This document shows, one piece after another, positions 1 through 64,000 of a DNA stretch of 64,000 bases (positions within the stretch are counted from its first letter, which is position 1; each line of letters starts with the position of its first letter). The stretch comes from Sclerodactyla briareus (taxonomy: Eukaryota; Echinodermata; Holothuroidea; Dendrochirotida; Sclerodactylidae): contig JAODTK010005678.1 of NCBI GenBank assembly GCA_026419785.1, positions 310,001 to 374,000 on the forward strand, given 5' to 3'. The notes beneath the pieces were generated by a model that was not told where the DNA came from, ran no database searches, and saw nothing but the letters and a program-made list of their open reading frames with translations. The position numbers and the translations under genes were made by a program.

Positions 1-3000
1 TATATCCACAATGATTCCAAACACAAAGGATATTAGCTGAGGGGCGTGTGATACATGGAAGCTACCACTGGACTGCACACATGGGAGGAGGGGGTAGGTG
101 GAGGTGCATGCGATCGACTTGTGGGATGCGATGGAAAAAAAAGAAACAGATTTAATTCTTACTTCAGAACGTGTCATGTAATTGCAAGCACTGTGGAGTG
201 AAGGTATCAAAACGACACAACGATGAAAATGTTGATAACACAACAGCAATATATACTGACACGTCAGGATATGGCACTGTTTGTCAATTGCAATGCGCAC
301 CCAACGACACACAGGTTGTTCAACTTGGTCGAAATGTGAAACATTCATGTTGGGTCGACTTTTCACGCAAATGACCCCACTAAAATGAGTGTTACTGACT
401 CCTCTAGATAACGATGAACCCCAAGTGTAACACCACCCCATAGATAAGTAAGCTGTGAGCATTTGGATGCTTCCATCCCCCCTGGGTCCACTTTGATGGA
501 CCAGGGGTGTAGACAATGCGCCATATAGGTAATACTGAAACTAGCTATGACACCCTTTCTGTGTCACACTGAGGTGCATCACTTAATTTGATGGACGCAT
601 TATCCCCATGCAGAGCACATATGCACAGCTCCGCATGGAGTGCAAACAAAGGTTTGCGATTTCCAAATTCATTGCTGTATCACACACTGACAATTGGGTA
701 TTCACAGATTGCCCCTTTAGGATGTAAAGCCCTGGACACCACGTCCCATGTTGCCCGGATGGGTGACCCATTTACGATGATGCTTCCGATGCCAGATCAT
801 CTGATATTTGTACAGCTATCTGGTGATATAGGCCAGCCACAAATTATAGTACAGTTTATAGCTCAGCATCCCGCTCACTCATGGTTATTAATTTTTCACT
901 GTTAAATATTATGGTGGCGGCCCCCGCTCGTCCCAGAGGGAGGCAAAGGAGAAGAAAGTTCCAGTCGAAGGCCTAAAACGTCCCTTGCTCATCTCCTAGT
1001 GTCGGTCATCTTCTATCAGTCTCGTGTGGGTTCTCTTGTTCTCATATCGGCACATCAAAACCTCATATTTTTATTCCTTGAAAATTGATGTTCATATCAA
1101 TATATTGTTTATTATTTCATTGGGAGAAGTGGCACAAGGTAATATTTTCACAAGCAATGCCGGATAAAACTTAATTGTTGGGGATCTTTGTCTTTGTGAG
1201 TACATCCAGATAAACTAGGAATGGATAGGGAACAAAGATAGACAAGTTATTATCGAAAACTACTGGCTACTACCCCAATATGTGATGAAGCCCAGGTCTA
1301 CAACAGCGGATGCAGAATGGGCACTCTAGTAAATGCACCATAATTCCATGGAAGGGCTGTTAATTAGAGACCAGTGTAAAAACAGCAAGGAATGTTACTG
1401 TTACAAAGCTATTACAACAGTCATGTAAAAATTTTTCTTTACCCTGACAATAGCCCGCAAACGGAGGCATAATCGAAATCCCGAACGCCAATTTGGAGAT
1501 TCAAGAATGTTGCCTTGTTGAAATCTTCCAACGTCAATAATCCTTGCCGGGATTAATGCATCACACGAACACAGTGGAGCAGCACTGCCCATTGCCTCAC
1601 ACAGTAATGATTCAATTTGCACCCAATAACAACTTAGGTCTCCTTGTCTCCTAAATATGTCACAACGGGTATTTTTGCGATAGCAGATTGTACAAGATTT
1701 ATACACTTGAATCCAGCGGAACCCGACTGAAATTCTTCCCTCCACTCCTACTGTTTATTCCATACACAAAAAACTTCTCTCCTGATTTGCCATGTACCCC
1801 CCCCCTGCCCCAACCCACCCCCTTCAACTTCAGCCAATGGTTGCTCCCTTGCATGTATCGCTAAAATTCTGCAGGGGGTTTCACCTGGTGCAATCACCGC
1901 TTGATTACATACCCACGTGAGTTCGTAGTATGCAGTTTCTCCCAAGACAAAAAGAAAGTGTATCCATCTGTCACCTGTAGGTTAAGGGACAAACAACCTG
2001 TGGAGGCTCTCCCATAACCGGACTTTGTCTGGTTGACTAGTCCTCACTAAAGATCATCATTAGTCAATTGCTTATTATAGACATGTTGTGTTTACCAGAT
2101 GTTTTTCAAAGTGGTCCATTTTGGCGCCAAGACAATTTCCAGATTGGGAACCAATGTGTCTTCAAGCCGTCTAAAGAACATAATTCCACAGTCCTTTCCG
2201 ACGTTGATAGAGATGGTTCATCCTCAGGTCCTTTAAGGCTTTGTGTCATGTTGGCCCCTATGCAGTGATAACCACTAGTTGGTTGTGTTTGCATAGTAAG
2301 CAGACAAGCAAGAAAGACAAGACACAACCCTATCCAAATGATTCAGAGGATGAGTCGTTCCACCAGTCTCGCATAAATTCCAAACACATTGTGAGACAAT
2401 GCCTCTCTCTCCAAGGCACAACCTAATCCTGAATTAAGCAATTACCTCCTGTGGTGGCTATAGAGCCCCGTGACGTGGCCAGTTCCATTGCACACCCTGG
2501 GGTCGGACACTTGCTGTTGGGCTCGACCCGTCGTGATCACAGTAACGACAAAACACAAAACAGATAACTTCGTTTTAAGTGAGCATTGGCATTTGAAGGG
2601 ATTATTCCTTATTACTCAACCATCAGGAGTGGGCAACCCCATGGCTGGCAGCCTATTCCCAGAAGAGATTGTAAGTCCCCAGGATTTTCCGGGCTGTAGC
2701 TTTCAGGAATGGGGGGAGGGGGGGCGAGGCAGAGCCTGCTCGTCGTTCCGACACCCAAAAAATGTTAATTCCAACTTTCATTCCAGCTTGCAGGTTTCTC
2801 ACATTTATGGCAACTCTCTTCACCATTTTGATGCATGGTTATTATACTCACAGTGACCTTAGACCAGATTCCAACTGAAGGGAGCAATTTTACTCCACAA
2901 GCAACCCTTCAAAGCCAAGAATGATGTTCTGAAACAATGTTCCCTTGCCTGCACTGTCACATGCTTACAAGCTTTACTAGACTTTGACCTTAGGTAACGC

Positions 3001-4144
3001 AGACCCGACTCCAGAACATATGTTGACCCCTCAATACTGGGGAAGCGTGCATTCGTTGAGATATTCCTTCTAGCAAGAAGCATCCCAGAAGATACACAAA
3101 CACACATCAAAAACAAAAGGCATTAACATGCTCCAATCTTTCTGCCTTTGGCAAAGAATAGTGGACAAAGAAAAGTAGGCAGAATATAAAACATACAAAA
3201 TATAAAATATACAAAAGCTAACCTCATTGGGGAAGACATTTTTCCCTGGGGTGGGGGGGGGGGGGGCTCTCATTAGGGGATGGCTGGAGAAAGGAAAAGC
3301 ACACATTCCCATCAAAGTGTGAAGCTTTCATTGGACTTTTGACCCCTTCACTGCTGATTGCATACATGCATGGCTATACATGGTTAGTGACGTCTGTCTG
3401 CTTGTTACTGACCAGCGTACTATGTAATCTCTACAGGTTTTTACTATGTAACACGTAAGGGGGAAGAACAGCCCGAGTGGCTAATTCGCAAGGGAGAACC
3501 GTAAGAACGACGGAGTCTGAAACCAGTCTGTGTCCACTCCACGCTGAAATTGGGGGATGAAGTTAGACAGTTTACTTCAATTATCAAAGGAAGTGAGCGA
3601 ATATAATGTTGGTTCCTTCCTACTAAAAATTATGGTAGGGTCTCCACCGCAGTGACGAAAAAAAAAAGAGGCCTCATTATTTTTTTATATCCTATAATGG
3701 GCCAGGTTGAGGAGCCTAAAAGACTCATTTAATTTGATTACCAGGAGCGTCTCTCCCCTGAGTATGCGAGTGGTCAGAGAGCATGAGAGCTCCCTGATTG
3801 ATTGACAATAGAGCAATGTTGCCTGCATTAATGGACTTGCCCAAAAGGATTGAAGAGGTTCCAATGGTCAAAATCATTGCAGACTGACATGCAATGTAAC
3901 TTAATGAATGAAGATTTCTGTTCAAGGCGGTTTATTTTCATTTTTCAAATATAACCAACTTGTTTTGACGGCATAAGCATACTAAAAGCTAGCGGTCAAC
4001 ATGTAACACGTAATTTCTCCCAAAATGCTCCATAAAATGTTACCCAAGCTCAAAGGTACCTCTGTAAGTGTAGATAAAGAGATTTTGAAGATGCTTCATT
4101 AAGACACTGGATGAGTAGGATGACGGCGGAAAACATCACTGTAA
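1..4144. other. Non-coding stretch, nothing recognised
   Basis: I see no convincing exon, RNA gene or named repeat here. Open frames are short (the longest is about 128 codons at 2470-2856) and show no familiar motif. A poly-G tract near 3250-3268 and a C-rich patch near 1798-1830 are low-complexity sequence. The interval looks like intergenic or intronic animal DNA. Confidence 0.5.
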
Positions 4145-4195
4145 TCATTCTGTTAGAAGCTCAGGTCCTATAAGAGGAGCACTAGCATTTTCAAC

Positions 4196-4279
4196 CAACT
4201 TATTCTGTGATTGATTTTTGTGTTCCAACAGAGGCACCAACTTATTCTGTGATTGATTTTTGTGTTCCAACAGAGGCAC
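4196..4279. repeat. Perfect 42-bp tandem duplication
   Basis: Two head-to-tail copies of a 42-bp unit (4196-4237 and 4238-4279) are identical by eye. On the minus strand the unit is 14 codons and preserves an open frame (roughly 4546-4145), so the encoded peptide is also duplicated exactly. I do not recognise that frame as a known protein. Perfect identity implies a recent duplication or an assembly duplication. Confidence 0.9.
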
Positions 4280-5635
4280 AGTAAAAACAGACTTCCACAA
4301 TTTTGAAGGTCCTTCAATGCATAAGCGTAAAAAAAGAAAAAAAGACAAGCTTAGTGATCCTCCACTGCCTTGATGTTCGTCGCCATCGGATGACTTCACA
4401 AAATTTCCCTTTCTTACCAAAGAATTAAGAAAAGAAATAAGAAAATATGGCCAAGATATGAAATTTCTTGAATTATCCATTTTTTTAAGGACCAAATTAC
4501 CATGGTCTCCACCAGAAACATAAGGAAGCAACCCACAAAGTTTCAACTTTCTGGAACTTGAGACTTTGACCTTGGTGACCTCAGATGAACTGTGGCCAAA
4601 TGTCCCAAATGCTTCTGAAAGGCATCATGACCTGCCATGCTATGTTTAAAGGACGGGGAAAAAAAATTGCCAGTTCTCCTGGGAAGGAAAATCTGCGAGT
4701 TCTCTGCAAGATGTGGGTGGTGGTTGAGAAGGGTAGACGTTGTAGGCAATTGAAAGGGTCAGGTTTGTTAGAATCACTCTCTGATGAAACTAAAGGAGCT
4801 CCAGTCGTGATGGAGAAGAAATGGTAATTTGGTAAACTTCTTCTCAGGAATTCTGGCTATCTGGGAGGGTTGTTTCCATCTCAAGGGAATATCACAATCT
4901 CAAAGGCAGTTCCACAAATTGTTAAGGAAATCACTGTCACCTTGCTTGAAAAATCATTTTATCTTTCTCAAGAAATTGCTGTTTTTCCAGCCCTGCTGAC
5001 AGTGACAGTTACAATGACCTTCCGCCATTTGTGCTCGCAGGCTGAGCCCAGTTCTCTGATATGATTCACTAGTTTTCAATTCAGAAGTCCCATAAATATC
5101 AGAATCTGCCAGCTCAGGTTCCATAGAAATCTTGATCCCCAGGGGATTGATATTCACTTGACCCAACATTTCAGTTTGGGGGCGGATTGGGTGTCCTCCT
5201 TCCCTTTCAGCAAAGATATTGAAACCTGCACATGGGGAATCAGCTCAATGTGAATAGTTCCACTCCCTAGCCATTTACCTTTTTAAGCTTCACTCCACTC
5301 CACCTCTCTCCCTCTCTCAAGCTTTTACCTTGAGGCCGTATCACTTCTGACAGTACCCCCGCTACTACCGTAATTATATTACAAGAGTTCTGTTTGGTAG
5401 AGGGTGACCTCACAGTTGTCAACTTACCGCAATCACCGTCAAATGAAGAGCATTTCTTACCATCATGCTGCTTCCGGCATTGGGCTCGTCATAATCTCTT
5501 GTACATTTATATAATTGTTGTACTGGCTGCAGTAAACGTGGACATGACGGCAGTGCACAGGACTGAGTGTTCTCAGAGAGTGCCGGACAGACCTAAGCAA
5601 ACTTGAAGATCACCCATTCTACAACCCCAAGCTAT
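4280..5635. other. No recognised gene; short open frames on both strands
   Basis: Short open frames exist on both strands. One plus-strand frame near 4325-4520 is lysine-rich at its start and then reads DDFTKFPFLTKELRKEIRK, which looks somewhat coding-like. It is interrupted by stops and I could not match it to a family. No splice sites or start context decide a gene model. Confidence 0.3.
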
Positions 5636-5639
5636 CAGT

Positions 5640-6075
5640 TATTGTGATCACAGATCTGATTGGCAAATCCTTATCACGTAAGGCCGACGTTATTTTGCAA
5701 ATAAAACAGAAGCTGGTCAGAGTAACAATACAATCGAATACTTGCTCAATTCGCTGCGTCTTGAGTACACGCAGTAAAGTACATTTTAAACGCAAATGTA
5801 AGGTGCGTGGCCTTCGGAAGTTTATGTTTAAACGCGCAGATCCGGCTTCAGTATACGCACGCTTCAGAGGGCATACTGCCTCAACGGAAACAAAACGGGT
5901 GTTGAAAAGACGTGCGTTCAGTGATTGTACACACACCAGAAACACTCCGGTTCAGAACGCGGGTTTGTTTTGCGGTCTCCGTTGGAAGTATGCCACAGCA
6001 CCGCACTGCAGCTCTTTTTTATGGTACGCAATGCAATTTACTTCCAATAGAACTAACGCAATAGTTCTCTAGCTT
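5640..6075. other. CpG-rich segment with overlapping open frames
   Basis: This segment keeps noticeably more CG dinucleotides than its surroundings and carries open frames of 142 codons (plus, 5644-6072) and 108 codons (minus, 5945-5619). Neither shows a domain I recognise. It lies immediately outside the left arm of the composite element. It could be a small non-autonomous transposon or an undermethylated segment; the sequence alone does not decide. Confidence 0.3.
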
Positions 6076-6159
6076 GCCGATTAGTGTTTAGAGATACTAT
6101 AAGATATGGTCTTGAGTGATAAAGATATCTCTTAATCGTTTGGGTTAATTCTTAATTTG

Positions 6160-6730
6160 CAGCTGGGTTTGCCGAATAGGAACAAACTATAGCAGGTCGA
6201 CTTTTAATGGTCATAAACAGTTTCGACTCTGAATTCAACCTAATAACGATGGCTCGTGAGGTGGTAACCCATTGAACACAAAGTAGAAAATGATCGTGAC
6301 ACTCCCAGATATCACAAAATAAGCCAATGACAGATATTATTGTGGTGGGTGGGTGCGCCAGACGCAAACAATAATACCCACCCCCCTTCAGATAACTAGG
6401 TTAGCTCGTAAGGTAACCAGGTGGGAGACAAAGTAGGAAAATGTTGTGACACTCCAGCTATCACAAATACCCTAATGGACAGACATTATTATGTGGGGGT
6501 TGGGTTGCGCCAAGACGCAATACAATATCCCCACACCCTTCAGCGAACCTAGGTTAGCTCGTAAGGGTAACCGTTGGTGGGACAAAGTTAAAAATGTTCG
6601 TGACACTCCCAGCTATACACAAAAGAACAATGACAGACAGTGAAGTGGTGTGGGTTGTGCCAGACGCCATACAATTCCCACCCCTACAGCTATTCTAGGG
6701 GTTAGTTGTAAGGTTAACTAGTTTGAACAG
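6160..6730 (+). repeat. Left-arm array of ~150-bp tandem units
   Basis: The motif 'ctcgtaaggtaacc' and variants recur near 6250, 6409, 6562 and 6708, giving about three units of roughly 150 bp. Each unit also contains 'cgtgacactcccagctat', a 'ccaatgacagacatt' element, 'gcgccagacgc' and a CCCACCCC block in the same order. Units differ by many small indels. The same unit appears reverse-complemented at 12180-12960. Confidence 0.85.
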
Positions 6731-7420
6731 TAATAGGATAAGGGGGGTTGACGGTCATCATCTATGTCCTGCGACTTTGACGGCGAACAGGTGCTTGATC
6801 GTGTATTATGGGGGAGGCTATCCTGAGACCCTGGAATCCGACTCAGCGGATTTTGGGCCTCCTGGATCTTGGGCCCCCAAACCACTTTAAAATTCGCGGC
6901 ATGGTGGCGTGGGATTGTCGCCTGCCATGGTGTTGTCCACAACGTCTTGAACCTAAAAAGGACCTCCTAACCATAGTCGGACATTGTGTCTTTGCGTAAA
7001 TAAGTCTAAAACATAGTAGGCTTGCATTCAAGGAGTGTCCATGCGCCTGTTGATTAACAGCGCTCCCTTCGTGATATTGTTAATCAGGCAAAAAATACAC
7101 ATATAGTAAATATATGTAATATACATAGTAATAGCCGACTGAACTGCTGAACAATTTGATCACTTGTAGTTGGGTCGGGACTGTAAGTGAGTTGGACATT
7201 GGTTTGCAAAAAAAGCTCAGCGCGTTAATGCTGCAAATATTAATGTATTGTACATGACGCCGATTTTGAACAATTGACCATTTTGGTGAGGCTTTGGGGT
7301 TATTTGGCTAAAACGACTGTGGTAAGTTCAAGGCATGCTCAAATCGTTTGCCACTTGACAGTCCCTCAGTGGATTTTAACGGGCGGGTAATAACCCCTAT
7401 TTTGAACAATGTTCACCATG
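6731..7420 (+). repeat. Left-arm inner segment
   Basis: From the run 'aaggggggttgacggtcat' onward this block matches the reverse complement of 11460-11700. Shared landmarks are the 'ggaatccgactca' and 'ggatcttgggc' strings and a following stretch containing 'gtggcg' and 'gtgttg'. The remainder (7130-7420) resembles, in reverse complement, units of the ~280-bp repeats at 10830-11520 ('gaacaattgaccattttgg'). It is therefore part of the inverted arm rather than unique DNA. Confidence 0.65.
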
Positions 7421-8079
7421 TTTAGCCTTTTTTTACTTGGACTGGTATGAGGAGGGATGAAGGCGAGGAGACGGTTAAATTGGTAGCGGTTAGCGACGCT
7501 TTTAGGACGCCTGACGAAAAGTGTCTTGCGCGAAACTGTATCGACACGATTATATCGTCACAATGATATCGAGCGACAACAATGTAACCCTAGTGTCGAA
7601 AAATCGCGAGACAACATTCCTGCCAGGCCCCCACATGCGTGCCGTGATTCGCTGCCCCTCTCTGGTGGAGTTCGGCATGTTTGGAGCAGTATTGTGACGG
7701 GAGGTGAGCCTTGTGGATTGAGACTTTGGAACCAGACTATAGTTTCTGCCCTTGGTATTATTTTGGGGCTTCACAGTGGTATAGTATCGATTGCCGGGCA
7801 CAGTTGTCTCTGTTTATGGTACACTTTGAGTGTTTGTTTAGAGTGCTGTGTCACACTCATCGAGAAGAGTATCATCTTCGCTTTCTGTTCGTTTGTGTGT
7901 GAATGCCATGTGGAAATCTGGATTTAACTAGAAATCTCTGAGATTTGGCCCATTTTGTAGGCAATTATGGGGCTTCGGGAAACAGGTTGACGAGAGGTCG
8001 GGGTGACGTTTTTTTTTAGCAAGTGCCAATATTAGTTAAGGCCTCTTTAGGGTCTCGGTTTTGACAAGGGGGGTGTTAG
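7421..8079 (-). other. Interior of composite element, no domain identified
   Basis: This lies just downstream (minus strand) of the reverse-transcriptase core, where many Penelope-like elements encode a GIY-YIG endonuclease. I looked for a recognisable GIY-YIG signature and did not find one. The open frames here (for example minus 7801-7550) are unmatched. Either the endonuclease is too decayed to see, or this copy belongs to an endonuclease-lacking lineage. Confidence 0.4.
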
Positions 8080-8990
8080 TTAGTTTGAACACCAGTGGTG
8101 GTGTGATTTGCGTTGCAGTGAGTTGGTTTGCGTGCCGGGGCGTCGCACAGATTTGTCGCGGTCCTCATGTTGAGAGCAGTAGACACGTATACCACCTCTC
8201 CTTCGTGTTACGGAACAGAAGTTTTTCTGTGAAAAAATTGTGTCTCTCGAGAAGTTGCGCTTGTCTTGCCTCATTGTTGCATAGGGTGCATACTTAGGAT
8301 TCCCCTTCGATAAAGCCATGAAAGTGGTTGGCCGATGAGCTGAATTGCATCCAAGAATTGGTAGGTTTCCGTGGCTTGGTATAGATTCTTGTATCTGGAA
8401 AGCCGTTTTCACGGGAATGTCTACTTGAAAATTGTTAGACGAGGTATGTGACCCTTCAATATCCGGAAATTCTTGCCGAGAATAAGAGTGGGTGTAGTAC
8501 GTTAATACGTTCCCACCCTGGAGTTCACTTCATCGTTGGTTCCACTGTACAGAAGTATGTATCATCTCTGTACCTTAGCAATTGTAGATGTTTGTTCTGA
8601 TGAAGGATTGAGGTCTCTATTTGTGCATAACAATGTCGCAGATCTCGGGGACGCTTGACGGCCCATTGCGCAACCATTTTTGTTTTTGTCATAAAATTGA
8701 CCGTTGAATTCAAGCGTTGCGTGAAAGGATGAGATCAATGAGTTTGCGTATTGATATGGACGATATTTTCGGGTATATATCGTAATAGTCATCAGGTGCG
8801 TTAATCGTATGCAGCCTGGCATGTTGTGAGGGAGCCTCATCCTGTGGGTGTTGGTGTACATTGATATGACATCCGAAAAGTAGCGTATAATATAATGGTA
8901 ATTTAACCCCCTGTAGTGTAAGGATGTGATTTGTGTCTTCACATAAGTTTCTTGCCTTATTACTATTGGAAGGAGGAAATCATCCACAAA
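8080..8990 (-). pseudogene. Penelope-like reverse transcriptase core, frameshifted
   Basis: On the minus strand several RT motifs appear in the correct order but in different frames. SDVISMYTN (about 8876-8847) matches the family's D-V-x-S-L-Y-T-N motif. FNGQFYDKNKNGCAMG (8708-8661) matches the FNG-x-FY-x-Q-x-x-G-x-x-MG motif that precedes SP. LLRYRDDTYF (about 8578-8552) carries the catalytic DD pair. NSAHRPTTF (around 8340) resembles the conserved S-x-HP downstream of the palm. Frameshifts separate the second and third motifs. The function would have been RNA-dependent DNA synthesis for retrotransposition. The copy is not translatable as it stands. The family assignment rests on the motif set; a LINE assignment fits less well because of FNGQFY...GCAMG. 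Confidence 0.8.
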
Positions 8991-9639
8991 GGCTGAGATT
9001 GCTATGTTGGGGACCCGTTACCGCTGATGAAGAGTCTGCCTGCAAATTTGAGTTTCTGGAGGTGCTTGGTGCACTTAGGCAAGACGTATATCACAGGCGG
9101 TGCGAGTCTTATGGTTGTGGGGAGTTAGGTAGTTGAATGTCTCTTCGTCTCTTTCTTTGTGGGAGAGCATGTTGAATGGGCGTTTTTTTTGAAACACCAC
9201 TTCGGTGGTGGCTTTGGTTTGTCGCTCGTTAACCGTTCGTGATGACAGCCTTTCAGCTGACGTTCGATCTCGTTTATTCAATCTGAGCGGGGATTTTTGC
9301 GTAGTGTATGCCTCTTCCTTTGTCGAAGAACTTCACCACAGTGGAGTGATCGTTCCTTATGTATTTAGAGCGATGCGTTTTGCTTTTTGGTATTGTGCGG
9401 CCTTCTGATAGGAAGGCTAGCCATTCAGTCTGGGTTGCCTCCTGGTAGTCTCCAAGTTTGGTTAAGTGTCACTTGAGGCGACCAGGGGGAAGTGGCAAGC
9501 GGAATCTTTGTGTTCGCGGCTTTTTATGTCGCATGACAAAACGAGGCGCATTGTTCTGTGAGTTCCTTCTATGGAGAGGAGAACATGCGTACGCTGCGGT
9601 TTATCTGGGGTCATGATGAACTTTAACCCCTTACCTGGG

Positions 9640-10505
9640 GCGATACCTCTATATGTTATAGAGGGCGGTTTATGATAGGTTTCTAGCGTCCGCTTGAGTT
9701 TATTTTCCTCATTTTGCAGGTTTTGGCTGTGGCTTCGTGTAGCCCGCGCTCCCTGAGAGGGTGATAACGATTACGGTGATATTAATATAATTTTACCCGC
9801 TCTGTTTAATTTCCGCCTTGTTTTAGACGGGATCGTGGTATCTTTACTCATGACAGTTAAAAGAAATGGACACGGACACAGGTTGTTTGAGAGAGATTGG
9901 GCTTGATTTTTGAAAAACCTTATTGTGCGTGTGGTGGCCACTAAAAAGAGCCGTTTGATCACAAAAAAGGTCTGGCGCCTATCTGCATTTGGATTCGTAA
10001 GGATTATGCCTACTGCTCGACTCCTTTGTGAGGTCTGTCGCTTTCCCAGTCGGTCTTATCTTTGAGGTAGCAGAAGCTTCTGTACAGACGGCTGGATTCG
10101 ACGTTAATCCCGTAGGACGCGATATCCTGTTGAGCCTGTTGTATTTTCCTGGAAGTAGGGATTGGTACCCGCTTCGCCTGATGGGAGAGCTCTTCCACCA
10201 GGATCTGGAAGGCGACGTTCTGCCCGACGGAGGAGTAGAAGAGTGTAGAGAGTGACGAGGTCCCAAGACTCTTGTCCCTCGTCAGTACAACATGGTGCAC
10301 CTGGGAGTGTTGGATAACTCTTGTTTACCCGGAGGTAGTTAGGGGCGTATCCCTCCGAGATCTGACGCGTCGAGTTTATCAAGCTCATTGTAAGAAAAAT
10401 ACTCTTTCTGCAAGGGCGTGTTAGGCGGCGGCGTGGCTCCGGATTTTCTCGTACGAGGCGTTGGATACGGTCTGGGAATTTCTTTGGTGATGTCTCAAGC
10501 AGCAC
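9640..10505 (-). pseudogene. Probable N-terminal part of the same Penelope-like polyprotein
   Basis: Overlapping minus-strand frames (10505-10104, 10300-10010, 9962-9771) stay open for about 60-130 codons each. One reads VPIPTSRKIQQAQQDIASYG (around 10175-10115), which resembles the segment just before the RT domain of Penelope-like proteins, where a conserved 'F-x-P-x-P' is followed by a helical region. The order and strand match the RT core at 8.99-8.08 kb. The distance between the two (about 1.4 kb) is somewhat larger than expected, so an internal insertion or extra domain is possible. The assignment is tentative. Confidence 0.45.
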
Positions 10506-10509
10506 GCTT

Positions 10510-10829
10510 TAAACGTCACATAATGCTCCCAGCATGCTCCATTCGGTAGGGAGGGGCAGCAGTGGGACACCGTACGCACTCGTGGCTTGCTGGCATATAC
10601 CGTCTCGCGATAGATCGATATTGTTGAGTTGCCGATATATTGTGAAGATATTACGTATCGTATAAAATCGCATTTGGACGGTATTTCGCCGCAATGTCAG
10701 GAAGGTCACCGTCGTTTACTAGCTGCGTCATCCTCCTCATGCCAGTACCCAGCCACACAAAGGCTAAACACGTGACCAACCTGTTCAAATCGATAGTTAT
10801 GAACCTGTAACGAATTAACTAATTGCAGG
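10510..10829. other. Interior of composite element, nothing recognised
   Basis: Short interval between the presumed start of the retroelement frame and the ~280-bp repeats of the right arm. I see no motif. Base composition changes near here: the plus strand is G/T-leaning on the left and A/C-leaning on the right. Confidence 0.35.
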
Positions 10830-11520
10830 AACTATGAGCATTCATGACCATACCAAAGTCTTTAACCCAGCGTTTCAGTTTTAGCCTGACTATGCATCCA
10901 AGGTGCGTCAAATGTTCAGTCGGCAAATATACGCCATATTCGTCCGATGAACGATACCACTCACCTACTAAAACCTGTACCTACAGTCCTGCACTCAATC
11001 AGCGTGATAGTTCCTGTGCTAATAAAAGCTTACAAATTGATCCAGTTGTTCAATAGCTATATATATTTTAGCTGATGAAACAATATCACGGAGGATATTG
11101 CTTTGACAAAGCGCCATGGCGTTGTCTTGAACTCACCAAAGTCGGTTCTACCATCGTCAAAAGTTTCAACCTAGAATGTGGTTCCGAGGTGGTCAAATTG
11201 TCAGTCGGCATTTATAAACATTTTTTGCCAGACTAACATACCACTCACGAACTTTTAAACACTCCTGCTCAACTTGACTTACTTGACCCGGGCTCATAGA
11301 GCTCACAAAGTGATCAAATAGTTCAATGGGTTATGCATTAATTTAGACATGAGTGACAATTCACAGACGGGTTCCAGGGGCTAATTGACAGGCAGGTGAG
11401 CACTCATGAACACAACACTGTGTAGGACTACGAAAGTCATCTTTCCAACTTAGTCAAGCCAATTCCGGATTGTTCAATTTGTTTTGACGACACCAACACA
11501 ATTGCAACTCAAAACAGCAA
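10830..11520 (+). repeat. About 280-bp tandem units inside the right arm
   Basis: Three diverged units begin near 10835, 11110 and 11395. Each contains a 'caaagtc'-like start, then 'gtcaaatgttcagtcggc'-like text, then 'ataccactcac', with 'caaattgatccagttgttcaat' or a relative at the end. Parts resemble the reverse complement of 7130-7420. The units are strongly diverged, so the boundaries are approximate. Confidence 0.55.
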
Positions 11521-11544
11521 CTGCGCCACTAAGCCACGAAATAT

Positions 11545-11700
11545 GAAAGTGTCTTTTGCCCAGATCCAGGCCCAAAATCCCTTGAGTCGGATTCCAGGCT
11601 CTCAGGTAGCTTCCCATAACAATCAAGTCACTGGTCGCCGGACAAAGCGCAACACTGGATGGTGACCGTCAACCCCCCTTACTACAAGGATTTCCACTTT
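11545..11700 (-). repeat. Right-arm inner segment, inverted copy of 6731-6990
   Basis: Read on the minus strand this block reproduces the left-arm segment: 'aaggggggttgacggtca', then a diverged stretch, then 'gagcctggaatccgactca' and 'ggatctgggc'. The match is clear over about 150 bp with scattered indels, which makes the two arms a true inverted pair. Confidence 0.8.
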
Positions 11701-12179
11701 CGAACATGGAATTGCTTTCACGCGTAGCAAATATGTGTGGGCGTGGTGGGTGGCCACTCTGACCACTTGAAACGATCTGAATGTGGTTATTCACGATTAC
11801 CATGACAAAAGTGAACACTTTATACCTATTTAACTGGTTAAAGCTTCAAGGCTGGCTGCCATCCTTCATATATGGCCACCACACTATTCTGATTATTTCC
11901 ACAGCTGCCTGATTTGAAAATCTCTTATCAGATTGTTGTGAAACAATTCTACTGCTTTTGCGGTTTGTCAGGTGGCAAAACTGGTGGATCATGAGAGGAA
12001 CCTAGGTCCGTTCTGTCAATCCAACACTTTAAATGTTTTAGTAGTATAATAACAGTACTATGACCGGATATGTATAATGTAATGTGCCTTTTAAACCATA
12101 AAAATTATTTCCGTCCTGTTTGAGGGTTTTTCTTTCTAACATGCATGGGATCTCAGCTAGTGGCATCGAATAAAAATAA
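11701..12179. other. Extra sequence in right arm only
   Basis: In the left arm the inner block abuts the tandem array almost directly. In the right arm about 480 bp lie between them. I see no motif in it. It may be a later insertion in the right arm or a deletion from the left. Confidence 0.45.
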
Positions 12180-12960
12180 AAAATACTGTGAAAAAATACG
12201 AGATGCGCTGGTTACCTTACGAGGCTTGCACTATCGGTTAGCTCTATGGTGAGGGATATGGAGTTCGGCACATCTACCCACCACTTTTAAAATGTCCTGT
12301 CATTGATCATTGTGATGCTGGAGTGTCACGAACATGTTCAACTTTGTTTTAGCTGGTTACCTTACGAGCAACCTAGTGTAGCTGTAGGTGTGGGGGGTAT
12401 GTATGGGTTCTGGGCACCCAACCCACCACTTAAAAAATTTGGGGTGTCTGGTCATTTGTGACAGTGGGAGTTGTAACGAACATTTCTTACTTGTTCAAAT
12501 GGTTACCTTATGAGCTAACCTAGGTAGCGGTAGGGGTGGGGGTATGGTATGGCGCCTGGCACCACCCAAACCCACCACTTTAAATGTCTGTCATTGAGTC
12601 ATTTGATAGCTGGGAGACGTTCACGAACATTTCAACTTTGTTCCTCCACACTGGTTACTTACGAGCTAACTTAGGGTAGCTGTAGGGGTCGGGTATTGTA
12701 TGGCGTTTTCTGGCGCACCCACCCACCACCTTAAAATGTCTGTCATTCGGTTCATGTGGGAAGCTGGGAGTGAATGAAACATTTCTACTTTTTTTTCAAC
12801 TGGTTACCTCATGAGCATAAGGATAGCTCATTTTTGGGTCCTAGTTATTGGCGTCTGGTGGGCGGACCCACCCCACAACCTAAAAGTCTGGTCATTGGTT
12901 ATGGGTTTTATGGGGTGTCAGGGGTTGAACAATTGAGTTACCTTCTCCAGCAGGCTTGAC
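12180..12960 (-). repeat. Right-arm array of ~150-bp tandem units, inverted
   Basis: 'ggttaccttacgagc' or variants occur near 12210, 12356, 12500, 12653 and 12801, spaced 144-153 bp. Intervening text includes 'aatgtctgtcatt' and 'cacgaacatttcaac', the reverse complement of the left-arm unit. There are about four to five units against about three on the left. The last unit decays by 12960. Confidence 0.85.
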
Positions 12961-13214
12961 CCCCCTGGGCTCCCCGGTCTATAAACCTACAGGTTTCATT
13001 TGTGTCCAGGTCAGGTTGGAAATTTTGGAAGGAGCTAGTGCATGGAAGGTTGAAAAAATATTATTTCGTGTTCACGGTTTAACCTCTATTGACAGATGAC
13101 CAGCCAAAAATGGCATTGCAGCAGGACAGACTGGCTGTCAATGGACTAAGTCCACAGCCCTCAGACTCAAACTATTGAAATATAAACGGATTTAGACGGG
13201 CAGTTCAGACTTAC

Positions 13215-13594
13215 CTGTGTGGGAGACTGGATGCGCTGATTTGTAGAGCAGGATTAGTAGTCTGGGTAAAGGGGTTCTTGAAGGTCACGGAGCAACTAGC
13301 CGTGGCCCCCGACAGCTTGGGTTTGGTTCAGCTTGGCCAGGCTCTTGATTGGCTTCGAGGGCCGACACTCCTGGTTTGTTCTCGTTCCCCCCGGGGTTGC
13401 AGAGGAGGACCCTCCCATGTCCTGGTTCAGGGACAAGCTTGGCCTGCTGGCGCCATGCTTGTTTACGGCTGTGATCTTGGGCGTCGCGGCGGTTTTGGTC
13501 GTGGCGGGTTGCTGCGGGGCGGCGGGGGCATCTGGATCCTCCTTGATGGCCACCTCAGGGGTATTGAGACCGCGCTCCTCCCGACGGCTCTCCT
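13215..13594 (-). CDS. Exon of an unnamed protein gene (downstream of the 14386-13855 exon)
   Basis: An acceptor (pyrimidine-rich tract ending 'caactag') precedes 13594, and a strong donor 'cacag|gtaagt' follows 13215. Joined to the upstream exon the first codon is completed in phase (A + AG = Lys), and translation begins KESRREERGLNTPEVAIKED. The sequence is rich in Pro, Ala, Thr and Lys, suggesting a disordered region. The frame meets a stop near 13295, but a +1 shift in a homopolymer-rich spot near 13315 reopens it through SVTFKNPFTQTTNPALQ to the donor. That pattern suggests a sequencing or assembly indel. No known domain was recognised. The next exon must lie below 13213, past or inside the composite element. 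Confidence 0.65.
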
Positions 13595-13854
13595 CTAGTT
13601 GTTGAGAGACAAAACAAAATATGGTCGCAGCCTCCCGGCGGTGGGCGGGAGCTGTAGGTCGGGGCGAGGGCTTCGGGAAGGGACCTTCCCCCTCACAGGA
13701 CTACCCTTGGGAGGATGGTGGAGGGACGTTGCGCGGGCTCAGCGATGATCCGATGGAGAGTGCCTCCATGTCATCCTGCTCCAAGATTGACGAGGGCAGC
13801 TGCCGGAGTATCGGTTCCCTTCTTCCCCTCCCCCTCCCCATCACACAAACTCAC
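13595..13854 (-). other. 260-bp intron
   Basis: Donor 'ccacaa|gtgagt' at 13854-13853 and acceptor 'ctctcaacaactag' ending at 13595 are both close to consensus on the minus strand. The interval contains pyrimidine-rich sequence near the acceptor. The phase is consistent across it (phase 1 on both sides). Confidence 0.65.
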
Positions 13855-14386
13855 TTGTGGCCGGTGGTGTGTCCTCCGCCTGCATGGACTCAACCTTCAT
13901 TAAGCTTGGGGGGACCGCAGCCGGGGTGTCCTCCTCCGCGCTAAATTTTCTAGCTGGGGGAATTTTTCCTGTTTGAAGTGCCGTCAGGAATTCTCCCTGA
14001 GCTGCCTGCTTGAATTTTCCATTGAAATGGCTGTCATGCTGCTGTTCCACAGACCCCTTGCAGGGTTCTGGGGGGGTCTGCAGGCTCGTCAGAGAACCAC
14101 CCCTTCCCCTTCCGGTTTCTCTTGTTCGTGATGTATTTCAGCTGTACATTGTCCAGTATCTTCTGGAGATTGACGATAGCCTCCGTTGCACTTTGCCGGA
14201 CGTCTTCCTCTGTGAGAGACTGAGGCTTTGTCATCGGTCCTCTCGGTATACCCGACTGCAATGTTGAGGTCCTGGCGTCCTGCTTGGCCATCTTCTTTTC
14301 CTGGTCAGCTTTTGTTGGTGTCTTTCTTCCTGGCGGACCGGTTCCAGGGGGAGGCTGCTGCTGGTTCCCACTGTTGGTTGCAGCTC
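13855..14386 (-). CDS. Exon of an unnamed protein gene
   Basis: A clear acceptor ('tttctcctgtag') precedes 14386 and a good donor follows 13855. Translation opens GAATNSGNQQQPPPGTGPP, continues through a Lys-rich stretch (KADQEKKMAKQDAR), then a likely helix (EEDVRQSATEAIVNLQKILD) and a basic patch (ITNKRNRKGKGWF). A one-base excess in a run of C near 14072-14078 shifts the frame; removing it lets translation continue to the donor through FNGKFKQAAQGEFLTALQ. The exon is therefore about 532 bp. I cannot assign a family. Composition suggests a cytoplasmic or nuclear protein that is largely disordered with one short helical element. It is not a transposon frame that I recognise. Confidence 0.65.
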
Positions 14387-14993
14387 CTACAGGAGAAATG
14401 AAGAAAAGAAACAATCAGAAGCATGAAAAAAAAATTCTTGCCCTTTTATAAAAAAAAATTTTCCCATCTAAAAGATCCAAGGTGTGAAATAGAGGACTTT
14501 CCGGCATGATTTACTATGAAGCGGGTTTTTTTTTTTCGCAATAATGTTACCAACCTCGTGGGGGGTCATATATTCCTTTTCCACTGAATAAGCCGGTTCG
14601 TAGTTCTAAGTGTGCGTTGCTCACCAAAGAACATCTCGGGGGAAGAGACCAGATTCGTCAATTTCCCCACCCCCCCCCCATAGCAATATCGTTACGCCTA
14701 TTTTCAAACTGTCACCCTATTTGACACAGCACCCAATTCCATCCCAGTTTCGGATTTTTTTTTATAAGTAGGGGGGGGAAAACTGTAAGTTTTGTGATGG
14801 CAGGATTTGTAATTTCCGCAGGGGAGTTTCGAGAGATCGTTCTGCACACTGTACGTTCAACGTCGAACTGTGGTCATGTCCCCCATGACCATTGACACAA
14901 TATTAATTATCATCTCATTACTGTACTCCGACTGGCTAATTGTCACTGAGGTACAGGTCCGAGATAGGCAATCCATCAGGAATGTTCGCTTTA
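14387..14993. other. Presumed intron or intergenic sequence
   Basis: Contains A and T homopolymers and a poly-C run near 14670-14679. No coding frame is seen. It lies between two minus-strand coding-like blocks and is probably intronic. Confidence 0.4.
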
Positions 14994-15218
14994 TTATCCC
15001 AATCTGGACAATCCCACATAGTTGATCTCATGGTTATCTAATCTGCCCCTGCGAATCATGAGTCGAGTCATCGGGAAATTCCCATCCATATTTTGGAAGC
15101 CACCCAACAGAATAGGTGTCCATTCAGAGCTCATGTAAACGAGCAGGGCAGAGATTTGATCCCGCATAATTGTCAACGCTCTCTCAGGAGTCGAGAGAGA
15201 AGGGGAATCCGTGTTCCC
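14994..15218 (-). CDS. Candidate exon of the same or a neighbouring minus-strand gene
   Basis: After a plausible acceptor ('catttgcaatag') at 15219, an open frame reads GNTDSPSLSTPERALTIMRD and continues with IPSALL-like hydrophobic text and TPILLGGFQNMDGNFPMTRL. It ends in a stop at about 14996-14994 that overlaps an AATAAA-like hexamer. Codon content looks like real protein rather than chance. No good donor was found, so it is either a terminal exon of another gene, a frame-broken internal exon, or a relic. The product is unrecognised. Confidence 0.4.
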   Translation of the reverse strand, partial: GNTDSPSLSTPERALTIMRDQISALLVYMSSEWTPILLGGFQNMDGNFPMTRLMIRRGRLDNHEINYVGLSRLG

Positions 15219-15500
15219 CTATTGCAAATGTCCCCCCCCCTAGCCACCTGTTGACCTCGCTACCAGTTTGATTGATCTGATATGTAGTCATGGTTTGGCA
15301 AATCCACGCGATATTTGGTGATTCCGTGTAGTTCTGGGGTATCACTCACTCATTCACGTTCACTCTCTCATGGGGGCACATGCCAGGAAGCCCGTCGCTG
15401 CTCCACCCACCCGCCTCCTGAGGGCAAGCGACCGACCCAGGCCGGGCTTACCCTCCCACCTAACTCCAGATGTACAACGGAGCTGCGCTAACCAAGAGCG

Positions 15501-15818
15501 TCAGGCCATCCTGGCAGGCGGTCCCAACCCGCCGGATCCTATACAGACAAAATTCGGTGGACAGGGTCGTCCGCCAGAATCGCCCCCTAATGACCTTACG
15601 ACGCGCAGTTTGTCGATCACCAAACGGCAGCGACCCTCACCATCCCCACCTCCCCGAGCACCCTGATCAGACACAACAGTCTTGCCATCGGTGACCAAGA
15701 TCAAGGAAGTGAGGTAGTCAAGAAAGACTCCAACCCGCAGTGAGCGTCCAAGCCTTGCTGGAATAAAGTAGACTGGAGAACAGCGAGCCAACAAAACACG
15801 TAGCTGGTCTTCTGGCAC
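15501..15818 (-). CDS. Candidate exon, weakly B30.2/SPRY-like
   Basis: An open frame of about 105 codons reads PEDQLRVLLARCSPVYF, then LGRSLRVGVFLDYLTSLIL, then VTDGKTVVSDQ, before becoming Gly/Arg-rich. The R-V-G-V-F-L-D-Y string resembles a conserved strand of B30.2/SPRY domains (typically R-x-V-G-V-F-L-D-Y-E), but the residues that follow do not fit well. Such a domain usually mediates protein binding in TRIM-type proteins. GC content is high like the exons at 13.2-14.4 kb on the same strand. No start or splice boundary is secure. The opposite strand also has open frames rich in Pro and Arg, so composition alone could explain some of this. Confidence 0.35.
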   Translation of the reverse strand: MPEDQLRVLLARCSPVYFIPARLGRSLRVGVFLDYLTSLILVTDGKTVVSDQGARGGGDGEGRCRLVIDKLRVVRSLGGDSGGRPCPPNFVCIGSGGLGPPARMA

Positions 15819-16145
15819 AGATGTGTAATACCCTTGTCAGTTGGGGTGTTACGCCTAACTTTCCAGAACTCAAGTCCTTCCAGGGAAGCTACTCTGGGGT
15901 GGTGTCATTTATATGGAACTTTGACCTCAAAAGGCTCATAGATTTCCTTGACTATCCGGACAATCCATATAGACAGACACGAGAACGAATGGGAATTCCA
16001 TCAGCCCATTATGGGCAAACATAACGCATCTCCTGAACAATGCCTGAACAAAGGGGAACTGCACTACCCCTTATGAGCACATAATGCACATTACTACCAA
16101 AAACTGACACTTATCTCGATGAACAATTAGTGTTCCTGTACTCTT

Positions 16146-16860
16146 AAGCGGCGTTTTCATGCACGCGGGCTGGCGTGAAAATCGCTCAATGTTTTTCCAA
16201 TTGACGTTTCCATGCACGCGGGCGGGCCCGCGTTTTCTCGAATCGGTCATGTACGGATTTTTCCGTCCGCCCGCGTGCCCGCGTGGTATTTGTAATCGAT
16301 TTCCTGGGATTCCGCTGCAATTTACTGGCTTTTAGCTCGATAGCACCCCCCCAGAGTAGCAGAACGGTTATTTTCAAAATCATGTTTCTAACCCCAACAC
16401 TCCTAACTGTTTTCAACACTCGTAATAGATCTATATAAGTTCCTCCATTTTTAAAACGGCTTGGACACCTTTTGGAACACATATTTGCATCTTTAAACCA
16501 TTGGACGTGTCAATTTAGCTGTCATCTCCAAAACCTGGCAATTGTGATGTTTTAAATTGTATTTAGGACTATTGTTGGACATTTAGAACAATGTCCTACG
16601 AAACCTAAACCCTGGTGTTTAGTTTGAACACTAGGATGCCTATGCAACTGGTGTTGAGCAAAATAATATCTAATAATAATGAAAAAAAAAAAAATAATCA
16701 CAAAATAACAAAATATCGTATGTACAGGTTTCTTACATAGCGCATATAGGCTACACACTAAAGTAGAAAGCGCGGGATCGCGAAAACGTCCGCCCCGCCC
16801 GCGTGCATGCGACGGTCCTCGCATTGTCCGGTGCCCGCCCGCCTAAAGTGCATGGCAACT
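16146..16860. mobile_element. About 700-bp non-autonomous element with CG-rich inverted ends
   Basis: The left end has 'ttttcatgcacgcgggc' repeated twice and 'gcacgcgggcgggcccgcg'. The right end has 'cgcgaaaacgtccgcc', 'cccgcccgcgtgcatgcga' and 'cccgcccgcctaaagtgcatgg'. Read on opposite strands these match ('gcatgcacgcgggcggg' followed by 'gttttc' and 'cgcga'), so the ends are inverted repeats around an AT-rich centre. There is no coding frame. The features suggest a MITE-type DNA transposon. The superfamily is not assigned because no certain target-site duplication was found. Confidence 0.55.
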
Positions 16861-18515
16861 GGCTTAGTAAAAGCTAACCACTCCTACCTTTTGGACGTGT
16901 CACCAAGCATACTGGACATTTATCGTGTTTACAATGGGTTTTCCACCTTCACCTTGGTCGTCTGCAGACCTCACACCTGACCCAAACTATGGCACTGCTG
17001 TACGCATGTGAACACACATCCAAGTTATGAGCTCCATCCATCCAGACTTGGTAGAGATATTTATGTTACAGGCTTAAATTGGCCAAAATTCATAAACCAA
17101 ATGTGTTTTTAATCTGGGATTCTGATGTTACCCCTATTGCATATGCCCATTCCAATTTGGCCACTCACACAATACCCTGTTATCCCCCATCGCACCTCTG
17201 TTAATCCGACTGACGTCTGTACGTTGAGGATTTTTGCAATAGGAATCTCACAAATTTTGTCACAAATTTTATAGGCTAAACATACATTATGGAGAACACA
17301 TACCAAGTACAGCTTCATCAATCAGACCTAATCAATTTAATCGGCTTTTTTCAAGCTGGACGTCACACACACACACACCCCACACACACACATATTCCTG
17401 ACATGAACTGCATCGATCCTTACTGACTTTTTTCAAGAAATAAATAATAGAAAAATCTGGCCTACTGGAGCCTAGGTTCTTGACCTTATTTTTTCTTGGA
17501 AAAGGTTAGTAACCCCTAGCTCCCTCACTGTGGATTTATATAGTTGAGGTGCCAAGACTGCAAAATGGTGCCTCATTCACATGAAATCATTCCGTCTTCC
17601 CTTCTGCTTTCACAGACCCTAATATCCTCTCGGAACTGATGTGGACTGCTCTCGCTAATCCCCAAAAGATTTCAGGGACCCCCTAGGGGTACGTACACTT
17701 CGGGCTGAGTAACATCACACTGAAGGGTCATTCTCAGGAATTGAGTAAGTCGTTCAAGTGACTGAGGGGTGCATCAGGACCAAGACAGCAATATACCTGC
17801 AATTGACACGGACTCACTTGTTTGGGGCATAGGGGCAGGGGGGGAGTCATACCAATTGTTCAATGTGAAGTATATATGATGTGAATGAAGAAACAAACAC
17901 AAGGTGTCCTGGCGCGTATACATATAGACCAGGCCTGAGTCAGAATTTAAAAACATGAAAAATAACAAGCAGCAATGTAGACACCCAGATGTTCTTTCAT
18001 TTTTGCTCTTATAGAGGGGCCCAACATATTCCCAGCTCAAACTAAAAAGTGTCCCAAGGGCAAGCAAACTACTTTAGGGGAAGGGGGTTGGGAGCCGGGG
18101 ACACCGAACGACTAAAGAGCCTCTTCACACCTGTCCTATAACTGCTCGGGGCCCTGGACCTCCCTCAGGTGGATGCACTCTTTGAAAAACAAACGAGAAG
18201 TGATCCGGCAACACTACCACACATTATTTTAAAATACAATTTCATGTTCCGATAGGAACTGCTCCAGTTTTATGATCCCGACTTCATAGTTCTGTGTCCT
18301 AACAGAAACGGCTGACAAAAAAAAACTTTGTATATATTTGAGTTCACCCGTCTCCGGTCTTTGACGACAATCCATCGAGCCCTAATACTTGTAATGCCCT
18401 TCATACATGTGCAAATGTATCACCTGTGCTGGGTGCTGATCCATTTTGTTGTTGAGGTAATGTACCTGTAAAGTGTGACACAAGAATATTCTAGTTCCTT
18501 GAATAGTTCCTAGAT
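16861..18515. other. Non-coding stretch with a CA microsatellite
   Basis: No exon or recognised repeat beyond a short interrupted (CA)n tract at 17365-17394. Open frames are below 100 codons and unmatched. Confidence 0.45.
17365..17394. repeat. (CA)n microsatellite
   Basis: An interrupted run of CA dinucleotides of about 30 bp, with one CCC interruption in the middle. Confidence 0.9.
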
Positions 18516-18699
18516 CATCAACCATGATGTGAAGTGTTAAAGTGGGGACCTGGGGTGAGGTGAATGGTGGAGAGTATCAAGTGCTGTGTGTGGCTGCTTG
18601 ATATTGGGGGGGTCACGATGAAGGGACGTACTGACATGGTGCGTCGGGAGGAGAACAAGGGCAAAGCGATGCGTGCTGGATGGTATGAGTTGACAAGTC

Positions 18700-18812
18700 T
18701 CATGATCACAGGTTACTGTGAAACGCTTTGAGCAAGTTTTCCACCTGTAAAAGCGCTATATAAAAAAATTCACAAAAGGAAAAAAATAATAATATTATTA
18801 TTATTGATGACT
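18700..18812 (+). mobile_element. 3' tail of a LINE/SINE-type retroposon
   Basis: The text 'gtgaaacgctttgagcaag' and 'aaaagcgctatataaa' followed by an A-rich stretch and a short (ATT)n run matches the 3' tail seen on many L2/CR1-type retroposons in fish and invertebrates ('...gcgctatataaa' plus a microsatellite). No reverse-transcriptase frame is visible upstream, so this is a truncated copy or a SINE sharing the tail. The plus orientation follows from the tail. Confidence 0.6.
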
Positions 18813-18895
18813 CATGAATGCTCTTGTGGTCACACAAGGCAGTTCTAATAGACTGAAGGGTATGTGCTAAAAACCCTTGCATAAAATTGAAGAAC

Positions 18896-19056
18896 AAGAT
18901 CAGGAAATGCCCGGGGATAGGGGGGGGTGGGGGGGGAGGAAGGGCGGAAGGGCACCCAGGGGAAATGGGAGAGCAGAATGCAGGAGAGTTGGGGGGGGGA
19001 GGGGGAAGGCAGGGTTGGGGAGTGGCCAGAGGGGAGCAGAGCAGAGCAGAGCAGGT
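18896..19056. repeat. G-rich low-complexity tract
   Basis: Long purine runs (multiple G runs of 5-9 and a 'gagca' repeat at 19036-19055) inflate open frames on both strands here. Such frames should not be taken as genes. Confidence 0.75.
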
Positions 19057-19059
19057 GAG

Positions 19060-22000
19060 AATAGACTAACAGGCCGCTGCACCTCTAATTCCAGGTGCTC
19101 TGCCAGCAAAACTTTATCCTGCACAAACTCACGATCACAATTCCAGGAAGGTTCATTCTCCACCCGATCTGTTGTTCAAACAGACAATCGAACCCACTAC
19201 TACAGGCTATTTCAGGCTAACAAGCAAGCCTCGGTGAATTGAGGAGCACCGCCGCTCACTGCTGGGGTATGAGTAGATCAAATCACTCCATCACCCCAGC
19301 CGTGTCAATCCTGCGTTGATTATTCGATGAGGATGATTTCTCGCAGGGATTCATCTCTGTGCAGTCAATGTTTGGGAGTTTGTCAGTATCGGTTGCATTG
19401 ATTGCAATCACATATTTGATCGTTTGGAACTTATAGCTGGTGTTGATGGCGGAGGGGTGGGGGGGGTGGCGTGGATGCAGGAATGGGGGGGAGAAGGGAG
19501 ACAGTGTCCAATGAAAGAGGTAACATTTGGACCAAACATAAACACCCATATATGGGCATTTTTCATGAAGTTCCCTCCAATATGAACATAGTTAATTCTA
19601 GGCCAGATATTGAATACAAGACCCAAGACTTTCCATGCACTCCCAATCATATGACACATGCCTATACCCAGGACATATGGTGAGTCAATGTCAAAGGACA
19701 CGTAATGTCATTCCTTGAAAATGGACCACCAGCCAGACCGCTTTTTATTATATTTATAGCGATAAAATCAGTAGTCAGCTTGTGACTGACTCATTTTCGG
19801 GGGTGAAGTGACACACATTGTGGTCCTTTTTTTGATTGACAATGACCCACACTTGACAAGGGGAAGACCATGCCCAGGGTCCTTGGGGGTGCAGCATACA
19901 ATGACAAGTGCATCACCCCAGACATGGGAATTCCAATGAGGCTGTTCAGGAGGCCTCAGACACCACTATCAAATACTGCTCACACGTACGCTCCGTTTAC
20001 CCAGCAGGTAGAGAAAGAAATGCTTCAGGACCTCCCGTTTTTCAGTCACCTGTTAGGACCTGAAGAAGGGTGACTGGAGTATTGTTCATCATGCGACAGC
20101 GAGGAAGTCGTCCAGGGGTTTCTACTAGGGTCCCTCCCCCCGTTACTTACATACCCAATTGGATATTCCAGGAAATGACCTTGAACAAGACCAGGTGGTA
20201 TTCAGATTTTAGAGGCAGTTCCCCTCCACCTCCCAGGGATTTTTTCAGCTGACTTTAGTTAACTGCGTGAGCAATATGTCACGGAAGGATACCATAACAG
20301 CAGAATTATCATTAGCATATTTTATTCACAATTATTGGGACATGATAAAAAGTCAATTCCTACTCAAAGAAACAAATGCTACGTAAAATGAATTCTAATG
20401 AGGTTGATACAGTTCAAAAGTTGACAATATTCCATAAAATCTTAGATTTGTAGTGTAGTGTTTTCAGTGTTTAAATTCTTAGGGCGCTCCCTTTCTTTGT
20501 CTCTTTACTGATACATACAGGGAAATACCCGTTTGTTTACCTCAACTTCTCCTGCTGGAAAAGGGAAAAATGTGATATGTTGGTGGGTTTCATTCCATAC
20601 CAAATTCAAAAAACTGCTTGTTGAAACAGATTTCCTTCTAGTATTTCAAGGTTTCCCCTGGCCCCCACTTCCAAAAGCCTAATAAAGGAAAAGGAATTAT
20701 AAAAAGGTTTCCTAAATAGAGTATGTAAGTGCTGAAACCCTAGGACTGCTAATTCGCTTTGACCCCAAAATTATTCACTCACATCAAGCCAAAGAGGACG
20801 CGGTCGGTTAATGTTGTGAAAGGATTCAGAGATCATTAACATAGAACTGTGTCTCACAGCCAACTGTCCATAATCTCCCACTGCGCACGGATGAACAATG
20901 ATCAAGGAAGCCAATGATCTGCTGTGGAGAGGGGGGAGGGGAGAGGGCACTTTATAAAGGAAGATCTATATCAGGCAATGAGGCACAAGAAATAACAAGC
21001 CCTGATTTTTTGAAAAATTGGGAGGGAAAAGTACCCAACCTTGACTGAGAAAATGCAGCAATGTGTTTAATAGTGAATTATCGCAGGACAGAAAAAACCA
21101 CCAGCGGAGTAACATCATTTTCCATTACCGATTCGTCCTCTCTCACACTTAGGTGTTTAGTGTAGAATAAATTTCTTCTGTGTCATGGGTTACCAATCAG
21201 GGGTGTATCTAGGAGTTGTTGTTGGGTGGGGAGGGGGGCCAGCATGGAATTGGATTGGCTATCATCCTAGTGATGGGGTCCAAGGAGGGCTGACATAGAT
21301 ATGGGCTGGAAGAGATACAGAGTAGGGTTATATAGCCCTATCTATAATGTTCCAATCCACTATGAATCCTTCTACAGAGAAGAACATTATTCACATCCAA
21401 TGCAGCACTGCTTTTGGTTTTAACAACGATGAACGGGAAAATCCCCCTCCCCCTCAACACAACACCCATTTAGGCCACAGGCATGCAAGGGTGGACTTAC
21501 CATAAAAACTAGAAGAAGCTGTTTTTCACTAGATTCATCCACTTCGGAACCCATGCTAGAACCACACCAGGTTGTGCCAATAGTTAATAGCAACACAAAC
21601 TGCCATCAACCCCCCCCCCCCAACATACCCCCCCCCCCCTCATGCACTAATTGTTTAACATCAGTAGTTTTATAACCCGTCACTCAAAAATGTACCAAAT
21701 TCACTGCGTGACATGTATTGTAGTATTGTAGTGTGTATACATTACTCTTAACTGGGTACAATTCGGTATATACCAATAAATGTGAAGTCATGTATTTAGG
21801 TGGGGGGGGGGAGGGTACCTGTTGAGTACTGCCGGGCTCCTAGTCCTTGTCCTCCTTCTGCTACTCTGAACGATGCCAGCGAGAAAGCGAACTACTCTCT
21901 CCTAAGACACTTATTTTCTGAGGCAGTTCTTGAGCACAACACGCACCACGTAGTATTGGGTTCCTTTGGATTTTGGCGCATAAAGTATATATATATCGTT

Positions 22001-23280
22001 ATTGCAAGTGAGTACTGCTTCTTGCATGCAGACATACAGTAGTATCGACCCACCCTCTTATAAGTGTCAGGTCCTCTGCTCTATCCCCCCCCCCCCTCCT
22101 GCTCTCACCCCTCTAAGGGCATCACTCCAGTTCATCATTCTACCCCCCTTTCTCAACTAAAATCAAGTATTACATTACATCAATGAGGTTTACTCTGCAA
22201 GCATTAACAATTAGTTGAAGATACCTGTAGGTGAATGATACAGAATTACCTCATTCCGAAAACATTGAAAGGGAGGGACAGACCGTGTCCATTACCGTTA
22301 CTCACATGATGTACATTTAGTAAAGAAAAAAAAGTTATGGAAGTATCACTGATTAAGGATAAAAAAAAAAACGAGGGGACTTACCCGGAAAAAAAGTCCT
22401 CAACAAAATTCCACAGCAGACATGCCCAATTTATAAAGCTCTAGAATTATACTATTCCACATAGCAGACCCATTAAATGCCTCTCAATACGCCCCTAAGA
22501 CAGACTCACACCGGTAGGCTTGCATGATGCATCAACAGAGAGATATATATATTACAAAGTATAACTATATACAAAACCACTCGCTGGGTTGAGCTCTACT
22601 CAGTTAGTGCCGCGGCTTAATTATACCATGTCGCGTGCGGCAGCCACTTCCGACGCCGAGTGACGAGCAAGTTTTCCAATCATCGAAACTCATGCAAGGA
22701 CTCCCAACAAAACATACAATAACCCAGCAGTATACAAGGCTCCAATAGACGTGCAGATCTCCGAAATACCATCACGTGCCAGGGCAAACCCATGCTGCGA
22801 GAACATATATACCAGTTTTCAAGGCACCAAGTGCGCACGACCCTCCGCAAACTGATTACTTATGCATGGGATGCGTGGGGACAAAGGCTACGTGAAACGG
22901 GCTCATTAACGAAGATAGATTCATCATTGTTAAGTTGATGGACAGATTAGGAGGGTTGGTGGGCAGGACGAGGAATTACAATAAAGCGTATCGTTCTCAG
23001 TTGAGAGTCTCAGATGCAATGTTATCACTGATAAAGAGCAATAAATTATTATCAAAGTTGTTAATTCATGTACTGGTGGAACAGCTGTGTCCACGGTATT
23101 GCAAACTTGTTGGGACTAACGATGACAAACATTTATGACAAAAAAAACTGGCACGTGGGGAGGGGGGGGGCAGTGGAGGGTTGCTTCTAGGGGGGCGCGA
23201 GGCTGTGTACGTGCATCAAATCTGATGGATGAGGTAACCTACCATGGGATTTTTCCCATTATGCTGCAGTGAGTCCAGTT
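19060..23280. other. Non-coding stretch, nothing recognised
   Basis: Open frames are all short. Poly-C runs (21609-21619, 21628-21638, 22086-22098) and poly-A runs are present. A GGGGG-rich patch lies near 19455-19495 and an AT dinucleotide patch near 22542-22551. I found no splice-bounded exon, RNA gene or recognised transposon. Confidence 0.4.
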
Positions 23281-23284
23281 CTGT

Positions 23285-23490
23285 TACAGAGTTTCAATAC
23301 TCAGTACAACTTGACAACCTGCTGTGGTGCAGAAAATAGAGAGGGGTTCATTTTAGGAGGGTTATATTACCCAGTGAATGAGTACTTTAAATTAGGTCCC
23401 TAAAGTAATTTCAAAACCTGCTATGGGCTGGTGAATTGAAAGGGGGTTTCGTTTAGAGGGAGTTCCATTAACAGTGAAATACGGCATATG
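23285..23490 (+). repeat. Two-unit degenerate ~100-bp tandem repeat
   Basis: Unit 1 contains 'acaacctgctgtgg' then 'agaggggttcattttaggaggg'-type text then 'acccagtgaat'. Unit 2, about 100 bp later, has 'aaaacctgctatgg', 'aaagggggtttcgtttagagg' and 'taacagtgaaat' in the same order. Confidence 0.6.
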
Positions 23491-23548
23491 AGAGTGAGAT
23501 CCCCATTTAGGTTCTAATCTTGAAAATGCCCTATGCCTCTTATTAGAA

Positions 23549-23574
23549 TACCCACCCCCCCCCCCCCCCCCCCA
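23549..23574. repeat. Poly-C homopolymer
   Basis: An almost pure C run of more than 20 bases interrupted once. Such runs are common assembly trouble spots in this window. Confidence 0.9.
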
Positions 23575-26500
23575 GATAGCATTGGGTTATTATTTTGTGA
23601 TTGCATCCAAGAAGGACCCCGTGCACCAGTTTCAATGCGGTTCAGCAGCCATAATTGGGAGTTTCTCGGGGGAGGGGATAAATTTTTTTGGGTGGATTGG
23701 TGACGACTTTGGTCCTGGGAGGGATTTTATTTGAGTTTCAATGGAGGGGTGTTGTCGCCCTCCTCTTTTGGAATTTATGACATCTAGAGGACTAAGATGA
23801 GGAAATAGTGGAATCGATGACATAAATCAAGGTACAAATGGCCTCCAAAATGTACCTAATTGTGGGGATCTTTTTTTGAAAACAATACAATATCAGCCCC
23901 AGACTCTTGGGACATTTGGTGCCCTCTCCTACATACCTATGTGCCTGTTGTTTAGAAGTAGAATGGACACGGGGAAACAGGGCTTTTGGTAACCTTAATT
24001 ATGCAGATATTGTCACTAGTAAAACGCGGACCGAACTTTAGCAGGTTTTAGTTTAAAAAGAAGACCTATTGCTAATACCACCATACATTTAAACATGAAC
24101 CAGAAAAAGCCAAAGGGGCCTTAGTGATTTTCTTGACTGATCCTGATTGATCAAGTTAAGCTTGTCAACTTCACTTATAAGATTCACAATAGGGATCATG
24201 TAGGGAGGTCTTCCAACAAGCTAAAAAATTTGCTAAAATATCAATTTATCCCCATTTTTTCTCACCCAAAACTGGCCCGGTTAGTACTGATGAACACAAG
24301 GGTGTCATGTAACTCCCCAGGAGAAAGCGCATACAAATTTCAACCTGATTTGACCAGGCACTTCAGGATTTTAATCATGAGGAACCCTCTGACAAAGGAT
24401 TTAAAGCGTAGGTTCCCAACGGAAGTTTAAAAAATTGTTCTCAATAAAGGAAAGAAGGAACACCGTTGATAAACATTTCTTTTCGTTTTTAGTCATTTAT
24501 CGTTTTCAGTATTTTTGCTGCGAAAGGAAACATCGTACGGTTTTTTTTTCCTTCTAGCTGGAGTTAGGTGAGGCATCTAATGATGGTGAACACAGACTAT
24601 GATGGGAACCACAGACGAACAACGGACAAGCACTGGGCAACTGCGGGCATATACCTCTCACAATTACCAGGTCTGCAGCCGACTTCCTGAGGGGCGGGGG
24701 GGTGGGGGCAAGACATGTTGGATTAGCATCCTAAAGTGACATGTTGCTAACATTTCACTGTGATAAGCATATCTGTGAATAAGCCAATACACACAGTTAG
24801 GGAAAACCCCATTTTTATCAAAACATACATATTTTTATGCCTAAATTCTGCCGGATGAGGAGGAGAGGGGGGGGGGGGGGGGGGGAGACGAGGCGTTGAT
24901 CACATGAAGCCAGAGATTTGGACAGCTGCGTGTTGAGTAGGGGGTGGTTCATCAAGGTTGGGATCATCGTTGGATGAGAAAATCACATATATTCACGGAA
25001 ATGAGTTGGTTTCAGAAGGGAGAGAACACGCTAAAGTTTATGGGGAAAGACCCATCAAAAGCAGCAGCCTACTTGCCCATCAAGTGTTGTTTGCTTTCAT
25101 GAATTTATGAATTTTCTTTCTTGTACTGTTGAAATGAAACCAATATCTCTCTTGTGAACTGAATAGAACATACTCAGACCATGGCCCCATCTCGAGTGAT
25201 TTCGTGAGTTTTCACATAGTGTAGGGGACCCGCATATGAACCAATGGGAATCTTATTGCACACCGAAGATCCTCTTTTAAATTATCACAGTGGCCTGCGT
25301 TTTATGAGCCAAACAGGGCTTCCTTTTCATTTCACTCGCCAGGCGGGCTAGTGATCCTTAATTTTTGGTACCGCAGGACTATTTTCACTTGCTCCTGAGA
25401 AGGAAACCCTATTTACCATTTTGTCAAACTAATTACGTACGGTACGTCTCTTAATAGTGAACCAATACTTTCAGTGAAGCATGAACGATCGAAAGTACGC
25501 TCTGACAATATTCACAAGAACCATTTTATGTGTTCAAACCCAACCCAGATCACAAGTGAATTCTGCAGAATTTGTGTACGTTCGGAAGTCTGTACTCCAG
25601 TATGAATACTGAATATTCGTGGATTGGATTCAAAACCGTTTTTTGGCTTCGTGCGACCTCCCCCTCCCCCACCACCACAACATGAGCCATCATTCAGCCA
25701 TGAGTACGGTAGCTAACAGTATCGTGTACATTGATTGCGGTGCCCACTGTAGGTTATCCGCAGATGTGAACACATTTACAAAGATTCAACCCGAGACTAA
25801 CTGCTGTAAGATTTTCTGGCCTGGAATTTGTTGTGAATGTGATAATCATTTGCCGAAGTTGTTAAAGGAGAATGTAAGGTCTGATTTTCTGAAAGTGAAC
25901 TACCAATGTAAAATAAGAGACCAACATGGCACATGAACATCTCCCCCAAATTTGATCGAAAAATATTGTTTACTTCCGAGATATGCCAGTGTGAATGTTC
26001 AGCAGGGTATGGCCATTTGTACGGATTTGCTTGCAACTCAAACCCCTTGTAGTTATAAAGGTTCTGTTTTTCATTTAATTGGTTGTCAAATATTTCAAAA
26101 TGGTTGTGTCACATAATTTTCAAGCCATTATTTTTAGGTAAATTTAATCCCACAGAATATACTCAGGAATTCATTGGAAAAGCGTGCATCGAATTGCTCA
26201 TTAGTGCTTTATGATGGGTAATGAAAAATAAAGAACTACATTATTAAATCCATGCTAGTAGGGGAGTTGGGTGAATCATTTAATGGACTTGTTCAAGTAC
26301 ACTTGCCATCTATTGAGGGGAAATGGCTGGCGGCCCCCCCCATCTCCAAGTTTTAAATGCACCTTACTTGGGAACGGAACAATATAGTGGATTTTTTTTT
26401 TCAAAAATTGCTTATTATACATGCTGTCAGGTATGAGAGGATACTTTCCAGGGTTTCATTCTCCTTAATTATAATTGTTGTCTCCAATATCTCAGATACG

Positions 26501-28320
26501 ATCAGTCAGTTTATCTTCACGTACGTAGGCCTATTAACAAAGGCCCACGCGAATCCCAGCATCTTTTTATCAAGAAATTTGGTATGTGAAATTGACGATT
26601 CGCTCGAACCAATTCAGTGGTAATCACAGCATCAATGCAAAACCCCATTAAAATTAAGTGTGGGTGGAGTGATCATGCTTGTCGCGAGCTGTGTTACATG
26701 TCAATGCAAGTGGCCGAAATTGCAGTTCACTAGATGTACAAATGAGATACTGATGACAAACAGCGATACGTACATGCACCGAATCCTTCGATAAGAACTG
26801 TGCAGTGCCAAGCTAGCACAATCAAGTCAAGCTGTGATTCTGACTTGAGGTTTGGAGGTCGATAGTTCGTTATTCCAACCTTCGGGTCGTTATTAAATCT
26901 CCGACAAAGTGACAAGGCACACATTTTCCATACAATTTCCTATAAATTTTTTGGCCACCTATTTTTCATTTCTTGTTTGCGTCCAGGCAAAATTGATTTC
27001 ACTCGCCAAATGGGCTACTGAAAAGTCACATTTCACTTGCCCGCAGCAGTTTTCACTCCCATTTGGTGAGAGGAGGGCGACCTGCTTATATTTGGAGCCC
27101 GCATAAGTACCTTTGATAAATTATATTAGATGACAAATCAACAAACTCACCACCCACATATATATACAATTTTTCTCATGGCTATTCAGTAAGGTATTCC
27201 CTCTAGTCACTAACATACTAGAGATGCTTGAAGTAATTTACCTAATGAGTTTCATTTTGAAGTTTTGGGAAACCGGTTTTTTTTTTACCCTGTATCTACA
27301 TACAATTAATCAACCCTCACATCCAACCTGCATTAGCTGCAGGCTTCAAGATAATATGCCCCAGTTTCATTTCATTTCATTCTTGTTTTTCATCACCACC
27401 GATAACGGAAGGTTCTCTGTTGCAACAAAAAGGGAAAACCCTTAACTGTCAGAGAAACTCAAGACACAAAAAATGTTCTTCATATTAGAAATTCATACTT
27501 GTGAACCCAATTGGCATTGATCTTCTTCACACATCTGATGCATCCAATTAACATTACGACCCATCAAATTCAGAAATTTTTCGTGGCAATAACTGCCTGA
27601 ACAATGCTGAATGAAGGGCTGTCTATTGTCAGAGCAATCTTGTATGATCATAATCCAGTGCATTGGGAATGGATGTCTGATTGCATTTGGATAGTGCTAT
27701 TAGGCTTGACATTTGGTATAGGGAGCGATCAAATTATCTGGAGTTGGCAACGGACGGGCAAAGTATGTAACAGAACTGAAGGGAGCGACTTGAGCAACGA
27801 TAATTGCATTTTTTTACAGTGTGTGTAACATTGTATTCAAAATATACAGTCTTTTTTTTTTTTTTTTTGGCTATCGGTCGAAATGCACGCGAGTGCAGAG
27901 AAACATTCTGAGTAGAGGAACAGGATATGGAAAGTGCCAGTTGAAAATGCATGTAAATCACCGAGGAGGGAATCGCCTTCCAGCACGGGCGCCTTCCAGC
28001 GCAGGTGTGGGGGACATTTTTCCTTCTAGCTATAGATAGGAGCGCTGATGCTAAACGTTAGTTTAACAGTCCTGCAGTATTACATATCAATATAATGGAG
28101 TATGAAACAAAACATGGACTATTGTTTATCTCTATATTCTACATCGCAGCATCAATCAGTAGAGGAGCATTACCGTTGGATTGCCTGGTAGGTTGGATGC
28201 ATCTGAAAGTGGGGGCAACCCTAAAATAGGTTTGTACAATTAATGGGCAAGTCCAGCCAAAGAAATTCAAATGTCATATGATTGTGTATGAAAAATCATG
28301 ACAACCAAACTTTGTTTAGT
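23575..28320. other. Non-coding stretch with homopolymer runs
   Basis: Contains a poly-G tract near 24867-24887 and a poly-T tract near 27851-27869. The longest open frame (25619-25936, plus, 105 codons) is Cys/His-containing but has no recognisable zinc-finger spacing. A plus frame at 27604-27828 has a hydrophobic segment (WIVLLGLTFGIG) but no family match. I regard both as unsupported. Confidence 0.4.
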
Positions 28321-28324
28321 TTTC

Positions 28325-28690
28325 ATAGCATGTTCAGACTTACAAATTTTTTAGAGCTTATTAATTTTATCACTGCTAAGTGGCAATTTCGCAAAATGGC
28401 AACATTGATGATGTCGTATTACAATTTGGGGAAAAAAAAATAGTATCTTAACTTTCCCTTATAATTGGTAAGATATGGACATCATGGGAGGGTTGCCAGT
28501 TTGCCGAATCACCAAAACATATGAAATTTGAGGGATCCATATCTTCGCAACCCGACATCAATAAAACCTGCGAACAAAAAAGATTTTTGTTTTTTTGTTC
28601 TCTTAACATTATAACACCAAAAGGTGTAGTAATTGGTGACTTGCCTTTAAGGCACCTTAAATGACATGGGCTGCCCCCACCGGAATAAAC
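28325..28690 (+). repeat. Dispersed repeat, copy A
   Basis: This block matches the reverse complement of 44435-44660. Shared strings include 'ttatcactg', 'ctaagtggcaatttc', 'aattggtaagatatg' and 'ggttgccagtttgccgaa' in the same order and with similar spacing. The right portion (28510-28690) is less certain. There is no coding potential. Confidence 0.75.
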
Positions 28691-31489
28691 CAAAAGACCT
28701 TTTTTGTGCTTTTGTTGTACTTGGGATCTGAACCCTCATTTCATAACTGAACAATTTCGATACACTTTTGAGGACTTGTATATATAGTAAACTACCTAGC
28801 TCCAGGCCTCAGATCTGAATACGACAACCAAAAAAACTCACACTTGATAGGATTGTGGTCATAGGTGCCGTTATTTTCGAAATTAAAGTTGATAGAAGGC
28901 AAAAAGAAATCCACCTTAGACCACAGGTTGCAACAACTATCACATCAGGAATCCTACATAACTGACTGCACTTACAGTTGGAGCGACAGAACCTATGACT
29001 GCACATGCTTCCGATAACATCGAACGCTACTCCGCATCCTAAATGTGAAAGTGCAGCACGCAGCCAGGTGAGCATAATAACAATATTGCTGGTGCTATAA
29101 ACTTTCATACACAAATCTCAAATTCCATTCTTTGATTACCTCAGGGAAGAGGGAGGGAGAAAAGATTTTCCTCCACCACGACACAAATGGAAGGGGGGGG
29201 GGGAGGGGAACTAAAAATTCCGATAATGATACGTGACGTGTGTGCGGCACACTTATCAATTAATGCGAGAAAATTTCCAATGTGAGGTTAAGCATGTATG
29301 CCGGATCGGTGGGACTTCAGGGCAGCAGGGTGCCAGACATGGGACTGGATAAATTGAATTTTCTTGGTGTAGGGTGAAGATGCCGATATATTGCAACCCA
29401 TCTAATTCATTTAGCTGACAGATCATTCAAAGATATGCAATATTTGCAGGGCGGACTGTGCTGGCTATGAAATAGTTTAACGACTTCAAATTTTAACTGT
29501 CAAGCTGTGGTCTCACATTCTAGCTGCATTTTTGTGCTTGTAGGAGGGGCTGGACATCTGATCATACAGAATGTTCTTCAGTTTATAGCATGATGGAACT
29601 GGAAGTTCATTCCAGCTGGCGCCCAGCTCTTTGCGGGGGCTATGCACAGGGAGTGGAGCAGAGGAAAACGAGGAGTAGGCAATTGCAAGTTGCCGTCTGT
29701 TTGTGATTACCCCCACCCCCCACAGGTAAGTCAGCCAAAGAGGCATTGCCTTATTCCGTGGATCCGTGAAGAGCTTTTGCAGCTCACAATAAGGTGCAGT
29801 ATCAGGTCTGCTCCTTGTGGGCTTGGAATAGGATCGATCCTTTGCTCGCAAGTTATACATAAAAAAGGAGGAAAAAAATTAGCACCTTTGCCACGTTCCA
29901 CATCTCACTCTTTCTGCCTGGCAAGGAAGTATATTTGGACGAGGTAAATGGACATGACCAAATTTTATGACGCGGGTGCCCAAAATTTCATGAGTGGGCT
30001 GCATGATTCACATGGAATTGGAATTGGCCCATGGAATTGGAATTGGAAGGAGAATTCAGATCTCTAGCCCTGTAAACTGAAGAACATAAATGGGTTTTGA
30101 CCATATTTGACATTGACACAAGTTGAATGTTAGACCCAGCTTTATGTTCAGAAGATTAGGGCCCATGTTTCATCCTCAACTGGATGACCATGATAAACCT
30201 GAAACACAAAAATTGCATCCTAACATCAAAAAGGCAAGACACACATATGATGATTAATCACACAGTGAAAATTTACAACAACAATCCAAATGCACTGTAG
30301 TGATAATTTTTTAAGGGAAATGGGAGCACAGACAGCGCTAGCTGCAGAGCCTCACGATCCCATCGCTTTAGCCCGAGTCTACCCACTTCTGTGCTGATAC
30401 GACAACCCAGTGTTGCTGCACAGCAAGTGCAAACACCAGTGCATTAATCACAGCTATGTGGACTGAGACCCCCAGCAGTCGGGAGCAGTAGTGAGAGCTT
30501 TAGCGTCCAACCGGACTCCCCCGAGTACTGCGGCCCACTGACAGCCATTGATTTCATTCCTGCCAGAGAAAAGATTAACAACGCCCTGTCCGAGATCCCC
30601 AACCACAAATTTGGGTTCCAAGCCTGACCATGGACCACTACAAACGTTGGACTGACATAATATATTTATACTGCAGTTCACATAACCGACAAGCCATTCT
30701 TTGTCTAATAACTAACATTACTTCACTAAAATGAGAAAAGTCCAGTTCACCGTTGAAACTGATGAATCACAAATATCATATAAAATTAGGTCAAGGGTTT
30801 TGCAGTACAGATATGGATACACAATACACACAATGGGAGTGTTCACAAGGAGTTTCAGAGCTCTTGAAAAAATTGATTCCTTTTCCTGATACATGCAAAT
30901 TGCAGAGATCACCCCAAACGTTCTAAGCCAATAGGATTATCACGAGCAACTTAAGTTCAAGTATCCAAGAGCGCTGACAGTTGAGGGAACAAAAAAGCAA
31001 TAGTAATGACATGAGTGATCGTTTTGTTAACTTCTCTCAACCCATCTCAGGCAAGCCCCACTCTAGGCATGTTTCGAATGTAATCAAAGGCATATCCTAA
31101 TCAGAGCAGCCGATCACTTATGGTGTTATAAACTTGATGCTGCAGTTCCCATGAAAAAATGTTCAGCACGCTGTCAATACAATCAATTCCCTCCACCCTG
31201 GTCAATTTTGCTCTCGATTTGAGATTTGCTACTTGTGGTAGTTCCCATCAGCCAGGCTAGTGTGCGCACCCAACTGTTCTGGAGTGCTCTTTACATCATA
31301 CACTATTATATCAATTCTATAAGATCATTTATCATTCAAATTTCCTTCACCATATTACTCCAATAAACACCCCAGCTTTAGTATGTTGTCTTCATTGTTT
31401 GTTTCAAAGGACTGCATTATAGCAAAATTGTGAATTGGTATTCATGTACGGAAGCTATCTAGCAACAAATGAAGTTGGCACTTCGGTGA
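28691..31489. other. Non-coding stretch; one GC-richer patch
   Basis: No gene recognised. A direct repeat of 'catggaattggaattgg' occurs twice near 30009-30046. A patch at about 30320-30640 is GC-richer than its surroundings and open on the minus strand for 75 codons (30681-30454, including WSGLEPKFVVGDLGQGVVNL) but matches nothing I know. It may be a SINE, an exon or chance. Confidence 0.35.
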
Positions 31490-31495
31490 GCTGGT

Positions 31496-32440
31496 TTAGA
31501 AGACTGCAGGGTCCTCCTCTGCTGAAGTCTGGGTGTCGTCTCCTTTGTTCTCCACATCCAAATAGGATGGACGTGTATGGCTCAGGGAGCCCGATAGCGA
31601 CTTCCTTCCCATTATGGTGTCTTCCGAGTCGGAATCAGACAGGGCTCCAAACGAGTGTCCCTCTGAGACATCCATAGCACCCGAGATGCCGCACTCCCTG
31701 AAGGACTGGCATATCACCTGGGGGGTTACTGCGTGCCATGACTCCTCCACCCATTCGAGTAAATCCTCCGTCGGTGGCCCATCTCCTACTCCAGAGGGAG
31801 GTCTCCTCAATCGGTCCCTCAACAGCCATAGCTCATAAGTATTGTATGCGGGCTTTGAACGGACGGTTTCCAGCTCACATCGGCTGGCTGCAAGGCGGGA
31901 CGTGCAGCCTCGTGGGTAGTATCAACGCCAATGTCAAGTGATGTACGTTTCATCCCTCTTCTTGACGTCGTCGGTCGTGTGGCCTTGGATGAAACAGGAG
32001 CAGAACGTCGTGCCCGACTGTGCTGACCCCAGATGACCTAGCCAATGGTTGACAGAGTCCTCGTCCGCCCATTATTCCCTTCCAGATCCGCAGTAGTAGT
32101 AGACATGTTAACCACCACCAGGGATTTCAGCTATTTCTACAGGCCTGACCCCGGGCAGCAGTACCATGGGTGCCAACTTGGTGCAGTCTGCATAGGCTGC
32201 CAAGGCAACTAAGATCTCCGTCTTTTCACACCCTGTCAACGATACTGTTATTTCACGATCCACGGAATGGCCAGATTGCAAAAGGTTACTCTTCCCTGCT
32301 TATCAACCAAATTGGTGTTTCAACCATATTCCCTATCATACTCAGTTTCTCCACTACGGGTTTTGTGCGGGCGCGTCGCCCCGGACAAAAATTGAAAATG
32401 GTCACGAGCGCCCGGACCATTAAAGCTAGCGCTCGACAAA
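31496..32440 (-). pseudogene. pogo-like transposase, DDE catalytic half
   Basis: Reading the minus strand with frameshifts gives KLSMIGNMVETPIW (near 32350-32310), TGCEKTEILVALAAYADCT (about 32250-32190), APMVLLPGVRP, ADEDSVNHWL, a VLLLFHPRPH segment (about 32010-31980), LQPADVSW (31893-31870) and finally EWVEESWHAVTPQVICQSF with RECGIS (about 31740-31670). These follow the order of the DDE_1 domain of pogo/Tigger/Jerky proteins. The first Asp (normally GNM-D-ETP) is Val here (codon 32324-32322) and the second (normally W/F-D-S-F-R) is His. The third (PAD-V-S-W) is kept. The transposase is therefore catalytically dead as read. The C-terminal tail is acidic (DSDSEDT). Confidence 0.85.
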
Positions 32441-34567
32441 AACCTTGACCGCCCGGACCAAAAACAACAACCAGGCGCCTGTACATAAAGTCACTCAAAG
32501 CCGTTTACATGATTAAAGTTTTGTCTGCCTGCGGCTTCATCCCTGCATGTTTGGCGATTCTCTAAACTAACTCATGAATAAACTGGGCTCCCTAGGTTCG
32601 TTTTCCGCAGAAGTCCATAAACAAGAAGCAAGAAAGAAAATATTCCCCGCATCCACGCGCTAGCGCTACACTGCTCGTTCATCACGAGGTGCATACACCA
32701 TAGGTCAAATACAAATGATTCATATAGACCAACACGGTATGCATACATGTACGTACATCTCTGCTATGAATTTTAGACGGTTCGCCTTCAATCAGCTCGA
32801 TCTCTCCGCAAAATATAAAGTACATTGGATTTTTGTATTGACACAATAGTTAAACCGAATCTCGGAACACCGTGACGGGATCGGGGATCGCCGAGTTGGG
32901 TAACATCAGCTGTTTTTTGCGTAGGCCTACATACAAGTCCTTCAATCAATGGACTTATTTTACTGAATAATGGGAGCAAGAATTGTAATTAACAGCTTTA
33001 GCAATGGTTTTTTATCACATTTACAACAACTTTTGAGGTTGTGATTTGCTTCGGTATTTATGCTAAATTGAGGCAATCGTTGCGTAGAAGCATACAGTTT
33101 TTAATTGGGCTTGTGTAGGATACTTGTACATGCAGTGAATGATGTCTTCATGTTGGGAGCAATCGGGAAGGGAGAGGGGGGCTACGTGCCGCAAAACATG
33201 TAGGCAACTACAAAACATTGTTTGTTTCAGCAATCAGCATACAGGATATTTAGCGATCGGGTCGGTCAATTTTGAGCAGTAATTGTTCAAGTTTAGGTCG
33301 CTCTAAGGCTTTGCAATAATCTGTATGTTATGATCGTAACTTTTTTCGGAGCGACAATTTACCGATACCGATTCCATCATCTATAATCATCGGACACTTC
33401 TGAGTACCGAAAGAAAAACCGCTTTATTGGCGGTTTGACACTACAATGAGAAAAATGTTCAAATTTTTAAAAAGAGACCAAAATCACTTGAAAAGGAAGG
33501 TATTTAGAAAAACAGCCGATGTCTGAGACTTGAATGTCCGCCGGTCTGTCACTCGCGGCTAGGCTCTGATTTATATGGAGATTGGAGAAACACATGGAAG
33601 AGTGTTTAATGCACCAGAAAGTCAAGCCACCTGATCAGTCAATTAGCCAGCACTGGTTCGGACATTTGTAAAATCCACTAGAATCGAAGCCCAAGGGTTC
33701 AGGTCGCTGTAACAATATGAATCAACAGCAATACACAGCTATCAAATGAATCGCGCCGATTTATGGTAGGCCTGCTATGGGAAACTGTCACACGTTGATT
33801 TCAATGCAGTTTTTTTTTCCGAAAACATGCTCTAGGATTGTGATCGAAATATATTTTTTTATTATAATTACACGATGCTTGTATACTGTAAAATCCAAAA
33901 AGAGTTCAATGCGATTTATTTGTAGTACGTGCGTATGAGAACTCAGGAAGGTTGGGTGCATCCACTTCGAACGGATCGCTGAAGGGAGGGTCGGGGGGGG
34001 GGGGGGGGGGGGGGGGAGAAGTCGGGGGGTCGGGTTAGGGTGGGGAAGGTTCAGGTTGGCGAGAGTGGGGTTCTAGTGGGATCCGGGGGAGGGGCCGATG
34101 TTTCACATCGCTTTCTAATGCTACCTCAGCTTTGTAGCTTCCACTTCATTGAATAGAACATTAGCTACCATCTCCCTCAGAGTATGTGGAAGGAAGCATC
34201 ACAGTTCCGACTGGCAACCTTGCTGACAGTTTTCGATCAACTTATTTTTGCCGCAATTTTGAAGATTATTTTTTTTCACTTTGCTATCGTAGGAAAATTG
34301 AAAACACTGCCTGTAAAATGAAATTCCTGGGAGATACATGCAAAGCATATATGGCACCAAATATTGCACCATTTGGCATCTAGCCCACTTTTCGAGGGCC
34401 AAAATTTTCCAAAGGGGAGGGGGACACCCCCTCCCCTTAGACCCCTCCCCCAGGACGGAGATCACCACCCGGGACAAAATTTGGACCTGGGGAGAACACT
34501 GATACTGTTGTCATAGTTACATATCTGACGCATCCTCAAGACGTACTTCAGAAATGTGTCCACCATG
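32441..34567. other. Sequence interrupting the pogo-like transposase
   Basis: No transposase motif lies here although the two halves flank it. It includes a GC-rich patch with 'gcgcccggacc'-type inverted text (32365-32475), a long poly-G tract (33990-34016) with G-rich flanks to about 34095, and a 'cccctccccttagacccctccccc' type repeat (34395-34500) of a kind often seen scattered in invertebrate genomes. It is probably one or more nested insertions. Confidence 0.5.
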
Positions 34568-35046
34568 TTACCCGTCAGTTTGATGTTGATGGGTAACACA
34601 AGCAGTCAGTTGGAGTGATATGCTGTGCCGTTTCGCAAACTTCCGGTACCAGCCATTCGAGGCCATGAAGTTCTGGTTTCCATGTGCCCTGTGCAGTCGC
34701 AGTGCCCCACTTTTCAGACTCTTTCCGGTTACGCGGATCCCCGCGGTTCGCCTCTCCCGGAACCACTTGATCAGTTCCTCATCGATGCCCTGATGGTGCA
34801 CTTTCCTCCCCCCTCCAGGCAGCCATTTCGCTGTTCTGTCAAGGGTTGCCAGTTTGTCCTTGTCCCTACACCAGTCACGGACACGTTTCCGGTCGACTTG
34901 GAAAAGTCAAGAGGCATGGCGCTTCCCTTTCTCTTCCGCTTCTTCACAACTCTGAGCTTGAACGCTGCCGAGAAACAATGTTTGCGGGAAGCCATATTTC
35001 GCTGGATTGTACCGCAGTTGGAGCATGCCGAAAAACATTCGTTCAC
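34568..35046 (-). pseudogene. pogo-like transposase, CENP-B-type DNA-binding half
   Basis: The minus strand reads KHCFSAAFKLRVVKK (near 35000-34950), then in another frame the end of the first helix-turn-helix. It continues as IDEELIKWFRERRTAGIRVT and ASNGWYRKFAKRHSISL (about 34790-34615), which are hallmarks of the CENP-B N-terminal and HTH_Tnp_Tc5 DNA-binding domains. At least two frameshifts occur between 34950 and 34790. These domains would bind the transposon ends. Strand and order fit the DDE half downstream. Confidence 0.85.
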
Positions 35047-35060
35047 CCCCTATGATCACA

Positions 35061-38000
35061 AACATGCCATGAAAGTCTACCGGAAAGGGTCAGACACGAA
35101 ACAGTCAGACGCTTACCGAGAGAAAGATCACTGTATCTCCCAAAACTTTGTGAAGCATGGGGGAAGAGACCACTAGCTGTGGAGAAGGATGAAGAAGAAA
35201 ACCGGAAAAGCGACACTACCTGGAGGATGAGATCCCCTGGCTCCCTCTGGCTCGCAATCTTCAATACAGCCACCTGTGTAGGCTTGTTCAGTGGGGTAGA
35301 TATCTGGCGGATAGATTCGACCTTGATGAATGTCTTCCTTGGGGGAGGGGGGGGGGGGGTTATTAGAGTAAATACGTTGAACACAGAGAGTACATTCATT
35401 TGAATCACCTGCATTGACCACTCCCTATGCATGTAGGCACCAATTTCATCTCGACAGTTTGAATCTAAATTGTATACCAACAATATAGGACCATATCCAG
35501 TACTAACAGAGCCAGTCCTTCACCAGTAAGTGCTAGCAACATCTGGGCCATTTACAATTATTAACACACCTAGAGAAAACTCCCTAGCCATGCAAAAACA
35601 CACCTGCAACACAACTTTCCACACTGGATGCTGCCGCACAAATAGAGCACTCCGTCAGCCACTCTTATTAATCAAGCTATGCTTGACAGATTCCGAACTT
35701 CTCTGCTTCCTATCCAAATCGAAAACTATTCCTTGCTGCGTCGTCAATATCTCCCCCGACCTCCACTGCTGGGAGAATGCGATATTTTCAATTTGCCCGA
35801 ACTCGCACAACTCGACGTTGCTGCAACAAACCAGGCCCTGCATGTACGACGACTACGAGCCAGCATAACCGGCTAGCCGGCACAGGCTGCACAAAAAACT
35901 CGTCAAACAACCCCACACAGGCACTTTATGAATTTTTGAAAAGTGACACTTCTGTTTGAAAAATATTCCAACAGAATGTGCCTACGAAGACTGACCCTCA
36001 ACAAAAAAATCGATGGCTGACGCGCAGCTACTGCATTATAATGGTATAGGTGCGCCTTGTTGGTTCCTGCGGAGTAGATGCAAATGAAATCAGTCCATAA
36101 GGGAGGCCTAGACAACACTCCATACTCAGCCCAGGATTGGGAACTTTCCGGTGTTGTTAAACCAACAGAATCCGCCCTTGAGCGCTGTGAAGTTACACAA
36201 GTTAGAAGTGCTGTACGCTGGGGACACTTCGATCACGTAGCAGGTTTCATTATGCAGAGAATTCCATCTGACGTCGTGGAGAGCCATCGGTGGCCGTGTT
36301 CATTACACACACTTGTGTGAGAGATAAAGTAATAACAGAATTGGACTCAACCACTCGTTTGGCAGGGGGATTTCTGATGTTGGCAAAGCGGGAATATCGG
36401 ATTTTCTCCAGATCTATGATGTTAAGATGATAATTCTGATCATCAATGTTAGACCTTCCTATTCACACAAACGTGCTTAGCCTGATGGTTTTTTGTTTTT
36501 TGTTAATGCAGGGGAGTGAGTGGTTATAGGTATGGAGCCAGACAACTAATGGGAATTGGTATGAGCACAGAAGATAAGGAGAAAGTATACTTCACGGGAA
36601 TAAGTTGAAGGTTATGATTCATACAGTGCGGAGCAAAATTGGCAACGATAATTTCCTCCTAGGAGATCACACCACCAAGTTCATCATACCTAGATGGATC
36701 TGGAATATTTTCAAATTCTGAGGAGGACTCAGGAGGAAACATATGCCAGCGGTTTGTTTTTTTAGTTTTCATGAACATTTCGAATGGCAATATGTTGACA
36801 CTGGAAGTAAGCTAGAATTTTATTTAACTGAAAAGAAGGGCGGGGATTGGGGGGGGAGGTGGATAATGACTCTGAATTTTTTGGAGGGGCGGGCGAACAG
36901 GTCGATTTGGGAGACTCTAATTGCGACATTGACATGCTTCCAAGGGCAGGGCTAGCCTAATATAAAAAAGACTATCATTTGATTCTATATGTAGATGTCT
37001 GACAACACCTTGCCTTGCTGCCTTGTTGAAATACATAATTTAATTTGAGAGATTGGAGGAATCTATGAAATTGGGGTGGGGGGGGGGGGGGGGAGGTGCA
37101 AGGCTTAAATCCGGTGGAGAGTGTTCGGTGTTATAATGGGGAAATACAAAGTACGAGAAGTCCAGTCAATTTACTGACCAAGTGGCCATTAGACCACCTG
37201 GATCAGTAGGCAACTGTGCCACTTCATCCTCATTCACAATCACCAAAGTAACTTTGACGGCATACGACTGTCAAACTGGCACTAGAGCCTAGGGTGATTG
37301 GATGGCCAGTTTGGATATAGCGGAATTACAAAATGGGATGATTATGCTAAATAGCGAATGAGCGTTGGGTGGTTGAGGACGATGTAGACATTCCGGTAAG
37401 CATCTTGGCAGGGAAAATTTTTATCATCTTGAGTGAATCCTTGCATTTTCAAAGGTATTCTGCCCACTCAAAGGTTGAGTGATTATAATTGACCGGGATG
37501 TTTTACCTTCTTGCTATTTAATCAACCCAGCCTGGACCATTTAGGGAAGGGATTTTGCTTGGGTTGAACTTGTGGTACAGCTTGGGTACACCTATCCACC
37601 CAGGAGCCGGCTGTGGAATTGCGACCACATTCTGAAACACTTTTACACAAACGTGCCCTATACTCGGCACTGACTTTTGGAAGCTTGGGGCTATCACAGT
37701 TGCACTCAAGGCCTATGTTGTCAGCGATGGATCAAAGGTGAAAAAAAATGACCTGGGCAATTAAATTAAAATTTGGTACTAGGATTTCCTATGCAAAAGA
37801 AATACCACCATTTATTATATGGTAACAAGAATTTGATTAACAGATTTCCCTTTCAATATGCTTGGCAGGCCGTCTAGCTAAATGCGACCAGCTGTTCTGA
37901 TGTTTTGAGTGATTAATAGCAGAGATTCCCAAAGGACTCCCTGTTTTCAGTCTACGAAACCATGAGAACCTCATACTAACCACCTTGCCACCCCCCTTGT

Positions 38001-38599
38001 TCCAAGCTGAATTAAGGACAAACTGTGGATGAAAATAGAGAGGATTTAATATATTAGTGAGAAAACGGAATACGTCAGTCCAAACCCAAAACGTCATACG
38101 ACGAGTTACAGTATTGAAGTTTGGCATATGCATGCGCAAGGTCAAAAAGATCCATTCATGCACTAATAAATGAAGTCATATTGCACAACACTGCGAATAA
38201 TCTTTGTTTTTTTTCTTTTCTATCGAAATTCACACATTATTTTCACTTTGAAAGCATTCAGTCTATGGGAGACGATTGCTGTACGAGTTATATGAGTCTG
38301 AGCCGATATTATATCGTCCTACATTATGAACTAGCATTGCCCCTACGAGGAGAAAATAGACCATGCAACTTGCACCGAGGCATCAGTCACACATAACAGA
38401 TGGGGTAGGGAGGCGCTCAAAACAGCTCGTTACTACACGCCAACTAGCGCAGGTTGCGAGAAGATCACGAAGCAAGGATGGGGGCCGCGTGCGGAAGATA
38501 CAACCGACAGTTCCAGTTCCTCCCACTGCCTCCACCTGCAGCCAGAGGGATTTGATTACCCCCCCTGAAAATCTCCTGGCTGGAAGAAAACCAGCTACA
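35061..38599. other. Non-coding stretch, nothing recognised
   Basis: Holds poly-G tracts (35341-35359 and about 37076-37094) and short unmatched open frames on both strands (up to 112 codons at 35530-35868). The plus frame 38363-38605 is basic and Ser/Thr/Pro-containing but unbounded by good splice sites. Confidence 0.4.
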
Positions 38600-38960
38600 A
38601 ACTAGACATGTGTAGGCGGGTAAAACGCCCATGTGTATATCCCCACTTTGAGAGTCATTGGGAAGAAGTATCTACACCCCACAAAGGCCTCCATTTTGGT
38701 CAGAGACTACGATCACGTTGCTTGGGACTAACAACAGTCTACATCCACCGAGTTTTATTCAAATCCAACAAAGTTAGAAAATTAAGAAAAAAAAAACAGG
38801 AAAACAGGAACCTTTGGTGACCTTGAAATCAATGTCATGTTATTCGGGACCAACTTTTGTCCCCACCCACAAAGTCTTGTTTAAATCGGATAATAATAAC
38901 CTCGTATTATTTCTGTGGAAACCTGAAAAAGAGGGCAGCAGACATGCAGTGATACCACTT
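38600..38960 (+). repeat. Copy of the ~105-bp tandem family (see 46785-47310)
   Basis: Starts with 'gcgggtaaaacgcccatgtg' and 'atatcccc', as does the start of the 46.79-kb copy. It then contains diverged units with 'ggtgaccttgaaatcaatgtc', 'cgggaccaacttttgtcccc' and 'ttgtttaaatcgga'. Orientation is the same as the later copy. Confidence 0.75.
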
Positions 38961-41900
38961 TCTCATTTTCTCATCCAAGATTTCACTGACGGCCATGGGT
39001 ACAAGTTCGATTCAGTAGATAAAGATTGAAGAGTTATGCGAAAGGCTAAGAGTTTCCGGCAGCGGGCTACACCAACCAAATATCCTGAAACACTTCCCAT
39101 GTGTCGCGGGGATATAACTATCATCCTATGTCAATGACGGCTTGATAAGGCAGGTGATAGGAGGCATGCACAAACTTCAGCATTAAAAAGTCTGACATGC
39201 CTCGGCGCAAATCAGGAAAACTATGGAATATATTACAGCCCTGGGTAATAATACACGATGTGATTACAAAATATGGCTACTGTATCAGGCCAACCATCGT
39301 AAGGAACATTGAGCAAAAGTTTTACAGTCTTCGTAAATAGCCATTGCCTAGATGAATTTGGATAGAGAGAGAGAGGTGGGATTGAAGGCAGTAATAAATT
39401 CCCAGATCGTAGCCATGCAAAGTTTTCGTAAATTCATAGCAAATTCCGAGAATTTGCCATGAAGGTAGGCTGGTGGGTAATATTTGATACATGACAAGCA
39501 CTCTTCAGAGTACAAAATCATCAAATTCTCCACAACTCAGGGGTCAAAATCAAAATCATCTCTAGCAACAAATATAGATTTCAGAGGAGATGCTCAGATG
39601 ACTTATTTGTCACATTTGATATTATCGCAATTGCAAGGGAGAACCAAAACTGTTTTGATTGAAACTGAGCATCACCCACGCAGTCGAATCGCGGCATTTG
39701 AAATCAACTGGAGGCCACTGCATCTTCCAGTTGCAATGATTGCATTGGCAATGATTCGCAGGGTCATTACAAAATATTACCTACACAACAATGCAAGGGC
39801 CCAGCCACTCTGATGGGGGGGGAGGGGGGAGGGGGGGATCGGGGGGGATGAGGGGGTGGGGGTGGAGGTCATGACCCTGAAATTATGGGCAGTCCTCCAT
39901 ACATCTGTCATTCCACACGACAAACTTTTCTTTGAATCGTTGTTCCCTTCCCCCAACTCTCACACCATTGGATAATGTCATTTGCTCTAGTACTTGGTCT
40001 ATCCCCATCATCACTTCTTACCATGGACAGGAAGCATTATGGAACTGATATGCAGAAAATTTGTCACAAACACACATACACCCATACCCATGCACAATTC
40101 ACAGGCAACCACTCAACACATGCTCTCCACCTTCCTAATTACATTGACAATATAAACTTGCAACAAAGCAAAAAACTGACGTGGCAAACAATGACTGGCA
40201 GCTTGGCGCTAGGCTACATGCTGCGTAAGGTGTACACAGAACGTTCACAACATAGGTTCCAAATGCATCCATTCATTCCAAAGCCAAAAAAAAAGTCCAC
40301 TGTGTGAACAACAGTCCAACTTGATAAGTTTGATCAATACACAAAGTTTGATGACGAGTGCGAGACTGCGACAGATGGCATGTGAACACCTGTAGCGTGT
40401 TTGCTTTGGCAGAGTTATATAAATAGTTTTCGTGAATGCGAATGAGAGAAATGGAACGAAGAACACATGAGAGCAACTTCAAAGTTTATACCTACAATAG
40501 CTCTAATATTAAGGGTTCAGGGGAACATTTTCCCCACCTAGACTATCAACACCAAGGAGCACAGGGTATGGTCCAAGGGATGAAATGTTCAAGTAGGAGG
40601 GCATGTAATGGAGGAAAAAAAATGCACAAAAAAAAGGGATCAATTGGTGTGGCTGTGGAATATCGGGAGAGGAAGGGGGGGGGACCACCTCAGGAAAAAC
40701 ACCCAGTAATAGGCATCCTGTAAAAGGAACATGATGGGGTGAGAAAGGAGGGAGTTGAAGTTGAAGGCAGAGAGCCATTTCGCCCATGAATATATAGAAG
40801 AAAGGCCCTCTAAAAATTGCATTCTTCTCCATTGATGAAAAAAACCAAATTACCTGGTAAAGGATTATGCTATCATGCCACCAGCTACCTCTACCTCTTC
40901 AGTTGGTTGCAGGCTACAGTGGACGGTAGTCTTGCGGTTAGTGTTTTTTTACCTAACTAATTAGTGAATTTCGTGCCAAAAATCTACTCAGATCGTGTGA
41001 CACCAAACCCCGATACTAAATGCAAAAATGTAATCAAAATCAGTTTACCGTTACAGAGAAATCCTCGGTAAACAAGGAAGTGGGACACACATAACACACA
41101 CAAACATACATACACAACACACAAAGGATCGTTATGGCTAGACAAAAAGTACCAGCTGCAATTAACCCAACAAAGTCTGCTACTCTGTCCCGAAGGAAAC
41201 TTTCAATGAATGTTACGAACTCCCGCCATAGAGAACTCTGGAAAACAAACTACCTACTGTACTTCTGTGATCCATGCTACCAAATATATGAGCGGGCCAG
41301 AACAAAACGATAGGGAATCATAACAGCTGCATTAGTTCACAGATCCCCCTATTATCAATTAATCGGGATCTTACGCCTCACAAAAGTTCTACTGTACCTG
41401 CCTGTGTACACTACTGTGTACACTGTCTGCCTGGGATAGAGTGCCCGAGCATTCTTACAGCTATCGGAAAGCAGGGCCTAACCTTTGCCAACATTGGCAA
41501 TAACAGCGCAAAGTTGAGGGTCACAGCGACTGCACTACAACCCACACATGTATGTATGGGCATGGCGGTGTTCTGACACTCACAGATTGGAGTGCCCCAG
41601 CTGCTACATGTGCAGGTAGTTTTACTTGCTTCACTATGTTTAATAAACGTGTACCAAAGTTCAAATGCAAAACTGAGTACATGCAAACCAGTCTGTAGTG
41701 GGAACACACAGGCTGCCTGCCAAAGCTTTATTACATTGGACGGCCATGGCATAGTACCGGGTATTAGTGCATTGTGCAGCCTGGGGATTAAGCACACTGA
41801 ACTTTAGTATGTGTTTGACCACGCGCTAAATGTCAGTGTTTTGCATGGGGTCATGATGAAGAAGGGATTTTGTAATATAGAGGAAGTTAAAGTCAAACCG

Positions 41901-44434
41901 AGTCCAATAGTCCAAACCTTATCCTGATACAACACTCCAGTACAAAGTTACTGTAATCAGGGGGGTTTCGAGTTGGTGATCTCAGGACTTTGCAGAATAC
42001 CACAAGAAATCCAATTGCCGCAATATAGGATATATGTACACGGCCAGGTGGTGGCCTAAACACAACGGAACAATTCCGTATAAATCCCATGTATTTCATG
42101 TTTGTGAAATCATTGACAATGTCACATGCCTGGCATTGTCTGCCTCCACACAGGAAATATTGGCACTACAATCAACTCATTATAGTGAAACCTTTATCAT
42201 GAAGATGAGATTGTATGATTTGGACCGTGGGCCTTGGATATATAAGAACATAAGAATCACGGAAAATTGAAGAATGAATGCCATCCTCGGATACCTCATT
42301 CACAAGAACTTCAGTCAAATTACAGCCATCAAAACCATTCTATTCTTGGCGAAAATGGTGATCAGTTCACAAAATGATTTTCAGAAAGTCAGCCCGGCCG
42401 CATTTGAATGTTATGTTCCACTACAGGGGACTATTCCACAACAATTATGAACTTTTAGATAATATATAGTTTAACAACAAAAAATAAATTGTAGTTTTTA
42501 TATCATGTAACAATCTACTACAGTATGTGTAGCTTTCATTGCTGGGATGGAGAATGATTGGGCCTCAGTATTCTCTAGCTACAACCGATGCCTCCAATAG
42601 TTGCATAGCAAATTTCCTTGGGAGGGAGGGGGAGGGGAGAGAGGGGGCGGAGGGGGGGCTTGAGGTTGGAACCACATATCCAGGAACCTCACCCATGTTA
42701 ACATGAATTGAATTGTCCAGGTCAAACAGGCTTCTTGTGATTCATTTTGTAGTTCGCTTGGTCATGGGAGGGGGTGGGGGAACTTCAAAATCCTCCACCG
42801 CCACACAGACTGTGGAACACCAGTCAATACAAAGCAACGTGCTTATTTAATTTTCGTTGCCGTTTTTTGGGTATGTGCCCAACTCCCACGGCTCCTGCTG
42901 CCCTTTAAAGCCTCATGCCCTTTTACTTTAGAGGCCTCTGCCCTTTTTAGACACAGGTCTTCAGCAATGCTGCCAATAACCAACACTATCCGTTGGGAGG
43001 TCATAATATCATACCACGAGCAAAAACTTACCTTCATTGGCTAGCAACCCTGCCCCCCTCCCCCCCCCCCCCCCCCAAACACGCCACCAGCCCCCAGGTG
43101 TGATTTGGCCTGGACCACCTAATAGGCATTTGGTACACGTGTAACGTGGACAGGATTTATGCAGGGACGCCTACATACAGAGGGTTCGCCAAAAAGTACA
43201 TGCAATAATTGACAGGTCCTGGATACAAGATTGTTATAGATACACTGCAGCCACCGCTTGCACGCCCACAAGTTTTACTTTCTCTGAGCACATAGAGCCA
43301 ACTGCCCATGCCGCAAAAGTTCAACTTCCCGTGTCCTTATCAAATTGCAGGCAAGCTGACTTTGTTGCAATGTTAATAGAAAAAACAAAAAAACATTAAC
43401 TGTTTATAGACTCTACAATTAACTTTTGGGAAAAAAAATAACACTCTGCTTTCACAGGGGTGGCAATAGGGAACACAGGACTTGAATGTGTTTATGATTG
43501 AAATAAATAGCCCTGTTAATAGCCCAATGGGCATTACAAAATTACTTAGCACGGTAAAGAAGGTCTACATTACTTCCTTCTAATCCTGTCTGAGGCAACT
43601 ATTTGGAGTGACACAAAGTTATTACTCTTACTCAGTTATCCTGGTGGCTCATGGGAGAATCGCACAACTGCGAGAAATACCGATAGGAATACAGTTGTGG
43701 GTCTGCTGGGAAAGCGTGAACAACCTACGTGAAGTTCAGAATGTGGTTTCTTGTCTGCATCCAAGGGTAGTCACTGTAATAGAACCCCCCCACCCCCGCG
43801 CCCCCCGCCCCCCACCTCGTAATCACAAACACAAAATTCGTCCCCCCCTCTTTTTAGGACATTCCAAAGGTTAGGAAGCATATTTCATTCATCCAATTTC
43901 AACCAAGTAAATCGATGAACATTAGTCCATTTGAACATGCTGGTACACAAATGTATAGTGTTTCGGAAGTAGCTCCACAGTGTCGTATAGGAAATTTTGG
44001 AAGCCTATACCGCAATATATTTTTGCCTTATGAAATACTCTCAAATAATCGCCCCCCGCTTTGGAATGTAATGCCCCCCGGTCGTTATTACAGATTATAA
44101 CGATATATTCCTCAGTCGATTGCAGGTATGCATGGCCCCCACTCACTGACTACGTCACACGTTGCGCAGCAGCAATGTCAGTATTCAGCTGGTGCACTGT
44201 CTTTCCGGCCACTTGCATCAATTGGTACCACTAGCACCCCTTGAATCACTCCATACACACACACACACTTGATTTCAATGGCATTGATGCATGACATTGG
44301 ACGGCGAAGTCCAGCAATTTCAAACTCTTTTTTGCTATAATTTAAATAGAATAAAGACTCATTCAATATCACCTTTGTTCCAGTTTAAATAGCATGGCAT
44401 TGGGCAGATATGGGCTTTCCTCAATTCCAATATA
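38961..44434. other. Non-coding stretch with G-rich and CA-rich patches
   Basis: No exon recognised. It contains a G-rich tract (39814-39868), a CA/ACAC-rich patch (41088-41126), another G-rich patch (42618-42662), a long C run (43052-43075) and a short CA run near 44256-44268. Open frames up to 133 codons have no motif I can name. Confidence 0.4.
39814..39868. repeat. G-rich tract, possible G-quadruplex
   Basis: Six or more runs of at least four G separated by one to four bases on the plus strand. This fits a G-quadruplex pattern and also makes assembly unreliable. Confidence 0.8.
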
Positions 44435-44660
44435 ATTTGTTGAATTTCGGCAAACTGGCAACCTTTTATGTCATATCTTACCAATTAGAGGGGAACGTTT
44501 AATTGAGGGGGAGGAGAGGACAAATTTCTCAACGTTTCTTTAAAATTGGTAGATTTGACGTCCATCAAAGGTTGCCAATTTGCAAAATTGCCACTTAGCA
44601 GCCAGTGATAAATTCTTAATCTTTAAAATTTGTAACTCTATACCCAACATCTATGAACTG
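44435..44660 (-). repeat. Dispersed repeat, copy B (inverted relative to 28325)
   Basis: On the minus strand the block reads 'agttacaaattttaaagatt', 'tttatcactggctgctaag', 'tggcaattttgcaaattggc', 'taattggtaagatatgac' and 'ggttgccagtttgccgaaat'. All of these have counterparts in order at 28325-28520. Divergence is moderate with indels. Confidence 0.75.
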
Positions 44661-46784
44661 ACACAAAGTTTGTATTGGCATGATTTCCCTGCAACAACAG
44701 TGTTGCGCGCTAAGGCTCGCGATTGCTGGATTCCCGCATACGCAGCCAGATACTGCAGAGAAATAAATTGTGTGCGGGAAATTCCCCGGATTCTCAACCA
44801 GGGATTGCAAAATAGTGTGTATAATAGGGTTTGTTCAGTTCCTATATCGATCGATAGCTGAGAAGAATTCATGAACGGGTACGATGGCAAACAGCACATG
44901 CATGTGGCCACTGTCGTGCTGGTAGTCCGAGGACGAATTTTTTCGACTAATCATTCCTCTACGATACGTACGTACGTATATAGGTAACAAGCCCCGCCCC
45001 ACAGACAGGTCCAGTGCAAGTACCAGTAACCTACGTACGTAAATTTAATTATTTAGCAGGAAACCGAGCAGGCACGATCTAAAATTAGTCGAAACAACCA
45101 CCAAATAATCTAAACCTTCAGGTATGTGGTTTTATCAACCAACTGTCCGACTAATCACATTCGATCATTCAAAGAATGTGGCTAACGCAAATTTATTGCA
45201 GTATGCTGATCGACGATCATACATAAATTCAGTCCTTAATCATAGAGTCTCTGGGAAAACCCTATAGAAGTTAAGTGTGTGCGAGAGGTTCGTTGCCGTC
45301 GGTCCGTATCGTTGTGTAGCGTGCATGGAATTGGGTGAGCACAGTCGAATCCGCTCGATCGTGAACCATCTAGGTGAGGACACGTGTTCCAAGGAGGGCT
45401 ATGTTTAAAAGTATTGCACAGCATTGCGCGAGTGGCTAGCAACATAAGCTTTGCATGTTAGGTATAGTAATAAGGGTGAAGCTGCGATGTCCGCATCGGC
45501 TGGGATACTCGGCAAATAATGCAAATCAACAGTTCGCAACACACGTGAGGCAGTTTTAAACAATTTTTACAGATCACAGATAAGTTGCGATGTACGCGGC
45601 CGCGGCTTGTGCTCGGCAAAAAATACAAGTATGTGTTGGATTTTGGTAATTCAATTAGTACTGGGATTTGGTAGCCCATACGGTAATTCCCCGCCAGTAA
45701 CCGTTAATGTAATTGTGCATTGACCGTTGGTGCTGCGGTATAACGGTGCTGCGAGTATGGTACTCAATAACGCACCGGGTATACGCGCTCCCAGTGTATA
45801 GTCCCAATGTGAAGGTAACGTCGATCACGATCTTAGCACATGCACGATTTTGCCTGCCATACATCGTTCAACGTTTCAGGACATGGGAGAAAACACTGTT
45901 CACAAGCAGTCAAGACAGTCGCCACAGCAATGTGGGTATTATTATTATTGAGCAACTAGTGCTTCTCGTTGACATTTCACAAACTGCCACATGTAAAAAA
46001 AAAAAAAAAAATAAATTCTATTAGACCATGTGCTCTGGTAGCAAATCACTAAAATAACGTAGTAAACAACGGCAATCTGATTTGTTTCCAAATAACATCA
46101 AATGGTGGAACAAGACATGTAATGGGTTATTTAACACTTTTCAACACCAAAGTCTGACGCACAATATTCAATGAGTGTATAGGAGTAATAATATTTAGAT
46201 TTTGTACATTTATTTCTTCCAATACAATTTTGCCATATGACAACATAAACTGAGGTCAGAAAAAAATTGCCGATGAAAGATACCCCCTCAGATAGATACC
46301 AGGGTATTTACGTCTCATGACCAAACACATATATAGGCCTCTTAAGAGTGCATGGAAGTTACGCTAGTAAGGGATCGTTAGTATAATTGTCGTACCAAAA
46401 AAGGGCCAACAAGCAGTCATGAGAGTTTTTAGTTAATCAAGTTATTTTTTGTCGCCCCGACCGAACTTCGTGAGGGAACTTGTGTGAAAAATGCCGGAAG
46501 ATAAGGTCCCTCCTAATTTGGAAAATCCCTCCCCCAAAAATTCGTGGAGGGTATCCCCTCCCAGAATTATTCCTTTGTGCTAACACTGATGCACATCAAC
46601 ACTTTTAAATATTTTGGGCTGGACTGCCCTTAATGCGGAATTGTTCGAGTGTTGTCAATTTGCAATAAATCATTTCTAGAGTTATATGTAGACTTAGCCT
46701 ACATATAATTCCATGAATGAATGGACTTGTTTCACAGGATTCAATCACAATTTAATTTAACACTTTAGCATGATCCAACATGTT
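44661..46784. other. Non-coding stretch; 44.9-45.9 kb retains CpG
   Basis: No gene recognised. Between about 44940 and 45880 CG dinucleotides are frequent (including several 'cgtacgta' strings), unlike most of the window. This could be an undermethylated or regulatory segment. An octamer-like ATGCAAAT lies near 45520. An A run of about 17 is at 45995-46011. Confidence 0.35.
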
Positions 46785-47310
46785 CATGCGGGTAAACGCC
46801 GCGTGTACATATATCCCCCGCCAGAAATGGCCTTTGTAGACTTTGTTTGAAGAAAGCATTCAGACCAACTGTAGTTCACATTTTCCCAGTTTCGTTCAAC
46901 TCCGACAGTTAAAAAACTCTTAAACCAAACACAAATTTGACCTCTGGTGTCCCTCAAAAATTCACCATCAGTTTTTCAGGACCAACTTGTCCACTCACCA
47001 GTTTCATGTAAAGCGGCCTAACCCTGTATTTTCACAAAAAACAACAAATTTGACCTCCAGTGACCTTGACATCACGTCATTTTGTCGGGACCAACTTGGT
47101 CTCCCACTCAACCATTTTCAGTAAATCAACTAACTCTGTATTTTATGGCAAGAAAAAACCGACAATTTGACCTCAGTGACCTTGAAGTTCCCGTTCATGT
47201 TTTTCGGGACCATTTTTTGTCCCCACCCCCAGTTTCATGTAAATCGGACCACCTCTGTTTTTTTCGTAATCCACAACCTGCAAAACTGCGTGATACTGCC
47301 CACTTTCGAA
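46785..47310 (+). repeat. About 105-bp tandem repeat array
   Basis: Units carry, in order, 'aatttgacctc', 'agtgaccttga', 'tttttcgggaccaactt', 'gtccccac', 'agtttcatgtaaatcgg' and 'ctctgtatttt'. They recur near 46930, 47040 and 47155, with a degraded copy before. Spacing is roughly 105-115 bp. The block at 38600-38960 is a relative in the same orientation. Confidence 0.75.
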
Positions 47311-47389
47311 CTCATCCATAATTCGGCTAGGACGTGACTGTATACCAATTTCTCGATGCGATCGGGATAACGCGTTAAATAGTTATTGC

Positions 47390-47567
47390 GCTAATGCTAA
47401 AGTTTCCGACGACGGATGACAGCTGGTACACCCCCAAAAACCATAATATCCCGAACCCTTTTTTGCAGGGATTATTTATCCCGCAACACGCACGGATAAT
47501 TTTCGGGGATATTATGTTTTTGACCGTGTGCCCGCCGTCCTCCGCCGCCGGAAACTTCAGCGTTAGC
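47390..47567. repeat. Inverted repeat able to form a long hairpin
   Basis: The left arm (47390-47454) and right arm (47504-47567) are about 65 bp each and match in reverse complement with modest divergence, for example 'gctaatgctaaagtttccg' against 'cggaaacttcagcgttagc' and 'cataatatccc' against 'gggatattatg'. A spacer of about 49 bp lies between. The near mirror image of the open frames on the two strands follows from this symmetry and does not indicate genes. Confidence 0.85.
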
Positions 47568-48330
47568 CTCTCATTCTTTAACACTTATCCGATTGACCCA
47601 AACCTTGGTACAACATGTCCGTATGAGTAAACTCTCGGATAAGTCCTAAAATGGCTATATCGTATATTGCTGCCCTCTATTTTGCAGGTTTTCCGCAAAA
47701 TTTTCAAGTTCGGCGACTTACACGAAACATGGTGGTTGTGGGAGTTTTTGGAGCCGAAAACATGGGGCACAATTTTCAGTCATCCGAGTCAAGTTTCCAT
47801 TTCTTGGCCAGAGCCTAATTATCGCATAATGTATATGATATTTCAAACTTCCTTGGATTTTCATAAACTTGGCTGAATAGTGCCAACTATCATTGCCGAT
47901 GAATTTCCTATTGGCTGAGTCACTGGAGGTCATCTTGGCATGACTAATTTGCATAATCGTTTTGCCCAACTTAGCAATTATGCAAATTAATAAACTTTGC
48001 TGATTCTCACGGAAATTGGTGAGTAGGACCTTCAAACAGTCCGTATGATTTAAATTCAATTGCGTTGAAAATCACTGAAGGTCATTATGGGTGTTTAATT
48101 TACGTATTTGTTAGCATTATTAGAATATTTAATGCAATGATTGTTTCTCAACTTTTGGATTTTTGACGAAATTTGTGATAGGAACCTACTACCAGTCCTG
48201 ATACATTTTATTCAATTGCATCCAGATCACTGAGGGTACTTTGTGGGAACTATTTGCATCCTTGCATCAGTTATCCTGATCAGTCAAAATGATGAGTTTA
48301 ATACTTTTCCGCAATAACATTGGTCATGTT
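47568..48330 (+). repeat. Body of the same dispersed family, with 'atttgcataatta' units
   Basis: Downstream of the hairpin the sequence contains 'aacatggtggttgtggg', 'aatttgcataatcg', 'gcaattatgcaaatt' and 'gaaggtcattatgggt'. These motifs recur in the block at 63060-63620 in the same order. Internal units of about 120-200 bp are diverged. Confidence 0.6.
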
Positions 48331-48439
48331 AATTAGAATGCAATATTCTTCTAGGAGTGGATGCAGCCATGGAGTGTACAATTTTCATACAAACCCCATG
48401 TCATGATTGCCTTAAAGTCCTCTAAGCTCATTAGCATGA

Positions 48440-48730
48440 TTACGAATTTTTTCGCCCGACTTTTTTTCGCGCCCGACTTTTCGGCCTGACTTTTGTCGCA
48501 GCTGTAAATGCTCTCGTCCATGTCGGCGAAAAAACGGCCGCGACAAAAAATTACAATGCGATTTCTTGAAAATCGTGCCCGGTCTTGTCGTACCGTGTAA
48601 ACGCAATATGTGAACTTTTTGTCGCTGCGACATATGTTGCTTGCCCGACAAAGTTCAACAAGTTGAACTTTGTCGGCCGACTTTTTGAGGCAACCGGGAG
48701 CGACTTCCCTGCCATAGCACCACAGATAAC
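48440..48730. mobile_element. Small MITE-like element with a perfect palindrome
   Basis: CG-rich text with repeated 'cgcccgacttttt' at the left and a perfect inverted repeat of 15 bp with a 2-bp spacer at 48645-48676 ('ccgacaaagttcaac', aa, 'gttgaactttgtcgg'). A related block lies at 54060-54345, which also has 'gttgaactttgtcg' and a 'gtgtaaa' string. There is no coding frame. It is likely a non-autonomous DNA transposon. Confidence 0.55.
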
Positions 48731-50318
48731 AGCATTTTCTTGCGGTAAGATAAGAAAAGTGACTGTAAATAATTAACTGTTAGTTTATAAAACTAGCGGC
48801 GGGGTTATGATACTCCTATGTTTCTGTTTCGAATATGTAGAATTGAAGTGATGATATGCTATTTATTGTTGCAAATCGCCAAAAACGAAGTGCGGAACAT
48901 GCCAATTGAGCGATAGATTCTTGTTATAGGCTAGCGCTTCGTACGTACAAGCGCGGTACCTAGAGTTATACTGCAGACATATTCCTTGTGTAAAGGGCCT
49001 CGCGAGGCTAGAGGCCTAATTCTAGTACCACTTGATCCCAGACAAATATGGGCTGACGAGGTGATAGGCTGGACACTGAGAATGATTTTTCATCGGAATA
49101 CCCAGAACTAGCTTAAGTTGACATAGCCAAGCATTTGGGCCTCGTTGATCCGTAGCCTCGATTCCATTAAAACTGCCACAACCTAATTTCAAACTAGTAA
49201 TAATCTTCGAATAATCTTCACCATTTATCATCATAGTAATCATTATTGTTATCACATCGACATTTTGTTTGGGGGTCCATGCAGCCTAATATTAGGCCGC
49301 GTGCCTAGGAACCTAAATGAAAACGGCAACCCTGCATTTTAGCAGTTTTATCATTGTTGTTCAATTACTAAATCCCGAGTTCCAGCATTAGAAAAAACAC
49401 AACTTATCATAAGTGACACACCACAAAAAACAAAACGGAATTCTAAACATCGCCTTGGCCTTCTGAAAAAAATGAATGAAATCCATTTACGGAAACATTA
49501 CGGAAATCCTGAAACATAGTAAATGAAAAATATAGTGAAATCCAAGAACATATGAATTCAGCCTCGACAAATCTTACACACACACACGCAGTCTCATTTT
49601 TAGGATGCTTTTTTTTGTTTTGGTTTCAAGTTGCTGAACCCCCCGAATACCCTCGTACGCGGTCTCAAGTACAATTATCTGCACATTAACTCGTAGCCGA
49701 GCTAGCTACGAACAAAAGCTGCCATTATTATTTTTCTATATACCTGCTTAACTGTAGACTGCCTCCTACTACTAGTCATAGTCCTACGTATATGACGTCC
49801 ATGACATTACGGGAATCCGCGGTATACACTTACACTAGTCAACTACCCATAGTGACATACAGTGCACTACACCCACTGAACCTGTAATATTACTATTACC
49901 TTCAGTCGTGGACAACCATGTGAGAAATATATTCATTGTACAAAAATTACAACTAAAGTTAGATCTATAGGCTACAAAGTCAACTTCACATACCGGTTCA
50001 GTATTCTTCTTTTGCACACACCCAGTCAAGCATGAGATTTATTGAATGATATAGAAACCACCGAAAACAATGTTGATAGTAATCATAATTTCCAGTTCGA
50101 AAGACTATATATAATTATATTAATCGCTCCGTCTAACACATGCAGTTTTGAAGAAAACACCAAATACGCATACCCCACTGATTGCTATTTCCAAAAGTAC
50201 GTGCGCGCGTCAATACCCGTCGGGCGAGCGCACGACTGCTGACACATGCCGCACACTATGCGAAGCTGACATTCGAGTGTGCGTTCATGATAATGCACTG
50301 TTTTATTTATGGCAATAC
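48731..50318. other. Non-coding stretch, nothing recognised
   Basis: AT-rich with short unmatched open frames. A short (CA)n tract lies near 49577-49590 and CpG is somewhat frequent near 49650-49820. No exon or named repeat is seen. Confidence 0.4.
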
Positions 50319-50624
50319 CAGGGTTGTCAACCTTTTGCAGAGGGGGGCCAAGTGGAATGATTATGATAAGGAAGAGGCCGCATAAACCCCTTTTTTGCTG
50401 AAGCCTAAGGCAGCAAAAGGTGATCACTGCGTGCCTATCACAATGATTTATTTTTCCTCCTGATGTGAAAAAACAGATGAATACAGTTCGGCAAAAATTA
50501 TGGTGGCTGAGCAGAATATTCGGCGAAACTGTTCAAATAGATACTTTTGTCAGTTTATGGACTCAGTAATCCTAACTGTCTTGATATCATCATACTTGCT
50601 GGAATATTTTTTGTCAGGGATGCA

Positions 50625-50765
50625 GCGAGACGGTTCTCGGTCTCGAAGTATTCTCGAATTCCCGGTCTCGGTCTCGATTTCGAGACCGCCTTACCTAAAG
50701 TGCAGAGAGAAGAGACACAAGATGTATGTAAGGTGTGTCTGTCTCGGCCTATCCGGTCTCTCGAC
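50625..50765. repeat. Self-complementary 'gagaccg/cggtctc' block, copy 1
   Basis: Multiple copies of 'cggtctcg' and 'cgagaccg' alternate here, so the block can fold on itself. A second block with the same words occurs at 52725-52850. Confidence 0.75.
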
Positions 50766-51024
50766 TACATCCCTGTTGTTTGTGATCTATTTGACATTGT
50801 ATTTCTTGAATACTGCTATCCTTTTTTGACATACGAGGCAGGCTTGAATGCAAAAAATTGTCCCCGGCGGGGGGTGGGTTTGTTGCTAGATTAGCGAAAA
50901 CTAAGTAGCCCCAACTTCTCCCCTTGGCGAAAAATGCGCCGTAATGGCCTTTTAGATGCATAATGGTGCAATGTTTGAACCCATAATCGCAATAACTAGC
51001 TTAAATTTGGCGGGGAAGGAAAAA

Positions 51025-51048
51025 AAGCTCTTCTTTTTTTTTTTTTTT
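51025..51048. repeat. Poly-T homopolymer inside the hAT-like element
   Basis: A run of about 17 T with a few C at its start and end. It creates spurious Lys-rich or Phe-rich open frames on the two strands. Confidence 0.85.
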
Positions 51049-51159
51049 CCAAAATTCCCACCTTGGGACGGGGCACACTGTTTGAGCATCTCTGGCGGGC
51101 CGGACGAACACTGCGGCAGGCCGGACTGTGGGCCGCGGGCCGTAGGTTGGATAACCCTG

Positions 51160-52724
51160 GATTACATAGAATAAACACGTGTTTATTTCATATGGTATTA
51201 TACTAGTTACATATTGTACAAATGCGTTGGTGTGTTTGCGTTGTGTTTTCCGTGGCGGTGCTGCTACCATACACAGGTGTGCACTGTAAAGTTGTAAACA
51301 AAATTGATAACGAGGGTTTGTGGTGCGAGTTGTTCTGAACAAGTATCCTTCACGATCGGGTCCAACGCCAGGCGAACACATGTATTTCGTTGGTACGGTA
51401 ATCTGCACCCACACGAAATGAACCTAACCAAACGCGTAACCACGCAGGTTAAAAGTGGTTGGGGTGGGCACGAAAATCGCCAGAAGAAAAATCGCCACGG
51501 AAAGATTTTTGCCTAGGTGGGCATCAAATTTTTTAAAAAAAGCCTGATGGGGTTAAAAACTAGTTTGAACAGTAAGAAACACGCATGGCATAGATGGAAT
51601 TTTTGCAGTGGGCTGACGTAACAAAGTAGAGGCGGGGGCTCGCGAGCGACCCTCGAGCGGCACACCACATGGTGAGCGGAGGTGTAGTCGATGTTGGGCC
51701 GGAAGACCTCTAGATAGAGGAAATGGCCAATTCCGAGCCATTTGAGGCTGTCAAATATCGGTTATTATATTCCGAACAGTTACGTTTATTGCACACATGT
51801 AACCTAGGCTCTGTTTTCGTATCGAAAATAATCGATTGGGTTCTGGTAGGGTGGGAACCTAATTGGGGATTAGAACAGGCATGGCGGCCCTAAAGTGGGC
51901 TCACTTGTGTACACAATCTAGGCGATCTGGTCAGGAATTTTATAATTTCAACAACTATCACTGCGGCTTTTGATTCAACCCATGGTAGTAGTTCCATTAG
52001 AAAACTCTGAACGAATCCGGTAGGTCGCGCTAGCAAAAGTGGAGCCTCGCCCCCCCCTTCCCACAGAGTTTGGACTCGATAATACTCAAGTCATAGGGAC
52101 AATAAACAAATAAATCAAAACACTTAATCACTAAGCATTTAGGGGTTTCGGGGGCGAAGCGTTGTCTTTGGTTAGCTGCTCTATCTCGTCATTTGTGTAT
52201 AATTAGGGGCGATAGTTTTCTGACCGTGCCCAGGGGTTATCACCGCAAGGGCCTACGGCTTGCTAATGATTTGTTCATACCCCCCCCCCCCCCACCCACT
52301 CCTCCGCCCCGGTACTGTTGTTCATAACCCCCCCCACCCCACGCCTTCCTTCCCCCGCTTTTTTCCCCCCCTTCCATCCTCTATAGACCCGTCGAATATT
52401 TGTGAGAATTTCCAAATATAGCCCTTCTAATCTAGTGAACAACAACTACTGAACTACCAGTATCACCATACCAGGCTTCTGACTACTTTGCCTACTGTAC
52501 TGGGACTACTGTAAGTGACGATCAAACAAATTGAAGTTACAGCAAATACTGGTCCCTGGCTGTTAGCCCAGATTTCCACATTGACCAAGTAATTAAAGGC
52601 CCACTTCACTTGCGAGTTCAATAGCACAGCTCACACATGAATTGCAGGATGATTTTCCACTGGACCTCAGAACTTATTCTGAAGAAAAAGGCGACCACCG
52701 AATATTTTTGCTGGTCTGAAGCGG
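51160..52724. other. Non-coding stretch with C-rich runs
   Basis: No gene recognised. Poly-C tracts lie at 52280-52292 and around 52330-52372. Open frames are short and unmatched. Confidence 0.4.
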
Positions 52725-52850
52725 ACTTGAAGATTTCCGAGACCAGAAGGGTTTCGAGACCGAGACCACGGGTTGTCGAGACCCGAGATCTGAGACCAGA
52801 CAAAAAACCTGGTCCTGACACAAGTCTCGAGACCGGGAGACCTTTCTCTA
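52725..52850. repeat. Self-complementary 'gagaccg/cggtctc' block, copy 2
   Basis: Contains 'ccgagacc', 'tcgagaccgagacc', 'gtcgagacccgag' and 'tctcgagaccgggag'. The predominant orientation is opposite to that at 50625-50765, so the two blocks are about 2.1 kb apart and partly inverted. The open frames on both strands are shadows of this low-complexity repeat. Confidence 0.7.
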
Positions 52851-53099
52851 GAACGTACAAAACTGGTACCCCCGAGTGTGTAGGCAAAGCCTGCTAGCCT
52901 GGTCCAGCTGATGGGTCTAAAGCCTGAGGCGATGTGGACAACCATGTGTCAAGGCCCAAACGGCTGCGGGGGGGGCCATCCCTAAACTCCAGGTTTCGGA
53001 ACAGACATAGTGTGTGCTCTAGTACTGTGGAAAACTTGTGTATTCGGCATAGGTTAGCGGTGGTGGTGTCTGTCGTCGCAGATGCCAACATCTTCCGAT

Positions 53100-53660
53100 A
53101 GGGGGGAGGGGGGAGTGGTGGAGGGGGGGGAGGTGGGGGGTGAAATGTTTTAAATGGAGGGAGTCCCTAAGGAGATCAAATCCCGACGGCCATCTTGCGG
53201 CGTGTGATGCTTAGCATTCCTTGGCGGGGAAATATTACTGTGTGGGCTGTCGAGTTGCGGTGCGGTCATGGGGGGATGTCGGCATGGGTATGACCAGGCC
53301 TGGATATGTAAAAGGCATGGACGACTGCCGGTGCATTATTGTTGGGTGGGGCTTGGTAGGATCGACTGCCAAAATCAAGTTTGGCATCGTTCCGTTTCAG
53401 GAGTGCAATTCAAGTTGGTACTTCATAATCATGGATGGAAAATACGTACATATCTAGCCTTTAGCTCATTTAAACTCGTTGTGAGGGGGGTGGGGAGTGT
53501 TGTGTTGTGGAAATCTGCGGGGTTGAGGGGGGTTAGGGGGGGGTGAGTGGCGGGGGGGGGCGATATGATGGAGTGGAGTGGGGGGGGGGAGTTGGTGTGC
53601 AGTGGTGGTGTGGTGGGGTTGGGGCGTGGGGGGGGCGGGGGTCTCTTGGGGTGTGACGAA
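53100..53660. repeat. G-rich low-complexity region
   Basis: Dense G runs at 53101-53145 and 53480-53645 on the plus strand, interleaved with more ordinary sequence. This gives Gly-rich frames on plus and Pro/His-rich frames on minus, which should not be read as proteins. It may form G-quadruplexes. Confidence 0.75.
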
Positions 53661-53762
53661 GGTGACCGCGCGATTTGGTCCTCTTCTCAACTGGTGAATG
53701 GCGCGGGGCGTAGGTCGTCAGTTTTGCATGTCCATAATCCCTGGTTATCCGATGGATACTTC

Positions 53763-53992
53763 GGGTAATGTGTCCTGGGTAACTGTCGCGGTTGGTTAAA
53801 TTGTCCCCGGGGCATTTGTCCTCGGGTAACTTGTCCGGGGGGGCAATTGTCATGGTGGTACTGTCCTCGGGGTTATTATTTGTCCTCGGGGTAATTGTCT
53901 GGGGGGTAGTTTTCCTCGGTGTATTTGGTCTAGGTGTACTTGTCCCGGCGGTAATTGGTCCAGAGGGTAATTTCTCGAGGGTTGTTGCCCTT
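53763..53992 (+). repeat. 15-bp minisatellite
   Basis: About 14 diverged copies of a unit close to TGTCCTCGGGGTAAT lie head to tail, with unit lengths of 14-18 bp. The plus strand stays open through the array because the unit is a multiple of three in length, giving a hydrophobic low-complexity frame. Confidence 0.85.
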
Positions 53993-54059
53993 TGGGGGGG
54001 GGGGGGGCCAAGCTAGCAATCACCATTTCTTTTATTGCTAGCTATGTGCTCGACTCTCA

Positions 54060-54345
54060 TAGGCTGTGGACAGAAATCGCGCACGCCATAAATCGTACCG
54101 TTACATTAAACCAAATTTGTTGAACTTTGTCGCGCCAAGGATTTCGGCATGAAAGTCGTTCACGATTTTTTGTGTCCATTGCACGCACCGCTTTTGCATA
54201 CGATTGTTTGTGTGAATTCGCCCACAAATGGCGACGGTACAAAAATCGTCCACAAACACATTTCACGTCGAAGAGTCGGGTCACTCGCTGAAAGTCGGCC
54301 AAAATACGAATCGTGTAAATACCTTTATGGGTCAAAAACTGATTT
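54060..54345. repeat. Relative of the 48440-48730 element
   Basis: Contains 'tgttgaactttgtcgcgcc', 'gaaagtcg', 'cgtgtaaata' and several 'tcg-rich' words shared with the element at 48440. Here the palindrome is only half kept. CG dinucleotides are frequent against an AT-rich neighbourhood, as in that copy. Confidence 0.5.
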
Positions 54346-54529
54346 TTAGTACTTTCCTTCCTTGTCTTTCACTCCGGCATGGACACCTGGGTGGGTCCTC
54401 AGAATGCAAAATCCCTAGAGTGGATGTCATCACCATGGAGAGTAACAATTGTCATAAAACTTCGTAGGTCATCCAAGTCATTCGAGGTCCTAGGGGTCAA
54501 AAACTTTTTTTTGGGCTAGAAAATTTTAG

Positions 54530-54885
54530 AATTGAACATAATCTGCAAAGGGCTGGATTGTCACCACTGCGATCTAATTGTTGACCTTCATGTGCTTACC
54601 CTCTGACCTGAATTTGACCTCTTCGGGTGGTCATGTTGGTGCAGGTCAATCTTGAATAAATGTGCCTTATTTAAGGAGTTACAGCAAAAAAATAGAAACT
54701 GTTATTGTTTGGATATGTGATTGAGCTTTGTGTGTGCTTGTGCTTGGTGGATGGTTCACCATGTGTGAGTAATTGTTTGACCTGCAGTGTGTGACCTCCG
54801 ACCTTGAATTTGAACCCTTGCAGGTGGTCATGTGGTTAAAGGTCGAATCTTGATAAATGTGGCGGTTATTTAAGACGCACCTTGT
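54530..54885 (+). repeat. Two direct ~190-bp repeats
   Basis: 'cctgaatttgacctcttc', 'ggtggtcatgt', 'aggtcaatcttga' and 'ataaatgtg' with 'ttatttaag' occur near 54605-54680. They occur again near 54797-54873 with small changes. Spacing is about 190 bp. Confidence 0.75.
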
Positions 54886-55405
54886 CCGGGGCGTAGGGGT
54901 GCCTCATACAATTAACTAATGCATTATATACCTATTGTTGATTTCCATCTTTAGGTACAAAAACTATATCGTTGTCACACATCAGTCACATTCCTGGTGT
55001 CATCTCAGATGGAATATCAAGTTCTGTCCTCACAATAGCAGGATAGCTTTCTCAGCATGCTACTCCTTCTCGGGTAAAATTTGCACCCTTTAAATGCACT
55101 ATGTCACACCTGTAAGCCTCACCCCAATACCCCCGGACAGGGCGGTCAACTGCTGGGTAAAATCGTCAATTCAAATGCCTCACAACATGGTACACTTCAA
55201 CAAATAGTAAGTCACAAAACGACTCTGGGGGTGTGTCATTTTCTTTCTGGATCATGTAGAAAATAATAGGACAAGGCAGGCCACTGTGGGTATTTTCAAG
55301 GAATTGTAGCCTATTAAGTACTGATGGTGTTCAATGTACAATAATTGCATTACCACCCTTTCCATGACGCACCGTGTCCCTGGTAAGGGGGTGCATCATA
55401 TACTT
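54875..55405. repeat. Three copies of a 'gcaccttgtccgggg' motif, one inverted
   Basis: Near 54876 the text 'gacgcaccttgtccggggcg' plus 'taggggtgcctcat' occurs. Near 55366 a close relative, 'gacgcaccgtgtccctggta', plus 'gggggtgcatcat' follows. Between them (about 55105-55145) the same motif appears on the minus strand ('cctgtccgggggtattgggg'). The arrangement can fold into hairpins. Confidence 0.6.
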
Positions 55406-55479
55406 GACAAGTACGTTAGTACTCTTGAGTTCTACTATGACAGTCACAATCTCGTTTTTGCTGTAGCTCTATTGCTGTA

Positions 55480-56350
55480 GTTAATTGACCTGAAGTAAAC
55501 TTCCCGAGCTCTCCCTAAGTAGGTAATAAACCATTTAATTGGCATCACAAATCATGATCCAAGAATATTGTCACTATGTACTTCTGGTGTCCGCCCACCC
55601 CAAATGGCTTACAAAGAAACCCTTTATATTAGCTGTAACTGAAAGTAAATTCCTGTGTGTTATTCTCATTTTCCGGAGACCATGTGACAATACAAATAAT
55701 GGCAACGTTTGAAGCAACCCAATCCCATGCTAAGTGGAAAAAAATAGATTTTGAAAATATTGATAGTGGACTTTGTGTCTCCCATAAATGACTTTTTTGA
55801 AAACTTCAAGTCTACAAACTAACACTTCTTAAAAAGGATTTGTTTAGAATGTTTCCTGAAATTATATCTGTAGTCATGATTTATTAGAAACAACCACACA
55901 GATTTGGTTTAACTACTTACTTCACTCCTAATTTTTCCGAAATCTAGCCAAAATCACTTGGGTGTCCCACTCCCCGCTGCATATGAACCAGGAAAAATAT
56001 CTTCTTATTATGGCCCTAAAACCTGAAACTACCATTAAATGGAGAATTTTTAAATCCCTGTCAGAAATTGACAAAATAAATCAGATCAATTCATAACACA
56101 AATAAAGCTTGTGTGCTTTGATTTAATTTTAAATACTTCTTTGGTGTCCCCTTAAATATGAAACCCTGTATTATCCAAGTTATGAGACCTGTAGCTGTTT
56201 AGTACATAATATTTCATGCAAAATAGTCTGTTTTGAAATCAGTAGAATGAAGAATCACACAAGAAAGCTTTGAGTAGAAATTGTTGAGAATGGTGAAAAA
56301 CTGATTTTGGCCTGAAATCTCCATGTCATAGGGGTTGGCCCCTTCTGTTT
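55480..56350 (+). repeat. Degenerate ~185-bp tandem array
   Basis: A 'ttggtgtcccc' type motif followed by 'aaatatgaaac' type text recurs near 55584, 55773, 55960, 56141 and about 56325, spaced 181-189 bp. A 'cacacaagaaagctttga' type element is shared by later units. Divergence is high, so this is an old array. Confidence 0.6.
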
Positions 56351-56819
56351 CGATTCATGTATGACCCTTGTTACCTGTAACATGTTGTCGCTTCACAATT
56401 CTATAAATGACTTCTTTCCACGAATATTGTCCGGTTGTCATGTTCACCAAATTCTTGAATAAGAGCTGCGGGGATATCTAACGTCTGGCGGTTCACCCCA
56501 GCCCTACCTTTTCTAGTTAGTCAATCTATTCACAAACCCTCTCATCCCTTATCCTGCTGCTCATACATGATTTTTATAACCTAACAGTGACTAGGCATGA
56601 GGCCTAGTGTTATGCCATTGTTGTACGGAGATTCCAACCAGTGGAGTTTTCTCGGCAAACTGCCAGTCCGCTCTTTCCTTCTGCCAGATCATATGCTTTC
56701 TGGTCTCTCCGCAGTTAACTTTAGATATTGATTCATGACAGCCGTTGAAGTACAATGGCCTTGAAACAGACTAGAGCAGAGGTCATAAGTCCCTACATAG
56801 GTCCTAGTCGGCAATATTC
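56351..56819. other. Unannotated spacer between two tandem arrays
   Basis: No gene or repeat recognised. Confidence 0.4.
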
Positions 56820-57790
56820 ATGGGCCCCTGTTTAACGAAAGTTGGTCCCAAAACGATCGCATGTTTCGAAACGCGCATATCTGCGGAAAAGTCAGTTCTC
56901 AAAAAAATCAGAGGGCCGCCGTTGGTGTGTGTGGGCCACGCCCACATCTCTCCAACTGGTCCCATGTTTCTTCTTCATGGCGAACATGTACACCAAGATT
57001 CTAGTCAATCGGATGAAGCGCTAGTTTTGCGAAGAAAAGGAAACAAATTAAATAAATATCCGCGTTTGTGGTCCCATGGTGCGAAAACCTAAGTTGGTCC
57101 CAAAACGATCGCCATGTTTCCGAAACGTGCATTTCTGGCGAAAACAGTCATTGCAAAAAATACAGATGGCCGCCCTTGGAGGGGTGTGGCATGCCCACTT
57201 TCAAAATCGTCTAAGCTGTCTTATGGACTGTCCTGTACACAATTTTCAAGTCAATCTGATAGAGCGCTAGTTTTGCCAAAAAAATGGAAATAATCCGCCG
57301 TGTGTGGTCCCATGGTGCGAAAACCTAAGTTGTTCCAAACGTCGGCCATGTCCAAAATGTGCATATCTGCAAAAATCGATTCGTCCAAATACAGATGGCT
57401 GCCCTTGGAGGGGTGTGCCATGCCCCCTTTCGTAATCGTCTAGATTTTCTCCATGGGGGTCCTGTACAACCAAGTTTCAGTCAATCGAATTCAACGCGTA
57501 TTTTTTCGCAAAAATTGAAATGGCCGCTGTGTGGGTCTAATTGGGCGCGAACTAAAGTTGGTCCCCAAATGATCGCCATGTTCAAAAACTTGCAACACTG
57601 GCGAAAAGAAAAATTTTAAAAACCAAGATGGCCACTAATGGACAGGTGTGGCCACGCGCCACTTTCGAACTTGTTGAAAATTTTTACATGACCAAAAAAA
57701 AACATGGTCCAAGTTTAAGTAACTCGAACAATCGTTTGGAGAGCTAAGCCCCCCGTTTTTCCAAGAATAAAAATCATTAGTTCCGACAGT
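56820..57790 (+). repeat. 225-250-bp tandem array
   Basis: Units begin with 'aagttggtcccaaaacgatc' near 56840, 57090, 57328 and 57552. Each continues with 'cgccatgtttccgaaac', 'gcatatctg', 'cagatggccgcccttgg', 'ggtgtggcatgcccac', 'caagtcaatc' and 'agcgctagttttg'. The period shrinks from about 250 to 225 bp across the array. The plus-strand open frames here are repeats of the same peptide and not a gene. Confidence 0.85.
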
Positions 57791-60700
57791 CTAAAATCCA
57801 AAATGGCCGCAAGAAAATAGAATTTATTTGATTACACAAAATCATCTTTTGGAATCTTTTTACATGAAACAAAAATGTCATGAAGAAGACATGTGAAAAT
57901 AGATGCCCCATACTGTGAGCTGCGAGTATGCAGTGTACACCCATAAAACATCGCTAGCATATTTTAGCAAGTGCGAATACCGTACCAGCACCAAATACCG
58001 TGCCAGGCATCAGTAGTACGGTTCAAAAAAATTTAGGTATGCGCAACCACCCTTTGATAAACAGTGAAGGCTAGCTTAGGCTTCTGGATGCAATTGAGCC
58101 AAAACAAAATATTTATTGATTTGAGTTGGAAAAATTGGAATCTCAATTCAATCAGACCTGCAATATTCATGTGAAGTAGTTAGCTAACGAAAAATCAAGG
58201 ATTTTTCTGCTTGTTTTGGCGTCAATTTACTGCTAATGGGTTTGTGCGTACTTACATTTTTTTGGAACCATACTACCATGCCCTGCACTGGTATCATGTG
58301 CCGGTACCAGTTATGCACACGTGCCTAAAATATGCTACAATTCAACTGCAGGCGCACTGTGGGGGTGTGTCTTTTTCAACCATGTTTTCTTCTTTTATAA
58401 TTCCTTTTTATTAACAACGCGTATTCGAAAGTCTTGTAGCTGCGGACGCTCTGGCGAATACACTGCAATTTTTTCGCCATCCACATTATTGTTGTTCACA
58501 CCAATTGACCTTTATCGACATCTGTCATAACCTTGGAATGGCTTGGAACATGTCTACCACATTCGCCTAATGATTGCTATCAGTGCCCAGCAACAATTCC
58601 CCAACTCATGCCTATACCTGTATTTTAGCTGTATATACCCAACAAAACTATGTGTACCCAGCACAAACTTCATAGGTCCTGGAGCAGTGTGAAATTCCCA
58701 TTCCGTGTCTTCCAGCCACCTTGGTGCTGACGACAAATAAACACGCCCCCCACACAGCATCCAGCCTACACTTGCATGAATAATGTAACAACCACTCGCA
58801 CATAGAGTTCAATGGAAGGGCGGTGGGTAGGCAAATTGGGATAATTAATGGATTTAAATAATCTAATCACACTTGCAAACAAATGTAACTCATTCCTAGC
58901 CAGGGCAGCTCCATCCACCCACCAAGTTCAACCTTATCGCATGTATCGTTGCTAAGTAACGAATGAACTGACGAACAGAATGGACGAACCAACGAACGAA
59001 CAGAACGGACAAGAGAGCCATGATGACTTTTAGAGCTGCTAGCCCGCACTGAAAGTTGCAGCAAAAATTATTTTAGATATAATCAATGTCCTTATTTTTC
59101 TTTTTTTATGGTTATTGAAAGAAATAATGACAACGTACATGGGTAAACATCCACATGCATGTGAAATAGCTGTCTTGCTGGTACGAGGCAAAAATAACTA
59201 CTACAATTCTTCCATACGTGTATGTACTAATTCCAATAGGAGTGGCCGCCTCGATAATGTTTGTGTAGTGCACTTTTACATTAATCAGTGGAATTGGAGC
59301 ACATTGAATGCTAGTGAACAGAAGAGTGATTTTTCCAAGCAGAGCTATTTTTTCAAGTAGTGCAATGCATCGGTAACGGGCGCGTGAGCTAGCCATACAG
59401 CTTTGGATGCGGTTTATTATTAGGCCCTACTTAGGATAGATCTGCATGTCCGCGCGACTGAAAATTCGGCAATAAATGCAAGAACACTCACGAAACACAC
59501 TGGGGCATTTTTATCATTTTGTAACATTCGGGGGAATAACGCTGCGATTACGCAGCAGCGGCTGGAATTGGCAAACATGACACAACTGGATGTTGATATT
59601 TAATTAGTACAGGGTTTGTACCAATACGTGCTGCAGGTAAAAGTGCAAGTTTTTCCAGTATCCCCGCATCGCAAAATGCGGTCATAATCAGCACTGGCGC
59701 TAGTTTTCACAAATGCATGCAATGTGCGATGCAAAACCTGGGGCTATATATCGCACACTCTTATTAGTGCTTTTGCCATGTTTTTGCTTCTAAGTGAACA
59801 TCCACATCTCCCTCGACTGTGCAAAAAATATTTTTTTTCCTTCCCTAATAGATCGTAACGAGGAACACGCTAAAATAAATTGTTTTTTTTTCCAAGCTGA
59901 ATAACAAATTAAACATCGTGAAGTCACAAAAAATTCGCAGATCCCATTACAAACAGTGTGGCTGGTCGTTCGTTCCCATTACCATACCGGTACCCAACCG
60001 TGGACCACATCATGAGTCCACACGGGTGAAGTGCATTACACGCATCGAAACTTAGAAAGAGCGCTTGAGATTACGATTTAGGGGGGGCGAAAGCCACGTC
60101 GTAAAACGGGTGCGGAGTGCGATTCGCCCGAAAGGTCCAAAACAAGCACCCGACATCGAATAGAGGGGTCGAAAATTCAGTGAACATATTGGAGCAAAAT
60201 CACACCCTAATATCACGCACCAACAGCCATAAAATGGGACTGCCCAAAGCCCAAATATTTCGTGGAACTAATCATTCGGGGGTCTGCCGCTGTTTTGTCT
60301 CAGATCTGGCTGTACTCCATTCTTCCGTATCGATTTCATTTTTTCACTCGAAACCATATCCACACAACGACGTCGTGATCGAGCCTCGTACCGCGCCGTG
60401 GGACGTAAATTCCATGGATTTTGGTTGCCGCTGGTATACTACCACGTCATCTCTTTCAGGCCTCGAATTAAAGTTGGAAGGGGGGCAGGCAATTTCTGAG
60501 CAATGTAAAAATTGCCTTCGTTACATTCAATGGCAGGGCACCAAAGGCAATTGTAGAACATTTTTTAAGGGCAGCAATGCAATCTAAAAAAAAGACAGGG
60601 CAAGAAGCAATTGAGGGAAAAATTTACCGCAAAATGATTCCATTGTAACTGTTGTAACTCTCTCAGCATACTACGTAACGTTATAAGCAGCTCCGTGTTA

Positions 60701-63055
60701 AATCTTTGTCAGCCGGTCACCGCTCGATGTTGACAATGATTTTACAACTCTTAAATTATTCGAGCAACTAGCATCATGACAGTATTACTCAAATCCCACA
60801 CACACACTACGACCTACAAGCGTCCTTCTTGTAGCGCTAGCTGAGACCCCGCCCATCTCTAGCGAGGTAGCACTGTCCTGCATGCTGCCACGAACCGGTT
60901 CGAACGAGTGCAACACCATGTGCGCAGCACTGCATGCATAGCTAATTAAGCTCCGTAAGTGAATGTACAATTATGTGACTTACATAGTCCGTCGCGGTGC
61001 ATTCATACTGGCCGTTTAATTATTATATTTGTGATGGGCACGAACGTGGGCCGGCCAGGCCTGGTTTAACGTTATTAATGCATTTTAAATCTATTGATTC
61101 CACTACCAATTCCTCGACAAAATGTAGTACATGATGGTTGAAGGATAATCACGATTATTGTCGATGCGGAGCGAGATTCGTAGGCCGCTCGATGAATTGT
61201 ACAGTACAGTTTCGGTTAATTAATAGCTCCATGGGTTTGCGTACGTCAGTCCACGTTTTTTACTTTCACTGCGCAATAGTACAGTACCATTTGACATACA
61301 CGAATATACGGATGTATGGGTGCACACACAGTACAAATGAAATTAAAGGGACCTAAGCCAATGCAGAATTTCTTGAGTAGGAAATGAATGTGTGATCCTG
61401 ACACTTCTACATGTAATGGACCGATATTCAATGGAATTGTAGAAGTTTGCTGTAGGTATATCGCTAGTTTTGAGAAGGGAGGGCACCGACGGCAATGAGC
61501 AATTATGGCATTATCGTGGTAAATTATGGGGAAAAGATGTTTGCAATGCATTGTTGAACACCAACTGCATGTGTGACGTTTATTGATAGCTAACCATCGC
61601 TGGCTTTAGCACTGCATTTGGGACCACTTTTCAATGGTTAGGCAATAGCCCACCCCGAAAATCCTAAAGTAGCGCCCGAAATGGATTGAGGGGGTGGTAT
61701 TTTTTTTATTTAAAATACCTTTTTTTATAAAAAAGGAAAAAAATGTTTCCTACGCTGGCGAAGATAGCCCCAAATTGCCAATGAAAATACCTCGTTACTA
61801 TTATTTTACATCAGCAAGATGATTGAGATTTATGGTCCCCAATCCAAATACTGATTGAAATGCTGAATATGTAATTCCACATCTTTTGTGAGATCGCTCT
61901 AAAAAAAAGACAAAACAAAACATCCCACGTACAATCGATTACCGCATGCCCCTGTGTTGTGCGTGCGTGTGTGGATACAGTAAATGTTGCCTTTTGACTG
62001 CCAGTAGACCCCAAGTTGTTTCGTACACAACTTACCACATCGTGAATGCAGTTTCTAGTTCAAGTGCAACTGAGTGGAATGCGCATCCTATGTTTCGAAA
62101 AAGACGTCAGATTTAGTTGGAAAGTCTTAGCAAATATTGATTGTTATTTCCGAAACATGCCGACTGATGTATTTTCCTACTGAAAAGTCCACAAGATTCG
62201 TCTGGGTTTACTGGTATTGTTGCAACCCAAACCTGTAAACACCAAAATCAAAACTCACATTCTGATCCCACATTTCGGAGGATCGACACATGGGAGCCCG
62301 GTTTAATTTTTCTTTTCCCTGCAAAGTGTGTGTTATATATTAAATTTTCAGCCTCTTGAATTTGCGATCGTAACGTTCGATACTGACTACGTTATTTGCA
62401 GCAACGCTTGATATAGCTTACGAAATGGGCATTTGAAGTTACAGAACATCTTAGAACATGTCTGAAATATTTGAAAGAATTGCACATCAGAGTGACCAGG
62501 GCTCGAAAAATGGGGAGGGTATTCCACACGTGGAGGGCAATCGTGGCAGCAAGGTGGGGGAGAAGTAACTTATACATCCCCCAACTTCGGAGATCCTATG
62601 ATTTTACATCAACGTCCGCCATCGTGAATCAGTCGGATGTTCTGACATGGGCGTTGTCAGTCACCAGACCGGAAGGGAGGCTGAGTGGGGGAGGGTGAGG
62701 GGAGGGTAGGATTTTGGCCCTGTTTTTTTTCACAAAACTCCTTTTTCAGGCACCAAAGCTTCAAAACTCTGATCGATTTGAAACTTTGCAAATATTTATG
62801 TTCAGATTTAGATCTCAGATGTTTTGCAAAAGTGGGCGTCACCGCACCGCTCAAACAGCGGCCATCTTGCATTTTTTTTGTCCAACTGAATTTCTCACGA
62901 GGGGTGTTTTGGAACATGTCTATCGTTTGAGACCAACCTCTGCTTCCATCAAGCCTAGCTGCTAGCCTATGGCTGCTGACTGTACTGCATTCCATCAAAT
63001 TTCATGAGTTTGTTTGCCTTGTGGTAAAGTCTGATCAAGACCAATAATTATAGCC
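57791..63055. other. Non-coding stretch with one 156-codon open frame
   Basis: No recognised gene or transposon. Purine-rich patches occur near 62675-62710. Several short repeats of 'gaacgaacg' type sit at 58960-59005. CpG is moderately frequent between 59400 and 61250. Confidence 0.4.
60117..60587 (+). CDS. Unassigned 156-codon open frame
   Basis: This is the second-longest open frame in the window by length. It starts with an alternative GTG/ATG-type codon and ends with SNAI and a TAA. Composition is mixed, with 7 Cys and no recognisable domain, signal peptide or membrane segment. Its 3' part overlaps text that looks repetitive ('aggcaatttctgagcaatg', 'aaaggcaattgtagaac'). No splice sites, Kozak context or homologue supports it. 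I give it low weight; it may be chance or a transposon relic. Confidence 0.15.
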   Translation: MRFARKVQNKHPTSNRGVENSVNILEQNHTLISRTNSHKMGLPKAQIFRGTNHSGVCRCFVSDLAVLHSSVSISFFHSKPYPHNDVVIEPRTAPWDVNSMDFGCRWYTTTSSLSGLELKLEGGQAISEQCKNCLRYIQWQGTKGNCRTFFKGSNAI

Positions 63056-63059
63056 CCCT

Positions 63060-63620
63060 GCACACTGGAAGCGTCTTTTCCCGGGATATTAATGGGTTTG
63101 GGTGTGTAGCCCCGCCGTCCCAAGCTCGCCGACGCCAGAAACTTTTGTCTTTAGCGCAATAACTCTTTATCCTTGAACTGAAACTTGGTACCTGGTAACG
63201 CCCTGTGAAATCGGAAAGGTGATTCGAATGGGCAATTCACTGCAATGCTGGGGGCTGCTATTTGCATAATTTACGTGAAAATTTTCAAGTTAGTCGGATT
63301 TTGAACCAAACATTGGTGGGTAGGGACCATAGTTGATCCCGAAAAAATTGAGGTCCATTTTCAAGGTCATCGTGGGCCGAATTTGCATATTTTAAATGCA
63401 ATTTTCCAAACTTGTCAGATCTGAAAGAAACGTGGTGGGAATGGTGGCTACATTTGTTCATTACAAGTTACAGGTCATTTAAGGTCATCATGGGTCAAAT
63501 TTTGCATAATTATGTGGCGTTTTTGTAACTTCTATAAATCACAACAAAACTTGGTGGTGAAAGGGCTGGCTACTATCTTTTTTCTGAACAACTGATGTCT
63601 TTATGAGGTTTAGATTACTC
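63060..63620 (+). repeat. Second copy of the hairpin/'atttgcataatta' family
   Basis: 'cgggatattaatgggtttg', 'ccgccgtcc', 'ccgacgccagaaactt' and 'gaaacttggtacc' correspond to the right hairpin arm and following sequence at 47498-47620. The block continues with three units of about 120 bp beginning 'atttgcata' near 63257, 63381 and 63501, each with a 'gtggtggg' and an 'aggtcat' string. The left hairpin arm is absent here. Confidence 0.75.
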
Positions 63621-64000
63621 TTCCCAATGATGCTCAAAAACGAGAATTACTCGGGGCGGGTACCCGCCTACAACACAGTCGAGTTGAGCATAGATCTGGG
63701 TAGTGGGTAATGATAGCGCGCATAATTCATCACTGACCTTCTGCAAGCCCTACAGAGTAGCCCTGAAAGCCCGAGAGTGCACTCGCAAATGGAGTTTGAG
63801 GGGGAAGAATGCTTTTGTCTTCTCTATATACACCGGAATTGAAAAGATATTATTTGGGACACTTCTTTGCTGGTTCATACTATGCAACGAATAAAGCTAA
63901 CTGCCAAACGCCTTGAATGTCAGTTTGCCCATACAGCCTGTTGTCCGCTTTGCTGTGACACTGTATCCTTATGCTTATAGATCATTCAGGTCAGTCCAAC
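63621..64000. other. Unannotated end of window
   Basis: Nothing recognised; one plus-strand frame of 63 codons (63703-63894) is unmatched. Confidence 0.4.

Follow-up and report, generated by a model that had tools for sequence, protein, structure and literature searches.

DNA transposons and retroelements are usually handled as separate classes. In the Drosophila foldback elements FB-NOF and Galileo the coding block is transposase-like, whereas in the composite described here it is a reverse transcriptase (RT). According to passages of one report, the tandem units of Tetris in Drosophila virilis measure ~220 bp and vary in number (PMC4079207). Penelope elements of Adineta vaga can take foreign DNA along, according to passages of another (PMC3846280). 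In the titles, abstract starts and passages of the open-licence literature, no inverted-repeat DNA transposon is described as carrying a Penelope-like element. The composite lies in a window of 64,000 nucleotides (the whole stretch of DNA analysed) and is most probably a non-autonomous foldback DNA transposon that carries a head-to-head Penelope-like insertion as cargo. This reading draws on shared junctions, on termini, on target duplications in most usable pairs and on one empty site, together with arms that occur without this RT and RT copies that occur without arms.

The window copy starts at ~6252 and ends on the right at ~12981, not at 12960 as the initial annotation had it. The left arm (6252-6733, plus strand) consists of array U with three units of ~150 bp, and the right arm (12207-12859, minus strand) of array U' with four full units (12235-12815) and the start of an outer partial unit. 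In gapped self-alignment the left array matches itself head-to-tail at ~150 bp (6278-6571 against 6428-6718) and the right one at ~147 bp (12207-12752 against 12352-12900); TRF gives periods of 153 and 146 for the two. The arrays match each other in inverted orientation (6252-6729 against 12816-12345; 505 columns, 73.9%, E 3.6e-55). Therefore the inverted arrays of ~150-bp units noted in the initial annotation are real, as is the inverted identity between ~6.2-7.0 kb and ~11.5-12.9 kb that had been set as their test. Beyond the right array lies a terminal domain, T' (12860-12981, minus strand), which ends in TAGACC/TAGAGC... at ~12981. Its left counterpart, the outer part of the left arm with the left terminus, was not found in the window copy.

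Inside the arrays is a second inverted pair (6739-6909 against 11681-11524, 78%). Block A (6739-6920, plus strand) is the 3' end of the Penelope-like element, and junction comparison together with self-alignment places the retroelement terminus at its outer edge. Its inverted partner is A' (11510-11681, minus strand); at the level of family consensus A' and A are 96.9% identical, gaps apart. A further inverted block had been said to adjoin each array. This holds on the left, but on the right 525 bp (11682-12206, plus strand) intervene. They form block X, the middle sequence of the foldback host, which also occurs in two arm elements that lack this RT. Weaker inverted homology extends inward to the RT on both sides (blocks IL and N), and the arms are therefore longer than had been described. 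Locus comparison resolves this part into block IL (6968-7449, plus strand), a retroelement part beyond the RT on the A side; block N' (7529-7733, minus strand); block N (10482-10692, plus strand), of which N' is the inverted copy; and two inverted IL copies (10738-11112 and 11103-11457, minus strand), read as a truncated head-to-head copy of the retroelement. In other words, A-IL-N' faces N-IL-IL-A' around the RT as a head-to-head inverted partial copy.

The RT region itself (7503-10470, minus strand; locus comparison and profile scans) is made up of pieces RT3-RT2-RT1 and overlaps N' at its low end. A Penelope-like RT on the minus strand had been placed between the two arrays, and a minus-strand RT with Penelope-like motifs is there. 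Its reading frame in the window copy is broken by many small indels in the present assembly. The assignment as Penelope-like rests on motifs that we take to be of Penelope type (GNGSPTEPISAFVD, NGCAMGSQASPE, RYRDD and DTRIYTKPTE) and on the general profile RVT_1, which matches with 3e-8 a piece of the consensus joined together from two reading frames. A PDB search with the RT piece gave five weak matches (best E 0.18), a scan of viral contigs with the same piece gave no relative, and eight other window ORFs yielded one sub-threshold Pfam match, taken as chance. The endonuclease-containing branch of Penelope-like elements has a GIY-YIG domain downstream of the RT. Neither the window frames nor the consensus frames beyond the RT gave a GIY-YIG match, in a scan of low sensitivity because the consensus frames carry stops and the window-frame scan missed the RT too. 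Some Penelope-like elements have a hammerhead ribozyme in their terminal repeats; a search for one in 6000-13200 found no match at E up to 5, with sensitivity limited by sequence noise, and no other RNA family was found in the arms. The consensus flanks U|A and A'|X, compared by eye, show no visible repeat that could be the retroelement's own target duplication. The capture was therefore not a clean retroelement insertion, or it was altered later.

The initial annotation had proposed that arms and RT always found together with the same junctions would mark one element, and that each found without the other would mark a nested insertion. Arrays are present at 16 of the 21 RT loci examined, in 12 of them on both sides. 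Of the 44 retroelement edges examined, 16 adjoin array U (mean consensus support 0.89) and 20 adjoin block X (0.90), and the junctions are consistent; the X-side junction with A' is absent or altered in L012, L015, L016 and L035. The five RT loci without arrays end within a few bases of the retroelement terminus, in differing flanks, and stop at the point where the arms begin in composite copies. Conversely, two complete T-U-X-...-U-T elements lack this RT (C2849 and C2051). Arms and RT thus each occur alone, which by that rule makes the structure a nested insertion and supports the suggestion of a separate fold-back transposon as host. It follows that the minisatellite arms are foldback-transposon arms and no Penelope feature. 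The one-element expectation of shared junctions is largely satisfied too. By hand count among the best 40 of 83 candidates, 26 of 29 contigs with a terminus also carry parts of the retroelement, in a list whose query was taken from a composite copy. The composite occurs at about two dozen loci, some of which may be haplotigs.

Aligning 21 ends of the family places the true termini (TAGAGC...) beyond the arrays on either side, in inverted orientation to each other, and the sequence outside them differs from copy to copy. Fifteen loci gave pairs of ends; four were dropped for badly aligned termini. Of the 11 usable pairs seven have matching 3-bp flanks, against 2 of 110 mispaired controls; four have no match at 3 bp, and L014 matches at 4. 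These counts rest on other family copies, the window copy being without a left terminus. The arm element C2051 has GGC on both sides, and no matching 3-bp flanks were found for C2849. For the 7.7-kb copy at L014 an unoccupied site spans the joined flanks on contigs C2503 and C59, and the whole composite was therefore inserted as a unit. The joined flanks of L009 gave no empty site among the best 40 of 851 candidates. The family thus has the features of foldback transposons, namely long inverted repeats with internal tandem units, and fixed termini with a short target duplication. The structure is nested, yet its junctions are shared and a whole copy went into an empty site; the nest has therefore turned into a single mobile unit.

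The probable scenario is as follows. The foldback host body consists of TAGAGC... termini, arms of ~145-bp units and the middle block X. It acquired a Penelope-like retroelement in the form of two head-to-head copies, of which one has the RT region and the other is truncated and inverted. The whole ~7 kb now moves and multiplies as a single DNA unit that duplicates 3 bp of its target. A transposase from elsewhere would bind the arms, perhaps at a motif that recurs in every unit, and would cut and join, and the RT would be cargo that does not drive movement. No transposase domain was found in the scanned window frames, the consensus pieces or the W interiors. For the latter, Pfam returned nothing in L067:1-3500 and L068:1-4000 (six frames) or L041:860-2460 (three frames), and for the initial ~1 kb of W the translation was read by eye.

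What if the RT is still at work? An unlikely variant is a dual-mode element, whose DNA-transposon ends cut and paste while its RT still reverse-transcribes, selection keeping the halves together. Such an RT would seed free retroelement copies and perhaps extend the tandem arms. Armed and free RT consensus sequences differ by 87 transitions and 46 transversions. In matched open stretches there are 16 synonymous and 5 non-synonymous codon changes, the stretches having been picked as recognisable motifs (3 of 11 were not found). A coarser count that covers the entire RT, with script-assigned frames, puts 35, 50 and 48 changes in the first, second and third codon positions, hence no third-position excess. 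The armed-versus-free changes may be older than the capture, and neither count proves RT function within the composite.

It is quite improbable that a Penelope-like retroelement makes up the entire unit and copies the arms with its own RT, with tandem units arising from repeated template use. Penelope elements often have inverted partial copies arranged head to head, in the passages available (PMC3846280), and blocks A, IL and N fit this; L028 even has an internal tandem duplication of the retroelement. However, arms and X exist complete without this RT, and arm-less retroelement copies end at the A edge in differing flanks, which means that the arms are no part of the retroelement. Tandem template use, one of the two readings put forward at first, belongs to this improbable view. 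The mostly 3-bp target duplications also contrast with 8-10 bp or none in A. vaga (passages of PMC3846280), and the GIY-YIG scan, within its limited sensitivity, gave no match. Very unlikely, in turn, is a plain nested insertion that never moved, its duplicates being segmental duplications or haplotigs. Some contigs do resemble haplotigs or duplicates (both outer flanks are the same in L018 and L021), and inserts interrupt L014, L020 and L038. Against this stand the differing flanks beyond the termini, the 3-bp matches in most usable pairs and the unoccupied site.

Sequence noise bears on the last alternative. Between the window RT and other copies ti/tv is 0.54, and there are 1.34 substitutions for each indel event. 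All blocks tested against their own consensus, a count that leaves out ten loci (free, W and L041 types), show 4.6-8.4% substitutions and 5.1-6.2 indel events per 100, with ti/tv of 0.32-0.76. The observed arm identity of ~75% thus mostly reflects assembly noise of random signature and is an underestimate, because copies deviate from the consensus in this way; with gaps disregarded, the left and right consensus sequences agree at 99.3% in the terminus and at 97.1% in the units. Decay as the main cause of the broken RT and the ~75% identity is rejected on the ti/tv and indel pattern. A host-gene control was mixed, since 6 of 14 HSP70 matches have a stop and 8 do not. That arms and junctions are an assembly or sequencing artefact, as such heavy random error might suggest, is hardly credible given that the same structure recurs at many loci whose contigs and flanks differ, and given the 97-99% likeness of consensus termini and units.

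If the composite is indeed a foldback transposon with retroelement cargo, an RT retroelement under DNA-transposon-like ends suggests that one class can become the other's stable cargo. Cargo status would give the retroelement, which may lack an endonuclease, another route of spread. It also raises the question of whether the tandem units of foldback arms are transposase binding sites. Annotation from the RT alone would misclassify the composite.

Among known systems, Tetris is alike in its inverted arms of outer domain, tandem units and variable middle, in an outer domain and tandem unit that have a stretch in common, and in being apparently non-autonomous with no autonomous partner found; it differs in having no conserved ORFs, whereas the middle of the composite carries a retroelement RT, and in its target duplication of 8-9 bp rather than mostly 3 bp (passages of PMC4079207). 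FB-NOF and Galileo, the latter mentioned in passages of the same source (PMC4079207), likewise have tandem-unit foldback arms around a coding block. Teratorn and Pack-MULEs also hold foreign genetic cargo between DNA transposon ends, but there the cargo consists of a herpesvirus genome or of fragments of host genes (passages of PMC6431247). The A. vaga Penelope elements likewise pair an RT element with an inverted partner, often placed head to head. They differ in their GIY-YIG endonuclease, their pseudo-LTR ends and the target duplications given above (passages of PMC3846280), whereas the outer ends of the composite belong to a separate inverted-repeat element.

Self-alignment of the window places inverted arrays of ~150-bp units at 6252-6733 (the left array, U) and 12207-12902 (the right array, U'), and the unit counts of the initial annotation hold: three on the left, and four full units plus a partial one on the right. 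It had also reported a further inverted block next to each array. The block exists (6739-6909 and 11524-11681) and adjoins the array on the left, but on the right it is separated from it by 525 bp. Profile searches extend the inverted homology of the arms further inward, through the retroelement blocks IL (6968-7449, with two inverted partners at 10738-11112 and 11103-11457) and N' (7529-7733, matching N at 10482-10692). For the pieces of the reverse transcriptase (RT) region, no inverted partner was found between N' and N in the window. The left terminal domain T, which lies outside the array, is absent from the window copy by profile search.

The RT lies in the minus-strand translations of 7400-11000, spread across three frames, and its motifs look Penelope-like. 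Pfam gives no RT match in the noisy frames of the window. Consensus pieces of the RT, built from 4 to 16 copies, have longer open stretches, and one hand-made piece from two frames matches RVT_1 (E 3e-8), the matched part spanning the join. Beyond the RT, the consensus frames yielded no GIY-YIG endonuclease; sensitivity is low there, as stops remain in these frames. Elsewhere in the window, a minus-strand ORF at 31496-31921 has no Pfam match, and its end resembles the C-terminus of a pogo/Tigger transposase. Further tandem and palindromic repeats lie near 47 kb (46927-47590), and a ~245 bp tandem repeat near 57 kb (56839-57669).

The 319-Mb genome was searched with the RT stretch, and the best 40 of 81 candidates were scored, the window among them. 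Twenty fetched stretches contain 23 of the other 39 matches and make, with the window, 21 loci. Arrays are present at 16 of these, on both sides in 12 and on one side in L012, L013, L017 and L027 (L013 being truncated by a contig end); they are absent at L011, L018, L021, L023 and L024. L018 and L021 have both outer flanks in common and may represent one locus in two haplotypes. The canonical order is T, U, A, IL, N', RT, N, two IL, A', X, U', T', in which A and A' are inverted retroelement blocks, X is the middle block of the foldback host and T' is the right terminal domain. L012, L015 and L016 depart from this order, with A' or more missing on the X side, as does L022, where the RT piece RT3 is missing from its usual place. 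Several loci are truncated by stretch ends or interrupted by inserts. At L028 (259-9465) the retroelement interior is tandemly duplicated inside one pair of arms.

Are the arms and the RT one element or two? A genome search with X yields 41 matches. X leads directly into A in eight of the 12 further X loci fetched, into A after a 3.3-kb interruption in L038, into the inner part in L035 and into other sequence in L039 and L040. Read further, these last two (contigs C2051 and C2849) prove to be whole T-U-X-W-U-T elements, about 6.8 and 6.1 kb long, and neither RT nor A nor IL was found in them. Their other interior, W (L040 with L067; L039 with L068), is ~4.2-4.8 kb long, has no recognised coding content and holds other repeats. 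L041, at 3.0 kb, is another arm element. It contains a stretch resembling RT3 on the other strand and a stretch with weak likeness to A, and its right part is common to W; the opposite-strand stretch (867-1770) may represent a further and older capture of a retroelement. Free RT copies, those outside arms, stop within a few bases of one common terminus, ...GTAAGGGGGGTTGACGG, with differing flanks, and this is the point where the arms start in the composite. A edges with sufficient flanking sequence number 44: 16 adjoin U, 20 adjoin X and eight adjoin neither, seven of them in free copies and one in L020, where the array beside A is interrupted. Arms that are complete without the RT, and free copies that end where arms begin, support the separate foldback host offered as an alternative in the initial annotation, and show that arms and retroelement are separate things, later joined.

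A short box recurs beyond the arrays at 21 places in 15 loci, its orientation inverted between sides. Alignment of the 21 ends gives a sharp start at TAGAGCGGGAGCCC..., outside which the flanks differ. Within the terminus consensus, the motif GAGGTAAC occurs at positions 35, 176 and 319. The inner part of the terminus (231-333) aligns with the unit at a score of 70 (maximum of 28 in 100 shuffles), so that the arm looks like minisatellite up to ~35 bp from the end, diverging towards the tip. From the end pairs of the 15 loci, C1215a, C2327, C2456 and L026 were dropped because one terminus was poorly aligned. Identical 3-bp flanks are found in seven of the 11 usable pairs (ACA, ATA, ACC, TAC, TTA, TAT and TGA), against 2 of 110 mispaired left and right flanks. 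L014 has TTAT at both flanks; those of C1509, L010 and L015 do not match. In the arm elements without this RT, the flanks of C2849 do not match, and C2051 has GGC on both sides under one placement of the left terminus, the alternative placement being one base outward.

The flanks of L014 lie 7.66 kb apart in the occupied copy. Joined, they match unbroken over the join on contigs C2503 (85%) and C59 (81%), identities that are within assembly noise. On C2503 the empty site has the sequence ...GTGTTATCATC...; in the occupied copy, GTGTTAT precedes the element and TTATCATC follows it. The insertion fits a duplication of TTA or TTAT, with C2503 and C59 as alleles or paralogous places. The joined flanks of L009, of which the left is itself a repeat, gave no empty site among the best 40 of 851 candidates. 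Taken together, these data show a unit of ~7 kb that has fixed ends and carries the RT with a truncated inverted copy; most of the usable flank pairs show a 3-bp duplication, and for one copy the site is also found unoccupied.

How old are these copies? The window RT differs from other copies with a transition/transversion ratio of 0.54 and one indel event, mostly of 1 bp, per 1.34 substitutions. When each tested block, coding or not, is compared with its own consensus, substitutions amount to 4.6-8.4% (ratio 0.32-0.76) and indel events to 5.1-6.2 per 100. This divergence appears to be assembly noise, not age; with such heavy random error in copies of this repeat (window 6000-13000 and L009-L028), frameshifts in them tell little of age. 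An HSP70 control had a mixed outcome, with no stop in 8 of 14 matches. Comparison of left and right consensuses, gaps apart, gives 99.3% identity in the terminus, 97.1% in the unit and 96.9% in A, whereas identity drops to 82% in IL and 80% in N. The outer arms are thus either of recent origin or kept similar, and the inner inverted copy probably comes from a diverged retroelement. Evidence of selection on the RT is mixed. Between armed and free consensuses, the matched motif stretches hold 16 synonymous versus 5 non-synonymous changes; a cruder count over the whole RT gives 35, 50 and 48 at codon positions 1, 2 and 3, with no third-position excess. The substitutions comprise 87 transitions and 46 transversions.

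Head-to-head pairs are frequent in Penelope elements, according to PMC3846280. Probably such a pair formed here, as often in those elements, and was then taken into a foldback element beside X; transposase supplied from elsewhere would act on the arms and move the whole unit. Consensus flanks at the U-A and A'-X junctions show no visible duplication of the retroelement, so the capture may have been something other than a clean insertion, or may have been altered afterwards. The combination of foldback arms and a Penelope-like retroelement was not found in the literature searched. The closest arm anatomy found is that of Tetris in Drosophila virilis (PMC4079207), and the closest retroelement anatomy that of Penelope in A. 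vaga (PMC3846280).
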